Position numbers and translations under genes: made by a program
Notes under the pieces: model-generated
Told to the model about the DNA's origin: nothing
The model's input: the letters and a program-made list of their open reading frames with translations, nothing else
Databases searched by the model: none
Shown: in pieces, positions 1-41,596 of the stretch
How the letters are laid out: each line of letters starts with the position of its first letter
Position numbering within the stretch: position 1 is the stretch's first letter
IMG/VR virus record: IMGVR_UViG_3300020020_000091
Coordinates: 1 to 41,596 of that record
Source: a virus
DNA length: 41,596 nt
Direction: 5' to 3' (one strand)

Positions 1-1260
1 GTGGCGACGGTGGGCGGCGTGGGTGCGTCGATTCCGCGCCAGACGGGGAAGACGTGGGACATCTTGGTCGTCGTGCTGATCTTGTGTCTGCTGTACCCGG
101 GCTATCAGGTCGTGTGGTCGGCGCATCATCTTCGGACTTCGACGCGGACGTTCCAGGTGCTGAAGGGACTGTGTCGCCGGCCGGGTGTCTCGATGGAGAT
201 CCGGCGGAACGGGATCCGGTCCGCGAATGGTGAGCAACAGGTCGAGTTCGCGAACGGTTCGATGATCATGTTCGGTGCGCGTTCGCGGGGCTTCGGTCGA
301 GGGTTCGAGCAGATCGACGCTGAGGTGTTCGACGAGGCGCAGATCATGGATGAGCGCGCGCTGGACGACATGGTCGCGGCGACGAACCAGTCGCAGCATC
401 CGTTCGGTGCGTTGATCGTGTTCGTGGGGACGCCGCCGCGTGAGGATGCGGGCGCGTCGGGCATCGTGTTCGAGACACGCCGGGCGAAGGCGCGCGCGGG
501 ACAGGCGCCGCGGGCGATCTGGCTGGAGATCGGCGCCGACCCGGGTTCGGATCCGGACGACCGCGAACAGTGGCCGAAGATGAACCCGAGCTACCCGACT
601 CGCACCTCGGCGGAGGCGCTGGAACGACTGCGCGAGATCTTGGACGATGAGGGCTGGAACCGCGAGGGTCGCGGGATCTGGGACGACCCTGTCATCGGCT
701 CGATCGTCTTCGGGAAGACGTGGAACGACTGCTTGGATCTCGCGCCGCCGGAGCCCGTGCTGCAGTGGCTGGGCATCGCGGTCGCGATCGACATGCAGGC
801 GGCGGCGATCGTGGCGCGTGGCGTGGACGCGAACGGGCGGCGCGTGCTGCGTCCGTTGGCGTACGGCACCGGGTTGGACTGGGTGCCGGCGCAGGCGGAA
901 CGACTCCTCGCGGAGTACGACGTGCCGGCGGTCGTGGACAGCAAGGGCCCGGCGGCGGTGCTGCTGCCGAAGCTCCGTGACGTCTTCGGGCATCGGCTGT
1001 ACGAGGCGGTCATGAACGATGTGCTCGACGCGGTCGCGGACTTCCGACAGGCGGTCGCCCTGCGGCGGATGTCGCATGCGGCCTACCCTGAACTGGATGC
1101 GGCGGTCGAGGTCGCCGTGCTGCGCGAGGTGGGCGACCGGTACGCCTGGGGACGGAAGAAGTCCGGTGGCGACATCTCGGCACTGGAGGCGGCGACGCTC
1201 GCGGACTGGGCGGCGGAGAACGTCAAGGCGCCGCGGAAGCCGAAGCCGGACATTTTCTAG
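1..1260 (+). CDS. Terminase large subunit, 5' end missing
   Basis: This is the ATP-driven DNA packaging motor and headful or cos nuclease, which docks on the portal. Visible in the sequence: a Walker A-type motif S-I-P-R-Q-T-G-K-T at residues 10-18, a Walker B-type V-F-D-E-A at 109-113 with D111 and E112, and an RNase H-like nuclease half with likely acidic residues D264 (I-D-M-Q), D313 (V-V-D-S-K) and D391 (G-G-D-I-S). In this family the Walker A motif normally lies some 50-80 residues from the N-terminus. Here it starts at residue 10, so the true start is probably upstream of the window and the GTG at position 1 is probably an internal valine. No small terminase gene is visible. The portal gene follows after one small gene, as expected. 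Family assignment is secure; the start is not. Confidence 0.93.
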   Translation: MATVGGVGASIPRQTGKTWDILVVVLILCLLYPGYQVVWSAHHLRTSTRTFQVLKGLCRRPGVSMEIRRNGIRSANGEQQVEFANGSMIMFGARSRGFGRGFEQIDAEVFDEAQIMDERALDDMVAATNQSQHPFGALIVFVGTPPREDAGASGIVFETRRAKARAGQAPRAIWLEIGADPGSDPDDREQWPKMNPSYPTRTSAEALERLREILDDEGWNREGRGIWDDPVIGSIVFGKTWNDCLDLAPPEPVLQWLGIAVAIDMQAAAIVARGVDANGRRVLRPLAYGTGLDWVPAQAERLLAEYDVPAVVDSKGPAAVLLPKLRDVFGHRLYEAVMNDVLDAVADFRQAVALRRMSHAAYPELDAAVEVAVLREVGDRYAWGRKKSGGDISALEAATLADWAAENVKAPRKPKPDIF

Positions 1261-1270
1261 TGGAGGCACC

Positions 1271-1420
1271 ATGACTCGTCGGGATGTCGCGCTCGTCGCC
1301 ATGATCCTCGGTGTCGTCATCCTGACGCTCTCGCTGACGTTCGCATTCGGCTGGCTGGCGGGACTCATCTGCATTGGCGCGGCGTTCGTGCTGATCTCGA
1401 TTCTGATTGGGTGGACGTGA
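1271..1420 (+). CDS. Small two-helix membrane protein
   Basis: A 49-residue protein with two hydrophobic stretches (about residues 6-24 and 27-47) and a short charged N-terminus (M-T-R-R-D). It is preceded by a good ribosome site (TGGAGG) and sits between terminase and portal. Its stop codon shares one base with the portal ATG (TGATG), which suggests translational coupling. No family is recognised; a small membrane protein in a head-gene position is unusual but not unique. It could be a head-assembly membrane anchor, but that is a guess. Confidence 0.7.
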   Translation: MTRRDVALVAMILGVVILTLSLTFAFGWLAGLICIGAAFVLISILIGWT

Positions 1421-2718
1421 TGGGCTGGCTCACTCCGCGAACGGTAGAGCACAAGCAGAGCGACGCGCTCTCGCGGTTCTTCGGCGGTTCGCTGCCGGAT
1501 CCGGAGTTCCCAGCATCGACCTTCCTCAACCACATCGAGGAGGGCTACGACAAGTCGGAGCTGGTGTTCCGCTGCGTCAACGAGGCGGCGACATCCGTAC
1601 CCGAGGGCACGCTGCGCGTCTATGATGCGCTGGGCCGTCGGGGCGAACCGCTGCAGGAGCACGCGCTGCGGCGCCTGCTGTCGAACCCGAATCCGCTGCT
1701 GACGGAGTTCGAGCTGTTCGAGGTCACGTCACAGCACTTGGATCTCGCCGGCATCGCCGCGTGGGAGATCGTGCGGGATCGGATCGGTCGACCCGCCGAA
1801 CTGTGGCCGTTGCGGCCGGACAAGATCCGGATGACGCCGACGGGCGAGAACCGCCGCAGGGTGGCGTACGGCTACGCGATCGACTCCCGGGTGGTGCCCG
1901 TCGAAGTCGTATTCTTCCGGCTGCCCAACCCAGTCGATCCACTCGTGGGCGCGCCGCCGATGCGTGCGGCGCTCCGGGCGACGGCCGTGGACAACGAGGC
2001 CACGTCATTCGTGAAGGCCCTGCTGGGCAACTCGGCGATCCCGGGCGTGGTCGTCACGATGGGCGAGCTGGAGGACGTGCTCGACGAAGAGGTCACCAAC
2101 CGGCTGACCCAGAAGTGGCTGTCTCGATTCAGTGGCGGGCGCCGCGGAACGCCGGCGTTCATGCAGACGGGCATGAAGGTGCAACAGCTCGGGCTGGATC
2201 TCCGGCAGCTGGAATTCCCGGACCTCCGGGCGATCTCCGAGTCGCGGATCTGCATGGCGTTCGAGACGCCGCCGATGGTCGTCGGCGCCAAGGTCGGCCT
2301 GGACCGTGCGACGTTCTCGAATATGGAGGAGGCGCGCAAGGCGTTCTGGCAGCAGAAGATCATGCCCCGCCAGCGGCGGATTCGAGACACGATCGCGATG
2401 CAACTGCTGCCGAAGGTGGACCCCGGCGGGCGCGGCCGGCGTCAGGTGTCGCTGCGCTGGGACAACTCCGAGGTCGAGGCGCTGCAAGAGTCTGAGGTGT
2501 CCCGCTGGACGCGGGCCACGGAAGGCCTCCGCGCCGGCGGCATGACCGTGAACGACTGGCGCCGCGAGGTCGGCCTGCCCGAGATCTCCGGCGGCGACGT
2601 GTTCCTGATGCCGTCCGGCGTGATCGCCGTGCGAGACATCGAGGGTGACATGCAACGCGTCGATAATGAGGCTCCCGAAGAACCACCCGAAGAGCCAGAC
2701 CCCGAAGAGGAGGATTAG
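1420..2718 (+). CDS. Portal protein, HK97-type
   Basis: A protein of 432 residues forming the dodecameric ring at the capsid vertex through which DNA enters and leaves and to which terminase binds. The length, the position between terminase and protease, and the composition fit HK97-type portals: an N-terminal G-W-L-T-P-R stretch, a central region rich in helices, and a C-terminal region with R-D-I-E-G before an acidic, proline-rich tail (E-E-P-P-E-E-P-D-P-E-E-E-D). The start is taken as the ATG overlapping the upstream stop. A GTG nine bases earlier (1411) is in frame and would add three residues. Confidence 0.9.
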   Translation: MGWLTPRTVEHKQSDALSRFFGGSLPDPEFPASTFLNHIEEGYDKSELVFRCVNEAATSVPEGTLRVYDALGRRGEPLQEHALRRLLSNPNPLLTEFELFEVTSQHLDLAGIAAWEIVRDRIGRPAELWPLRPDKIRMTPTGENRRRVAYGYAIDSRVVPVEVVFFRLPNPVDPLVGAPPMRAALRATAVDNEATSFVKALLGNSAIPGVVVTMGELEDVLDEEVTNRLTQKWLSRFSGGRRGTPAFMQTGMKVQQLGLDLRQLEFPDLRAISESRICMAFETPPMVVGAKVGLDRATFSNMEEARKAFWQQKIMPRQRRIRDTIAMQLLPKVDPGGRGRRQVSLRWDNSEVEALQESEVSRWTRATEGLRAGGMTVNDWRREVGLPEISGGDVFLMPSGVIAVRDIEGDMQRVDNEAPEEPPEEPDPEEED

Positions 2719-2723
2719 AGCTC

Positions 2724-3527
2724 ATGGATCGCATGACCATCGCAATCGAATGGAAGGCTGCCGACGACGACGCCGGCACGCTGGAGGGCTACGCCTCGAC
2801 GTTCGGCAACGTGGACCTGGGCGATGATGTGGTGGAGCCGGGGGCGTTCACCAAGACGCTCCGCAACATCCGCGCGAACGGGATTCCTCTGCTCGCCGAT
2901 CACGTCGCCATGACTTCATCCGTGCTGGGTACGATCTATGACGGCAAGCAGGACGGACACGGTCTGCGGATCAAGGCGCGGTTCTCGAAGGCGGACAGCG
3001 TGCAGGATGTTCGCACGAAGCTCCTCGAAGGTCACCTGAATAAGCTCTCGATCGGGTACGAAGCGCTGAAGTTCGCGTATGAAGACCGCGAGGGCAAGAT
3101 GGTCCGTCTGCTGCAGGAAGTGAAGCTGTGGGAGGCGTCCGTGGTGGTCATCCCGATGAACCCAGAGGCGGTCGTGTCGCGGGTGAAGTCGCTGTCGGCC
3201 GACGAGCGGAAGGTACTCGCTGATGCGCTCGCCGCGTCGATAGAGGATGATGAAGTGCCCCCAAGCGGGGACGAGGTCGATCCGGAAGACGATTCCGGCG
3301 CTGCGCCTGACGAAGGCGATCGACAGGATACCGAGCCAGACGACGACTCTGGCACTGCGTCTGACGAAGACGATCGGTCGGGTTGGGACCACTGGACTTC
3401 GGAGGCTGTTCTCCGGGGTGCGGATCCCACCGAAACGGCCAAGCCCGCCCAGCGGGCCGGCCTGAACACCACCAGTGAATTGCTCACTGAGTGGCTCTCG
3501 CGTCAGACACAGGAGGAACAATCATGA
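2724..3527 (+). CDS. Capsid maturation (prohead) protease, S78 family
   Basis: This protein cleaves the major capsid protein delta domain during prohead maturation. Residues 1-155 resemble HK97 gp4-type S78 serine proteases: G-Y-A-S-T-F near residue 22, H60 in L-L-A-D-H-V, S109 in K-L-S-I-G-Y, and E137 in K-L-W-E-A-S. These are the expected His, Ser and Glu catalytic positions. Residues from about 175 form an acidic, low-complexity Asp-Ser-Glu tail with a near repeat (D-D-D-S-G-T-A-S-D-E-D-D and a similar earlier unit), perhaps a scaffold-like extension, since no separate scaffold gene is visible. GAGGAGG precedes the ATG, and the TGA overlaps the capsid ATG. Confidence 0.9.
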   Translation: MDRMTIAIEWKAADDDAGTLEGYASTFGNVDLGDDVVEPGAFTKTLRNIRANGIPLLADHVAMTSSVLGTIYDGKQDGHGLRIKARFSKADSVQDVRTKLLEGHLNKLSIGYEALKFAYEDREGKMVRLLQEVKLWEASVVVIPMNPEAVVSRVKSLSADERKVLADALAASIEDDEVPPSGDEVDPEDDSGAAPDEGDRQDTEPDDDSGTASDEDDRSGWDHWTSEAVLRGADPTETAKPAQRAGLNTTSELLTEWLSRQTQEEQS

Positions 3528-4735
3528 CGCATCCGAAGCTGGAGCGGATCGCCCAGCACCTTGCTCAGGCTCGTGCTATTCAGGACGAGTTCGAGGGCAA
3601 GGACATGCCCGCTGAGGCGTACACGCAGCAGAAGGGCCACCTGGAGAGGGCATCGACGCTCCGCCGCGAGGTGGAGTCCGAGGTCGCTCTCAAGGCGCAC
3701 GAGGCCTGGGTTTCCGAGCCCCAGTACTCGCACGACATGATCGTCGGCGCCGAAGATCTCGGCCACGGTTCGTTCATGCTCGAGGGGGAGAAGAAGGACT
3801 TCGCCAAGTCGGCATTCTTCGACTTCCTCCGCAAGGGCAACGACCTCAAGGTCGAGCAGAAGGCGGCGCTCGTCGAAGATGCCACCGGACTCAAGCTGAT
3901 CCCCGCCGACTTCGCCGGCACCATCCTCAAAGACATCGCCCGTGAGGGCGTGTTCCGTGGGGTGGCGTTCGTGCGACCGACCACCAAGGCGACGGTTGAC
4001 GTCGGCTCGGTGACGATCGCCGCTGGCGGCTGGGGCAAGCTGGAGACGGGCACCACCGCGGCTGATGGTCTCCCGGCAACGCCGGCAGACAAGCAGACGA
4101 TCACGGTGCACGACCTCAACGCGCTGGTGTTGCTGGGCGTGGACGAGCTGGAGGATTCCGACGAGAACCTCGAAGAGATCCTTCGCCTCGCGCTCGTGTC
4201 GAAGTTCGCCGAACAGGAGGACGACGCCTTCGCCGCCGGGTCGGGTACCGGGCAGCCGTGGGGCCTCGCCGCATCGACCCAGATCACGCAGGGCCTCACG
4301 GCCGCTACGGAGGCGACGCTGCTCGCCGACGATGTGATCAAGCTGCCCTACCAGGTGCCGGTCGCGTTCCGACGCAATGGCGCCTACTTCGGGCACACGA
4401 CCGTCGAACAGGCGATGCAGCTGCTGAAGGATTCCACGAACAACTACATCTGGCAGGAGCGGTTCCGTGAGGGACAGCCCCCGACGGTGAACGGCAAGCC
4501 GTGGTACACGATGGACGGACTTCCGGCCATGAACGCGACGGGCACGCCTCCGGTGGATAAGGCGCTGTTCTTCGGCGACGCACGCCAGGGCTACATGATC
4601 GCGGACCGTCGGCAGATCGCCGTCCAGCGCCTCGTGGAGCGGTACGCAGAGGTCGGCAAGGTCGGCCTGCTGTTCCGCCACCGCGTGGGCGGTGACGTGA
4701 TCCGGCCGAAGGCATTCGCCTGGCTGAAGCTCTGA
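3524..4735 (+). CDS. Major capsid protein, HK97 fold
   Basis: A 403-residue capsid subunit. Residues 1-55 are a charged, coiled-coil-prone delta domain (L-E-R-I-A-Q-H-L-A onwards) that acts as internal scaffold and is removed by the protease encoded just upstream. The remainder has the HK97-fold pattern, including F-R-G-V-A-F-V and W-G-K-L-E, then a conserved D-E-L-E-D-S-D spine region followed by F-A-A-G-S-G-T-G-Q-P-W-G, typical of the family. The start is the ATG overlapping the protease TGA (ATGA), with AGGAGG upstream, so translation is coupled. Confidence 0.95.
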   Translation: MTHPKLERIAQHLAQARAIQDEFEGKDMPAEAYTQQKGHLERASTLRREVESEVALKAHEAWVSEPQYSHDMIVGAEDLGHGSFMLEGEKKDFAKSAFFDFLRKGNDLKVEQKAALVEDATGLKLIPADFAGTILKDIAREGVFRGVAFVRPTTKATVDVGSVTIAAGGWGKLETGTTAADGLPATPADKQTITVHDLNALVLLGVDELEDSDENLEEILRLALVSKFAEQEDDAFAAGSGTGQPWGLAASTQITQGLTAATEATLLADDVIKLPYQVPVAFRRNGAYFGHTTVEQAMQLLKDSTNNYIWQERFREGQPPTVNGKPWYTMDGLPAMNATGTPPVDKALFFGDARQGYMIADRRQIAVQRLVERYAEVGKVGLLFRHRVGGDVIRPKAFAWLKL

Positions 4736-4746
4736 TCGAACGAGTC

Positions 4747-4771
4747 GGGCCGGGGGAAATCCCCCCGGCCC
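4747..4771 (+). terminator. Strong hairpin after the capsid gene
   Basis: A 10-bp perfect GC stem (GGGCCGGGGG paired with CCCCCGGCCC, loop AAATC) lies 12 bases after the capsid stop. It has no U-tract, so it may be a partial terminator or an RNA-stabilising hairpin that keeps capsid mRNA abundant relative to the connector genes. It is followed by a GGGAAGGGGAAA ribosome leader for the next gene. Confidence 0.6.
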
Positions 4772-4791
4772 GCTCTGGGAAGGGGAAACTC

Positions 4792-5028
4792 ATGTTGGTT
4801 CGAGTTCTGCTCGCGGCGACCACGATGGTCAAAGATCAGCACGTCGCATTGCGGAAGGGCGAAGAGGTCGATCTCCCGATCAATCTCGCACGGTCGCTGG
4901 TCAAGGCGGGTACCGCTGAGGTCGTCGCACAACCGAAGAAGCGAGCCGCCGCCGCGTCGAAGAAGAAAGTCGCCGCCGCGCCGGAGGACAAGAAAGTCCC
5001 GGCCGCGCCGGAGAACAAGGCTGGGTAA
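4792..5028 (+). CDS. Small head-region protein with Lys/Ala-rich tail
   Basis: A 78-residue protein. Residues 1-48 look folded (M-L-V-R-V-L-L-A-A-T-T). Residues 49-78 are an Ala-Lys-Pro-Glu tail with repeated K-K-V-A-A-A-P-E-D-K-type units. Actinophages often carry such a small protein between the capsid gene and the head-tail connector. The basic tail could bind DNA or the capsid interior. Function is not recognised. The ribosome leader is GGGAAGGGGAAACTC before the ATG. Confidence 0.75.
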   Translation: MLVRVLLAATTMVKDQHVALRKGEEVDLPINLARSLVKAGTAEVVAQPKKRAAAASKKKVAAAPEDKKVPAAPENKAG

Positions 5029-5031
5029 GCC

Positions 5032-5568
5032 ATGCCCGCGTTCACGTCGGGCGGTCTCGCGCCGTCGCTCCCGATCACCGACCCGCAGCGCCTACTCCAG
5101 GCGGAGGCGGCCGTGCGGGATTTCTGCGGCTGGCACATCGCCCCGCAGCTCGAAGAGGCGGTGGATGTCGAGGGCTCGCACTTCTACACCCAGGTGTTGC
5201 GCACGCGTCGGCTCGTCTCCGTCACTGACGTGACGCTCGACGATGTGCCGCTGGTCGAGGACGAGCACTTCCGTGTGAACGCGGCGGGCATTCTGGAACG
5301 CATCGATGGCGGTCTGTTCACCGGGCGGTTGAAGCTGACGATGGTCCACGGATACGAGATCCCGCCGCTCCCGATTCAGGCTGTGATCGCTGACATGGCA
5401 CTGGCCGGCGCCGCAGTGCTGGGCGTGGTCGGGGCGAGTTCGATGCAGGCGGGCGCCGTCGCTGTCCAGTTCGGCCCGAACAGCCACGTAGTGCAGGGCG
5501 GCGCTGTCGGGATGTCCGCGCAGCAGCGTCGAGTGCTGGCCCGCTACGCGATCGAACCGGGGTTCTGA
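5032..5568 (+). CDS. Head-to-tail connector (adaptor)
   Basis: A protein of 178 residues in the position and size range of HK97 gp6 / SPP1 gp15-type adaptors that bind below the portal. An N-terminal D-P-Q-R-L-L-Q-A-E-A-A-V-R-D-F-C-G-W helix region, beta-rich T-D-V-T-L-D-D-V central part and a helical A-D-M-A-L-A-G-A-A stretch match actinophage adaptors. It opens a series of closely spaced connector genes, and its TGA overlaps the next ATG. Confidence 0.75.
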   Translation: MPAFTSGGLAPSLPITDPQRLLQAEAAVRDFCGWHIAPQLEEAVDVEGSHFYTQVLRTRRLVSVTDVTLDDVPLVEDEHFRVNAAGILERIDGGLFTGRLKLTMVHGYEIPPLPIQAVIADMALAGAAVLGVVGASSMQAGAVAVQFGPNSHVVQGGAVGMSAQQRRVLARYAIEPGF

Positions 5569-5906
5569 TGCTGACAGGAATCGTGGCGCCGCATGACATC
5601 ATCCGGAAGCGCGCGCCGCTCGTTCCAGATGGGCAGGGCGGAACGGAACGCGACTGGGACGCAGCCGCGTCGGCCACCCTCTCGGGCTGGGCGGTCGATA
5701 TCGGGAACACGGTCGAGGACACCGCCCACCGCGACGCGGCGATGGTCGCCTACACGATCCGGGGACCGCTCGAAGCGGATATCGACGAGGACGACATGAT
5801 CGTGCTGTTCGGACTGGAATACGAGATCGACGGTGGCGTGCGTCGGCAGCCCGGACCTGGGCCCACCTCGCACACGACCATTCTGCTGAAGCGCTGGGAG
5901 GGATGA
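5568..5906 (+). CDS. Head-tail connector (stopper/head-closure type)
   Basis: A 112-residue beta-rich protein: an N-terminal segment with H-D-I-I-R-K-R, then I-R-G-P-L-E-A-D-I-D-E-D-D-M-I-V-L-F-G-L-E-Y-E-I-D-G. The pattern of a P-x-x-x-D-I-x-x-D-D core is common in phage head-closure proteins that plug the portal channel after packaging. Position directly after the adaptor supports this. The assignment rests on order and pattern, not on catalytic motifs. Confidence 0.65.
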   Translation: MLTGIVAPHDIIRKRAPLVPDGQGGTERDWDAAASATLSGWAVDIGNTVEDTAHRDAAMVAYTIRGPLEADIDEDDMIVLFGLEYEIDGGVRRQPGPGPTSHTTILLKRWEG

Positions 5907-5907
5907 C

Positions 5908-6168
5908 ATGGCACTGCGAACTGCTATCGTCAAGGTCAACTCGGCGGGCGCGCGAGAGCTGTTGCAGAGCGCGGCCGTGCAGGCAGAGATCCAGCGCCGC
6001 ACGGATGCGATCCGAGACGCCGCGGGTGGGGAACCCGACTTCGTGTCGCACGTCAGCGTCGTTGGCGATCGCGTGATGGGCCGTGTCGTGACGGCGACGG
6101 TCGAGGGGATGAAGGCCGAGGCCGAGAACCGGGCGCTGACGCGCGCTATCGACGCTGGGCGGCGATGA
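5908..6168 (+). CDS. Neck/minor head-tail joining protein
   Basis: An 86-residue helical, basic protein starting right after the previous stop, with a good GGAGGGATGAC leader. It occupies the slot of HK97 gp10-like neck proteins between the stopper and the tail terminator. The sequence V-N-S-A-G-A-R-E-L-L is typical of short actinophage versions. The end overlaps the next gene by four bases. Exact role is uncertain. Confidence 0.6.
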   Translation: MALRTAIVKVNSAGARELLQSAAVQAEIQRRTDAIRDAAGGEPDFVSHVSVVGDRVMGRVVTATVEGMKAEAENRALTRAIDAGRR

Positions 6169-6578
6169 TGACCGAGACGCTCGTACCGGCTCTGGTCGAA
6201 GCAGACGTGGTCGCTGAGATGTCCGCCCGGCTGCCCGCTCTCGGGTTCTCAGGGGCGATCGCCACGACCATCTCGGATCCACGACCAACTGAATTCATCC
6301 GGACGTACTCCGTTGGCGGCGTCCCGGATGACATCGCCGCCGACGCCGCAACGCTCGTAGTCGAGGCGTACGCGAACAAAAGGGCGCGGGCGGAGCGGAT
6401 CTGTGCGAACGCGGTCGCTGCGCTCCAGGCCGCGGCCCGCGACGGGTTCATGAACGGCACCCCGTGCCGTCGCGTGGACATCTGGTCGTTGCCGGCAAGC
6501 CTGCCGGATCCTGACGTGACCGACCGCATTCGGTACTCGTCCACAGTCTCCGTAGTTCTCCGTAGGACTGCGGTTTAG
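6165..6578 (+). CDS. Tail terminator-type protein
   Basis: A 137-residue protein at the expected position of the tail terminator (lambda gpU type), which caps the tail tube at the head-proximal end and ends tube growth. A mixed alpha/beta pattern with a conserved-looking central helix (A-R-A-E-R-I-C-A-N-A-V-A-A-L-Q-A-A) and a final beta strand (S-S-T-V-S-V-V-L-R) fits. Two in-frame ATGs (6165, 6168) are possible starts; the first overlaps the upstream stop. Confidence 0.65.
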   Translation: MMTETLVPALVEADVVAEMSARLPALGFSGAIATTISDPRPTEFIRTYSVGGVPDDIAADAATLVVEAYANKRARAERICANAVAALQAAARDGFMNGTPCRRVDIWSLPASLPDPDVTDRIRYSSTVSVVLRRTAV

Positions 6579-6609
6579 AGGTTCCCACCACGAAGCAAGA
6601 AAGGGAGGC

Positions 6610-7194
6610 ATGACCGTGCCGAACCAGGTTTCAAATGTTGTCACGGGCAAGCCGCTCTCTACGGGCGGCGTGCTGGTCGCAGACACCACTGCTACGCTGC
6701 CCACGACCGCGTCGTCCGCGCCCGATGCCGCATTCCTTGGATCCGGCTACATCGGTGAGGACGGCGTGACGGAGAGCAACGGCCGCACCGTCGAGAAGGT
6801 CCGCGCATGGGGCGGCGACGTGGTGAAGATCCTGCAAACGGAGCACACCCTGTCGTACCAGTTCACGTTCATCGAGTCGCTCAACACCCAGGTGCTGAAG
6901 TCCGTCTATGGCGATGCGAACGTGACGACCACGGCGGGGACGCCGACGGTCGGCACGCTGCAGACCATCGAGATCAACAGCGAGACGCTGCCTCACAAGT
7001 CGTACGTCCTCGAAGTGCGGGACGGCGCGGCCAAGGTGCGGATCGTGGTCCCAGACGGCCAGATCACCGAGGTGGGTGAGACGACGTACTCGGATACCAG
7101 CGTGATCGCCTACCCGGTCACCGTCGAGTGCTTCCCCGACGAGAACGGAAACAAGGCGTACAAGTACACCGACGACGGGGTGTTCGTTCCGTGA
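6610..7194 (+). CDS. Major tail protein
   Basis: A 194-residue tail-tube subunit that forms stacked hexamers around the tape measure. Beta-rich, with an N-terminal G-K-P-L-S-T-G-G-V loop, the G-Y-I-G-E-D-G-V motif common in actinophage tube proteins, and a final Y-P-V-T-V-E-C-F-P-D-E-N-G strand. The leader AAAGGGAGGC before the ATG is a strong ribosome site, as expected for a highly expressed gene. It is followed by a clear terminator and then the chaperone genes, as in most siphoviruses. Confidence 0.88.
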   Translation: MTVPNQVSNVVTGKPLSTGGVLVADTTATLPTTASSAPDAAFLGSGYIGEDGVTESNGRTVEKVRAWGGDVVKILQTEHTLSYQFTFIESLNTQVLKSVYGDANVTTTAGTPTVGTLQTIEINSETLPHKSYVLEVRDGAAKVRIVVPDGQITEVGETTYSDTSVIAYPVTVECFPDENGNKAYKYTDDGVFVP

Positions 7195-7196
7195 CC

Positions 7197-7236
7197 CCGT
7201 GGGGCGGGTGAGTAGGGAACCCTTCCCGCCCCACGG
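7197..7236 (+). terminator. Terminator after the major tail gene
   Basis: A perfect 12-bp inverted repeat (CCGTGGGGCGGG with CCCGCCCCACGG), with a 16-base loop and TTT immediately after. It starts two bases after the major tail stop and would reduce transcription into the chaperones. The loop contains GGGAACC, the reverse complement of the GGTTCCC element repeated nearby. Confidence 0.8.
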
Positions 7237-7278
7237 TTTCACATCCATAGGTTCCCAACGATGAAATGAGGTTCCCAA

Positions 7279-7644
7279 GTGGGCGGATACCGAGTGCCCG
7301 AGTGGAAGCAGTCGATCAGGCAGAACCTGTTCGATGTCGAGATCGAGGGCCAGTCGTTCCAGCTGGTGAAGGCCGAATACATGACCGGCGATCAGGTGCA
7401 AGCGCTCCAGGTCGCCACATCGTCCGGCGACCCGAGCGATCTGTACGGCTTCCTCGACGAGCTGTGCCCCGGGCTGGGTACGGCGATGCGACCAGTGCCG
7501 ATGAAATTCCTCAACGAGTTCGTCCAGGCCTGGCAAAAAGACTCCGGGATGGATCTGGGGGAATCTTTGGCCTCTACGGACTCATCGGAGGAGAGCACGG
7601 AGAGGCCATCGAGTACGATCTCCTCGCCAGCGGTTATCGCCTAG
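7279..7644 (+). CDS. Tail assembly chaperone, short form (lambda gpG-like)
   Basis: A 121-residue chaperone that coats the tape measure during tail assembly. It starts at GTG with GAGG seven bases upstream, right before a tape measure gene as is universal. The C-terminal part is a Ser/Thr/Glu-rich tail. The zero-frame stop at 7642-7644 is bypassed in a fraction of ribosomes by a -1 frameshift (see the fusion entry). Confidence 0.85.
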   Translation: MGGYRVPEWKQSIRQNLFDVEIEGQSFQLVKAEYMTGDQVQALQVATSSGDPSDLYGFLDELCPGLGTAMRPVPMKFLNEFVQAWQKDSGMDLGESLASTDSSEESTERPSSTISSPAVIA

Positions 7645-7955
7645 CGGAAGTCGGAGAATCGTACTCGTGGCGTGATCTCGGCGTCATGATCAACCGCTGG
7701 GGCGGGAGCCCCGGCACCGCCACGTTCCGATCGGTGCAGGGCTACGAGGGTTGGTCGATCGAGGCACAGCTGCTGCTGTACCTGATCGATGCGTTGGCGA
7801 TGGTCGACTACCACCAGCTCAAGCTCGCCGGGGTCCGTTCCGCGAGAATGCCGCAGCCGCAGAATCGGCCGTGGGATCGCTCGAACGTGCTCGGGTCGGA
7901 CGCGATCCCGTACGACGAGATCGATGAGTGGATGACCTCCACCTGGACGAATTGA
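7279..7955 (+). CDS. Tail assembly chaperone, -1 frameshift fusion (gpGT-like)
   Basis: The second frame continues from the slip site to 7955. The best slip site is G-GGG-GAA at 7557-7563: glycine codon GGG (7558-7560) can re-pair one base back, after which reading resumes as GGA-ATC-TTT. The join gives M-D-L-G followed by G-I-F-G-L-Y-G-L-I, then E-H-G-E-A-I-E-Y-D-L-L, a typical chaperone T-domain, for about 225 residues in total. The second frame has no convincing independent start. The frameshift itself is established biology for tail chaperones; the exact slip base is inferred. Confidence 0.82.
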
Positions 7956-7963
7956 GGAGCGAC

Positions 7964-10357
7964 GTGGTCAATCTCGCCACTGCCTGGGTGCAGATCCAGC
8001 CGTCGCTCACGGGTGTGTCGCAGGCGATCACGAAGGAGTTCAGCGGCGCACACGTCGATAAGATCGGCACCCAGGCAGGGCAGCAGTTCACGGGCGGCGT
8101 CTCGAAGGGACTGGTCAAGCTCGGCGCCGTGGTCGTCGCCGCGTTCGCGGTCAAGGCGGTCGCCAACTTCTTCGGCGACTCGCTGGAGGCCGTGAAGAAC
8201 TGGCAGGTTCTGAACGCCCAGACTGAGGCCGTCGTGAAGTCCACCGGCGCGTCGGCGAACATCACCGCCGCGCAGGTGCACTCGCTCGCCGAATCCCTCG
8301 AAGGGATGACCGCGACGCAGGCGGAGTCGATCCAGTCCGGCGCCAACATGCTGCTGACGTTCAAGAATATTCGGAACGGCGTCGGCGCCGGGAACGACAT
8401 TTTCAACCAGGCCACGCTGGCACTCGTGGACATGGCCCAGGCGATGCACGAGGACGTGCCGACCGCGGCGATCCGATTGGGCAAGGCGCTGAACGATCCC
8501 ATCGCCGGCATGGGTGCCCTCTCGCGCGTCGGCGTCCAGTTCACCGACGAGCAGAAGGACTTGATCAAGACGCTGGTCGAGTCCGGCGACGTGATGGGTG
8601 CGCAGAAGGTCATTCTGCAAGAGCTCAACGACCAGTTCGGTGGATCCGGTGCCGCGTTCGCGGAGACGTACGCCGGCAAGATCTTCCTGCTGGGTGACGC
8701 CTTCGGAGACGTGGGCGAAAAGCTGATCACGGATCTCATGCCGCAGTTGGAGTCCCTGATCGATTGGCTCCGCGATGATGGGATCACGGCGGTCGAGGAG
8801 TTCGCCGGCGGGGTGTCTGCCGTGTTCGAGGGCATCACGTTCGTCTCGGAGCAGGACTGGTACAAGGACTTCGTGGCGGCGCTGGACACGGGCGGCGAAC
8901 TGGACCTGGTGGGCGGCGGGTTCGTCGATAACGTCAAGAAGAAGTGGGAGGAGCTGCCGACCAGTTTCGAGAACGGCTGGGAGCAGATCAAAGATATCAA
9001 CGCCAAGGCATCCGACGAGATCCCGAAAGCGTTCGAGGACAGTTGGAACAGCCGGTGGTTCCCGGCGCTCACGAACGGCTGGACGCAGATCACGGATGCA
9101 TTCGGCAACGGCTGGGAGCAGATCCTCGCTGCATTCGAGAATGGTGGGACCCAGATCGCCGCGGCGTGGAATCTGCTGTGGACGACCATCACGCTGGCGG
9201 TGACCGGGTTCGTCGCTGGGATCCTCGCGGGCATCGTGACGTGGTGGGAAGGACTGATCGCCAGCTTCGCGAACGGCTGGACTCAGATCACGACGTGGTG
9301 GAATTCGATGTGGACGACCGTGGCGACGGCGGTCGCGGTGTTCATCGGCGGGATCGTGGCGACGGTCGTCGCGTGGTGGGAGGGCCTGGTCGCCAGCTTC
9401 GCCAACGGCTGGATCCAGATCACCACCTGGTGGAACTCGCTGTGGAATACGATCTGGACGACGCTCACGACCTGGGCGACGGAGATCATCACCGCGGTGA
9501 CCACGTTCATCGATGACACGATCGCCAATTTCACCCGCGGCTGGGATCAGATCGTGCAGTTCGTGCGCGACGCCGCGCAGACGATCTCGGATACGGTCAG
9601 CGGGATCTTGCGGACGTTCGAGGATGCGGCTCAGGGGATCCGGGATGCCTTCGACGGCATCGGGCAGTTCATCCACGATGCATTCGGTCCGGCCATCGAC
9701 TTCCTGTCGGGCGCTGGATCAGCGATCTCTAATTTCTTCGGCGGCATCGGTGACCGTGCGCGGTATATCAAGGGTCGACTGGCGGACTTCGCCGCCGCAC
9801 GACAGGCGAATCCGGGTGGGTTCGCCGGCGGATCGACGCTGGCGCGGGTGCAGGCGCTCATGCTGCCGGGACTGTCCATCACGGATACGTTGTCGAGTCC
9901 GGCGCGAGACGCGGCATTCGGCATCGTCCGTTCCGCCAGCTCGTACCACTACGACGCAGCGAACCCGGCCGTGGACATCGCCGGCCCGCTCCATCTGCTG
10001 CACCAGTTCTACGCGATCTTGGTGGCGATGGGGCCCTGGCGCCAGATCTTGTGGCAGGTCGCGGGGCACTACGATCACATCCACGTCGCGCACGGGGGCG
10101 GGGTCGTGGACCCGGCATGGCCGCGGATGTGGGGCGACCGTTGGGACGAGCGGACGGTCCGCCTCCAGGTGGGGGAGACGGTGATGCCGCGAGGTATGGA
10201 ACCGATGCGCTTGGACTCGAACTCGGTGGGTTCCGGCCGCAGCGCCGCGGTCATCATCCGCGGCGATGTCTACACGTTCGATCTCGACGAGTTCTTCGAG
10301 AAGGCCGAGCGGGCGAAGCGTCGGGCGTACGCTCTCGCGGCACCTGTGACGAGCTGA
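7964..10357 (+). CDS. Tape measure protein with peptidase-like C-terminal domain
   Basis: A 797-residue tail-length ruler, also threaded into the host envelope at infection. It starts at GTG with GAGGAG upstream (an in-frame ATG at 7928 would overlap the chaperone). It has an N-terminal hydrophobic segment (G-L-V-K-L-G-A-V-V-V-A-A-F), a long helical region, seven N-G-W-x-Q-I-type repeats (about 9100-9560) alternating with Trp-rich hydrophobic helices, and a C-terminal module near residues 640-710. That module has H662, D670 and H705-I-H707, resembling M15/VanY-type zinc peptidases (H-x-D ... H-x-H). The spacing is not canonical. Such embedded hydrolases help local wall opening. Confidence 0.92.
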   Translation: MVNLATAWVQIQPSLTGVSQAITKEFSGAHVDKIGTQAGQQFTGGVSKGLVKLGAVVVAAFAVKAVANFFGDSLEAVKNWQVLNAQTEAVVKSTGASANITAAQVHSLAESLEGMTATQAESIQSGANMLLTFKNIRNGVGAGNDIFNQATLALVDMAQAMHEDVPTAAIRLGKALNDPIAGMGALSRVGVQFTDEQKDLIKTLVESGDVMGAQKVILQELNDQFGGSGAAFAETYAGKIFLLGDAFGDVGEKLITDLMPQLESLIDWLRDDGITAVEEFAGGVSAVFEGITFVSEQDWYKDFVAALDTGGELDLVGGGFVDNVKKKWEELPTSFENGWEQIKDINAKASDEIPKAFEDSWNSRWFPALTNGWTQITDAFGNGWEQILAAFENGGTQIAAAWNLLWTTITLAVTGFVAGILAGIVTWWEGLIASFANGWTQITTWWNSMWTTVATAVAVFIGGIVATVVAWWEGLVASFANGWIQITTWWNSLWNTIWTTLTTWATEIITAVTTFIDDTIANFTRGWDQIVQFVRDAAQTISDTVSGILRTFEDAAQGIRDAFDGIGQFIHDAFGPAIDFLSGAGSAISNFFGGIGDRARYIKGRLADFAAARQANPGGFAGGSTLARVQALMLPGLSITDTLSSPARDAAFGIVRSASSYHYDAANPAVDIAGPLHLLHQFYAILVAMGPWRQILWQVAGHYDHIHVAHGGGVVDPAWPRMWGDRWDERTVRLQVGETVMPRGMEPMRLDSNSVGSGRSAAVIIRGDVYTFDLDEFFEKAERAKRRAYALAAPVTS

Positions 10358-10370
10358 GAGGAGACGGGCT

Positions 10371-11288
10371 GTGGGCGTGTTCCTGCTGTCAGCACCGCCG
10401 GTCGTTCCGCCCTCGCGGGCGCGTCGGTTCCCGGTGCGCTCCCAGTGGGAGGGCTGGGACGGTTCGATATGGGATCTCCACACCGGGGCGCAGGGCGTGC
10501 TGCTGCTGCAAGATGTCGTCGGACTGCATCACTCGCGCCATGATCGGTATCTGTCGAGTTCCCGTGCCGTGCCCGGCCACCGACTGCGTGGGACGCGCCC
10601 ACGCGCTCGTGAGGTCGTTTGGCCGCTGTTGGTGTACGGAGACACACAGGAGGACTGGTTCGTCACGGACAAGGGATTCTGGCGCACAATCCACCCCACT
10701 CTGGCGGGAACGTGGCGCGTCAGCGTGGGGGCCCAGGTGCGAGAGCTCCGTTTGACGGCTCTGCTCGACAACCCAGATGACGGATACGCGATGGACCCGT
10801 ACCTGAACGGCTGGGCGAAATACGTCTGTGAGATGGAGGCAGCGCAGCCGTACTGGACCGGCGAGGTCGTCTCGCGGGTGTTCGAGATCGGACCAGTATC
10901 ACCGATCGACTTCTTCGACGCCGCTGGATCTCCGCCGTTCCATATCACGCCGGGCTCCACGTTCGCGACGGCTTCGATCAGCAACCCCGGCGACGTGGAG
11001 GCATATCCGACCTGGACCGCGGTCGGTCCACTCGACGACATCCAGCTCGGCGTCGGCAGCGTCACGATCGACGTGCCGTTCAACCTGGCGGCGGATGAAG
11101 TGCTGCTGATCGACACCGACCCCCGCAACCAGGCCGCGACGCTCGACGGAGTAGACGCGACGACCACGCTCGGATTCCAACCGCTCGCTGCGATCGACCC
11201 CGGCGAGGACCGCGCGCTGACGGTCGTGTCCACCGGGACGGGCACGATCACCTGTGACATCGTGCCGCTGTACTTCCGGGCATTCTGA
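10371..11288 (+). CDS. Distal tail protein (Dit-type minor tail protein)
   Basis: A 305-residue protein directly after the tape measure, the slot of distal tail proteins that form the hub joining the tube to the baseplate. Start is GTG with GAGAGGAGA upstream. The pattern W-E-G-W-D-G-S-I-W-D-L at the N-terminus, the W-F-V-T-D-K-G-F-W region and a beta-rich C-terminal part (V-E-A-Y-P-T-W-T-A-V-G-P-L-D-D) are typical of actinophage Dit-like proteins with a galectin-like C-terminus. Confidence 0.8.
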   Translation: MGVFLLSAPPVVPPSRARRFPVRSQWEGWDGSIWDLHTGAQGVLLLQDVVGLHHSRHDRYLSSSRAVPGHRLRGTRPRAREVVWPLLVYGDTQEDWFVTDKGFWRTIHPTLAGTWRVSVGAQVRELRLTALLDNPDDGYAMDPYLNGWAKYVCEMEAAQPYWTGEVVSRVFEIGPVSPIDFFDAAGSPPFHITPGSTFATASISNPGDVEAYPTWTAVGPLDDIQLGVGSVTIDVPFNLAADEVLLIDTDPRNQAATLDGVDATTTLGFQPLAAIDPGEDRALTVVSTGTGTITCDIVPLYFRAF

Positions 11289-11299
11289 GAGGGGTTCGC

Positions 11300-12400
11300 G
11301 TGGCCGACGAACTGCAGTTCCTCCTCTCGTCGAAGACGCACCAGTACCTCGGCACGATCATCCCCCGCCGGGCCACGGTCGAGCTGGGCTGGAACCGCAC
11401 GTCGCTCGCAGAGTTCACGCTCGACGATGACGACCGGTTCCTGCCCGCCCTCGCGACACCGGGCGCGCGGATCCGGGTGCTGCTCAACGGAGTGCAGGAG
11501 ATGTCCGGGCTGGTGGAGAGCTTGGATGGTACCTTCCCGTCCGGCGAGGTCACCGTGACCGCGCTGAGCGAATTCCAGATGCTGCCCTATGTCCTGGCAT
11601 GGCCGAAACCGACCGCGGCGATCGGTGCGCAGACGGACGAATATCGGATCTACACCGGGGTCTCCGAGACGGTCGCCAAGCTGGCGATCGCTGAGGCATC
11701 CACCCGCCTCGGACTCGGCTGGACCGTCGCGGCGACCGGCGGCAAGGGCACGACCACCCGAGTCGAAACGCGATTCCACCCGCTGCTCGACCGGATCCTC
11801 GAACCGCTGACGCTGGACAAGCTGCAGCTGAAGGTCGAACGGGATGCCGCCGGAGCGGTGACGGTGGATGTCACTCAGGGCACGACGTTCGCAACCCCGC
11901 TGACCTTGAACACGGGCATTCTCGAAAACGGCACTTGGCGGCGACAGGCGCCCACGGTCACTCGGGTCGTCGTCGGCGGCACCGGCGAAGGAGTCGCCCG
12001 AGAACTCGGCCAGTTCGTGGACACAACGCGAGAGACGGACTGGGCGATCAAGCGCGAGGTGTTCCGCGATGCGCGATCGTCCGAGACAGGAGCGGACCTC
12101 TCGACCGATGCGGCCAAGGCGTTCGGTGAGGGCGCCGTGAAGTCGTCGATCTCAGTCGTTCTCAACGAAGCGAGCTGGTTCCAATATCGGGATGGCTACG
12201 TGCTGGGCGACCTGGTCACCGTCCAGGTCGGCACCGTGACGATGACCGATGTGATCTCGACCGTGCTCATCGAGGACGACCCGAAGTCGGGGCTGAAGGT
12301 CACGCCATCCATCGGAGACGTTCGCGACTCCGCCGACAAGCAACTCGCCGCGGATATCGCGGGACTTGCACGCGGCACACGAGATCAGGGGAGAAGGTAG
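11300..12400 (+). CDS. Minor tail protein, baseplate hub type (Gp37-like)
   Basis: A 366-residue protein in the tail-hub slot. Features: the N-terminal strand Y-L-G-T-I-I-P-R-R-A, a W-N-R-T-S-L-A-E-F-T-L-D-D-D-D-R-F region, and a C-terminal D-G-Y-x-L-G-D-L-V-T-V-Q-V-G barrel-type motif. All recall the phage 'ReqiPepy6 Gp37-like' baseplate family found in many actinophages. Start is GTG at 11300 with AGAGGGG upstream. Probably forms the tail-tip spike platform. Confidence 0.75.
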   Translation: MADELQFLLSSKTHQYLGTIIPRRATVELGWNRTSLAEFTLDDDDRFLPALATPGARIRVLLNGVQEMSGLVESLDGTFPSGEVTVTALSEFQMLPYVLAWPKPTAAIGAQTDEYRIYTGVSETVAKLAIAEASTRLGLGWTVAATGGKGTTTRVETRFHPLLDRILEPLTLDKLQLKVERDAAGAVTVDVTQGTTFATPLTLNTGILENGTWRRQAPTVTRVVVGGTGEGVARELGQFVDTTRETDWAIKREVFRDARSSETGADLSTDAAKAFGEGAVKSSISVVLNEASWFQYRDGYVLGDLVTVQVGTVTMTDVISTVLIEDDPKSGLKVTPSIGDVRDSADKQLAADIAGLARGTRDQGRR

Positions 12401-12404
12401 GAGC

Positions 12405-13388
12405 ATGACGTTCACGAACATTGGCTACGCCGGCACGGTGACAGATGTCGGCTGGGCACAGCTGATTCCGTGGGCCGGCGGTTCCGAGTACTGCATTCCG
12501 GACGCGGACAGCTTCCGCGCGAACTCCGCGCCAGGTGATCGGAACGTCGATATCTCGCCGGGGACCGCCGCCGGCCACGGCGTTCTCGTCGAATCGGATT
12601 CCTCCGTGACGATCAACCTGCCGTCGGTCTCCTCCGGCTCAAGGTGGGATCTGATCGCGCTGCGTCGGATCTGGGGCACTGCGACCTCGTCCGTCGTCCG
12701 CGTTGCCGGTGGCGCAGCGAAGGCCATCCCTTCGATTCTGCACAACCCCGGAGTCGAGGACTTCCAGCCGCTGTGGCTGCTGCGCGTCGCCGCAGGACAG
12801 ACGACGATTCAAGAGTTCTGCGACCTCCGCGCGTTCGTCGGGAACGGTGGTGCGTGGGGCAGGGATGATCTCGTGCGGTCGTACCTGACCCGGGTCGGCA
12901 CCGTTATCACGATCGGCACCGTCCGATGGGAGCGGCGGATCGATGCGCTCGGCTCCGCGGTGTGGATCCGAGCCGGGACCGGTGTCGGGAACTACACCCC
13001 GCCGCAGACGACCCGGATCACGTTCATTGAGTCTGGCAGCGGCGTGAACCTGTCGTCTAGCACGGACACGCAGGTGCTCAAGCTCGGCGTGACGATCGCC
13101 GAGGCGGGACTGGTGGACATCCACGCGCGGCTCTGGTGGCACTCGGATGGGTTCAACTCGGCGGGCACGTTCCGACTGAAGTACGGGGCGGTGAACGGCA
13201 CGGAAGTCGACCGGTTCCGATCCCACAACAACGCCTCGGGCTCGGATGTGCCGGTGTTCGTGGACCTGTTCGCTCGCGTCGCCCTCCCGGCCGGGATCAC
13301 GAATTTCTACCTGACTGGGCAACGAGAGTCGGCGGGCAACGATATCGACGTGGACGATTGCTCGCTGTCCGCGTGGGCGACGAGCTGA
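12405..13388 (+). CDS. Minor tail protein
   Basis: A 327-residue beta-rich protein. Residues from the start read N-I-G-Y-A-G-T-V-T-D-V-G-W-A-Q, then a W-D-L-I-A-L-R-R-I-W strand pattern typical of actinophage minor tail proteins. The C-terminal half (G-V-N-L-S-S-S-T-D-T-Q-V-L onwards) looks like a jelly-roll or carbohydrate-binding type module. No catalytic motif is visible. It likely attaches to the hub encoded just upstream. Confidence 0.7.
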   Translation: MTFTNIGYAGTVTDVGWAQLIPWAGGSEYCIPDADSFRANSAPGDRNVDISPGTAAGHGVLVESDSSVTINLPSVSSGSRWDLIALRRIWGTATSSVVRVAGGAAKAIPSILHNPGVEDFQPLWLLRVAAGQTTIQEFCDLRAFVGNGGAWGRDDLVRSYLTRVGTVITIGTVRWERRIDALGSAVWIRAGTGVGNYTPPQTTRITFIESGSGVNLSSSTDTQVLKLGVTIAEAGLVDIHARLWWHSDGFNSAGTFRLKYGAVNGTEVDRFRSHNNASGSDVPVFVDLFARVALPAGITNFYLTGQRESAGNDIDVDDCSLSAWATS

Positions 13389-13398
13389 GGAGCGAATC

Positions 13399-14388
13399 AT
13401 GGCTGTGGACTACTTCGATTACGCGCTGGCGATCGACCCGTCGGCGGGCGTCGTTATCCCCAATGCGACCGCGTCGGTCTACGATCCAGCGGACACGAGC
13501 TTCAACACGGCGCTGGCGATCACGGATCTCGGCGGCAGCCCGCTGACCGAACTGAGGGCATCGCCAACGGGACTGTTCCCGCCGTTCAAGGTCGTCTCCG
13601 CGCTGACGCAGGTATTCGCCCGGACCCCGTCCGGCATCGTGACGCCGCTGACCTCGGTATTCGGGAGTCACGGGGCAGCGGCCGCCGCAGCAGCAGCCGA
13701 CGCAGCAACGTCTGCCGCTGCTGCGGCACAGTCGGCCGTGGACGCGGCAAATGCTGCTGTGCAGTCGTTGCCACCTGGGGGCGCCGCGGGCCAGTCGCTG
13801 GTCAAGAATTCGGGCGTGGACTTCGATGTGGTCTGGGGGACCGTCGTCGGCGGATCCGGCGGAGGATTCACGACGTACGGCCAGGTGGCAGCGTTGCCCG
13901 GGTACCCGTCGTCGTTCCCGCCGTCAACGCACACCCACCTGGCGACTGGGATCTTCGATTCGACGGCGGTCGGTCGTGCTGTCATGACGGCGGTCGATGC
14001 GCAGGCGGCTCGCGGGGCGATCGGCGCGGGCACCGGTAACGGCACGTCGAACCTCACGCTCGGAACCTCCGGCACGCAGGCGGCGCCCGGCAATCACGGC
14101 CACGCGGCCACCGGGATCAGCTTCTCCCCGGTCTTCCCGCTGACTGCGACGAACGTGCAGGATGCGCTCGTGGAGGCCGCGAACAGCGGAGGCGGGGGCG
14201 GGGGCACCGCCGCGGTGCTCATCTGGCGATACGCCTCCGGCGCGTACCCCGCGCTGCCGGCGACGAAACCAACGGGCGTGCAGCTCGTGCAGGCGTTCGG
14301 TCCCACCCAGCCGACCGTGCTGCCATCGTGGATCGGTATCGGTTCCACGCAAGCTCTGGGCAAGTACGAATACATGGCGCTGACATGA
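13399..14388 (+). CDS. Tail fibre-type protein with Ala-rich coil
   Basis: A 329-residue protein: an N-terminal domain (D-Y-F-D-Y-A-L-A-I-D-P), an alanine-rich segment around residues 92-122 likely to form a trimeric coiled stalk, two H-x-H elements (T-H-T-H-L-A and N-H-G-H-A) followed by A-T-G-I, the short T-H-x-H-x-x-x-I repeat seen in phage fibres, and a C-terminal I-W-R-Y-A-S-G-A-Y-P domain. The TGA overlaps the following ATG. Confidence 0.78.
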   Translation: MAVDYFDYALAIDPSAGVVIPNATASVYDPADTSFNTALAITDLGGSPLTELRASPTGLFPPFKVVSALTQVFARTPSGIVTPLTSVFGSHGAAAAAAAADAATSAAAAAQSAVDAANAAVQSLPPGGAAGQSLVKNSGVDFDVVWGTVVGGSGGGFTTYGQVAALPGYPSSFPPSTHTHLATGIFDSTAVGRAVMTAVDAQAARGAIGAGTGNGTSNLTLGTSGTQAAPGNHGHAATGISFSPVFPLTATNVQDALVEAANSGGGGGGTAAVLIWRYASGAYPALPATKPTGVQLVQAFGPTQPTVLPSWIGIGSTQALGKYEYMALT

Positions 14389-15371
14389 GCATTCCGAATG
14401 TGATCTACGGCTACAACCACCTGACTCCCGGCTGGCTCGCACCTGGCCGGCCGACGTTGACGATCGGTCGAGATCAGCTCGTGCCGGGTAACTACTTCCC
14501 GGACTCCACGAACGCGGGGCTGCTCACGCCGCCGTCAGCGCTCACGATCGTTACTGGCAATCAGACGATCTCGACGACGAACCCCCAGGTCATCACCGAC
14601 CAGCGGTATCAGGGCGCCGTCTTCCTGACTGGAGCCAATAAGACGTTCCGCAACTGCATGTTCGAGGGGAACGGGATCGACTCGAACTCGGTGCTGTGCC
14701 GCTACGCGACATCGACCAATAACGTCTTCGAGGACTGCCTGTTCGCGGCGCGGATCCCCAGCGATCAGTCGAACAATCTGCTGGGTCGAGGTTGGACCGC
14801 TCGCCGCTGCGAGTTCCGACAGGCCGTGGATGGTTGCGGCGCTGCACCGATCAACGGCGGCGTTCGTACCGATGTCGTGCTGGAGGGCTGCTGGATCCAT
14901 GATCTCGGCGGGTTCCTGACGACGACCCAGCCGGACGGGTTCACGCACAACGATGGGATCCAGTGGCACGGAGGCGCGGGACTCAGGATGGTCGGCAACC
15001 GGATCGAGGGGTTCCTCGACCCGACCATCGGTGATCCGAACCCAGCGCTTCCGGGTGGACATTCCACGTCGGCGATCATGATCAACAACCTCACGATGCC
15101 GGCGGAAATGCACTTCGAGAAGAACTGGATCGACGGCGGCGTGGTCGGGATCAACATGCTGGGCATCCCTGGCGCGTTCCCCGCCGGCGCGGTCCCGCCG
15201 AATGCGATCATCGATAACCACTTCGGGTTCAACTACTCCTCCGGCCAGAACAACGCGATCCGCGCCAGTTCGTCCGCGATCGTCTTCACGCTGACCGGCA
15301 ATCACAGGTGGTTCGTCAGCGGCGATCCCTTCGACACCTCCACGCCATTCAACGTACGAGTGAACGGATAG
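14385..15371 (+). CDS. Right-handed beta-helix tail protein
   Basis: A 328-residue candidate receptor-binding or wall-carbohydrate-processing tail protein. Residues 30-81 carry the beta-helix entry segment L-V-P-G-N-Y-F-P with N-A-G-L and P-S-A-L. Repeated N-x-x-F-E-D-C-x-F and I-x-N-N strands follow, as in parallel beta-helix tailspike or pectate-lyase-like folds. No catalytic triad can be assigned by eye. A roughly 50-residue piece of this segment is duplicated in the exported protein encoded at 29610. The start overlaps the previous stop. Confidence 0.8.
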   Translation: MSIPNVIYGYNHLTPGWLAPGRPTLTIGRDQLVPGNYFPDSTNAGLLTPPSALTIVTGNQTISTTNPQVITDQRYQGAVFLTGANKTFRNCMFEGNGIDSNSVLCRYATSTNNVFEDCLFAARIPSDQSNNLLGRGWTARRCEFRQAVDGCGAAPINGGVRTDVVLEGCWIHDLGGFLTTTQPDGFTHNDGIQWHGGAGLRMVGNRIEGFLDPTIGDPNPALPGGHSTSAIMINNLTMPAEMHFEKNWIDGGVVGINMLGIPGAFPAGAVPPNAIIDNHFGFNYSSGQNNAIRASSSAIVFTLTGNHRWFVSGDPFDTSTPFNVRVNG

Positions 15372-15374
15372 ATC

Positions 15375-16697
15375 ATGACTCTGACAAGGTGGGGCTTCGA
15401 GTCCGGGACCAACGGCGACAACCTCACGGGCGCGAACTCCGGGTCGGACTTCCCGGTCGTGACGGGCGGCACCGCGACGATCTCGACCGCGCAGGCGGCG
15501 CACGGCACCCGGTCGGCGTTGATGACCGCGACGTCCACCTCGGGCGGCTGCTACTTTTCCAAGGCGATCACCGCGACCGATACGCTCGCCGTGGACGCGT
15601 ACGTTCGCCTCGTCGCGTACCCGTCCGGTGATCTCGGGCTCATCTGGTTCGGTGACGGCACGCTGCAGCGGCTGAATATCGAGCTCACAACGACCGGTGC
15701 GATCCGCATCCGCGACGACGCGATCGCGAACATCTGGACGTCCCCCACGGCGATGGCGCTGAACACCTGGTACCGGGTGTCGTTGTTCGCGACCCGATCT
15801 GCCACGGTCGGCACCGTGCGTGCGGCGTACTTCGCCCTCGACTCGACGACACCGATCGCGGACTCCGGACTGCTCACGGGACGGAACACCGGGGCGACGT
15901 CGTACTCCACCGTCCGGGTCGGGATCAAGCCCTCTACCGCGGTCATCACCGGGCAGGGGTACTTCGACGATTGGGGCTATGACCCGGCCGCGACGGATCT
16001 GAACCCGCCGGTGGGTACGAACGTGCCGCCGACGGCCGATGCCGGAACGAATCAGAACGTCGCGGCCTCCGCCACGGTGAACCTGTCCGGCTCGGGCAAT
16101 GATGTTGACGGCTCGATCGTGAGCCAGGTGTGGACGTTCCTATTCCCGACCTCGGGTGCGCCGTCGCTGACAGGCGGCACGACGATGACGCCCTCATTCA
16201 CGGCGGGCGCGGCGGGGAATCTCTACATCCTCCAGCTTCAGGTGACGGACGACGGTGCCCTGACGGGGACCGACACGGTCGAGGTGCGAGTGCCGCTCGC
16301 TGGCGCGACGGAAATGCGCGACCTGGCGATGAACGGCACCGGCGTTGGAACGCACACGATCGTTGGCGGTTCTGCGACGGAGGGCCAGGCGCTCTCTGAC
16401 GAGAGCGATGCCACGTATGTCGAATCGCCGTCGTTGTCCGGCACGGAGGTCAACCGACGGCACCGCTTCGCGCCCTCGAACCCGAAGGCGTCGGGCTCGG
16501 TCGTACTGCGGCTGTGGACGGACACGGGCACGGCGAATGCGGTCGTGCGGTTGTTCGAGGGATCGACGGTGCGGCAGACGTGGACCCAGGCGGTGACGAG
16601 CACACCGACGACGTACACGTTCACGCTCAGTGGCGCCACGATCTCCGCGATCAGTGATTGGGGCAACCTGTACCACGAGGAGGGGGCAACCGTCTAA
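15375..16697 (+). CDS. Tail protein with LamG-like and PKD-like domains
   Basis: A 440-residue protein. Residues 1-205 are beta-rich, with W-G-F-E-S-G-T-N-G-D at the start and W-Y-R-V-S-L-F-A-T in the middle, resembling concanavalin/LamG-type carbohydrate-binding folds. Residues about 215-300 begin P-P-T-A-D-A-G and contain L-S-G-S-G-N-D-V-D-G-S, the PKD/REJ Ig-like signature. The rest is another beta domain. The first domain is paralogous to residues 228-447 of the 38207 gene, so this phage carries two copies in separate blocks. Confidence 0.78.
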   Translation: MTLTRWGFESGTNGDNLTGANSGSDFPVVTGGTATISTAQAAHGTRSALMTATSTSGGCYFSKAITATDTLAVDAYVRLVAYPSGDLGLIWFGDGTLQRLNIELTTTGAIRIRDDAIANIWTSPTAMALNTWYRVSLFATRSATVGTVRAAYFALDSTTPIADSGLLTGRNTGATSYSTVRVGIKPSTAVITGQGYFDDWGYDPAATDLNPPVGTNVPPTADAGTNQNVAASATVNLSGSGNDVDGSIVSQVWTFLFPTSGAPSLTGGTTMTPSFTAGAAGNLYILQLQVTDDGALTGTDTVEVRVPLAGATEMRDLAMNGTGVGTHTIVGGSATEGQALSDESDATYVESPSLSGTEVNRRHRFAPSNPKASGSVVLRLWTDTGTANAVVRLFEGSTVRQTWTQAVTSTPTTYTFTLSGATISAISDWGNLYHEEGATV

Positions 16698-17164
16698 TGG
16701 TCACGCTGCGCACCGGCCGAGCTGGGTTGACGCTCGATGCGGCCAAGCTGCGCGTCGGTCGTGCTGGGCTCACGGGCACTGGGTCGTCCATACCGAAGCT
16801 GCGCGTCGGCCGCGCGGGGCTGACCGGCACCGCCGCGGTCATGGTCAACCCGATCACACCGCAGACGGTCGAACCGGAGATCACGGTGACCGTGACCGCT
16901 ACGCTCTCCGGCGCGGGTTCGCCCACCTGGACGTGGCGAGTCGTCTCCGGCATCCCAGTGTCGTTCGGCGGATCCGGCGCCACCCGAACGTTCGTATCCC
17001 CTTCCGTGATGCCGCCCGGCGGCTCGACGGTCATCGGCGTCACAGCGACCGTCGGCGGCACCACGTCTCCGGAACAGACGGTCACGATCACGTACCTGCC
17101 CCAGACCTCGTGGTGGTACGACGGCGCCCAGTGGCAGGGTCGCCGTCCGCCGATCACGCTATGA
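16697..17164 (+). CDS. Short tail-associated protein with L-R-V-G-R-A-G-L-T repeats
   Basis: A 155-residue protein. Residues 1-51 hold three copies of a roughly 11-residue unit (L-R-T/V-G-R-A-G-L-T). The rest is an Ig-like beta domain (V-E-P-E-I-T-V-T-V-T-A) ending in W-W-Y-D-G-A-Q-W-Q-G, a motif often seen at the C-terminus of actinophage tail proteins. The ATG overlaps the preceding TAA. Probably part of the tail tip; function not known. Confidence 0.68.
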   Translation: MVTLRTGRAGLTLDAAKLRVGRAGLTGTGSSIPKLRVGRAGLTGTAAVMVNPITPQTVEPEITVTVTATLSGAGSPTWTWRVVSGIPVSFGGSGATRTFVSPSVMPPGGSTVIGVTATVGGTTSPEQTVTITYLPQTSWWYDGAQWQGRRPPITL

Positions 17165-17217
17165 AACGCCGCCCGCCGGGATTGGGAGATCGGGCGAGCG
17201 GTCCAGAATGGGAGTAA
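17161..17217 (+). CDS. Possible 18-residue peptide
   Basis: ATGAAACGC overlaps the preceding TGA and gives a basic 18-residue peptide ending at TAA. Only position and the overlap support it; it may be a by-product of re-initiation. Low confidence. Confidence 0.25.
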   Translation: MKRRPPGLGDRASGPEWE

Positions 17218-17255
17218 GGAAACCCCTTGCCTCGGAAGGAGAGGAGGCGGTCGCG

Positions 17256-17351
17256 ATGGGAGATATCGGAGAGCCGCTGAAGCACATCGAAGTCGTTCCC
17301 CTGACTGAGCCGATGACCGTGCCGCAGCCGGAGGAAGTCCCAGTCGAGTAG
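17256..17351 (+). CDS. Small acidic Pro/Val/Glu protein
   Basis: A 31-residue protein rich in V, P and E (L-K-H-I-E-V-V-P-L-T-E-P), with a strong GGAGAGGAGG leader. Very short acidic proteins of this L-K-H-x-E-V-V-P type are recurrent in actinophages between the tail and lysis genes. Their role is not known to me. Its recurrence and strong ribosome site argue that it is made. Confidence 0.65.
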   Translation: MGDIGEPLKHIEVVPLTEPMTVPQPEEVPVE

Positions 17352-17358
17352 GCGTCTC

Positions 17359-17934
17359 GTGGGCCACGCGGACTACAGCGAATACGGCTACGGCGTCGGC
17401 GAGGTTCGCGGCGCGCGCAAGTGGCAGATCACGCAGGACGGGTACCTCTGCGGTCTGTTCCACAAGCAGAAGTGGGTGCTCGGCGAGAACACCGCGCTCT
17501 GCCGCAAGGCGATCTCGAACCCCAGTCGGGCGCGGGGGTACTACCCCACGGCCGCGAAGGTCGATAGCGTGATCTGGGCCGAACCTGACGAGCCCTTCGA
17601 TCCGCCCGAGCGCGATCACTTCAAGGTGCACGAGTGCGGGTTCTATGGGTTCTTCGATGGGTCGAACGACTTCCAGCCGACGCCGGACGGGTTGCTCATG
17701 TCGGGGGTCATCGAGGGCTGGGGGTTGGTCACCCTCGGGCCGCGCGGATTCCGCTGCAGCATGGCGAGGATCGTCGCGCTGCTGATGGACGATCCTCAGA
17801 ACCAGGCGGGCATCCCCGGGCACTACTTCGGGGTGCCGGTGTTCGTGTCGTTCGAGCGGATGATCGACGAGTTCCCCTGCGAGGGGAAGCCCGAGGCGAC
17901 GCTGCCGGACGGCCGCCTTCGGGAGGACTTCTGA
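17359..17934 (+). CDS. Hypothetical conserved-type protein
   Basis: A 191-residue protein starting at GTG. Aromatic-rich N-terminus (Y-S-E-Y-G-Y-G-V-G-E-V), scattered cysteines (C-G-L-F-H, L-C-R-K, H-E-C-G-F-Y-G-F-F-D) and a G-W-G-L-V-T-L-G-P-R-G-F-R-C-S block. Proteins with this block are familiar from actinophages near tail or lysis genes, but I cannot assign a role. The cysteines and His might bind metal. Confidence 0.7.
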   Translation: MGHADYSEYGYGVGEVRGARKWQITQDGYLCGLFHKQKWVLGENTALCRKAISNPSRARGYYPTAAKVDSVIWAEPDEPFDPPERDHFKVHECGFYGFFDGSNDFQPTPDGLLMSGVIEGWGLVTLGPRGFRCSMARIVALLMDDPQNQAGIPGHYFGVPVFVSFERMIDEFPCEGKPEATLPDGRLREDF

Positions 17935-17965
17935 GTTGTTCATTCTCGACGAGAGGGAAGAGGGA

Positions 17966-18472
17966 ATGCGGATAATCGGACCACCGTCAGCGACCAAGGA
18001 AACGGTGCTCAACAGGCTCACCGTTCGAGCGGGCGTCCATCCTCGATTCAGGGCTGAGATGTTCGACCCGCTCTGGGCGGCCGCCCTGAAATACGGTGTC
18101 GATCCCGTCGGCGTGATCGCTCAGTCGGGGAAGGAAACCGGCTGGGGGAACTTCGGCGGGAACGTCCGACCCGAGTTCTATAACACGGCCGGGATCAAGA
18201 TCCGGTGGCAGAACCTCTACCCCGGGGTGACCGACGACGACAAGCCCCTCGCTCACTCCATGTTCGCCAGCTGGGCGGTGGGGGCAGAGGCGCACGTCCA
18301 GCACCTTCGGGCGTACGCCGGGTGGCCGGTCACGGATCAGCTCATCGTTGATCCTCGCTACGTGTTCGTGACACAGCACCGATGCGAGAACTTCGAGGAG
18401 CTCGGCGGCAAGTGGGCGCCGGCGCTGAGCTACGGCCCGGAGCTCGTGGCGATCGCCAGGTCGCTGCAATGA
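17966..18472 (+). CDS. Glucosaminidase-like wall hydrolase
   Basis: A 168-residue protein resembling mannosyl-glycoprotein endo-beta-N-acetylglucosaminidase / GH73-type hydrolases that cut the glycan strands of peptidoglycan. Key features: A-A-A-L-K-Y-G-V-D-P helix, then Q-S-G-K-E-T-G-W-G with E57 as the likely general acid, Y-N-T-A-G-I-K, and S-W-x-x-G-A-E-A-H-V-Q-H-L. No signal peptide, so release would rely on the holin. Start is ambiguous: ATG 17966 with GAAGAGGGA upstream, or TTG 17936 with GGGAGGA. First of three wall enzymes in a row. Confidence 0.75.
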   Translation: MRIIGPPSATKETVLNRLTVRAGVHPRFRAEMFDPLWAAALKYGVDPVGVIAQSGKETGWGNFGGNVRPEFYNTAGIKIRWQNLYPGVTDDDKPLAHSMFASWAVGAEAHVQHLRAYAGWPVTDQLIVDPRYVFVTQHRCENFEELGGKWAPALSYGPELVAIARSLQ

Positions 18473-18484
18473 AGGGAGCCCATC

Positions 18485-18673
18485 ATGGATGACGAACGCG
18501 AACCGGACCCTCCGGAGTTCGATCGATCGAAGGTGCCCGAGGGGCCCGCCGCGGACTGGTTCTTCGACGGCAGGACTGGGCGTGGCCTCACGAATGAGGA
18601 ATACGACGAGGTAGTCCGCCGATTGGAGGGTGCCGGCGACGACGTTCCGTGGCGCAGAGGCGGGGCTGGCTGA
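18485..18673 (+). CDS. Small acidic protein in the lysis region
   Basis: A 62-residue acidic protein (D-D-E-R-E-P-D-P-P-E-F-D) with the segment W-F-F-D-G-R-T-G-R-G-L-T-N-E-E-Y-D. It starts after AAGGGAGCCC and its TGA overlaps the amidase ATG. It lies between two lysins and could be co-regulated with them. No family recognised. Confidence 0.65.
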   Translation: MDDEREPDPPEFDRSKVPEGPAADWFFDGRTGRGLTNEEYDEVVRRLEGAGDDVPWRRGGAG

Positions 18674-19623
18674 TGCCGACGCGCGAGTGGTCACCGCTGG
18701 TCACCGGGTTCCAGGTCAACCTGCAAGACAGCTCGGCGCGCACGCGCCCGGTCGTCGGGATCGGGCACCACCACACGGCCGCGACCGGCAAAGCGGGCGT
18801 GCTCGCGAACTTCCTGCCCGGCGGTCGTACGGTCACGCCGAACTACTTCATCGCCGGCACGGAGATCATCGGCATCGTGCCCGAGTCTCGACGCGCGTTC
18901 ACGTCGTCGTCGGGTACCTACGATGGCCAGTCGATCACGTACGAGATCCTCAACTCGACTGGCGATCCGACGTGGGGATTCTCCGCCGAGACGCTCGCCA
19001 CGGTGAAGCGACTCGACGCGGAGATCGCGAAGTTCTACGGCATCCCATTCCGACACGCGCTGCCGGGGTTCTGGGAACACAAGAACGTCTACCAGTGGAC
19101 GGGCGGAGCCGAGGGGTACGCGACCGCGTGCGCAGGCCCGGCCTTCCGGATCCTCGAAATGATCGCAGGTGCGCAGACGGCCGGCGGCGACGTAACACCT
19201 ATCAAGCAAGGAGACATCATGGCGAAGTACATCTGGTCGAATGGCCGAGCGGGCCTGCTGCTGAAAGTCAGCGGGATCTACTACCCGAAGAACCTCGAAG
19301 AGGCGCAGGCGATGCAGGATGCGTTCGGTGGCCTCACCGTGGGCGACCGACAGTGGGATGTCATGCGCCAGGCGTGCCTGAACATCGCCGCCGACGAGGA
19401 GAAGGCGCTCGGCGCGGTCCAGACGGGCCTCGACGCGGCGTTCCTCAAGCTCTTCGCACGACTCGACGCGATGGACGACGACCTGACGCCCGACGTGGAC
19501 GAGATTGCGCTCGCCGCTGCCCTCGCGCCTGCGCTCGCTGAGCAGGGCATCGAGGCGAAGGTGGACGCGGTCGAGCTCGCGAGGGTGTTCCTCAACGCGA
19601 GCGCCGAACGACTGGCGGAGTAG
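18673..19623 (+). CDS. N-acetylmuramoyl-L-alanine amidase with C-terminal duplicated domain
   Basis: A 316-residue endolysin component. Residues 1-165 are Amidase_2-like: G-I-G-H-H-H-T-A-A-T at 29-38 (zinc His), then W-E-H-K-N-V-Y and A-C-A-G-P at likely metal positions. It would cut the bond between N-acetylmuramic acid and L-alanine. Residues 183-316 are a C-terminal module (Y-I-W-S-N-G-R-A-G-L-L-L-K, D-R-Q-W-D-V-M-R-Q-A-C-L-N) closely similar to the C-terminus of the next gene, presumably for wall binding or multimerisation. An internal ribosome site would produce this module alone (see 19219-19623). Confidence 0.85.
   Translation: MPTREWSPLVTGFQVNLQDSSARTRPVVGIGHHHTAATGKAGVLANFLPGGRTVTPNYFIAGTEIIGIVPESRRAFTSSSGTYDGQSITYEILNSTGDPTWGFSAETLATVKRLDAEIAKFYGIPFRHALPGFWEHKNVYQWTGGAEGYATACAGPAFRILEMIAGAQTAGGDVTPIKQGDIMAKYIWSNGRAGLLLKVSGIYYPKNLEEAQAMQDAFGGLTVGDRQWDVMRQACLNIAADEEKALGAVQTGLDAAFLKLFARLDAMDDDLTPDVDEIALAAALAPALAEQGIEAKVDAVELARVFLNASAERLAE
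19208..19213 (+). promoter_or_regulatory. Internal ribosome binding site in the amidase gene
   Basis: AAGGAG lies five bases before an in-frame ATG (19219), exactly at the boundary between the amidase domain and the C-terminal module. This is a near-ideal ribosome site located inside a coding region, and the paralogous gene downstream lacks both it and the ATG. Confidence 0.6.
19219..19623 (+). CDS. Possible separate C-terminal module of the amidase (alternative start)
   Basis: Translation from the internal ATG would yield a 134-residue protein: M-A-K-Y-I-W-S-N-G, then G-I-Y-Y-P, D-R-Q-W-D-V-M-R-Q-A-C-L-N, and a helical acidic tail. Several endolysins are known to use internal starts to produce extra wall-binding subunits that assemble with the full enzyme. 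That precedent and the ribosome site support this; expression is inferred. Confidence 0.5.
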   Translation: MAKYIWSNGRAGLLLKVSGIYYPKNLEEAQAMQDAFGGLTVGDRQWDVMRQACLNIAADEEKALGAVQTGLDAAFLKLFARLDAMDDDLTPDVDEIALAAALAPALAEQGIEAKVDAVELARVFLNASAERLAE

Positions 19624-20538
19624 ATGACACTCCTCGATCAGGCGCGGGCCTTCGCCGCTCGATATCCTCGCCCTTCGATGCACACGGCCGGCGACCCGTC
19701 GACCTGGGATCAGATGTGCGGGAACCTGTGCTTCCGGTTCGGCGTGTTCACCACGCCCGGCTGGGGGCCGAGTCTGTCCGGCCCGACGATCTGGGATGTC
19801 GGGCTGCGCTCGAATCCGAAGAACACGAACGCGGCCGCCGCGCCCGCCGGGGCGGTGCACTGGTGGCGGAATCGAACCTCCACCGGCAAACCGGGCCACG
19901 GCGGCGTCGGCGTGACACCCGGCGGGGACAACGTGTTCATGGCGACGTTCGCGGTCCGCGAGCCGATGGGGATCCCTGGCGTGAACACCGCGCTCGGGCT
20001 GCAGTCCGTCGGCGGGTACTCCGCAGCCAAGACGTTCATGGAGTACATGGGCTGGTCGGACAACTACGCGGGCGCTCGGTATGCGGGCGCGGTCCCGACC
20101 GGCGGGGGGGTCACCCCGATCTCGCAGGATGTCGCCGCACGTTACATCTGGGCGCCGGGCCGAGCCGGTCTGCTCCTGAAAGTCGGCGGGATCTACTACC
20201 CGACCTCGCTGGAGGAGGCCGCGAATCTCGCGCTGGTGTTCAACGGCGTCAACGTCTCCGATCGGCAGTGGGATGTGCAGCGCCAGGCGTGCCTGAACAT
20301 GGCGGCCGACGAGGCCGTGCCCATGCGCGCGTTGCAGGCTGGGATCGACGCATCGTTCGCGGAGATCACGGCGCGCTTCGACGCGTGGGATGACGATCTC
20401 ACACCGGATGTCGATATCGGGGCTCTCGCCGCTGCACTCGCGCCCGCGCTCGCACGCGAGGGTGTCTCGGTCGAGATCGACGCTGAAGCGCTGGCGGAGG
20501 TATTCCTCGACGCCAGCGCGACGAGGCTCGGAATGTGA
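19624..20538 (+). CDS. CHAP/NlpC-P60-like peptidase with the same C-terminal domain
   Basis: A 304-residue second lysin. Residues 1-155 look like a papain-type peptidase: W-D-Q-M-C-G-N-L-C with C32 (or C36) as nucleophile, A-P-A-G-A-V-H-W-W at 73-81, and P-G-H-G-G-V with H92. It likely cuts peptide stems or cross-bridges. Residues about 172-304 repeat the amidase C-terminal module (Y-I-W-A-P-G-R-A-G-L-L-L-K, D-R-Q-W-D-V-Q-R-Q-A-C-L-N, then L-A-A-A-L-A-P-A-L-A). It begins immediately after the amidase stop. Confidence 0.8.
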   Translation: MTLLDQARAFAARYPRPSMHTAGDPSTWDQMCGNLCFRFGVFTTPGWGPSLSGPTIWDVGLRSNPKNTNAAAAPAGAVHWWRNRTSTGKPGHGGVGVTPGGDNVFMATFAVREPMGIPGVNTALGLQSVGGYSAAKTFMEYMGWSDNYAGARYAGAVPTGGGVTPISQDVAARYIWAPGRAGLLLKVGGIYYPTSLEEAANLALVFNGVNVSDRQWDVQRQACLNMAADEAVPMRALQAGIDASFAEITARFDAWDDDLTPDVDIGALAAALAPALAREGVSVEIDAEALAEVFLDASATRLGM

Positions 20539-20544
20539 GGTCCG

Positions 20545-20688
20545 ATGGCCCGACAGCGTTTCGGGATCCTGTCCAGGCATCACCGCCATGTGCTGTGGAC
20601 GGGACGGGTGATCGTCGCCGGGGTGTTTCTGTTCCTGCCGGCGCTTGGAGCGTTCGTGGTGTATGTGTGGCTGGATCCGATGGAGTGA
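20545..20688 (+). CDS. Small single-helix membrane protein
   Basis: A 47-residue protein with a basic N-terminus (R-Q-R, R-H-H-R-H) and one hydrophobic segment V-I-V-A-G-V-F-L-F-L-P-A-L-G-A-F-V-V-Y-V-W near the C-terminus. Located among lysins, it is a candidate holin or holin partner, but could equally be any small membrane protein. Topology: N-terminus inside by the positive-inside rule. Confidence 0.65.
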   Translation: MARQRFGILSRHHRHVLWTGRVIVAGVFLFLPALGAFVVYVWLDPME

Positions 20689-20691
20689 GAG

Positions 20692-21066
20692 ATGAAGATC
20701 GTTATCGCAGCGCTGGCCGTGGCGGGACTCGTGCTCGGAGTGAGCGCACCGGCCGAAGCCGCTCGACCCAGCATCCCGGATGTCCAGATCGTTTACGAGT
20801 ATCAGACGCCGACGGAGCCGCCGACGCCGTACACGTTCGCGGTGGTGAATTTCACAGCGGACGACTACTGGCTGTGTGTGACGTTCACGCGTGACGGGTT
20901 CAAGTTCCTGTCAGCCCCATTCTTCCTCGACGAGTTCGCCGAACCGGGCCACGAACGCACCGAGGTCATCACCGTGGATCCGCGGAGTACGATCACCCTG
21001 TACGCGGCGACGGAGCAGGGCTGCCTGCTGAAACAGAAATGGGATGTCTTCCGCGTCCCCCGATGA
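20692..21066 (+). CDS. Secreted small protein in the lysis region
   Basis: A 124-residue protein with a classical Sec signal peptide: M-K-I-V-I, hydrophobic A-A-L-A-V-A-G-L-V-L-G-V-S, and a likely cleavage after A-E-A. The mature part is a beta-rich domain of about 100 residues with cysteines in W-L-C-V and Q-G-C-L that could form a disulphide outside the cell. It is the only Sec-signal protein seen here. Function unknown; it could modify the host surface, aid lysis or block superinfection. Confidence 0.75.
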   Translation: MKIVIAALAVAGLVLGVSAPAEAARPSIPDVQIVYEYQTPTEPPTPYTFAVVNFTADDYWLCVTFTRDGFKFLSAPFFLDEFAEPGHERTEVITVDPRSTITLYAATEQGCLLKQKWDVFRVPR

Positions 21067-21088
21067 CGTGGGACGGAGGGTGAGTGCG

Positions 21089-21586
21089 ATGCCTGACGGA
21101 CAGATGAGCGGACTGGGCCCGGCGACGGATCGGAACAATGAGCCGGTCGTCGATCCGACGAAGAACGTGCTGGATCTCGTGAGGGCGGCGATCGAACGGC
21201 AGGACGATCTCCGCGGCGAGCTGGAGAAGCGGATCATGGACGTGATCGCCCGGGAGAACTTGCATGCGAAGGAGCTGCGTGCGGCCGACGTGGCCGCGGT
21301 CGCCGCAGCTCTGGCTGCCGCCGAGAAGGCCGTATCGAAGGCGGAGGACGCGGCGACCCGTCGGTTCGAGAGCGTGAATGAATTTCGGCAGACGCTGACC
21401 GATCAGACCTCGACGTTCGTCCCGAAGTCCGAGGTGAACATCATGGTCGAAGCGCTGCACGAGAAGATCGAGCGCGCGGTCACGTCACAGCGGGCGACGT
21501 TCATCACGCTGGTGGCGTTGGCGCTGACGACTGGTGTGTCCGTGGCGATCGCGGTGATCAACACGCTGGGCCGGATCGGGGGATGA
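21089..21586 (+). CDS. Coiled-coil protein with C-terminal membrane helix
   Basis: A 165-residue protein. Residues about 25-125 are helical and charged (R-Q-D-D-L-R-G-E-L-E-K-R, A-A-V-A-A-A-L-A-A-A-E-K), followed by a single C-terminal membrane helix (L-V-A-L-A-L-T-T-G-V-S-V-A-I-A). Tail-anchored, cytoplasmic coiled coil. Such proteins are often annotated as holins or membrane proteins in actinophage lysis cassettes. A GTG at 21080 would add three residues. GGAGGGTG lies upstream. Confidence 0.7.
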   Translation: MPDGQMSGLGPATDRNNEPVVDPTKNVLDLVRAAIERQDDLRGELEKRIMDVIARENLHAKELRAADVAAVAAALAAAEKAVSKAEDAATRRFESVNEFRQTLTDQTSTFVPKSEVNIMVEALHEKIERAVTSQRATFITLVALALTTGVSVAIAVINTLGRIGG

Positions 21587-21589
21587 CGG

Positions 21590-21757
21590 ATGAAGGCGAA
21601 GAAGTGGCGCAAGGTCGTGCGGGAGGCGCGCGCTCGCGCGGTGACGGATTCGGCCGATGCTCTCCTGCCGAGTACCCGTGCGCTGACAGCACAAGAATTC
21701 GCGATTCGTTCGGCGCTCTACGCGCGGGCGCGGAGCATTCGAGGAGGATCGCTCTGA
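21590..21757 (+). CDS. Small basic protein, paralogue of the 29243 gene
   Basis: A 55-residue protein starting K-A-K-K-W-R-K-V-V-R-E-A-R-A-R-A-V. The same first 17-18 residues, with one or two changes, begin the protein at 29243, including matching DNA (ATGAAGGC...AAGAAGTGGCG). The remainder diverges. Basic amphipathic N-terminus, possibly DNA, RNA or membrane binding. It starts right after the previous stop (TGACGGATG). Confidence 0.7.
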   Translation: MKAKKWRKVVREARARAVTDSADALLPSTRALTAQEFAIRSALYARARSIRGGSL

Positions 21758-21802
21758 CCCATCCGGGGAATGACCTCGGGTGCAATGAAAGGGATGAATG
21801 AA

Positions 21803-22051
21803 ATGACTGACACCACCCCGGTTCTGACGCCGAACGTCATCATCGGGAATCCGGCTGTTCGCAAGGTCGCGAACATCGTTCTCGGCATCGTCGGCCTGGT
21901 CGTCGCGACCGCCGTGGTCGCGGACGCGGCTTCACCAGCGTTCGATGTTTCCGCATACACGGGCCCGGTGTTCGTCGTCTACGCCTACCTGGCCGGTCTG
22001 TTCGACCTGGTGGTCACGGCGCCGAACGTGCCGACCCTGAAGCGCGGATGA
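21803..22051 (+). CDS. Holin, two-helix type
   Basis: An 82-residue protein with two hydrophobic helices: V-A-N-I-V-L-G-I-V-G-L-V-V-A-T-A-V-V and P-V-F-V-V-Y-A-Y-L-A-G-L-F-D-L-V-V. A short loop joins them, and K-R is at the C-terminus. This is the standard pattern of actinophage holins that perforate the membrane and time lysis. Three in-frame ATGs exist; the chosen one (21803) has AAAGGG nine bases upstream. Alternatives 21785 and 21794 would add a few residues, which could matter for a holin/antiholin pair. Confidence 0.75.
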   Translation: MTDTTPVLTPNVIIGNPAVRKVANIVLGIVGLVVATAVVADAASPAFDVSAYTGPVFVVYAYLAGLFDLVVTAPNVPTLKRG

Positions 22052-22257
22052 CGATCACCGGATGGCACATGGGCCGACAGTGGCACGGGCACGACATCGA
22101 GGATGAGTGCCCGTGCCCCAAGGCCCCGTGTGGTCTCGTGGACACCACGCAACGGCTGCCTACGTGCGAGCAGCACAACCCCGCTGACCCGATCGCAGCT
22201 CGCACCATGCGCCAGAACCATCCAGCAGACGCCTGCCCGGCCCGGACCGACGAATAG
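22048..22257 (+). CDS. Small Cys/His-rich protein
   Basis: A 69-residue protein with W-H-M-G-R-x-x-H-G-H, then C-P-C-P-K-A-P-C-G-L-V and further Cys and His, suggestive of metal binding. Similar 'G-W-H-M-G-R ... C-x-C-P-x-x-x-C-G-L-V' proteins are recurrent at the end of lysis operons in actinophages; their role is not known to me. ATG overlaps the preceding stop. Confidence 0.7.
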   Translation: MTITGWHMGRQWHGHDIEDECPCPKAPCGLVDTTQRLPTCEQHNPADPIAARTMRQNHPADACPARTDE

Positions 22258-22375
22258 CGGCAACGCAGCGGCCAGGTGACGCCTGGGGCGCATAACCGCG
22301 TTGGCCGCGTGTGTTCGTATCACCGACTGGCTTCGACCTCTCAGATCGTCGCCTACCGGGTCATCACCGCCCCTG

Positions 22376-22405
22376 CCTCGCTCCCCCCTGCGAGGTGGGG
22401 GCCTC
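22376..22405 (+). terminator. Probable terminator of the late transcript
   Basis: Two overlapping hairpins are possible: CCTCGC (22376-22381) with GCGAGG (22390-22395), or CCCCC (22384-22388) with GGGGG (22397-22401), followed by CCTCTTTCG. They separate the lysis genes from the early operon. The short T run makes it a moderate candidate. Confidence 0.55.
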
Positions 22406-22434
22406 TTTCGCATGCCCGCGAAGGCGCGTACGAT
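22406..22434 (+). promoter_or_regulatory. Sigma70-like promoter for the early operon
   Basis: TTTCGC (22406-22411), a 17-base spacer, and TACGAT (22429-22434). It would start transcription near 22441, 20 bases before the HTH gene, and head a run of about 22 tightly packed genes. It fits established -35/-10 spacing, with imperfect hexamers. Confidence 0.5.
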
Positions 22435-22461
22435 GGGGAGCCAGGGGAAGGAAGGGACGCC

Positions 22462-22938
22462 ATGATGGGCGAGCGAATCAACGCAGTCGAGGCCGCGCAT
22501 ATTCTGGGGATCTCGCGGGATGCCGTCTGTCGTCGAGCTGCCGCGGGACTCCTCCCGGTGCTCTCGAAGGGGAACGGCCGCACTGGCGCCTACACCTTCG
22601 ATCGAGCCGCGATCGAGCATGTCGTGAACGAACAGGCGGAGGATCTGGTCGAAAGGGCCGAATTCCTCCGCCGTCGTCTGGTCGACCCCGACGAAGACCT
22701 CCGGATCGACCTGGTCGACTTCCTGCTGCGTGAACTGGGCGAGGCGACCGACGAGGCCGAGGTGGACGTGGCGACGTTGCATGTGATGACGCTGCTGGTG
22801 GAGGCCGTCAATCGCCGCTATGTCCAGGTGCGAGGCCACCAACCGGACTGGGATCACGGCTACGTCTATCGCGGTTACACCGACTTCCTGATCATCCGAG
22901 ACACATTCCACGACGAGATCACGGAGGAGGGGCCATGA
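22462..22938 (+). CDS. Helix-turn-helix protein, excisionase/MerR-like
   Basis: A 158-residue protein. Residues about 5-50 (V-E-A-A-H-I-L-G-I-S-R-D-A-V-C-R-R, then F-D-R-A-A-I-E-H) form an AlpA/excisionase-type winged HTH that recognises DNA. The rest is acidic and helical. First gene of the early operon, right behind a promoter, so it is a likely transcription regulator. No integrase is present, so an excision role is unlikely. Leader GGGGAAGGAAGGGACGCC belongs to the GGGAAGGA family. Confidence 0.75.
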   Translation: MMGERINAVEAAHILGISRDAVCRRAAAGLLPVLSKGNGRTGAYTFDRAAIEHVVNEQAEDLVERAEFLRRRLVDPDEDLRIDLVDFLLRELGEATDEAEVDVATLHVMTLLVEAVNRRYVQVRGHQPDWDHGYVYRGYTDFLIIRDTFHDEITEEGP

Positions 22939-23216
22939 TGAGCCAGACAGAGCTGATCGCACATCTCGACTTCGATGTGCATATCCGCTGCGACGTGGAG
23001 AAATGCTCCAGTGACGCCACCCAGTCATTGCGCTGCCGCCACTGCGGCGACCTGATGCTCCTGATGTGCGACGCTGACGCGACGATCGCCAGGCGGCAGG
23101 TCAAAACCTGGAAACAGGCGAGCGAGTGTCAGAAATGTCATTCGATCACGGCACCGGGGATCTCGCCGATTCGCTTCGAGTCGTTCGTGATCGGGGGAGG
23201 GCGACGGGGGCCATGA
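22935..23216 (+). CDS. Cysteine-rich zinc-ribbon-like protein
   Basis: A 93-residue protein with Cys clusters C-D-V-E-K-C, C-R-H-C-G-D, M-C-D-A and C-Q-K-C-H. They suggest one or two zinc sites. Could be a nucleic-acid-binding accessory factor of the early operon. Overlaps the previous and next genes by four bases. Confidence 0.7.
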   Translation: MMSQTELIAHLDFDVHIRCDVEKCSSDATQSLRCRHCGDLMLLMCDADATIARRQVKTWKQASECQKCHSITAPGISPIRFESFVIGGGRRGP

Positions 23217-23305
23217 GCGTCGCGGATTGGGTGATCAGCGGTGCGCTCGTCGCGCTCGCATTCGTGGTCGGCTGGATCGTGGTGGGCTGGGGACGAGACC
23301 CATGA
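23213..23305 (+). CDS. Tiny membrane protein
   Basis: A 30-residue peptide, almost entirely one hydrophobic helix (V-A-L-A-F-V-V-G-W-I-V-V-G-W), with ATGA overlaps at both ends. Those overlaps in the early operon argue that it is translated. Function unknown. Confidence 0.55.
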   Translation: MSVADWVISGALVALAFVVGWIVVGWGRDP

Positions 23306-23502
23306 CCCGGAGAGCGAGCACGGACGCGGCCCGCTTCGTATCTGAACGGTCTGGCCTCTCGATCGAGACGTGCCGCGAACTCTTGAACGCCGATTGGGTA
23401 TATGCGGAGTATTCGGATGGCCCCCGATTCTGGCTGGCGGGCGGATGGGACGCGCTGACCCGGATCGAGATCCGAGAGAAGTTTGGGAAGGATGGATCAT
23501 GA
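23302..23502 (+). CDS. Small hypothetical protein
   Basis: A 66-residue, mixed-charge protein (S-L-E-R-S-G-L-S type helix, R-E-L-L-N-A-D-W, then G-P-R-F-W-L-A-G-G-W-D). Overlaps neighbours by four bases. Not recognised. Confidence 0.62.
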   Translation: MTRRASTDAARFVSERSGLSIETCRELLNADWVYAEYSDGPRFWLAGGWDALTRIEIREKFGKDGS

Positions 23503-23711
23503 ACGGACCATACAGCTACGTCAAGCAGTGTGCCCTGGTCGATGCCCACGATGAGCACGACTGGCATGAACACAAGGGTTCGGAGTTCTACCCCCGACAT
23601 TGCTGGGGCAAATCGACCTCCGAACGACTGGGCGAATTGGGCCACGAACGGCAGCTCGGCCCGGACCACAACTTCGACAAGTGGCACGCCGACGGAGAAC
23701 GGCCCGCATGA
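23499..23711 (+). CDS. Small His-rich hypothetical protein
   Basis: A 70-residue protein rich in His, Asp and Trp (H-D-E-H-D-W-H-E-H, W-H-A-D-G), perhaps metal binding. Leader GGGAAGGATGGATC is a good copy of the shared start-associated motif. Not recognised. Confidence 0.62.
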   Translation: MNGPYSYVKQCALVDAHDEHDWHEHKGSEFYPRHCWGKSTSERLGELGHERQLGPDHNFDKWHADGERPA

Positions 23712-24130
23712 ACGAGCCGACCGAATCGCAGACGCTATACGCGGGGTTTGTGCCGGGCTTGCCGCAATCTCAGGGATCGAAGATCGCTGGGGTCACGAAA
23801 CACGGGAAGCCGTTTCTCCGAGATCGGAACGGCACGGCGCTCTGGGCGTGGCGCACGCTCGTCGCGACGCACATTCACGACGCGACAGCCGACTACGTCG
23901 AGGGCGCCTGCATCGTGGACATAGAATTCCGTCTGCCGCGACCGGCGACGGTGACGCGCGAACTGCCGTCGGTCGCTCCGGATGTCGATAAGTTGACGCG
24001 GGCCATATTGGACGCGATCACGGAATCTGGGCTCTGGCGCAACGACGGCCAGTGCACCGATCTGCTGGTTCGGAAGCGCTATGCCGCTGAACCGGGAGCG
24101 TGGATCCAAATCAGGGAATGGGTGGGATGA
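23708..24130 (+). CDS. RusA-like Holliday junction resolvase
   Basis: A 140-residue protein. The RusA pattern is clear: P-D-V-D-K-L-T-R-A-I-L-D-A-I (residues 91-104) with D92, D94 and D102, followed by N-D-G-Q at 112-115 and K-R-Y. These acidic residues coordinate the metal that cuts four-way junctions. Fits with the nearby exonuclease and annealing protein as a recombination and branch-resolution set for packaging. Start overlaps the previous stop. Confidence 0.85.
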   Translation: MNEPTESQTLYAGFVPGLPQSQGSKIAGVTKHGKPFLRDRNGTALWAWRTLVATHIHDATADYVEGACIVDIEFRLPRPATVTRELPSVAPDVDKLTRAILDAITESGLWRNDGQCTDLLVRKRYAAEPGAWIQIREWVG

Positions 24131-24339
24131 CGATGAGCGACGACGTGAGGTACCCGGACATTTCTGTTCGGCTGATCGGATACGACGGCAACGGTTTCAT
24201 GATCGTTGGCCGCGTGGCGGCTGCGATGCGTGCAGCGAAGGTGCCGGTGGCGGAGATCAACGAGTTCCGAGACGACGCGATGAGCGGCGACTACGAACAT
24301 CTGCTGACGACCGTCGAGCGATGGGTGGAGGTCGAGTGA
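24127..24339 (+). CDS. Small hypothetical protein
   Basis: A 70-residue protein beginning M-T-M-S-D-D, with L-I-G-Y-D-G-N-G-F-M-I-V-G-R-V-A-A-A-M. A beta-beta-alpha start and a C-terminal helix ending W-V-E-V-E. Overlaps both neighbours. Not recognised. Confidence 0.62.
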   Translation: MTMSDDVRYPDISVRLIGYDGNGFMIVGRVAAAMRAAKVPVAEINEFRDDAMSGDYEHLLTTVERWVEVE

Positions 24340-24605
24340 TGGACCAGCCCGAGGGTGTGGCGGTGGAGTACCGCGACGGCACCATTTACGAGAACCTGCC
24401 GCTCGAAGACTACGGTCTCGACGCGGAGGGCAACCACCTCTGGCGGGTGATGTTGCCGCGAGACATGTACGAGGAATTGCCGGTGGGGATGACGGTCGCG
24501 CACTGGCCGGCGCACACGGGGCTGATGATCCCAGCGCTGGCGCCGAGGCGGTTCGATCCGTCGGCGACAGACGGTGTGGATGGACTCCCTACTGGGGAGG
24601 GATGA
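24339..24605 (+). CDS. Small hypothetical protein
   Basis: An 88-residue protein with V-E-Y-R-D-G-T-I-Y-E-N-L-P-L-E-D-Y-G and L-P-R-D-M-Y-E-E-L-P-V-G. Begins at the TGATG junction. Not recognised; possibly a small soluble beta protein. Confidence 0.62.
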   Translation: MDQPEGVAVEYRDGTIYENLPLEDYGLDAEGNHLWRVMLPRDMYEELPVGMTVAHWPAHTGLMIPALAPRRFDPSATDGVDGLPTGEG

Positions 24606-24608
24606 ACC

Positions 24609-24983
24609 ATGAACACGAATCAGATCTTGAACTGGGTGATCAAGCATCCGGTGAGGGACGTTGACGATAGGCATTGGGGCGGCTGGGGTGGATGGGACGG
24701 CGCGCTGCTGTCTCGCCTCGGCGTCGCTCCCGAAGCACCGTCGATCAGGGAGCTCGCGAAACGCGCCGCGGCGTTGTTCCCGAGTCGCCTGGAGGCGCCT
24801 GTCGGCGCTGTGCATTTCTTCCTGATCGAGCCCTATGGGCACGCGGTCGTGGATGTGTGCGGCGGCGGTCGTACCGTGTTGGAAGCTCGGGGCGGGGGTC
24901 TGCGCTACACGAGTATCGACGAGATCTGCCGGGGAGGCTCCATCTATCTTGGCTGGGCATTCTTTTCGAGGGAGGCGCCGTGA
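24609..24983 (+). CDS. Cysteine-less relative of the CHAP-like lysin
   Basis: A 124-residue early protein. It lines up by eye with the phage's own peptidase at 19624: W-D-G-A-L-L-S-R-L-G-V (29-39) with C-G-N-L-C-F-R-F-G-V, A-P-V-G-A-V-H-F-F (63-71) with A-P-A-G-A-V-H-W-W, and G-H (77-78) with G-H, then G-G-G and Y-L-G-W-A. The two candidate nucleophile cysteines are replaced by D30 and L34. It has no C-terminal binding module. It could be a pseudoenzyme or inhibitor of the lysin, or a papain-fold protein used for something else. Fold similarity is inferred. Confidence 0.65.
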   Translation: MNTNQILNWVIKHPVRDVDDRHWGGWGGWDGALLSRLGVAPEAPSIRELAKRAAALFPSRLEAPVGAVHFFLIEPYGHAVVDVCGGGRTVLEARGGGLRYTSIDEICRGGSIYLGWAFFSREAP

Positions 24984-25231
24984 TGCGTACGTGGATTCTG
25001 CACGAAGACGATGACGGTTCTCGGCATGTTTTCGAGGTGCTGCTGTACCAGGCGATCGAGCTGAATTTCGAGACGCACGCCGCCCCGCTCGACGGCCGGT
25101 GGTGGTATCACCGAGCGAGGACGCTGATCAGCGTCGAGGGTGAGATCGTCGGCGGGCGCATGTGGTACGGCCCGATGCCGGATGACGACATGGGCGAACT
25201 GTCGAACCGCCGGGCGATCGGAGATTCGTGA
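24983..25231 (+). CDS. Small hypothetical protein
   Basis: An 82-residue protein (W-I-L-H-E-D-D-D-G-S-R-H, W-W-Y-H-R-A-R-T-L). Starts at the TGATG junction and ends at a TGATG junction. Beta-rich, acidic. Not recognised. Confidence 0.62.
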   Translation: MRTWILHEDDDGSRHVFEVLLYQAIELNFETHAAPLDGRWWYHRARTLISVEGEIVGGRMWYGPMPDDDMGELSNRRAIGDS

Positions 25232-26220
25232 TGAACGCACTCGAACTGCTGGAGAAGTACGCGGGCGCGTCAGATCGAGACCGCCGCGCGTGGCTGGCGG
25301 AACGCGACCGGGGCATCACGGCGACCCAGGTGCGAGATCTCCGACTGGGCAAGATCAGCACCCCTCGCCTCATATCGCTCAAACTGGGTTGGGAAGTCGA
25401 TACGTTCACCGGCAATGCGTTCACGGACTGGGGCAACCAGCGCGAGATCGTGATCGCCGCGCGACTGCGTGACGTGCTGAACATGCGACACGAGACGCGG
25501 GTTTTCCATGCGCCGGACGAACCGCGGTTCCTCGCGTCACCGGACGCTATGGGTGTGGACTTCGACGAGGCGCTGCGTATTGCCGAGATCAAGACGGCCG
25601 GCGAAGAGGACATCGGCCCCGGGTCCGAATTGTTCGCGCAATACGGCTACGACGCACAGGTGCAGTGGCAGATGCGCGTGACTGGCGCCGACTGGTGTCT
25701 GTTCGCCTGGGAGCAGCGACTCGTCGGCCCGCTGGGCGGGTTCGTACCCGGTCGTCTCCAGTGGGAGTGGGTGCAGCGCGACGAGGTCATGATCGCCGAG
25801 CTCGAGGAGTTGGCGCGCAACTTCCTCGCCGCTCTGGACGAGGCGGCGATGAGCGCGCATCCGGTGGACGAGAACGTGACCCGAGACGCGCAAGAGTACC
25901 TCGCTGCGCTGGGCATCGAGAGGGTTGTACGGGAGCGGAAGGAAGCGGCATATCGCCTGTTGCTGACCTCGGGTCGTTCCCAGGTGGCGGATGACATCCG
26001 AGTGACGTACACGCCGGGTCGGGTCGAGAAGCCGGGCGAGGTTGACGAGATCGACTACGCCCAGGCGGAGGCGGCCAACCCAGAACTGTTCGCAGAAATG
26101 CAGCGGATCTCGGAGGCCTGGGCGACGCACTGCGAGCAGTACACGAAGCATCTGCTGGTGCCGGGACATTCGTTCCCGGCACGGGTGACGGTGACCAAAC
26201 TAGGGAAGGAACGGGAATGA
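25231..26220 (+). CDS. YqaJ-like (lambda exonuclease family) nuclease
   Basis: A 329-residue protein. R-G-I-T-A-T-Q-V near residue 28, S-P-D-A-M-G with D105, and A-E-I-K-T-A with E119 and K121 match the PD-(D/E)xK core of phage YqaJ / lambda exo-type nucleases. Downstream Y-D-A-Q-V-Q-W-Q-M completes the family pattern. It resects 5' ends to create single strands for the annealing protein encoded next. The chosen ATG overlaps the previous stop. Confidence 0.88.
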   Translation: MNALELLEKYAGASDRDRRAWLAERDRGITATQVRDLRLGKISTPRLISLKLGWEVDTFTGNAFTDWGNQREIVIAARLRDVLNMRHETRVFHAPDEPRFLASPDAMGVDFDEALRIAEIKTAGEEDIGPGSELFAQYGYDAQVQWQMRVTGADWCLFAWEQRLVGPLGGFVPGRLQWEWVQRDEVMIAELEELARNFLAALDEAAMSAHPVDENVTRDAQEYLAALGIERVVRERKEAAYRLLLTSGRSQVADDIRVTYTPGRVEKPGEVDEIDYAQAEAANPELFAEMQRISEAWATHCEQYTKHLLVPGHSFPARVTVTKLGKERE

Positions 26221-27059
26221 CTGAGCCAGTTGAGACGGCGCTGCCGATCGAGGTAGTGAGCCATCCGAATCTCGCCGCGGCGCTCGCTGCGGTGCAGGCG
26301 GTGATCCCGCCGCTGCCGAAGACGACCACGGCCGAGGTGAAGAACCGCGAAGGCAAGTTCCTGTACTCGTACCAGTACGCGGATCTCGCGGATGTGACGC
26401 CGATGATCCTGCCGCTGCTGGGACGGAACGGTCTGGCGTTCACGGCACGACCGACGATGCACGAGACGTTCGGATTCGTGCTGCATTATTCGCTGGTCCA
26501 CGCGGACAGCGAGCAGACGATCGAGGGGTTCTACCCGCTCCGGGATTCGGACTCGCCGCAGGCGATCGGCGGGGCGATCACGTATGGGCGCCGCTACACG
26601 TTGTGTGCGGTCACGGGACTCGCTCCAGGTGGCGACGATGACGATGCAGCGGCGGCGACTGCGGAGGCGGCCGCATCGCCTCCGCAGGAGCGTCCCGTGC
26701 CGGCGGCGAACGTGCCGGTGGCGAAGACGAATTGGGCCGTGCAGATCTTGGACGCCAATACGATCGACGAACTGCGCGCGATCAGCAAGGATGTCGAGGC
26801 GAAGGAAGAGCTTGGGCATCGGTTCAACCCGCGGTTCGTCAAGCACTTCACGGCGATGCTGGCGCACTACGATCTCTCGGAGCCGCCCGCTGATGTCACT
26901 GTGGGCAAGGTGCTGGAGGTCGCGCGAGACGTGATGAAGGCGCGCACCCTGGCGGGGGCGGAGGTCGTCGATACGTCCGAACCTGTCGAGGGGCGGGTGT
27001 CCGATTGGGACTCTCGTGAGATCCCAGATGACAAGGCATCCCCACCGGAGGACGACTGA
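26217..27059 (+). CDS. ERF-type single-strand annealing protein
   Basis: A 280-residue protein. Residues about 15-145 show the ERF pattern: Y-Q-Y-A-D-L-A-D-V-T, L-P-L-L-G-R-N-G-L-A, A-I-G-G-A-I-T-Y-G-R-R-Y-T-L-C-A-V-T-G-L, then a G-G-D-D-D-D acidic stretch. It would anneal complementary single strands with the exonuclease just upstream (a Red-like pair). C-terminal region has helices (I-D-E-L-R-A-I-S-K-D) and an acidic end, as single-strand binding partners often do. The leader GGGAAGGAAC precedes the ATG. Confidence 0.87.
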   Translation: MTEPVETALPIEVVSHPNLAAALAAVQAVIPPLPKTTTAEVKNREGKFLYSYQYADLADVTPMILPLLGRNGLAFTARPTMHETFGFVLHYSLVHADSEQTIEGFYPLRDSDSPQAIGGAITYGRRYTLCAVTGLAPGGDDDDAAAATAEAAASPPQERPVPAANVPVAKTNWAVQILDANTIDELRAISKDVEAKEELGHRFNPRFVKHFTAMLAHYDLSEPPADVTVGKVLEVARDVMKARTLAGAEVVDTSEPVEGRVSDWDSREIPDDKASPPEDD

Positions 27060-27196
27060 TGAGCGTGACATGTCCGCTATGCGGGACGACGTTCGCGGTC
27101 TTCGGGATGACGACGGATCGCGAGTGGCGTCAGTGCGCCCGGTGGCTGTTCAAGCACACGCAGACGCACGTATTGGAACCGGAGTGGGTGATCTGA
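27059..27196 (+). CDS. Tiny zinc-finger-like protein
   Basis: A 45-residue protein: C-P-L-C-G, then R-Q-C-A-R-W-L-F-K-H-T-Q-T-H. It has a C2-H2- or C3H-type metal-site pattern, with overlapping start and stop on both sides. Likely a nucleic-acid-binding protein. Confidence 0.65.
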   Translation: MSVTCPLCGTTFAVFGMTTDREWRQCARWLFKHTQTHVLEPEWVI

Positions 27197-27819
27197 TGCA
27201 TGATTCATTGGACTTCCCGCACGGGATGCCCGAGGGTTTCCGACTCGGCTGCCACGCCATGGCGTGCATCGGCAAAGACCGATCCGGACTGACCTGTCTG
27301 GACGCATTCACGAGGTACAGCGGGGACTTCGGGTTCCGTCGGCTCGTGGATTCTGGCGCGTCGGCGACGGATCTCGCCGAGTACGTGCGCGCGGAACATG
27401 AACTGCTGGCGGCCGCCTCGAAACGACGGTCGAAGCCTCCGCCTCGACCGAAGCGCGCTCGTCGCCCCGCGCGGCGTGTGCAGGTGCAGAAACCAGCCTC
27501 AAACAGGTCCAGGTCGTGGCAGGAGGGCGAACTGGAGCGTCTCCGTATCCTCGCTGATGCTGACGCTCCGATCGTGGAGATCGCGCGCCAGACGGGGCAC
27601 CCGGAGTCGTCCTGTTCGCGGAAGCGGAAGGAGCTGGGCTACCCACCGAAGTACGCACCGAAGACGCACGGAACGCGCGGCGGATACGAGCGCGGCTGCC
27701 GCGGGGACGACTGCCCGGCGACACCATCGTGCGAACTCGTCGCTCGGGCGTACTGGCGCGAACGATCCGAGAGACGACGCCGAGCCGACGGCATCCAGCC
27801 GCGGAAGTGGAGGACGTAA
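27196..27819 (+). CDS. Basic DNA-binding protein with HTH and Cys motif
   Basis: A 207-residue protein, very basic in the middle (R-P-K-R-A-R-R-P-A-R-R). Residues about 110-150 look like a SANT/HTH-type helical DNA reader (E-L-E-R-L-R-I-L-A-D-A-D-A-P-I-V-E-I-A-R-Q-T). The C-terminal H-G-T-R-G-G-Y-E-R-G-C-R-G-D-D-C with later C is seen in other actinophages as a small metal-binding element. Likely a regulator or DNA-organising protein. Confidence 0.65.
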   Translation: MHDSLDFPHGMPEGFRLGCHAMACIGKDRSGLTCLDAFTRYSGDFGFRRLVDSGASATDLAEYVRAEHELLAAASKRRSKPPPRPKRARRPARRVQVQKPASNRSRSWQEGELERLRILADADAPIVEIARQTGHPESSCSRKRKELGYPPKYAPKTHGTRGGYERGCRGDDCPATPSCELVARAYWRERSERRRRADGIQPRKWRT

Positions 27820-28187
27820 TGCCTCTGACATCACAGCAGGCTCTCAACAACCATCTGGCTCGTTGGGATAAGTCCGTGCGCGCATATCGAGACGTGCGCG
27901 CCAGGGCGGGTGCCGCGAGGGCCGATTACGAGCACGCGCGAGGCGCGTTCAAGGTCCGTACGCGACACACCGATCCGAAGATGACCGCAGGGCAGCTCGA
28001 CGACCTGGCCGATGCTGACGACGAGATCTATGACCTGCACACGAAGTACCGACTGGCCGAAGCCGAGGTGTCGTCGTACGTGGCCCGCCTCGAATGGATG
28101 CGGGCGCAGGGCGACGCGCTGCGTTCCGAGGTCAGCACTGAACGCGCGGAAGCGCAACTGTATGCAAGCGATAGGAGCACACCATGA
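27819..28187 (+). CDS. Helical hypothetical protein
   Basis: A 122-residue, mostly helical, charged protein (R-A-Y-R-D-V-R-A-R-A-G-A-A-R-A-D-Y, A-E-A-E-V-S-S-Y-V-A-R-L-E) likely forming a coiled coil. TAATG junction with the previous gene. Not recognised. Confidence 0.65.
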   Translation: MPLTSQQALNNHLARWDKSVRAYRDVRARAGAARADYEHARGAFKVRTRHTDPKMTAGQLDDLADADDEIYDLHTKYRLAEAEVSSYVARLEWMRAQGDALRSEVSTERAEAQLYASDRSTP

Positions 28188-28366
28188 GTCTGGACGCGAG
28201 GGAGCAGCTGGCGGTTCTCGAAGATCTCACTGCAATCGCTGACGTGATGACGACGATGCGAACGAACCTGATCGCACGGGGCTGGAGTGAGGGTGCCGCC
28301 GAACAGGCGACCATCGTGATGCTGCCTCCGCTCATTATCGGCGCGACGATGCGAGGGGCCAGCTGA
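28184..28366 (+). CDS. Small hypothetical protein
   Basis: A 60-residue protein, helical (L-A-V-L-E-D-L-T-A-I-A-D-V-M) with a hydrophobic C-terminus (V-M-L-P-P-L-I-I-G-A). Overlaps both neighbours. Not recognised. Confidence 0.6.
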   Translation: MSLDAREQLAVLEDLTAIADVMTTMRTNLIARGWSEGAAEQATIVMLPPLIIGATMRGAS

Positions 28367-28662
28367 TGAGCATTCCGCTGCGTAACCAGCTGATCCGAGA
28401 TCTCAGCCTCGAATTCGGGATCGTAGGTCTGCCGCTCGGCGATCGGGTTCTGATCAGCCAATCCGACTACGACGAGCTGCTGGCGGCTGTGTTGTACGGC
28501 CCCTATGATGCGATCGCCAAGGGCTACTACCTGGGCGCGGTCGAGTACGCGGTGCAGCCGGACTGGATGTTCGATCCGTTGGCCGTCGCTTGCGCCCGAA
28601 TTCAGGCGCTAGTCCGCAAGGCATTCAAGCCGCTGCTGAACATGGGGAGGACCCAGCAATGA
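28366..28662 (+). CDS. Small hypothetical protein
   Basis: A 98-residue protein (R-D-L-S-L-E-F-G-I-V-G-L-P-L-G-D-R, Y-D-E-L-L-A-A-V-L-Y-G). TGATG junction. Mixed alpha-beta. Not recognised. Confidence 0.6.
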   Translation: MSIPLRNQLIRDLSLEFGIVGLPLGDRVLISQSDYDELLAAVLYGPYDAIAKGYYLGAVEYAVQPDWMFDPLAVACARIQALVRKAFKPLLNMGRTQQ

Positions 28663-28979
28663 CTGAGAACGCGCCCGAACCCGGGTACGCGCCCGGGTCG
28701 AATGCGGCCGCACCGAAGACGGACGCCGGACTCCGGCTCGTGATTCGGGAGGAGATCGAGGCGACGCTGGAGGGGACGAGGGCGGGTCGGTGGCATCGAC
28801 CTGGAGTGACCGTCCCGACTCCAGTCCCGAGCCTCTCAGATCCGCCCCTAGAGACGGTGGAGACGCCTCTGGCGCTGGGGAACATCGCGGACCTGACGAT
28901 CGACCAGCTCCGTCGCGCGGCTGAGGCGTTCGGTATCCGCCTCGACATCGAGGTTTCTATCTGGGAGAGAAGGAAATGA
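28659..28979 (+). CDS. Small hypothetical protein
   Basis: A 106-residue protein with a proline-rich N-terminus (A-P-E-P-G-Y-A-P-G-S), a basic helix R-L-V-I-R-E-E-I-E, and a final helical part. The ATG overlaps the preceding TGA. Leader GGGGAGGACCC. Not recognised. Confidence 0.6.
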   Translation: MTENAPEPGYAPGSNAAAPKTDAGLRLVIREEIEATLEGTRAGRWHRPGVTVPTPVPSLSDPPLETVETPLALGNIADLTIDQLRRAAEAFGIRLDIEVSIWERRK

Positions 28980-28982
28980 GCC

Positions 28983-29246
28983 ATGTACCACGGACCGTAT
29001 TTCGCGCGCCACCATGATGACGTGAAGATCGAGACGCCACCGTGCGTCGTCTGCGGCGAGACGAGTGAGCTCTATCTCACCCAGGCCGAATTCAACGCAC
29101 TCACTCTCACCCGTGAGGATGGGAAACCCTACTACCTGATCCAGCAGGCGCTGCCGCATCGGGACAGCGACTTCCGGGAGCTGGTCATGACCGGGACGCA
29201 TCCTGAGTGCTGGGCCCAGCTGTTCCCAGAGGAGGACGACCGATGA
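28983..29246 (+). CDS. Small Cys-motif protein
   Basis: An 87-residue protein with P-P-C-V-V-C-G-E-T-S-E-L and a later H-P-E-C-W, probably a zinc site. It starts after a short AAATGAGCC spacer, and its stop overlaps the next ATG. Function unknown. Confidence 0.63.
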   Translation: MYHGPYFARHHDDVKIETPPCVVCGETSELYLTQAEFNALTLTREDGKPYYLIQQALPHRDSDFRELVMTGTHPECWAQLFPEEDDR

Positions 29247-29497
29247 AGGCCAAGAAGTGGCGGAAGGTCGTCCGCGAGGCTCGGGCGAAGGCCGTCGAGG
29301 ACGCGGCCGCGGACATGGCGTCGCACTATCCGACCAGCATGTTTCCCCCGCTGACGGACGCCGACCACGCGCGGGTCACGGAGGCACTCGGGGTGCACAC
29401 GAGCATCTCTCGCGACCGCGTGAGCGCTGACATGATGCGCCGGGCGGTCACGCAACTGGACCGGTTCGCGTCCGAGATTCGACGGAGGCAACGATGA
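29243..29497 (+). CDS. Small basic protein, paralogue of the 21590 gene
   Basis: An 84-residue protein sharing K-A-K-K-W-R-K-V-V-R-E-A-R-A with the protein encoded at 21590, in the lysis region; then it diverges. Later part is helical (R-D-R-V-S-A-D-M-M-R-R-A-V). Two genes of the same family in late and early operons suggest a duplication with separate control. Function unknown. Confidence 0.68.
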   Translation: MKAKKWRKVVREARAKAVEDAAADMASHYPTSMFPPLTDADHARVTEALGVHTSISRDRVSADMMRRAVTQLDRFASEIRRRQR

Positions 29498-29613
29498 CGC
29501 TCCTCGATTGGCTGTTCGCGTTGCTCGGGGTGCTCGGGCTCGTGGCGGTCATGGCGATTACCGGTTGGTACGTCTGGGACCTGCATCGAATGAACCGGAA
29601 GGACGAACGATGA
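29494..29613 (+). CDS. Tiny membrane protein
   Basis: A 39-residue protein with one hydrophobic helix (L-L-G-V-L-G-L-V-A-V-M-A-I-T-G-W-Y-V-W) and a basic tail. Overlaps both neighbours by four bases. Immediately precedes an exported protein gene, so it may act in the same membrane process. Function unknown. Confidence 0.58.
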   Translation: MTLLDWLFALLGVLGLVAVMAITGWYVWDLHRMNRKDER

Positions 29614-29921
29614 TCTCTCGCAGAGCATTCATCATCGTGGCCGGCGCCGCGATCTTGGTGACGCCGGCGGTGGTCAGGCCTCGGCCGAAGCCGACGCCGA
29701 AGCCGAAGCCGAAGCCGACGCCGACGCCGACACCCACACCGACGCCGACCCCGACGCCTCCGCCGGATCTCGTACCGGGCGACTACTTCCCGGGCGCATC
29801 GAACGCGGGCCTCTCGAACCCGTCGGCTCTCGTGGACCAGGTGGGCGATGTCACGTACTCCGGCACCACGCCTCAGGTGATCCGGGACATTCGGTTCAAA
29901 GGCGCCGTCGCTCTCAACTGA
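29610..29921 (+). CDS. Tat-signal protein displaying a tail beta-helix fragment
   Basis: A 103-residue protein in three parts. Residues 1-22 have a twin-arginine-like signal (S-R-R-A-F-I at 3-8 and a hydrophobic A-G-A-A-I-L-V core). Residues 23-52 are a Pro-Lys/Pro-Thr linker of the wall-spanning kind. Residues 53-103 resemble residues 30-81 of the tail beta-helix protein (14385): L-V-P-G-D-Y-F-P against L-V-P-G-N-Y-F-P, then N-A-G-L, P-S-A-L, P-Q-V-I, G-A-V. By eye about 29 of 52 positions match. The hybrid would be exported or anchored. Its role is not known; superinfection exclusion or receptor masking is a hypothesis. Confidence 0.7.
   Translation: MISRRAFIIVAGAAILVTPAVVRPRPKPTPKPKPKPTPTPTPTPTPTPTPPPDLVPGDYFPGASNAGLSNPSALVDQVGDVTYSGTTPQVIRDIRFKGAVALN
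29685..29765 (+). repeat. Six-base microsatellite coding for the Pro-Thr linker
   Basis: A run of CCGACG/CCGAAG/CCGACC-type hexamers encodes (P-K)n and (P-T)n. Such tracts are prone to length change by slippage, giving variable linker length between phage variants. Confidence 0.75.
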
Positions 29922-29924
29922 AGC

Positions 29925-29953
29925 CTGAGATTCAGGAGCGGAGGGCGTAGAAT
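29925..29953 (+). promoter_or_regulatory. Promoter upstream of the Mom-like operon
   Basis: CTGAGA (29925-29930), a 17-base spacer and TAGAAT (29948-29953) form a sigma70-like promoter right after the early operon's last stop. A TTCAG element occurs before TAGAAT, as at 34225 and 36577, suggesting related promoters. Confidence 0.55.
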
Positions 29954-29969
29954 CCGCCCAAGCAAAGTT

Positions 29970-29999
29970 CGAGAGGGTCACACCTCTGTGACCCTCTCG
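29970..29999 (+). terminator. Perfect 13-bp hairpin, terminator or leader structure
   Basis: CGAGAGGGTCACA pairs perfectly with TGTGACCCTCTCG around a CCTC loop. It begins about ten bases after the expected start of the promoter at 29948 transcript. It has no U-tract. It may end the preceding operon, or protect the 5' end of the following mRNA. The two roles cannot be separated from sequence. Confidence 0.7.
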
Positions 30000-30023
30000 G
30001 AGAACACCCGCCCGACCAAGGTA

Positions 30024-30039
30024 GATCGGCGAACCGATC
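30024..30039 (+). promoter_or_regulatory. Small leader hairpin before gene 30053
   Basis: GATCGG-CGAA-CCGATC forms a 6-bp stem with a tetraloop-like CGAA loop, just upstream of AAAGGTG and the GTG start. It could mask or expose the ribosome site of the gene that precedes the Mom-like gene. Confidence 0.4.
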
Positions 30040-30052
30040 CGAAAGGTGACCC

Positions 30053-30346
30053 GTGGTCATTATCACACATCGTTCTCCAGATGGACAAGACGGTCGGTCT
30101 AATCCAGATGGACAACAAGACCTAGCACCCCTCGAACCGCCGCAGCGCACGCCGCTGGAGCAGGCAGAGTTCGAGGGGTTCTGTCGTGGCTGGGATGCCT
30201 GCGCCGACTACCTCTGGCCGTTGCTGCAGCGCGCGGAGCACGACGCCGATATTTGGTACGCGCGCGCCACGCCTGGCGAAATGTTCCGCCGGATGGACGC
30301 GCACTTCCGCAACGAAGACACGCGATTCTTTGGGGGGTCACCGTGA
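30053..30346 (+). CDS. Small protein preceding the Mom-like gene
   Basis: A 97-residue protein starting at GTG. A short direct repeat near the start (CCAGATGGACAA twice) encodes P-D-G-Q units. The core has F-E-G-F-C-R-G-W-D-A-C-A-D-Y-L-W, a compact helical motif I have seen in other phage small proteins. Its end overlaps the Mom-like start by four bases, so the two are coupled. Unlike Mu, where the small zinc protein Com controls mom, this protein has no zinc-finger pattern. Confidence 0.62.
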   Translation: MVIITHRSPDGQDGRSNPDGQQDLAPLEPPQRTPLEQAEFEGFCRGWDACADYLWPLLQRAEHDADIWYARATPGEMFRRMDAHFRNEDTRFFGGSP

Positions 30347-31119
30347 GAGATCCGGAAGAGCTGGCGCTGTGGGACGTGGAAGATCTGTCCACCTTCCCAG
30401 CCGTGCGAGACATGACCGTGTCAGCCGTCGCGCACCGGGATGTCATCGAATTCTGCCGCCGCTACCACTACAGCAACACGGGAGGATCGAACCTCTGGAA
30501 CTGGGGGCTGTGGCACGGCGTCTACCTGCTCGGCGTCGTCTCGTACAACCTCCCCACCCGCAGCGTGTGTGATTCCATCTTCGGAGAGGATCACTGGGAC
30601 CACGTCTGGCATATGGGTCGTCTCGCCGTCGCTGACGAGGTACCGAAGAATGCGGAGTCGCGCCTGATCGGCGGATCCCTTCGGGCGATCGAGAAGCAGC
30701 ACCCCGGCACCTGGGCGATCGTGACCTACGCGGCCACCGACGTGGGCCACATCGGCTACGTCTACCAGGCGACGAATGCGCTCTACACGGGCACCGGCGG
30801 CGATCCAACCTGGTTCATCGATCAGGAGGGCCGCCGGCGGGGCCGCTATCTCTCAGGACACGTCAGCGACGCTCGCGCCGCATCGATGGGATGGGAGAAG
30901 CAGGCATCCGGTGGGCCGAAGCACCGCTACATCTACATACTCGGAAACAAGCGCGAGAGACGAGAACGCAGGGCGCTGCTCCGATTCCCGGTGCTCCCGT
31001 ATCCGAAACCCGTACAGCCGAAGGTGATGCGAGAGGCGCCCGATAGCAGCCGCCTCCACCTGGAGTCAGACACGACGTTCGACCAGGTCTCGCTCTGGGA
31101 GGACGACCCCACCGCATAG
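30343..31119 (+). CDS. Mom-like DNA-modification protein
   Basis: A 258-residue protein resembling Mu Mom and its phage relatives, which modify adenine to protect phage DNA from restriction. Supporting pattern: R-R-Y-H-Y-S near the N-terminus, then M-G-R-L-A-V, K-N-A-E-S-R-L-I-G-G-S-L-R-A-I, W-A-I-V-T-Y-A-A-T-D, and G-H-I-G-Y-V-Y-Q-A-T-N-A-L-Y-T-G. These are the Mom and GNAT-like blocks, including the Y-A-(x)-x-D...G-H-x-G-x-x-Y-Q-A motif. GTG start overlaps the upstream gene. Whether it makes acetamido-adenine or another modification cannot be told from sequence. Sits behind its own promoter. Confidence 0.82.
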   Translation: MRDPEELALWDVEDLSTFPAVRDMTVSAVAHRDVIEFCRRYHYSNTGGSNLWNWGLWHGVYLLGVVSYNLPTRSVCDSIFGEDHWDHVWHMGRLAVADEVPKNAESRLIGGSLRAIEKQHPGTWAIVTYAATDVGHIGYVYQATNALYTGTGGDPTWFIDQEGRRRGRYLSGHVSDARAASMGWEKQASGGPKHRYIYILGNKRERRERRALLRFPVLPYPKPVQPKVMREAPDSSRLHLESDTTFDQVSLWEDDPTA

Positions 31120-31419
31120 CACGCCGGTCGCCCCGGCGGGCGAGGGTACGCCGGGACAGGCAGACTAATCCCCTCGCACGGTTGACAGCCGGCGGAGCCT
31201 CGTCGAAGAGAAGCAGCCCCCGGAGTCTGTCACCGGGGGATGAAGAGAAATCGCGGAGGTCGCGTGATCGGAGAGAAATTTCCGATTGAGGGCACTAGGG
31301 GAAGCCAGCTACGAAACGGAGGCTGCCGGATCCCAACCCCGCTGAGGACGAGAGGGATCGATTAGGATCGTCGGCACACGGAGAAGGCCCCCCAGCCAAA
31401 CCGGGGGGTCTTCCCGTTC
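31120..31419. other. Non-coding convergent region of 300 bases
   Basis: No convincing gene. It lies between the rightward Mom-like gene and the leftward cassette. It holds several hairpins: CCCCCGG/CCGGGGG (31217-31223 with 31233-31239), ATCGGA/TCCGAT (31267-31286) and the terminator at 31384-31412. A TTGACA occurs at 31182, but no good -10 follows at the right distance. A GTG-started 33-codon frame at 31264 behind GGAGGT is possible but unsupported by composition. Confidence 0.5.
31384..31412. terminator. Terminator between convergent operons
   Basis: AAGGCCCCCC pairs with GGGGGGTCTT (with a G-T pair) around a nine-base loop. It ends eight bases from the last leftward stop codon. The symmetric shape suits termination from both directions. 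Confidence 0.6.
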
Positions 31420-31599
31420 TCAGTCGGCAGGTTCGACATCGTGAACGGTGCACACGGTATCGATGCCCTGCTCCCACTCGACGACGAACTCGTAGTCGGA
31501 GATCCACTCGGCGACGCGACCGCGCCGACCGAGATCCCATGATGATTCGACGGAGCGGCCCACTGCCGCGAAGTGCTCAGGGTCGGGTGCGTGGAACAT
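31420..31599 (-). CDS. Small acidic protein, leftward cassette
   Basis: A 59-residue protein (M-F-H-A-P-D-P-E-H-F-A, S-W-D-L-G-R-R-G-R-V-A-E-W-I, E-F-V-V-E-W-E-Q-G-I). Last gene of the cassette; its start overlaps the previous stop (TAATG). A small beta-barrel-like R-V-A-E-W ... V-V-E-W pattern is seen. Not recognised. Confidence 0.62.
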   Translation of the reverse strand: MFHAPDPEHFAAVGRSVESSWDLGRRGRVAEWISDYEFVVEWEQGIDTVCTVHDVEPAD

Positions 31600-31826
31600 T
31601 AGTCCAACTCCTCGACCAGACCGGGCGTCTCGTCGTGCAGGGCGACCCAGGCGTCGTACGCGTGCTGGGCGTCCACAGCGGGGATGCTGCCCAGGTAGGT
31701 TCCGTCGAACCCGTAAAGGTCGAAGGTGAAATACCGGGGCCGGTTCGTGATGAGCCGAGTCTCGGGTGTGGCGCCCTTGGGCAGACCCTTCGCGAGCATC
31801 TCGTCGCGGTTGTCGTTCGTGGCCAT
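31599..31826 (-). CDS. Small hypothetical protein, leftward cassette
   Basis: A 75-residue protein with K-G-A-T-P-E-T-R-L, Y-F-T-F-D-L-Y-G-F-D-G-T-Y-L-G-S and a C-terminal helix. Alpha-beta. Just two bases separate it from the upstream DUF4314-like gene. Not recognised. Confidence 0.62.
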   Translation of the reverse strand: MATNDNRDEMLAKGLPKGATPETRLITNRPRYFTFDLYGFDGTYLGSIPAVDAQHAYDAWVALHDETPGLVEELD

Positions 31827-31828
31827 GA

Positions 31829-32011
31829 TCAGATCTCCTCGTAGTCGTCTTCGCCGGGGATGAGCCCGAGGTTCGAGCCGTTATCCCAGTTGACGTGAAC
31901 TGTGTCGAGCGAGTCGACGAACGCCACAGTTCCCTCGTCGCCTGAGCGGAGGTTGGTGTACGGGTCGCTGGTCGCAATGAGCCGGACCCGGGTTCCCTTG
32001 GTGGTGGTCAT
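31829..32011 (-). CDS. DUF4314-like small protein
   Basis: A 60-residue SH3-barrel-like protein: K-G-T-R-V-R-L-I-A, D-P-Y-T-N-L-R-S-G-D-E-G-T-V, then V-H-V-N-W-D-N-G-S-N-L-G-L-I-P-G-E-D-D-Y. This matches the DUF4314 pattern seen across actinophages and actinobacteria. Role unknown. Leader GGAAGGGGAACGATC. Confidence 0.75.
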   Translation of the reverse strand: MTTTKGTRVRLIATSDPYTNLRSGDEGTVAFVDSLDTVHVNWDNGSNLGLIPGEDDYEEI

Positions 32012-32046
32012 GATCGTTCCCCTTCCATTTTCTTCGAGTGGCCGGG

Positions 32047-32065
32047 GCGGGAGTCGGACCCGCCG
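32047..32065 (-). promoter_or_regulatory. Hairpin in the leftward cassette
   Basis: On the minus strand GGCGGG-TCCGACT-CCCGCC forms a 6-bp stem with a seven-base loop, followed by CCGGCCA. It looks like the T-arm and 3' end of a tRNA but has no matching 5' half. It may be a processing or terminator hairpin between two small genes. Confidence 0.45.
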
Positions 32066-32087
32066 TTAGCACGCAACCCGCGCAGCC

Positions 32088-32342
32088 TCAGAGTTCTAGG
32101 ATCATTTCCATTCCGTGGTCGAGCATCGATCCGCTGAACGTCGCCGTTCCGTCGTCGCAGGTGATGTCGATCCGCCCGGCGTCGGCGTCGATCGCGATGG
32201 TCACGTTCGCCATGGCCTCGTCCCACGAGCAGCGGAACGTCATGACGTAGTCGTCGGCGTCGAGGTGCCCGAAGGTGGGGCATTCGGTGGACTTCCAGCC
32301 GCGGCCGAGAAGTTCGCGGGCGATGTCTGCGGTGGTGGTCAT
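32088..32342 (-). CDS. Small hypothetical protein, leftward cassette
   Basis: An 84-residue acidic protein (R-E-L-L-G-R-G-W-K-S-T-E-C-P, F-R-C-S-W-D-E-A-M-A-N-V-T-I-A-I-D). Beta-rich. Its ATG overlaps the upstream TAA. Not recognised. Confidence 0.62.
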   Translation of the reverse strand: MTTTADIARELLGRGWKSTECPTFGHLDADDYVMTFRCSWDEAMANVTIAIDADAGRIDITCDDGTATFSGSMLDHGMEMILEL

Positions 32343-32452
32343 TAGAACCACCCCTGAACAGTCGAGAGGATGATGGATGCCTGTGCGGCGGTGTAGAGCG
32401 CGGCGGCCGCGATCGGCCAGTAGAGGTACGCGAGTGCGGTGCGTTCGGTCAT
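32342..32452 (-). CDS. Tiny membrane-type protein, leftward cassette
   Basis: A 36-residue protein (T-E-R-T-A-L-A-Y-L-Y-W-P-I-A-A-A-A-L-Y-T-A-A) with one hydrophobic helix. First gene after the divergent control region. It has a GGGAAGG and AAAGGGGAAG leader on the minus strand. Function unknown. Confidence 0.58.
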   Translation of the reverse strand: MTERTALAYLYWPIAAAALYTAAQASIILSTVQGWF

Positions 32453-32596
32453 GATGTCTTCCCCTTTGCCTTCCCAGTAAGATCACAATACCATGTCTAA
32501 CTCAGATAATCTAGACTCAGATAGGAAGAAATCTAATCCAGTTCGTGTTAGAGTCAGTGCAGGGATCAACCCCTACAACTGGGAAGGACTGGGATC
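32453..32596. promoter_or_regulatory. Divergent, AT-rich control region
   Basis: The most AT-rich stretch noticed here, between leftward and rightward operons. It holds TCTAACTCAG (32496), TCTAGACTCAG (32510) and TCTAATCCAG (32532), with TAGAGT at 32549. CTCAGATA occurs twice, 15 bases apart. These look like promoters and operator sites, shared in part with 34225. A leftward -10 is possible around TATTGT on the minus strand. The rightward gene has a GGGAAGGACTGGG leader. Confidence 0.55.
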
Positions 32597-33616
32597 ATGA
32601 CTGATATCAGCAGCAGCTACGGCATCACTGAGAACACCACGCTGCTCGACGGATTCACCAACGCACGCGGCGGCACATGGGGCGACGGGGTCGGGTTCCC
32701 CGGCGCTGTTCCGCTCGAAGCGGTGCGCGAACTGATCGGCTGGGAGCCGATCGAGGCGCAGGTGCAAGGCGTCATCCGGGGCGAGAAGGGCCGCATGAAG
32801 GCCGTTGTCTCGGACCCGAACCGGAAGATGCTGGTCCACCCCCGCACCATGCAGCCGATCCAGATTCACGGCAAGGGCTACCAGGTCCACCCGTACGAAA
32901 AGACACTGGTGGCCAACGCGGCCACGATCACCGACAGCGATCTCGATGTGGCACGCGCCGGCACTCTGGACAACGGCGGCAAGGCGTTCGTCCAGTACGA
33001 ATTCCCGGAGAACATCCAGGCGGGCGCCGCGGGTGCCGAACCGGTCGTCTTCCGGCCGTTCCTGAACGCGGCGACTTCGCTCGACGGGTCGATGGCGACT
33101 TCGTACTTCCCGGGCACGGGCATCATCGTCTGCAAGAACACGATGGCTCGCGAACTGCGGAACGCGAAGCTTCAGGACACGCTGTACAAGATCCGCCACA
33201 CCCGCCACTCGCTCCTGCACCTGCAAGATGCACGCGAGGTCGTGGGCGTCGTGTTCGCCATCGCTGACGAATTCACCGCCGAGGTCGAGCGGCTGACCGG
33301 CCAGTACGTGAGCGACGAGGCGTGGCAGGCATTCCTCGACGAGACGGTGCCGCTGCCGAAGGATCAGGGTCACTCGCGGACGATCGCGGAGAACAAGCGC
33401 GGTTCGCTGCAGGTGCTCTGGGACACCGACGAGCGGGTGGCGCCGTGGAAGAACAGCAGCTGGGGTGTCCTCGCGGCGACGAACACTTGGATGAACAACA
33501 TCCAGACCGTCCGTGGCGCCTCGCGTGACGAGCGGAACGTCGCTCGACTGATCAACGGGACGTTCGAGAAGGCGGACGCTCTGACCCTCAAGGCCCTCGC
33601 GAAGGTGACCGCCTAG
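32597..33616 (+). CDS. DUF932-family protein
   Basis: A 339-residue protein of the DUF932 (phage/plasmid-like TIGR03299-type) family: W-G-D-G-V-G-F-P-G-A-V-P-L, V-V-S-D-P-N-R-K-M-L-V, Y-Q-V-H-P-Y-E-K, then I-R-H-T-R-H-S, and A-T-N-T-W at the C-terminus. Function of the family is unresolved; it is common in phages and mobile elements near replication or defence genes. It follows a divergent promoter and a GGGAAGGACTGGG leader. Confidence 0.8.
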   Translation: MTDISSSYGITENTTLLDGFTNARGGTWGDGVGFPGAVPLEAVRELIGWEPIEAQVQGVIRGEKGRMKAVVSDPNRKMLVHPRTMQPIQIHGKGYQVHPYEKTLVANAATITDSDLDVARAGTLDNGGKAFVQYEFPENIQAGAAGAEPVVFRPFLNAATSLDGSMATSYFPGTGIIVCKNTMARELRNAKLQDTLYKIRHTRHSLLHLQDAREVVGVVFAIADEFTAEVERLTGQYVSDEAWQAFLDETVPLPKDQGHSRTIAENKRGSLQVLWDTDERVAPWKNSSWGVLAATNTWMNNIQTVRGASRDERNVARLINGTFEKADALTLKALAKVTA

Positions 33617-33623
33617 TACGATC

Positions 33624-33646
33624 GGGGGCGGCGGATCGCCGCCCCC
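33624..33646 (+). terminator. Hairpin after the DUF932 gene
   Basis: GGGGGCGGC-GGATC-GCCGCCCCC is a perfect 9-bp stem that ends seven bases before a GGGAAGGATAGGAAA leader. No U-tract. Possible partial terminator or leader element of the next gene, as in hairpin-plus-start-motif pairs seen in other actinophages. Confidence 0.65.
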
Positions 33647-33652
33647 CTCAAT

Positions 33653-33667
33653 GGGAAGGATAGGAAA
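33653..33667 (+). promoter_or_regulatory. Start-associated leader motif, best copy
   Basis: GGGAAGGATAGGAAA immediately precedes the ATG at 33669. An identical 15-base copy lies at 34279-34293 before the ATG at 34296, and shorter versions precede many other genes. It contains a strong ribosome site but is longer than one needs to be, so an extra function is likely. Confidence 0.7.
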
Positions 33668-33668
33668 A

Positions 33669-34229
33669 ATGGCACGAGCAAAGTGGACCAACTCCAGCCG
33701 CAAGGAGCACTACTGCGGACGGGGTCACGAGATCCCCAAGGGCGAGGGGTACTACTCCGCCGCACCTGGGTACCGAGGTCGCACCGTCTACCGGTGCAAG
33801 AACCACCCGTTCCGCCCCTCCGAACTGACCACGTCGCTCCGATCGGAACCTCTCGCCGCGCTGGAGGCGCTGGAAGATGCGATGCCGCGCCTCGACGTGG
33901 GCGATTACGACAGCCTGCGCGAAGAGGTGGAGAGCTTCGCCCAGGCCGTCCGTGACTACGCGGACCAGCGACAGGAGGCGCTGGACCAGTGGGAGAACGG
34001 GAACTCCATGCTCGAAGATCTGCAGTACACCGCCGAGGCAGCGGCCGACGAGGCGGAGGACATCGCGCTGAACATCGAAGAGTTCGAGGGGGAGGAGCCT
34101 CAGCGCGAGAGCTTCGCCGATGTCCTCGAGTACGACGAGGCGGTGGAGGAGTGGGAGGAGGAGCGCCAGACTCACTGGGATGACGCGACTGCTGAGGTGC
34201 TCGACGCGGCGCAGGGGCTAGAATTCTAA
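33669..34229 (+). CDS. Cys/His zinc-motif protein with acidic coil
   Basis: A 186-residue protein. Residues 1-50 have K-E-H-Y-C-G-R-G-H-E-I-P-K-G-E-G-Y-Y-S and Y-R-C-K-N-H-P-F-R, a likely zinc-binding fold. Residues 60-186 are acidic and helical (E-A-L-E-A-L-E-D, D-Y-A-D-Q-R-Q-E-A-L-D-Q-W, E-E-W-E-E-E). Similar zinc-head and coil proteins occur beside DUF932 genes in actinophages. Function unknown. Confidence 0.68.
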   Translation: MARAKWTNSSRKEHYCGRGHEIPKGEGYYSAAPGYRGRTVYRCKNHPFRPSELTTSLRSEPLAALEALEDAMPRLDVGDYDSLREEVESFAQAVRDYADQRQEALDQWENGNSMLEDLQYTAEAAADEAEDIALNIEEFEGEEPQRESFADVLEYDEAVEEWEEERQTHWDDATAEVLDAAQGLEF

Positions 34230-34247
34230 TTCAGTCCAATGTAGAAT
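34225..34247 (+). promoter_or_regulatory. Promoter/operator-like motif
   Basis: TCTAATTCAG followed by TAGAAT at 34242-34247. By eye it matches 17 of 23 positions with the sequence at 32532-32554. TAGAATTCTA at 34219-34228 is a perfect palindrome that could be an operator. It would drive the gene at 34296. Confidence 0.45.
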
Positions 34248-34257
34248 GGATGCAAGC

Positions 34258-34274
34258 GGGGCGCGAGGCGCCCC
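34258..34274 (+). terminator. Short hairpin before gene 34296
   Basis: GGGGCGC-GAG-GCGCCCC, a 7-bp stem. It stands just before a GGGAAGGATAGGAAA leader, the same arrangement as at 33624. Together these suggest a hairpin-plus-leader regulatory unit rather than a plain terminator. Confidence 0.55.
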
Positions 34275-34295
34275 ATCTGGGAAGGATAGGAAACC

Positions 34296-34760
34296 ATGTT
34301 CGAAGCGACGCAGGTAACGCACTTGCAGGACATCCCCGCCGAGGCGCTCAACTCTCGGCATCACCGGACCCCCGGAGCGGTCGGCCTCATTCTCGATCCC
34401 GTCGTGATCCGCGAGTACGTGCATTCTCAGTTGACCGACCACGAGTGCGAGTCGCCGGACGACCTTCGGCACTGTTCCAGCCTCCAGGTCGAACCCATGC
34501 TGCTGCTCCGCTCGCCGAAGGGCGAACTGGCCATCATCGGTTCCGAAGGGGTCGCTGACGAGGTCGACGAGAGCGAGGGCGCAGTGCCCGCGTATGTCTC
34601 GATCGGTTGGATGTATCAGCAGGTTGCACTGCCGCACGAGGTCATCCAACGGGCGATCACGGGCGAGGGCGCTGACGTGGCCGGGTTCGTGCGGCTGTTT
34701 GGTGACCGCCTGGACAATAACGCCTACCTGTGGCGCCAGTTCGTCGGCGTGAAAGGATAG
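34296..34760 (+). CDS. Hypothetical protein
   Basis: A 154-residue protein, mixed alpha-beta (M-F-E-A-T-Q-V-T-H-L-Q, L-R-S-P-K-G-E-L-A-I-I-G-S, S-I-G-W-M-Y-Q-Q-V-A-L-P). Carries the best copy of the start-associated leader. Not recognised. C-terminal L-F-G-D-R-L-D-N-N-A-Y-L-W-R may be a helix. Confidence 0.65.
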   Translation: MFEATQVTHLQDIPAEALNSRHHRTPGAVGLILDPVVIREYVHSQLTDHECESPDDLRHCSSLQVEPMLLLRSPKGELAIIGSEGVADEVDESEGAVPAYVSIGWMYQQVALPHEVIQRAITGEGADVAGFVRLFGDRLDNNAYLWRQFVGVKG

Positions 34761-34766
34761 GGGATC

Positions 34767-34892
34767 ATGTTCACTGTCTTCGATAACTACGGTCGCGAGG
34801 TCGGGACGTATGAGCACCTCGCCGAAGCGGAGGACGCCTGCCCGCACTATGGCTGGATCGAGGACGATAACGGGTGGGTCGTCAACGCCTAA
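34767..34892 (+). CDS. Small acidic protein
   Basis: A 41-residue protein (M-F-T-V-F-D-N-Y-G-R-E-V-G-T-Y, A-E-A-E-D-A-C-P-H-Y-G-W-I). It has a clear AAAGGATAGGGG leader. Such F-x-V-F-D-N-x-G-x-x-V-G-x-Y small proteins look like a short beta hairpin plus helix. Function unknown. Confidence 0.65.
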   Translation: MFTVFDNYGREVGTYEHLAEAEDACPHYGWIEDDNGWVVNA

Positions 34893-34912
34893 ATCGGAGA
34901 GGGGGTGAATGA

Positions 34913-34984
34913 ATGTTCATTCGAATGGGACCGTGGGACTGGTTCAAGCCCGGCTGCTGGCTGACCGGCCTGTACTGCAACTGA
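34913..34984 (+). CDS. Possible 23-residue Trp/Cys peptide
   Basis: M-F-I-R-M-G-P-W-D-W-F-K-P-G-C-W then T-G-L-Y-C-N. It sits behind GGGGGTGAATGA and ends 13 bases before a hairpin. An alternative overlapping frame from 34909 gives 42 residues, but that would run into the hairpin. Low confidence, yet composition is unlike a random frame. Confidence 0.4.
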   Translation: MFIRMGPWDWFKPGCWLTGLYCN

Positions 34985-34997
34985 CCACGGCACACGA

Positions 34998-35029
34998 CGC
35001 GCGGTCTCGGAGAAATCCGGGGCCGCGCG
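34998..35029 (+). terminator. Terminator-like hairpin
   Basis: CGCGCGG pairs with CCGCGCG, and CGG with CCG inside, around an AGAAAT loop. It separates the small-gene pair from the next gene, whose leader GGGGAAGGATGATAG follows within 25 bases. Confidence 0.65.
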
Positions 35030-35058
35030 TACTCTAGCGCCAAGGGGAAGGATGATAG

Positions 35059-35454
35059 ATGACGCTGCTCCCAGATCTCGATATTGCCGTCAGCGTGTCG
35101 CGCTGTGTGAAGGTCTGGACGAAGTCCGGGCAGATCGTGACCGGCTGCGCGAGATTCGGCCCTGCCGGGTTCGCCCTCTCGCTCGATGACGGCGGCTCGG
35201 TGATCGTCACCCAAGGAACTTGGGAGGACGGCAACGAGTGGATCCACGCCAGCATGGCCTGGCGCGATCACATGCCGACGTACGACGACGTAGCGACGTT
35301 GCACGAATCCGTCTTCGGGCGCCGGCGGACGAGCTACCAGGTGTTCGCCGCCCAGAGCCGGCATATCAACATTCACGAGTACGCGCTACATCTCTGGGGA
35401 CGAGTCGACGGGCGGATGGTCCTGCCCGACTTCGGCTTCGTGGGATTGATATGA
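35059..35454 (+). CDS. DUF7694-like hypothetical protein
   Basis: A 131-residue protein with W-E-D-G-N-E-W-I-H-A-S-M-A-W, R-D-H-M-P-T-Y-D-D-V-A-T-L-H, N-I-H-E-Y-A-L-H-L-W and L-P-D-F-G. The W-x-H-x-S, M-P-T and A-L-H-L-W pattern recalls DUF7694, a small phage family. Beta-rich. It is followed by an HNH gene, a common pairing. Role unknown. Confidence 0.65.
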   Translation: MTLLPDLDIAVSVSRCVKVWTKSGQIVTGCARFGPAGFALSLDDGGSVIVTQGTWEDGNEWIHASMAWRDHMPTYDDVATLHESVFGRRRTSYQVFAAQSRHINIHEYALHLWGRVDGRMVLPDFGFVGLI

Positions 35455-35834
35455 CCACGCCTGGCGCGTTCACCCGCGAGACGGTCGAGAAGATCTGGGA
35501 TCGCGACAGCGGCCGCTGCGTTCGCTGCGGTAGGCCCCAGCGGTTCGACCAACGCGGATCCGGCTGGTCGGTGCATCATCGGTGTCCGCGCGGGATGGGC
35601 GGCACGGCACGGGAATGGATCGCCGGCGCGGCCAACGGCATCGTGCTGTGCGGGACCGGATCGACGGGGTGCCACGGCTGGGTCGAGACACACCGAACAC
35701 GAGCGCTCGAAGACGGGATGCTGATCTCGGCGCACGGTACCTTGACGGCGGAAGACGTGCCGCTCTGGCACGCGCAACTCGGCTACGTGCGGCTGACGGA
35801 CCAGGGAACGACGACCGACGGGAGGCGACGATGA
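35451..35834 (+). CDS. HNH endonuclease
   Basis: A 127-residue protein: C-V-R-C-G, W-S-V-H-H-R-C-P-R-G-M-G-G, A-A-N-G-I-V-L-C-G and G-C-H-G-W-V-E. These give the C-x-x-C zinc site, the H-H and N and the final His of the HNH fold. It could nick DNA for mobility, recombination or packaging. ATG overlaps the previous gene stop. Confidence 0.83.
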   Translation: MTTPGAFTRETVEKIWDRDSGRCVRCGRPQRFDQRGSGWSVHHRCPRGMGGTAREWIAGAANGIVLCGTGSTGCHGWVETHRTRALEDGMLISAHGTLTAEDVPLWHAQLGYVRLTDQGTTTDGRRR

Positions 35835-36565
35835 AGCCGACGCTGCTGGATGTGATCGATGATCTCACCCTGCCGAAGAACGAACGGCTGGTGCAGGATG
35901 TGCTCGAGCCCGTACTGGATCCGGAGACGAAACAACCCCTGATCGATTGGGACGGGATCCCGCGCACTGTGAAGGTGGGGACTGTCAGAATTCCCGTGAC
36001 CGCGGATCCGCTGCTGTTGCAGTTGCGAGACGCGGTCACTGCATCGTTGGGAGGACTGGAGGGATCACGAGGCCGGGCGCACGAACAGATCCCGCTGGAC
36101 CCGGACGCGCTGGACCTTTACATCCATGTGACCTCGACGATCGTGCACTGGTGCATCGCGCATGATCTCCGCGTGACATGGAACCCGCTAAAGGATCTCC
36201 GATCGTGGTACGCGGCGACCCGAGCGGACAACCGGTTCGCCGAGGCGGTCTACCTAGAAATTGTGTCCGGGTGGGCGCGTCGGGTTCATGCGATGTTCGA
36301 CCGCTGGGACGAACAGGTGCTACTGGATCCGTGCCCACGATGCGGAGCGACGGAGTGGCGCGCGCCGAACGATCCGCTGGAGTATCAGGGGCGACCGCTG
36401 CCGGGTCGCCGATATCCGCTGCTGCTGCGATTCCATCGCAGCGACGGGGAGAACATGATCGAACGGGCTCGGGTGCACTGCCGGGCATGTGACCCAGAGG
36501 CGCGCCGCGCCTGGGGGCCACGCGAATTCCGCTACGAGGTTGAACACCGAATGGCCGAGGCATGA
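35831..36565 (+). CDS. Hypothetical protein with C-terminal zinc ribbon
   Basis: A 244-residue protein. N-terminal half helical (L-L-D-V-I-D-D-L-T-L, L-L-L-Q-L-R-D-A-V), central V-H-W-C-I-A-H-D-L-R and W-Y-A-A-T-R-A-D-N-R, then C-P-R-C-G-A-T-E-W and V-H-C-R-A-C-D, a split zinc ribbon. It resembles a family I have seen in actinophages next to HNH and DUF7694-type genes. Might bind nucleic acid. Overlaps the HNH gene by four bases. Confidence 0.66.
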   Translation: MKPTLLDVIDDLTLPKNERLVQDVLEPVLDPETKQPLIDWDGIPRTVKVGTVRIPVTADPLLLQLRDAVTASLGGLEGSRGRAHEQIPLDPDALDLYIHVTSTIVHWCIAHDLRVTWNPLKDLRSWYAATRADNRFAEAVYLEIVSGWARRVHAMFDRWDEQVLLDPCPRCGATEWRAPNDPLEYQGRPLPGRRYPLLLRFHRSDGENMIERARVHCRACDPEARRAWGPREFRYEVEHRMAEA

Positions 36566-36566
36566 A

Positions 36567-36596
36567 TTACAAGAGTGTGATTCAGTGCGGTACACT
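36567..36596 (+). promoter_or_regulatory. Promoter for a likely small RNA
   Basis: TTACAA (36567-36572), 18-base spacer, and TACACT (36591-36596) resemble a sigma70-type promoter. It begins just past the stop of the zinc-ribbon gene. The transcript would start near 36603 and run straight into three hairpins. Confidence 0.6.
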
Positions 36597-36603
36597 GAAC
36601 AGC

Positions 36604-36712
36604 TGCGGGGATTGTGTGAGCCCAAAACTCACTGCTTCGCGGGGGCCGGGTGGATTCTTTCCTATTCCTTCCCAAAAGGCCCGGCCCCCTTCCCTCGACC
36701 CCGCGGGGGTCT
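36604..36712 (+). ncRNA. Putative structured small RNA with anti-leader loop
   Basis: Three hairpins in about 108 bases: GTGAG/CTCAC (36616-36632), a perfect 10-bp GGGGGCCGGG/CCCGGCCCCC (36641-36650 with 36680-36689), and GACCCC/GGGGTC (36697-36711) followed by TTCGG. The 29-base loop of the second hairpin contains TTTCCTATTCCTTCCC (36658-36673). This is complementary, except for one extra base, to the GGGAAGGATAGGAAA leaders at 33653 and 34279. The RNA may pair with those leaders and block translation. It is predicted from sequence only; no transcript is known to me. The open frame at 36562-36765 overlaps it but lacks good coding features. Confidence 0.5.
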
Positions 36713-36764
36713 TCGGATGCCGTCTCAATGACGATTCGGCTAGCGTCCACCGGAGGTCCCCGTG

Positions 36765-36968
36765 ATGGACGGCTACGCAGAGAACGACGACGGCTTCCTG
36801 CGAGGTCCGGGCGGGCGCCAGAAACAGCGCTGGGACTTCGGCAGGGTCGTCTACAAACGACACATCTGCTACGACGAGATCGCACCCGGCGGACAGGTGG
36901 TGTGCTTCTGCCCGATCCGCGAGGACCACGACGTGGCAGCGTTCAACGATCTACCGAGAGTGAAGTGA
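36765..36968 (+). CDS. Small Cys-containing hypothetical protein
   Basis: A 67-residue protein with R-Q-K-Q-R-W-D-F-G-R-V-V-Y-K-R-H-I-C-Y-D and V-V-C-F-C-P-I-R-E-D-H. GGAGG precedes it. Possibly a zinc protein. It follows the likely small RNA. Confidence 0.6.
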   Translation: MDGYAENDDGFLRGPGGRQKQRWDFGRVVYKRHICYDEIAPGGQVVCFCPIREDHDVAAFNDLPRVK

Positions 36969-37016
36969 TGCGCGGGAGCGACCTTGGTCCGGCTCGGCCG
37001 TGAAGGGAGGTTGACC

Positions 37017-37139
37017 ATGCCATTCCGAAGAGAGCGACAGCGCCGATCCGCGAACGCCAAGATGCCGAAGCCCGTGCAGCGATGGACCCAGAAATTCGGG
37101 GCGAACGTGCAGCCCCGACGCAACCGACGAGGCAAGTGA
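37017..37139 (+). CDS. Arg-rich 40-residue protein
   Basis: A very basic protein (R-R-E-R-Q-R-R-S-A, P-R-R-N-R-R-G-K) with a GGGAGG leader. Probably binds nucleic acid; the role is unknown. Small basic proteins like this occur in many actinophage genomes. Confidence 0.55.
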   Translation: MPFRRERQRRSANAKMPKPVQRWTQKFGANVQPRRNRRGK

Positions 37140-37141
37140 TA

Positions 37142-37175
37142 CGGGCCGCCTGACGGTGGGATGTCAGACGGCCCG
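37142..37175 (+). terminator. Terminator hairpin
   Basis: CGGGCCG-C-CTGAC pairs with GTCAG-A-CGGCCCG with one internal mismatch, around an eight-base loop. It sits three bases past the previous stop. No long U-tract. Confidence 0.65.
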
Positions 37176-37220
37176 CTGTGCTTCGTACCCCGGTCTCCCC
37201 ATGTCTCGGAAGGAAGCAGA

Positions 37221-37448
37221 ATGACCCTACACGATCACCCCCAACCAGCTGCGCGACACGCGCGGCGTCGTCCACTCCCCGGATCCGTATTCGCGTTCGT
37301 GACGTTGGTCGCCTGGTCGATGGCGGTCACGGCGACCCTGGTGTCCGCGTTCGCCTTCGGGATGCTCGCTAACGAGCTCTGGGTGTTCGCGATCGTTTGG
37401 TACCTGGTCGGAATCTTCACCCTGCCTCAGGCGTGGAGACGCGGGTGA
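37221..37448 (+). CDS. Two-helix membrane protein
   Basis: A 75-residue protein: basic N-terminus (R-H-A-R-R-R-P-L), then V-F-A-F-V-T-L-V-A-W-S-M-A-V-T-A-T-L-V-S-A-F-A and L-W-V-F-A-I-V-W-Y-L-V-G-I-F. Likely inner-membrane protein with both ends inside. Starts with CGGAAGGAAGCAG leader. Function unknown. Confidence 0.68.
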   Translation: MTLHDHPQPAARHARRRPLPGSVFAFVTLVAWSMAVTATLVSAFAFGMLANELWVFAIVWYLVGIFTLPQAWRRG

Positions 37449-37451
37449 ACG

Positions 37452-37742
37452 ATGTTTCCCGGTGGGCTCGATATTGCATGGGCTCTCCTGTTCCTGAGCG
37501 TGACGGCGGCCGTCGCTACCGCGATCTTGGGCCCTCTCACGGTGCATCGGGAGCGACGCCGCGCGCGTGAACTCCAAGCGCTGGAGGATCGTCTGGACGA
37601 GATGGCTAGGGAACCGGTCGAGGCCATCACGAGAGATATTGAGATCGTCGTAGTGCCCGATCCGCCAACTCGCAGAGCGGCGCGACGCTCGGTGATCGAC
37701 CGGGCATTCATGTGGTCACTACCGAAACGGAGAAAGGGATAA
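37452..37742 (+). CDS. Membrane-anchored coiled-coil protein
   Basis: A 96-residue protein with an N-terminal helix A-W-A-L-L-F-L-S-V-T-A-A-V-A-T-A and a basic, charged coil (R-E-R-R-R-A-R-E-L-Q-A-L-E-D-R-L). Basic C-terminus. It could pair with the preceding membrane protein. Function unknown. Confidence 0.65.
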   Translation: MFPGGLDIAWALLFLSVTAAVATAILGPLTVHRERRRARELQALEDRLDEMAREPVEAITRDIEIVVVPDPPTRRAARRSVIDRAFMWSLPKRRKG

Positions 37743-37745
37743 CCC

Positions 37746-38183
37746 ATGGCTAACGCACTGTTCGACCCGGGACGGGAGGGCTTCCTTGCCGGGGAGATCG
37801 ACTGGGATACGGCGGTGATCAAGATCGCCCTGGTCCGCGCCTACACGTTCAGCGCAGCACACAAGTTCGTCTCTGACGTGACGGGTGCGAGCGGCGTGCT
37901 GCATGTGACTTCCAACGCGCTGGCGTCGAAGACCATCACGAACGGCGTAGCCGACGCTGCGGACGTTTCGGGCGGTGCGTTCGATGCCGTCGCTGCGAAC
38001 GGATCCAACCACTCCGTGCTGATCTTCCAGTCGTCGGCCGTGACGGGTGGCGGCGACGTGGCAGCGTCTGCCCAGCGCCTCATTGCCTGGCTCGACACGG
38101 GAACGAACTTCCCGATCGTACCCAACGGCGGCAACATCACGATCGCCTGGGACAGCGGAGCAAACCGGATCTTCAAGCTCTGA
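37746..38183 (+). CDS. Structural (minor tail-type) protein
   Basis: A 145-residue beta-rich protein: F-D-P-G-R-E-G-F-L-A-G-E-I-D-W-D-T-A, K-T-I-T-N-G-V-A-D-A-A-D-V, and S-V-L-I-F-Q. Short proteins with this 'R-E-x-F-L-x-G-x-I-D-W' start are familiar as tail-associated proteins in many actinophages and actinobacterial prophages. First gene of the second structural block. Confidence 0.7.
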   Translation: MANALFDPGREGFLAGEIDWDTAVIKIALVRAYTFSAAHKFVSDVTGASGVLHVTSNALASKTITNGVADAADVSGGAFDAVAANGSNHSVLIFQSSAVTGGGDVAASAQRLIAWLDTGTNFPIVPNGGNITIAWDSGANRIFKL

Positions 38184-38206
38184 GCTGATCTCGGAGGTCT
38201 AAACCC

Positions 38207-40591
38207 ATGACGATCGCGCTGCGGGCTGCGGGTACGCCCACGGGCGCTGCCGACGCGGTCACGGCCGTCAACCCGGCCGTGCCTGCTGGCGCGGTCGTGG
38301 GTGATCTGTCCGTGCTCACGGTCGTCGCCAAGCCGTTCAGCACGACGATCACCACGCCGGCGAACTGGACGAAGATCGGCGAGCACACCAACGGAACCAC
38401 CGCGTCCGGTACCGACGTCGGCTCGACGAAGGTCGCGGTCTACGTGCGTGAGAACGCGCCGACCGGCGCGATCGGCGCGATCGGGCAGTCCGGTGCGAAC
38501 ACGATGGGCGCGGTCATCAACGTCTACTCCAAGACGAAGTCCTCGTGGGATTTCACGCAGTTCACGCAGGGTTTCGACGCCACGGTCGGCGCGAACTACT
38601 CGGCCACGGGTGACGCGGGGATCGCGGTCGCCGCCGGCGATTGGGTCGTCGCGTCCACCGCGATCAACGGCGACATCGGCACGGTCACCGTCCCGGATAT
38701 CGCGGGCATGTCCGGTGCGACCATCGGCACGGACGTACAGCGCACCAACTCCGCGGTGACCACCGGCAACGACTGCCGGACGCTGGTCAGTGACGCGCCG
38801 ATCACGGCGGGCTCCTCATCGGCCGCGCCGACGTTCGCGTACACCAACGCGTCGTCCACGTCGGGCACGACCATCTGGCTCCGGCTCCGTGAGGTCAACG
38901 CGTCGGTCGTGGTCCGGGAGATCTTCACCACGGGCGCGGACAACGACACCATCACGGCGGCGAACACGGGTTCCACGGCGGTCGTGCTCACCGGAGGTAC
39001 CGCCGTGATCGACACGGGGGTCGTCTGGAGCGCGACCCGAGCCGTACTGATGGACGGCACCTCGACGTCAGGCGGTGTCTACTGGCAGGTGAGCATCCCG
39101 CAGTCCGAGGTTCTGGCCGCGGATATCTACGTTCTGTATAACGCGCTGCCCAACACCCCCGAGCCGGCGATTCTCGGGTGGTACAACGGCGCGACGCGTC
39201 AAATCAGCCTGACCTGCGTGGACACTGGTCAGATCCGACTCCGTGACGGTGCCTCCACGAACATCTGGACCTCGACTGCGCAGATGGTCACGGGCCAGTG
39301 GTACCGGATCTCCTTGTACGCCACGCAGCACGCTTCGACCGGCACCGTCCGGGCGGCGATGTTCGAGGGCGCGTCCGCGACGCCGCTGGATGACTCGACG
39401 CTGCTCACGGGGCGGAACACCGGGGCGAGCCCGTACAACTCCCTCCGATTCGGGCTCAAGGGCGGCACCGGCACGAATACGGTGAACGGCAGCCTCGACG
39501 ACTACGCCTATGACCGTGGTGCGTCGGGTCTGATCCCGCCCGAGGCTCCTCCGCCGATCACGGCCACGCCGACCGCGATCGCCTCGGCTGAAGCGTTCGG
39601 CACTGCCGTCGCGAACGTCCAGATCACTGCCGCACCTGGGGGCATCGGCTCCGCTGAGGCATTCGGTACTCCGGTTGCGGGTGGGCTCCTCACGGCGACA
39701 CCAACCGCGATCGGAACAGCTGAGGCGTTCGGCACTCCAGAAGCGACGATCGCCGCTGGTGCGCCTGTTCCGACTGGGATTCCGTCAGCTGAGGCGCTCG
39801 GTACGCCGTCCATGTCCGGCCTCCTCACGGCGACGCCGACGGGGATCCCTTCGGCCGAGACATTCGGCACCGCCGTCGCCAACGTCCGGATCACCGCCAC
39901 ACCCAGCTCGATCGGAGCTGGGGAGACATTCGGGACACCCGCGGCCGGTTCGATCCTGACTGCCGTGCCGGCCGCGGTTCCTTCGGGAGAGGCATTCGGG
40001 TCACCCGTCGCAGGTGGACATCTAACGGTGTCACCAGCGGGTGTCGTATCAGGGGAACAGTTCGGTACCCCGAGCGCGGGTGGCCTCCTCGTGGCGACGC
40101 CTACCGGCATTCCAAGCGGAGAGGCTGTCGGTACGCCGCAGCTCGTCACTGCCGGGATCTCGACTCCCAACTCGATCCCATCGGCGGAGACGTTCGGCAC
40201 ACCAAGCGTCGCACTGGCCATCACGGCCACACCTGGAACCGTCGGATCTCTCGAAGCCTTCGGCAGCCCGGTTGTAAACGTCCAGATCACTGCTGCACCA
40301 ACCGGGATCGCCTCGGGCCAGGCGGTCGGTACCCCGACCGTGACCGGCATGCTCGTGGTCACCGTGGCTGGTATCCCATCCGCCGAGGCGTTCGGCGTTC
40401 CAGCGATGACCGTCAACATGGTCTACCTGCTGATCGGGGTCGCCTCCGCTGAGGCATTCGGCACTCCGATCATGACGATGCTCTACGACTTCGCCGTGAC
40501 CGGCGCGCGGCTGACCGTGTTCGACGCTGAACCGACGGCAGGATTCAAGGTTACCGGAGCAACACTCACCGACTGGAGGGCAGACGAATGA
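38207..40591 (+). CDS. Large repeat-rich tail or fibre protein
   Basis: A 794-residue protein. Residues 1-227 form an N-terminal beta domain (S-V-L-T-V-V-A-K-P-F, T-T-P-A-N-W-T-K-I-G). Residues 228-447 are LamG-like and paralogous to the start of the 15375 protein (N-I-W-T-S, W-Y-R-I-S-L-Y-A-T, L-L-T-G-R-N-T-G-A). Residues about 455-755 hold about 14 repeats of roughly 22 residues with S-A-E-A-F-G-T-P. The final 40 residues contain A-R-L-T-V-F-D-A. Likely a surface-exposed fibre or adhesin made late, despite lying far from the main tail genes. Confidence 0.8.
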   Translation: MTIALRAAGTPTGAADAVTAVNPAVPAGAVVGDLSVLTVVAKPFSTTITTPANWTKIGEHTNGTTASGTDVGSTKVAVYVRENAPTGAIGAIGQSGANTMGAVINVYSKTKSSWDFTQFTQGFDATVGANYSATGDAGIAVAAGDWVVASTAINGDIGTVTVPDIAGMSGATIGTDVQRTNSAVTTGNDCRTLVSDAPITAGSSSAAPTFAYTNASSTSGTTIWLRLREVNASVVVREIFTTGADNDTITAANTGSTAVVLTGGTAVIDTGVVWSATRAVLMDGTSTSGGVYWQVSIPQSEVLAADIYVLYNALPNTPEPAILGWYNGATRQISLTCVDTGQIRLRDGASTNIWTSTAQMVTGQWYRISLYATQHASTGTVRAAMFEGASATPLDDSTLLTGRNTGASPYNSLRFGLKGGTGTNTVNGSLDDYAYDRGASGLIPPEAPPPITATPTAIASAEAFGTAVANVQITAAPGGIGSAEAFGTPVAGGLLTATPTAIGTAEAFGTPEATIAAGAPVPTGIPSAEALGTPSMSGLLTATPTGIPSAETFGTAVANVRITATPSSIGAGETFGTPAAGSILTAVPAAVPSGEAFGSPVAGGHLTVSPAGVVSGEQFGTPSAGGLLVATPTGIPSGEAVGTPQLVTAGISTPNSIPSAETFGTPSVALAITATPGTVGSLEAFGSPVVNVQITAAPTGIASGQAVGTPTVTGMLVVTVAGIPSAEAFGVPAMTVNMVYLLIGVASAEAFGTPIMTMLYDFAVTGARLTVFDAEPTAGFKVTGATLTDWRADE
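39580..40466 (+). repeat. Tandem S-A-E-A-F-G-T-P repeats
   Basis: About 14 copies of a 66-base unit coding for I-x-S-A-E-A-F-G-T-P and a variable linker such as L-L-T-A-T-P-T-G. Repeats differ at third positions and linkers, so they are old. Their regular length suggests an extended stalk. Confidence 0.85.
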
Positions 40592-40893
40592 TGCTGTACT
40601 CGCCGGAGTGCAAAGATCTGGTGATCGACACGAGCGACAACTCGGCCGGAGATCTCGACGTGAGCTTCGATGGAGGCACGACCTGGGCTGCGATGGAGAA
40701 GCTCTCTGCCACGACGGCACGGGTCACCGTGAAGGGACCGGATGCTACCCCCAACCCGGCCGGTGTGGTCGCATTGGCGCTGGGTGTGTTCGGTGTGGTG
40801 ATCCGATACAGCCCAACGGACCGCGCTATCATCGATCGACTGGACGACCACCTCTGGGTGGTGCCAATCCCAGAGCAACCGCCTGGGCCATAG
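40588..40893 (+). CDS. Small structural-type protein
   Basis: A 101-residue protein overlapping the previous stop by four bases. The pattern S-A-G-D-L-D-V-S-F-D-G-G-T-T-W is an Asp-box-like beta segment of the kind seen in phage tail attachments. It lies next to the large repeat protein, suggesting a shared structure. Confidence 0.62.
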   Translation: MMLYSPECKDLVIDTSDNSAGDLDVSFDGGTTWAAMEKLSATTARVTVKGPDATPNPAGVVALALGVFGVVIRYSPTDRAIIDRLDDHLWVVPIPEQPPGP

Positions 40894-40905
40894 GGAAGGA
40901 TGGAC

Positions 40906-41148
40906 ATGCCGAAGCTGGCGCACAAGATCGAGGTAGTCCGAAGGGGTTACATCTTCACCCTGCTGATCGACGGAGCACAGTTCCCGTGGCTGATCTCAGA
41001 GTTCGGTGTCTCGACGACCGTGGACAACGGCGTGCCGACCGTGACCCTGAACCTGCCCGCTGAGATCGTCGTCGTGGACAACGAGCTCAGTCAGGACACG
41101 ATGACTGCACCTCCCAGCGGTTACCAAGAACCCCCCGGTGCACCATGA
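40906..41148 (+). CDS. Small protein before the HNH nuclease
   Basis: An 80-residue protein (K-L-A-H-K-I-E-V-V-R-R-G-Y-I-F-T-L-L-I-D-G, then T-V-T-L-N-L-P-A-E-I-V-V-V). GGGAAGGATGGAC precedes its ATG, and an in-frame ATG at 40900 is less well spaced. Its end overlaps the HNH start. Not recognised. Confidence 0.62.
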   Translation: MPKLAHKIEVVRRGYIFTLLIDGAQFPWLISEFGVSTTVDNGVPTVTLNLPAEIVVVDNELSQDTMTAPPSGYQEPPGAP

Positions 41149-41552
41149 CCACCACTGGCTCGACAACCGAACGCGGCTACGGAACAGCCCACCAGCGAGA
41201 GAGAGCCCGGTGGGAAAGGAAGCTGGCTGCTGGATATACCCACCCCTGTGCAAGATGTGGCATAGAGATCCGCCACGGAGACACCTGGGACCTCGGACAC
41301 ACCCCCGACCGCACTGGCTACACTGGACCGGAGCACGTCGCCTGCAACCGAGGACAACACACAGCACGAGACAAGACACAACAGCAAGCAGAGATCGTCA
41401 ACGGCATCTTGTTGCGTTCATGGTGGACACCAATAGCGATCATCGCTACAGCTGACTCCATCCCACCTCACCACACAGATCAGGACACGAACACACACGA
41501 CGAGACGACCCAGTATCACACCCTCCGATCCCCACGCCGCCGCACCACATAG
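41145..41552 (+). CDS. HNH endonuclease next to the genome end
   Basis: A 135-residue protein: C-A-R-C-G (zinc), D-T-W-D-L-G-H-T-P-D-R (catalytic His), and C-N-R-G-Q-H (N and H). HNH nucleases adjacent to the terminase are known to help packaging in several siphoviruses. Here the gene sits at the right edge, and terminase sits at the left, as expected if the sequence is the linear or circularised genome. The C-terminus is Thr/His-rich. Confidence 0.85.
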   Translation: MTTTGSTTERGYGTAHQRERARWERKLAAGYTHPCARCGIEIRHGDTWDLGHTPDRTGYTGPEHVACNRGQHTARDKTQQQAEIVNGILLRSWWTPIAIIATADSIPPHHTDQDTNTHDETTQYHTLRSPRRRTT

Positions 41553-41596
41553 AGGGGGGGAGGGGGTTCAATCTCTCGGCGTGCCCCAATCCTGAT
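41553..41596. other. Right-edge non-coding end
   Basis: No gene. It contains a G-rich stretch then TTCAATCTCTCGGCGTGCCC. It could lie near a cohesive end. The terminase gene at the left edge lacks its N-terminus, so either this end is cut short or the ends are not joined here. Confidence 0.35.

Follow-up and report, generated by a model that had tools for sequence, protein, structure and literature searches.

A probable relative of actinophage lysins, lacking the nucleophile cysteine, among the recombination genes of a phage

The 24609 gene and its surroundings

We analysed a 41,596-nucleotide stretch of phage DNA (the window); the host of the phage is probably a Microbacterium-like bacterium. 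On the plus strand the genes of a recombination run follow one another tightly in the order rusA–orf–orf–24609 gene–orf–recE/yqaJ exonuclease–erf. The product of the 24609 gene is called here the early protein.

23600–24130, plus strand: RusA-type Holliday junction resolvase, first gene of the recombination run
24100–24339, plus strand: small ORF, phrog_1933 (unknown function)
24339–24605, plus strand: small ORF, no family
24609–24983, plus strand: early lysin-like protein, nucleophile Cys absent (APVGAVHFF at residues 63–71, GH at 77–78, YLGW at 113–116)
24980–25231, plus strand: small ORF, no family, overlapping the 24609 gene by 4 bases
25228–26220, plus strand: YqaJ/RecE-type exonuclease, overlapping the preceding ORF by 4 bases
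26217–27059, plus strand: Erf-type single-strand annealing protein

The 24609–24983 ORF starts with ATG, encodes 124 amino acids and is preceded by a Shine-Dalgarno-like leader (GGAGGGATGAACC-ATG). With a GC3 of 0.77 and codon log-odds per codon that are positive in the reading frame only (+0.04; the two others have −0.58 and −0.51), it is a real ORF with coding-like codon usage, present where an earlier note on this DNA had described it. The same note assigned it to an early operon. The gene content (rusA, recE-type exonuclease, erf) agrees with this, and early transcription would follow from that content; the one promoter-like site returned by a promoter consensus scan belongs to the minus strand and is no better than chance. 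For comparison we used Microbacterium phages that share the exo-erf module, with rusA where annotated. Most of them carry a lysin and a holin upstream, and none has a lysin-family gene between rusA (or the holin) and exo. The 24609 gene therefore looks like an addition at this position.

The phage also encodes three adjacent late lysins (a glucosaminidase, an amidase and a peptidase):

17936–18472, plus strand: late lysin, glucosaminidase-type
18649–19623, plus strand: late lysin with an Amidase_2 domain
19624–20538, plus strand: late lysin with a family-like peptidase domain (residues 1–155, CxxxC at 32/36, GH) and a C-terminal module

The amidase and peptidase lysins have their C-terminal module in common (54% identity over a 187-residue BLASTP alignment), and the catalytic domains that precede it are unrelated.

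Resemblance to a late lysin and to an actinophage lysin family

The earlier note had likened the early protein to the peptidase domain of the 19624 lysin. The three blocks on which it relied are indeed colinear (WDGALLSRLGV/CGNLCFRFGV, APVGAVHFF/APAGAVHWW and GH/GH), a further common block that it overlooked follows the same pattern (IYLGW in the early protein, EYMGW in the lysin), and the Smith-Waterman score of 53, equalled in about 0.1% of 2000 shuffles, corresponds to a z of 4.5. Two-sequence BLASTP is not significant, however: the best segment has E 0.28, and the segment that contains the second and third blocks has E 6.3. For this reason the pair by itself would not establish homology.

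Direct searches with the early protein returned no match in Pfam, PHROG, NCBIfam or PDB sequences. The PHROG scan listed nothing at E ≤ 10, phrog_12298 included, and neither the CHAP (PF05257) nor the NlpC-P60 Pfam profile matched; its relative L004, introduced below, itself reached only E 0.018. Eight tblastn matches in phages (E 3–7) were rejected; the Pseudomonas Y10 match among them runs antisense to an ABC-transporter-like ORF. Plasmids gave no tblastn match, single-query scans of viral contigs with the early protein, the exonuclease or the lysin gave no relative, and neither did scans of genome contigs.

Relatives were reached with degenerate DNA patterns built from the motifs of the early protein. 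The first, GAVH[FY]..GH, retrieved L004, a 138-aa ORF adjoining a DnaG-type primase. Two wider patterns with an added Y-x-G-W block led to one coherent single-domain family of 128–164 aa, with about 84 full-length members, 69 of them distinct; pattern matches L034, L039, L065, L089 and L121 were rejected as chance. Chained tblastn searches from L004, Eileen gp25 and L053 then arrived at annotated lysins of Arthrobacter and Microbacterium phages. Among the scanned members, the phrog_12298 profile matches Min1 gp59 with E 1.8e-53 and environmental members with E 1.7e-4 to 3e-11, so that phrog_12298 spans both the Microbacterium/Arthrobacter phage 'lysin A' proteins and the about 84 environmental single-domain proteins. 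The chain places the early protein and the 19624 lysin in the neighbourhood of this actinophage lysin family.

Annotation of the family is uneven. PHROGs labels phrog_12298 'moron, auxiliary metabolic gene and host takeover: membrane associated protein'. Its lysins (Teamocil gp44 and Min1 gp59 of Microbacterium phages, Eileen gp25 of an Arthrobacter phage) are annotated either 'lysin A' or 'membrane associated protein': RefSeq records carry the latter name, and several GenBank originals call the same genes 'lysin A'.

How strong is the link? A profile of the 69 distinct environmental members, run against the 712 six-frame ORFs of the window, ranks the early protein first (E 1.3e-5) and the 19624 lysin second (E 1.4e-3), and HHalign gives 92.8% for the early protein and 88.8% for the 19624 lysin (against A5 the early protein has only 5.9%). 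These values carry a real circularity, the environmental family having been fished with patterns derived from motifs of the early protein itself; once these motifs are masked, the protein's profile score is gone. We take masking as a harsh test and not a decisive one, because the masked positions are those that any true relative should share.

Two approaches are less circular, although the lysins that they use were reached by a chain begun at pattern matches. With profiles built from annotated lysins only, the 19624 lysin ranks first among the 712 window ORFs; the early protein ranks 3–4 (E 0.15–0.3) with two of the three profiles and is unlisted with the Arthrobacter-type one. Conversely, when the single early sequence is compared with 2281 ORFs from 20 loci of named phages, phrog_12298-type lysins take ranks 4, 6, 7, 15, 27 and 38 (Mann-Whitney p 3.7e-5 against length-matched ORFs). 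The early protein also follows the P-x-G ... G-[HD] ... Y-x-G-W order and spacing of phrog_12298 lysins, and is 45% identical to the Teamocil lysin over 40 residues (GGGR-V ... T-ID ... YLGW), of which the GGGR-V and T-ID stretch lies outside the search patterns. Similarity to the family outside the motifs used for finding it is weak, and this is the main weakness of the case. Taken together, we regard relatedness of the early protein to the lysin family as very probable.

Predicted fold and catalytic residues

The competing view that the motif similarity is coincidental and the fold unrelated draws on the failed masked-motif profile test, on the non-significant BLASTP comparison with the 19624 lysin and on the low confidence of AlphaFold when given the early sequence alone (pLDDT 38). 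Even that single-sequence model, though, has a secondary structure order, H-H-H-E-E-E-E-H-E, which fits the class. With the family alignment the pLDDT rises to 62, with values of 64–85 per ten-residue block over residues 51–120 and below 50 at residues 1–43, which is where the nucleophile would sit. Structure matches include LytE, MepS, PlyPy, Ly7917, LysIME-EF1 and Tse1. Most of the highest-ranking PDB matches belong to NlpC/P60, CHAP or other related papain-like proteins; the matches are weak (best Foldseek E 0.08, VIA Z up to 6.8), and as Z values below 8 may also come from common arrangements, we take them as support, not proof. The earlier note had tied its claim to a papain-like fold, and the predicted fold appears to be of this class, at low to moderate confidence. 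Given these matches, the colinear order and spacing of the motifs and the less biased lysin ranking, coincidence is an unlikely explanation.

The early protein has only two cysteines, C84 and C107, and none before residue 84. In the other members with an alignable N-terminal half, the nucleophile Cys is present in 99 of 99, and the helix that follows it has Ala in 99 of 99 and Trp in 98 of 99. The G-x-C nucleophile motif of the phrog_12298 family is absent from the early protein. The earlier note's claim that both candidate nucleophile cysteines are replaced thus stands in that no alignment puts a Cys there, while its choice of Asp and Leu as the replacing residues depends on the method: alignment to the family puts Trp29 at the site, alignment to the lysin Asp30, and MAFFT Leu33. 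Since the T-D motif and the next helix's otherwise invariant Ala and Trp are altered as well, more than a single codon is affected, and we judged it unlikely that the Cys is missing through a sequencing error alone.

By contrast, the C-terminal half keeps P-x-G-A-V-H, G77-H78 and Y-L-G-W. Of a Cys-His-acid triad, the Cys is absent, H78 is kept, and E92 is an alignment-dependent candidate for the acid. Lying 14 residues after the His, E92 could stand in for it: in triads of this class the acid follows the His by 12–17 residues, as in RipA (His432-Glu444; PMC12067865) and Skl (His92-Glu109; PMC8586454).

The catalytic site shows variation of another kind elsewhere in the family. The His is present in 93 other aligned members and replaced by Asp in 7, all Microbacterium-phage-type lysins. 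These proteins, which have G-D in place of G-H and keep the Cys, are phrog_12298 lysins of Microbacterium phages (L112:4995-5837, L113:3821-4642, L111:5001-5870, L110:4980-5408, L118 and L120) and L114, from a faecal sample. An invariant His in K-H-P-G-D might serve them as a substitute.

Relatives in other phages and the role of the early protein

The early protein has the P-x-G, G-H/D, Y-L-G-W order and a domain length similar to that of phrog_12298 lysins, and shares GGGR-V and T-ID with their Microbacterium members. Unlike it, these lysins retain G-x-C-L and the S/T-A..W helix, and most of them the T-D motif as well; a C-terminal extension is present in many, and those seen lie in or near a lysis or tail region. 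The environmental proteins (L004, L058, L078 and others; 128–164 aa) are closer in form, having GAVHF, GH and YLGW and no wall-binding module. They differ in that all complete members have the nucleophile Cys and most have TDP-KAP and T-D. The earlier note was correct that the early protein has no C-terminal wall-binding module; as a pointer to a new role this fails, the single-domain form being the rule among environmental members.

Family genes occur in several settings. Those of L016, L053 and Teamocil are near tail or lysis genes, and that of L069 has a terminase-like ORF on one side and a portal-like ORF on the other, both named from reading and not from a profile match. In two environmental phages a Cys-bearing single-domain relative sits, like the 24609 gene, in a recombination operon:

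L058:10255-13224 and L078:2767-4859: RecA (RecA/UvsX), lysin-family gene, Holliday-junction resolvase, WhiB-like gene

The resolvase and WhiB genes are profile-confirmed in L058, and their L078 counterparts are assigned by sequence resemblance only. A RecA-resolvase operon is an unusual site for a putative endolysin. This relative is the only free-standing peptidoglycan hydrolase that our searches of either record found; no Amidase_2 or M15 lysin was found in them (the records may be incomplete), and the remaining hydrolase domains are in ORFs of >1000 aa, M23 in the L058 record and a second family copy in the L078 record. That second copy (G003:C1:18223-18603) is part of a 1235-aa ORF, probably a virion-associated hydrolase.

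Because Cys-bearing relatives occupy recombination operons in L058 and L078, a non-lytic role does not follow from early location, contrary to what the earlier note had read into it. This bears on its suggestion of an inhibitor or immunity protein, a dead lysin that would delay lysis or shield the host wall from rival lysins by binding either the lysins of the same phage or what these act on. That the early protein resembles the peptidase domain of the phage's 19624 lysin and is plausibly expressed before lysis, as judged from position in the recombination run, would be compatible with such a function, but with Cys-bearing relatives in the same type of operon elsewhere position is no argument for it, and we consider it unsupported and improbable. 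A host-wall remodelling role, also suggested, is not supported.

The 24609 product is probably a dead enzyme, either retained because it serves some other purpose or in the course of being lost. Decay of a former lysin-type gene under relaxed selection, with no present function, is the main alternative to retention. It would suit a phage with three dedicated lysins, the loss of several otherwise invariant residues, the failure to find a close relative with this version and an in-frame coding score (0.04) below that of the exonuclease and lysin genes (0.26–0.27). Yet the ORF is intact, its ribosome-binding site is good, a 4-base overlap couples it to the gene that follows, its C-terminal-half core motifs are fully kept, and dead genes seldom persist long in phages. 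We hold decay to be possible, if rather unlikely.

What we find most likely is a displaced lysin-type gene turned pseudoenzyme. Its ancestor would have been a single-domain lysin-type gene like those in other phages' recombination operons, and hydrolase activity would have been lost in a phage that has three lysins in a cassette of their own. Through the half of the groove that it retains, the protein may then bind, without catalysis, the stem peptide of peptidoglycan or some related partner, peptide or protein. The analogy is with RipD of Mycobacterium tuberculosis, an NlpC/P60-type protein that has its catalytic Cys replaced and binds peptidoglycan without cutting it (PMC12067865). RipD is bacterial and has lost the His as well, whereas the phage protein keeps G-H. 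On balance, we favour a diverged, nucleophile-less relative of actinophage CHAP/NlpC-P60-type lysins (phrog_12298) that has lost its hydrolase activity and for which non-catalytic binding is the likeliest present role. Among the papers listed by our text searches, we saw none that describes a phage lysin which has become a pseudoenzyme.

A further analogy comes from DNA repair, where the inactive papain-like fold of Rad4/XPC serves as a scaffold in DNA processing (PMC10318531). The two proteins have no sequence link, and the parallel is drawn from the recombination-operon setting only; that the early protein was recruited to the recombination machinery of the phage, to act as a scaffold or to bind DNA or protein there, seems very improbable. 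If true, it would make the presence of lysin-family genes in RecA-resolvase operons a functional, not an accidental, link.

The 24609 gene offers a defined pseudoenzyme candidate alongside an intact relative in the same genome. Function calls made from position or from the PHROGs label 'membrane associated protein' need care, because phrog_12298 is labelled host takeover yet phage annotators call its members lysin A. One small lysin family is found both in the lysis/tail regions and in the recombination operons of phages.

What the first reader, a model, noticed from the sequence alone, without database searches (positions are those of the whole stretch)
36604..36712. A likely small RNA whose loop is complementary to the phage's repeated start leader
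Between two genes there is a promoter-like TTACAA-N18-TACACT, then three hairpins in about 108 bases. The middle one has a perfect 10-bp stem and a 29-base loop. The loop holds TTTCCTATTCCTTCCC (36658-36673). Its reverse complement, GGGAAGGAATAGGAAA, differs by one inserted base from the GGGAAGGATAGGAAA leader found just before the ATGs at 33669 and 34296. That gives 8 and 7 paired bases with one bulge. Shorter parts match many other leaders. This suggests an RNA that binds the ribosome sites of a set of phage genes, or a decoy of the 16S anti-Shine-Dalgarno region. I know of no described phage RNA of this kind. The minus strand reading could instead be a relic of a leader, but no start codon follows it there.
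Basis: partly seen in the sequence, partly recalled or inferred. Interest (0 to 1): 0.92.

Follow-up and report, generated by a model that had tools for sequence, protein, structure and literature searches.

The report
Phage RNA loop mirrors early-gene leaders
At the start of its late genes this uncharacterised actinobacterial phage carries a stable RNA hairpin whose loop is the only copy in the genome of the complement of the ribosome-binding leader used by several of its early genes, and an unrelated group of mycobacteriophages shows the same arrangement with a different leader and a matching loop, so it may be a built-in off-switch for early genes.

Summary
The loop at 36658-36673 lies in an 11-bp, nearly all-GC hairpin and is within one inserted base of the exact complement of the leader GGGAAGGATAGGAAA; no such copy arose in 1500 resampled sequences. 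GGGAAGGA occurs ten times on the + strand, six of them just before start codons, and once on the - strand: in this loop. The stretch is non-coding and sits at the early/late gene boundary, so it is probably a late promoter plus structured leader or small RNA.

No relative of the window was found, but an independent parallel was. Cluster K mycobacteriophages carry 'start-associated sequences' (SAS, GGGATAGGAGCCC), function unknown since 2011. In 11 of 24 SAS-bearing genomes there is exactly one reverse copy of the SAS core. It lies in a hairpin loop: nine in the region where late transcription reportedly starts, two (K5) in a different hairpin beside the terminase gene. A screen of 13,979 hairpins ranked two of these first and the window's next. 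Bifidobacterium prophages carry a covarying hairpin with a 16S-tail-like loop at a similar place.

Best reading: a late-expressed anti-leader RNA that blocks early-gene translation. Expression and function are untested, and several cluster K subclusters have SAS without the loop.

The parts
36567..36596 (+). promoter-like TTACAA-N18-TACACT
   Evidence: read from sequence; -10 resembles TAnnnT, -35 weak; not called by consensus scan; cluster K has TTTTAGACT at the comparable place
36581..36599 (.). 7-bp perfect inverted repeat TTCAGTG-CGGTA-CACTGAA over the -10; possible operator
   Evidence: single copy in window; weak on its own
36605..36640 (+). hairpin 1 (inner GTGAG[CCCAAAA]CTCAC)
36641..36689 (+). 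hairpin 2, 11-bp stem (10 G-C), loop 36652-36678
36658..36673 (+). anti-leader segment TTTCCTATTCCTTCCC in loop 2; only - strand GGGAAGGA of the window
36697..36711 (+). hairpin 3 GACCCC-GCG-GGGGTC, terminator-like but without T-run
36702..36764 (+). alternative 15-bp helix 36702-36716/36750-36764 that would hide the SD of the first downstream gene; -34.5 versus -35.7 kcal/mol for the fold with hairpin 3
33653..33667 (+). leader GGGAAGGATAGGAAA of early gene 33669-34229; duplex with loop -24.7 kcal/mol
34279..34293 (+). leader GGGAAGGATAGGAAA of early gene 34296-34760; duplex -25.3 kcal/mol
32580..32596 (+). related leader TGGGAAGGACTGGGATC of DUF932 gene 32597-33616; duplex -23.4
26203..26216 (+). 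related leader GGGAAGGAACGGGA of Erf-like annealing protein gene 26217-27059; duplex -23.1
35045..35058 (+). related leader GGGAAGGATGATAG of gene 35059-35454; duplex -17.2
35831..36565 (+). last gene before the element; DUF7341 / phrog_1467 family; genes with weak phrog_1467 matches precede a similar gap in Arthrobacter phage Sarge and Gordonia phage Moosehead
   Evidence: direct BLASTP not significant
36765..36968 (+). first downstream gene, 67 aa, unknown
38207..40591 (+). downstream minor tail protein (phrog_13352)
41145..41552 (+). HNH endonuclease at the right end (phrog_1808)
1..1260 (+). terminase large subunit, open at the contig start

Best explanation
The stretch 36567-36712 is a promoter and structured leader or small RNA at the head of the late gene block. 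Hairpin 2 presents an anti-leader loop. When late transcription starts, the RNA accumulates and its loop pairs in trans with the special Shine-Dalgarno leader (GGGAAGGA followed by TAGGAAA or similar) of a set of early genes, blocking ribosome binding and switching those genes off. Shown: the complementarity, its uniqueness, the predicted stable hairpin, the non-coding character, the early/late position by gene content, and the same arrangement with a different leader/loop pair in cluster K phages. Inferred: that the promoter fires late, that the RNA is made, that pairing happens in cells, and that it represses.
For: Unique reverse copy within one edit, 0/1500 resamples; GGGAAGGA 10 (+) versus 1 (-). 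Loop versus 44 leaders: best three mean -24.5 kcal/mol, reached by 0 of 300 shuffled loops; 0 of 1500 random windows reach the best leader. Loop favours early over late leaders (p = 0.044), the 16S tail does not (p = 0.42). Frames through the stretch lack the codon-position GC pattern of real genes. Early genes lie before it, minor tail, HNH and terminase after it. Cluster K: one reverse SAS core per genome, in a hairpin loop, in 9 K1-type phages in the intergenic region corresponding to Adephagia 92-93, where late transcription is reported to start (PMC11373665), and in K5 phages Kratio and Omnicron in an unrelated 15-17-bp hairpin before terminase with a compensatory change. Screen of 13,979 hairpins: Anaya 15 leaders, SgtBeansprout 13, window 4; the reversed control gives at most 2.
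Against: No transcript data. No relative of the window element in 50,697 phage records, IMG/VR or GTDB genomes at the sensitivity used, so its own conservation cannot be tested. Sampled K2, K3, K6 and K7 phages have SAS without a perfect anti-SAS loop, so the loop is not universal where the leader exists. K1 covariation is modest. Early/late preference is only p = 0.044 on gene starts that I chose by hand. Nested co-folding shows no preference for the predicted targets, although it cannot represent loop-to-linear pairing. Leader and loop differ by a bulge.
Confidence: 0.55

Rival explanations
1. A cis-acting late-operon leader: the hairpins control read-through or translation of the first late genes (hairpin 3 competes with a helix that hides the ribosome site of gene 36765). 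The pyrimidine loop is incidental or serves a protein.
For: Position at the early/late boundary; two nearly equal structures, -35.7 and -34.5 kcal/mol; cluster K late leaders also have further conserved hairpins; structured gaps at the same place in Sarge and Moosehead without a clear anti-leader loop.
Against: Does not explain the unique near-perfect anti-leader loop or the same thing in K1 and K5; loop pairing with the next open frame is not special in any of 10 elements (fraction of random windows as good 0.055-0.67).
Confidence: 0.25
2. A generic anti-Shine-Dalgarno loop (mimic of the 16S 3' tail) that titrates strong ribosome sites or binds a translation factor, without a specific phage regulon.
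For: Bifidobacterium prophages and Propionibacterium phage B22 have hairpins with loop CTTTCCTCCTTTC / TTTACTCCTTTCC at a similar place; DarthP, Amgine, Unicorn and Krueger loops are pyrimidine-rich but not exact anti-SAS.
Against: In the window the loop is much better for the special leaders than shuffled loops are and prefers early genes where the 16S tail does not; B22 and Unicorn loops show no such specificity.
Confidence: 0.12
3. A chance match, or a relic of a leader on the minus strand.
For: Single genome; post hoc discovery; pyrimidine-rich hairpin loops are common in viral contigs.
Against: 0/1500 resamples; located in one of the few very stable hairpins (about 220 loop bases of 41,596 on this strand); no start codon just after it on the minus strand; eight unrelated C/U-rich hairpins checked as controls gave no leader match of 10 nt and only isolated ones of 8-9; cluster K parallel.
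Confidence: 0.08

Closest known systems
Start-associated sequences (SAS) of cluster K mycobacteriophages (Pope 2011, PMC3203893)
   Same: Repeated extended Shine-Dalgarno leader before many non-structural genes; one reverse-strand copy in several genomes; here shown to lie in a hairpin loop in the late region, as in the window
   Different: Consensus GGGATAGGAGCCC, not GGGAAGGATAGGAAA; 6-23 copies of the SAS core against 2 exact leaders (plus related ones); the authors did not interpret the reverse copy; no sequence homology with the window
6C / B11 sRNA of Actinobacteria (PMC10470900; Mai 2019 cited there)
   Same: Hairpin loops rich in C pair with G-rich 5' UTR regions and repress; no Hfq or ProQ is identified in mycobacteria
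   Different: Host-encoded, generic C-rich loops, host targets; no Rfam match for the window
c4 antisense RNA of phages P1/P7 and sar of P22 (reviewed in PMC12197685)
   Same: Phage RNA that pairs with a phage mRNA; c4 pairs around the ribosome site of ant, probably through looped segments, and blocks translation
   Different: Single target gene (ant); here a set of leaders and a late position are proposed
Lambda late leader / 6S RNA at pR' (own knowledge)
   Same: Short structured RNA made at the late promoter
   Different: Linked to Q-dependent antitermination; no anti-leader loop known to me
Bifidobacterium prophage anti-SD hairpin
   Same: Very stable hairpin near HNH/terminase with anti-SD loop
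   Different: Covariance model does not find the window element; loop matches the generic 16S tail

Membership tests
Cluster K SAS / anti-SAS system | 13-nt GGGATAGGAGCCC leader before start codons | tested here: not met
   window leaders are GGGAAGGATAGGAAA
Cluster K SAS / anti-SAS system | single reverse copy of the leader core, located in a hairpin loop | tested here: met
   window; cluster K
Cluster K SAS / anti-SAS system | position in the late promoter region | tested here: inconclusive
   gene order fits; late promoter use in the window not shown
Bifidobacterium prophage hairpin (model R1) | match to the covariance model | tested here: not met
   no + strand hit at hairpin 2 with filters off
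6C / B11 sRNA | match to the family in Rfam | tested here: not met
   no match at gathering score nor among E<=10 matches of the region
6C / B11 sRNA | loop pairs with ribosome-site region and represses | not testable with these tools
   pairing potential only
Phage antisense RNA of the c4 / sar kind | RNA segment complementary to a phage ribosome site | tested here: met
Phage antisense RNA of the c4 / sar kind | expressed RNA that blocks translation of the target | not testable with these tools
   no expression data
Small protein gene | coding pattern in an open frame | tested here: not met
   codon-position GC 0.56/0.59/0.63 for 36562-36765 against about 0.7/0.42/0.82 for genes

The most novel reading that the evidence does not exclude
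Diverse actinobacterial siphophages carry, in their late transcript, an RNA hairpin whose loop tracks the phage's own repeated early-gene leader (window: GGGAAGGATAGGAAA; cluster K1/K5: GGGATAGGAG) and acts as a regulon-wide early-to-late translational switch, which would help to explain why SAS leaders are conserved beyond the Shine-Dalgarno core.
Probability: 0.4. Interest if true: 0.9.

Novelty: new variant of a known kind. Interest (0 to 1): 0.78.

Why it matters
SAS leaders have been an open question since 2011: Pope and colleagues asked whether they bind an RNA or a protein. A dedicated anti-SAS RNA loop in the late region gives a direct, testable answer, with cultured phages available (Adephagia, CrimD, Kratio). 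If true, phages would run a temporal switch by RNA pairing with a whole set of leaders at once, instead of with one target gene, in hosts for which no Hfq-like chaperone is established.

Tried and rejected
No relative by DNA or protein of the element or its neighbours. The 37746 protein led to 47 loci, but none is syntenic. Exact loop scan of IMG/VR: 11 hits, all low-GC chance. GC-stem pattern scan: mostly chance hairpins, useful as controls. Rfam: nothing but tRNAs. Cis pairing of the loop with the next start: not special. B22 and Unicorn loops: no leader specificity. Left ends of other K subclusters: no anti-SAS. Co-folding: not informative for loop pairing. Coding reading: rejected. Membership in the Bifidobacterium hairpin model: rejected.

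Full report
1. The observation. The sequence is as described. A promoter-like TTACAA-N18-TACACT lies at 36567-36596, followed by three hairpins up to 36711. The RNA folds at -51.8 kcal/mol, z -2.1, and the middle hairpin alone at -28.5, z -2.5. Its stem has 11 pairs, 10 of them G-C, and is one of few hairpins of that strength in the window. The loop segment 36658-36673 is the complement, with one extra base, of GGGAAGGATAGGAAA, which occurs exactly at 33653 and 34279. Within one edit, the reverse strand of the whole window has only this copy; 1500 resampled sequences have none. The core GGGAAGGA is present ten times on the + strand, six of them within 22 nt upstream of called starts, and once on the - strand: in this loop. 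Weak points: the -35 is poor and the site is not called by the scan, and hairpin 3 lacks a T-run.

2. Surroundings. The stretch is not coding. Genes before it are early-type (RecE-like, Erf-like, Mom-like, DUF932, HNH). After it come small genes, a minor tail protein and an HNH endonuclease, and the contig begins in terminase. The gene just before it belongs to the DUF7341/phrog_1467 group; genes with weak phrog_1467 matches precede a similar structured gap in Arthrobacter phage Sarge and Gordonia phage Moosehead, although direct pairwise BLASTP is not significant. By gene order it is therefore the head of the late block (inference). The record is a viral contig without close relatives.

3. 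Does the loop fit leaders specifically? Against 44 leaders, the best are 34296 (-25.3), 33669 (-24.7), 32597 (-23.4) and 26217 (-23.1 kcal/mol). None of 300 composition-preserving shuffles of the loop reaches the mean of the best three, and none of 1500 random windows reaches the best. All four are early genes. Overall the loop prefers early leaders (p = 0.044), whereas the 16S tail sequence does not (p = 0.42). The start list was made by hand, so this last test is soft.

4. Independent parallel. Cluster K mycobacteriophages have the SAS leader GGGATAGGAGCCC, whose role is undetermined; Pope et al. noted rare sites in the opposite orientation without interpreting them. In Anaya the reverse copy lies in the 96-97 intergenic region as GCGCGG[CCTCCTATCC]CCGCGC. 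Whole-record counts of GGGATAGGAG in 25 genomes: 24 have it forward; 11 of these have exactly one reverse copy. Nine of the 11 are K1-type, with the loop CCTCCTATCCCC unchanged while the stem varies (on an alignment that also includes DarthP and Amgine 92.5% of cells pair against 34-46% in slid controls, but only three pairs have changes on both sides). By gene order this is the Adephagia 92-93 region, where late transcription was reported to begin (PMC11373665). The other two, Kratio and Omnicron, carry it in a different 15-17-bp hairpin between tRNA-Trp and terminase (annotated in Kratio), with a compensatory change. The same loop in two unrelated hairpins at two places argues for selection on the loop. 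DarthP, Amgine, Unicorn and Krueger have pyrimidine loops at the same place that are not exact anti-SAS; the remaining sampled phages have none.

5. Screen. In 139 terminase-linked or otherwise collected loci and the window, 13,979 hairpins were tested for loop 9-mers complementary to SD-like leaders. Anaya (15 leaders) and SgtBeansprout (13), both included as known positives, rank first, the window (4) next, then a Bifidobacterium cuniculi prophage (3). The reversed-sequence control gives at most 2. Total counts were similar for real and control (53 against 41), so the signal is in these top cases only.

6. A related generic class. Six Bifidobacterium prophages share a hairpin about 1-2 kb upstream of terminase, in several just before an HNH-like gene, with covarying stems (97.1% paired, 0/500 shuffles) and loop CTTT[C/A]CTCCTTTC, like the 16S 3' tail; Propionibacterium phage B22 and L283 have a similar one. 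The model finds 9 of 112 genomes of the genus but not the window, so the window is not a member.

7. Mechanism. Most likely the late transcript, or a short RNA from it, offers the loop to early-gene leaders and blocks their translation. In cis, the loop does not fit the next gene. A separate cis switch at hairpin 3 is possible: a 15-bp helix covering the ribosome site of gene 36765 is within 1.2 kcal/mol of the other fold. Known precedents for the chemistry are B11/6C loops on 5' UTRs and c4 RNA of P1/P7.

8. Limits. There is no expression evidence for the window and no relatives to test its own conservation. SAS exists without the loop in several subclusters, so the loop would be an optional layer. 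Co-folding neither supports nor tests loop pairing. The literature library holds open papers only; I found no report of an anti-SAS or anti-leader RNA in it, which does not prove that none exists.

Noticed in passing
L300:8963-9007, L305:9073-9117, L306:8152-8196, L308:8736-8779, L322:8973-9017, L324:8973-9016 (Bifidobacterium prophages); L088:36425-36473: Covarying hairpin with a loop like the 16S 3' tail (CTTTCCTCCTTTC) upstream of terminase; no Rfam match in L300 and L305; found in 9 of 112 genomes of the genus
   Followed up: partly
L359:370-450, L360:380-460 (Kratio, Omnicron left ends): Anti-SAS hairpin located just before terminase instead of in the right-end leader; it overlaps annotated Kratio gene 4, whose start may be further downstream
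   Followed up: partly
L064, L073, L074, L082 late leaders: Unicorn, DarthP, Amgine and Krueger have CTCCCTTCCC-like loops at the site of the K1 anti-SAS loop although SAS itself is unchanged
   Followed up: partly
window 36702-36764: Two nearly equal folds, one hiding the ribosome site of gene 36765: a possible switch
   Followed up: partly
window 33624-33647, 34258-34276, 34997-35030: Strong GC hairpins immediately upstream of the GGGAAGGA leaders of 33669, 34296 and 35059
   Followed up: no
window 30253-31119: Mom-like DNA modification protein (phrog_1384)
   Followed up: no
window 37746-38183: Small protein (phrog_644) with relatives 42-85% identical in 47 viral contigs that are otherwise not syntenic; probably a mobile module
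   Followed up: partly
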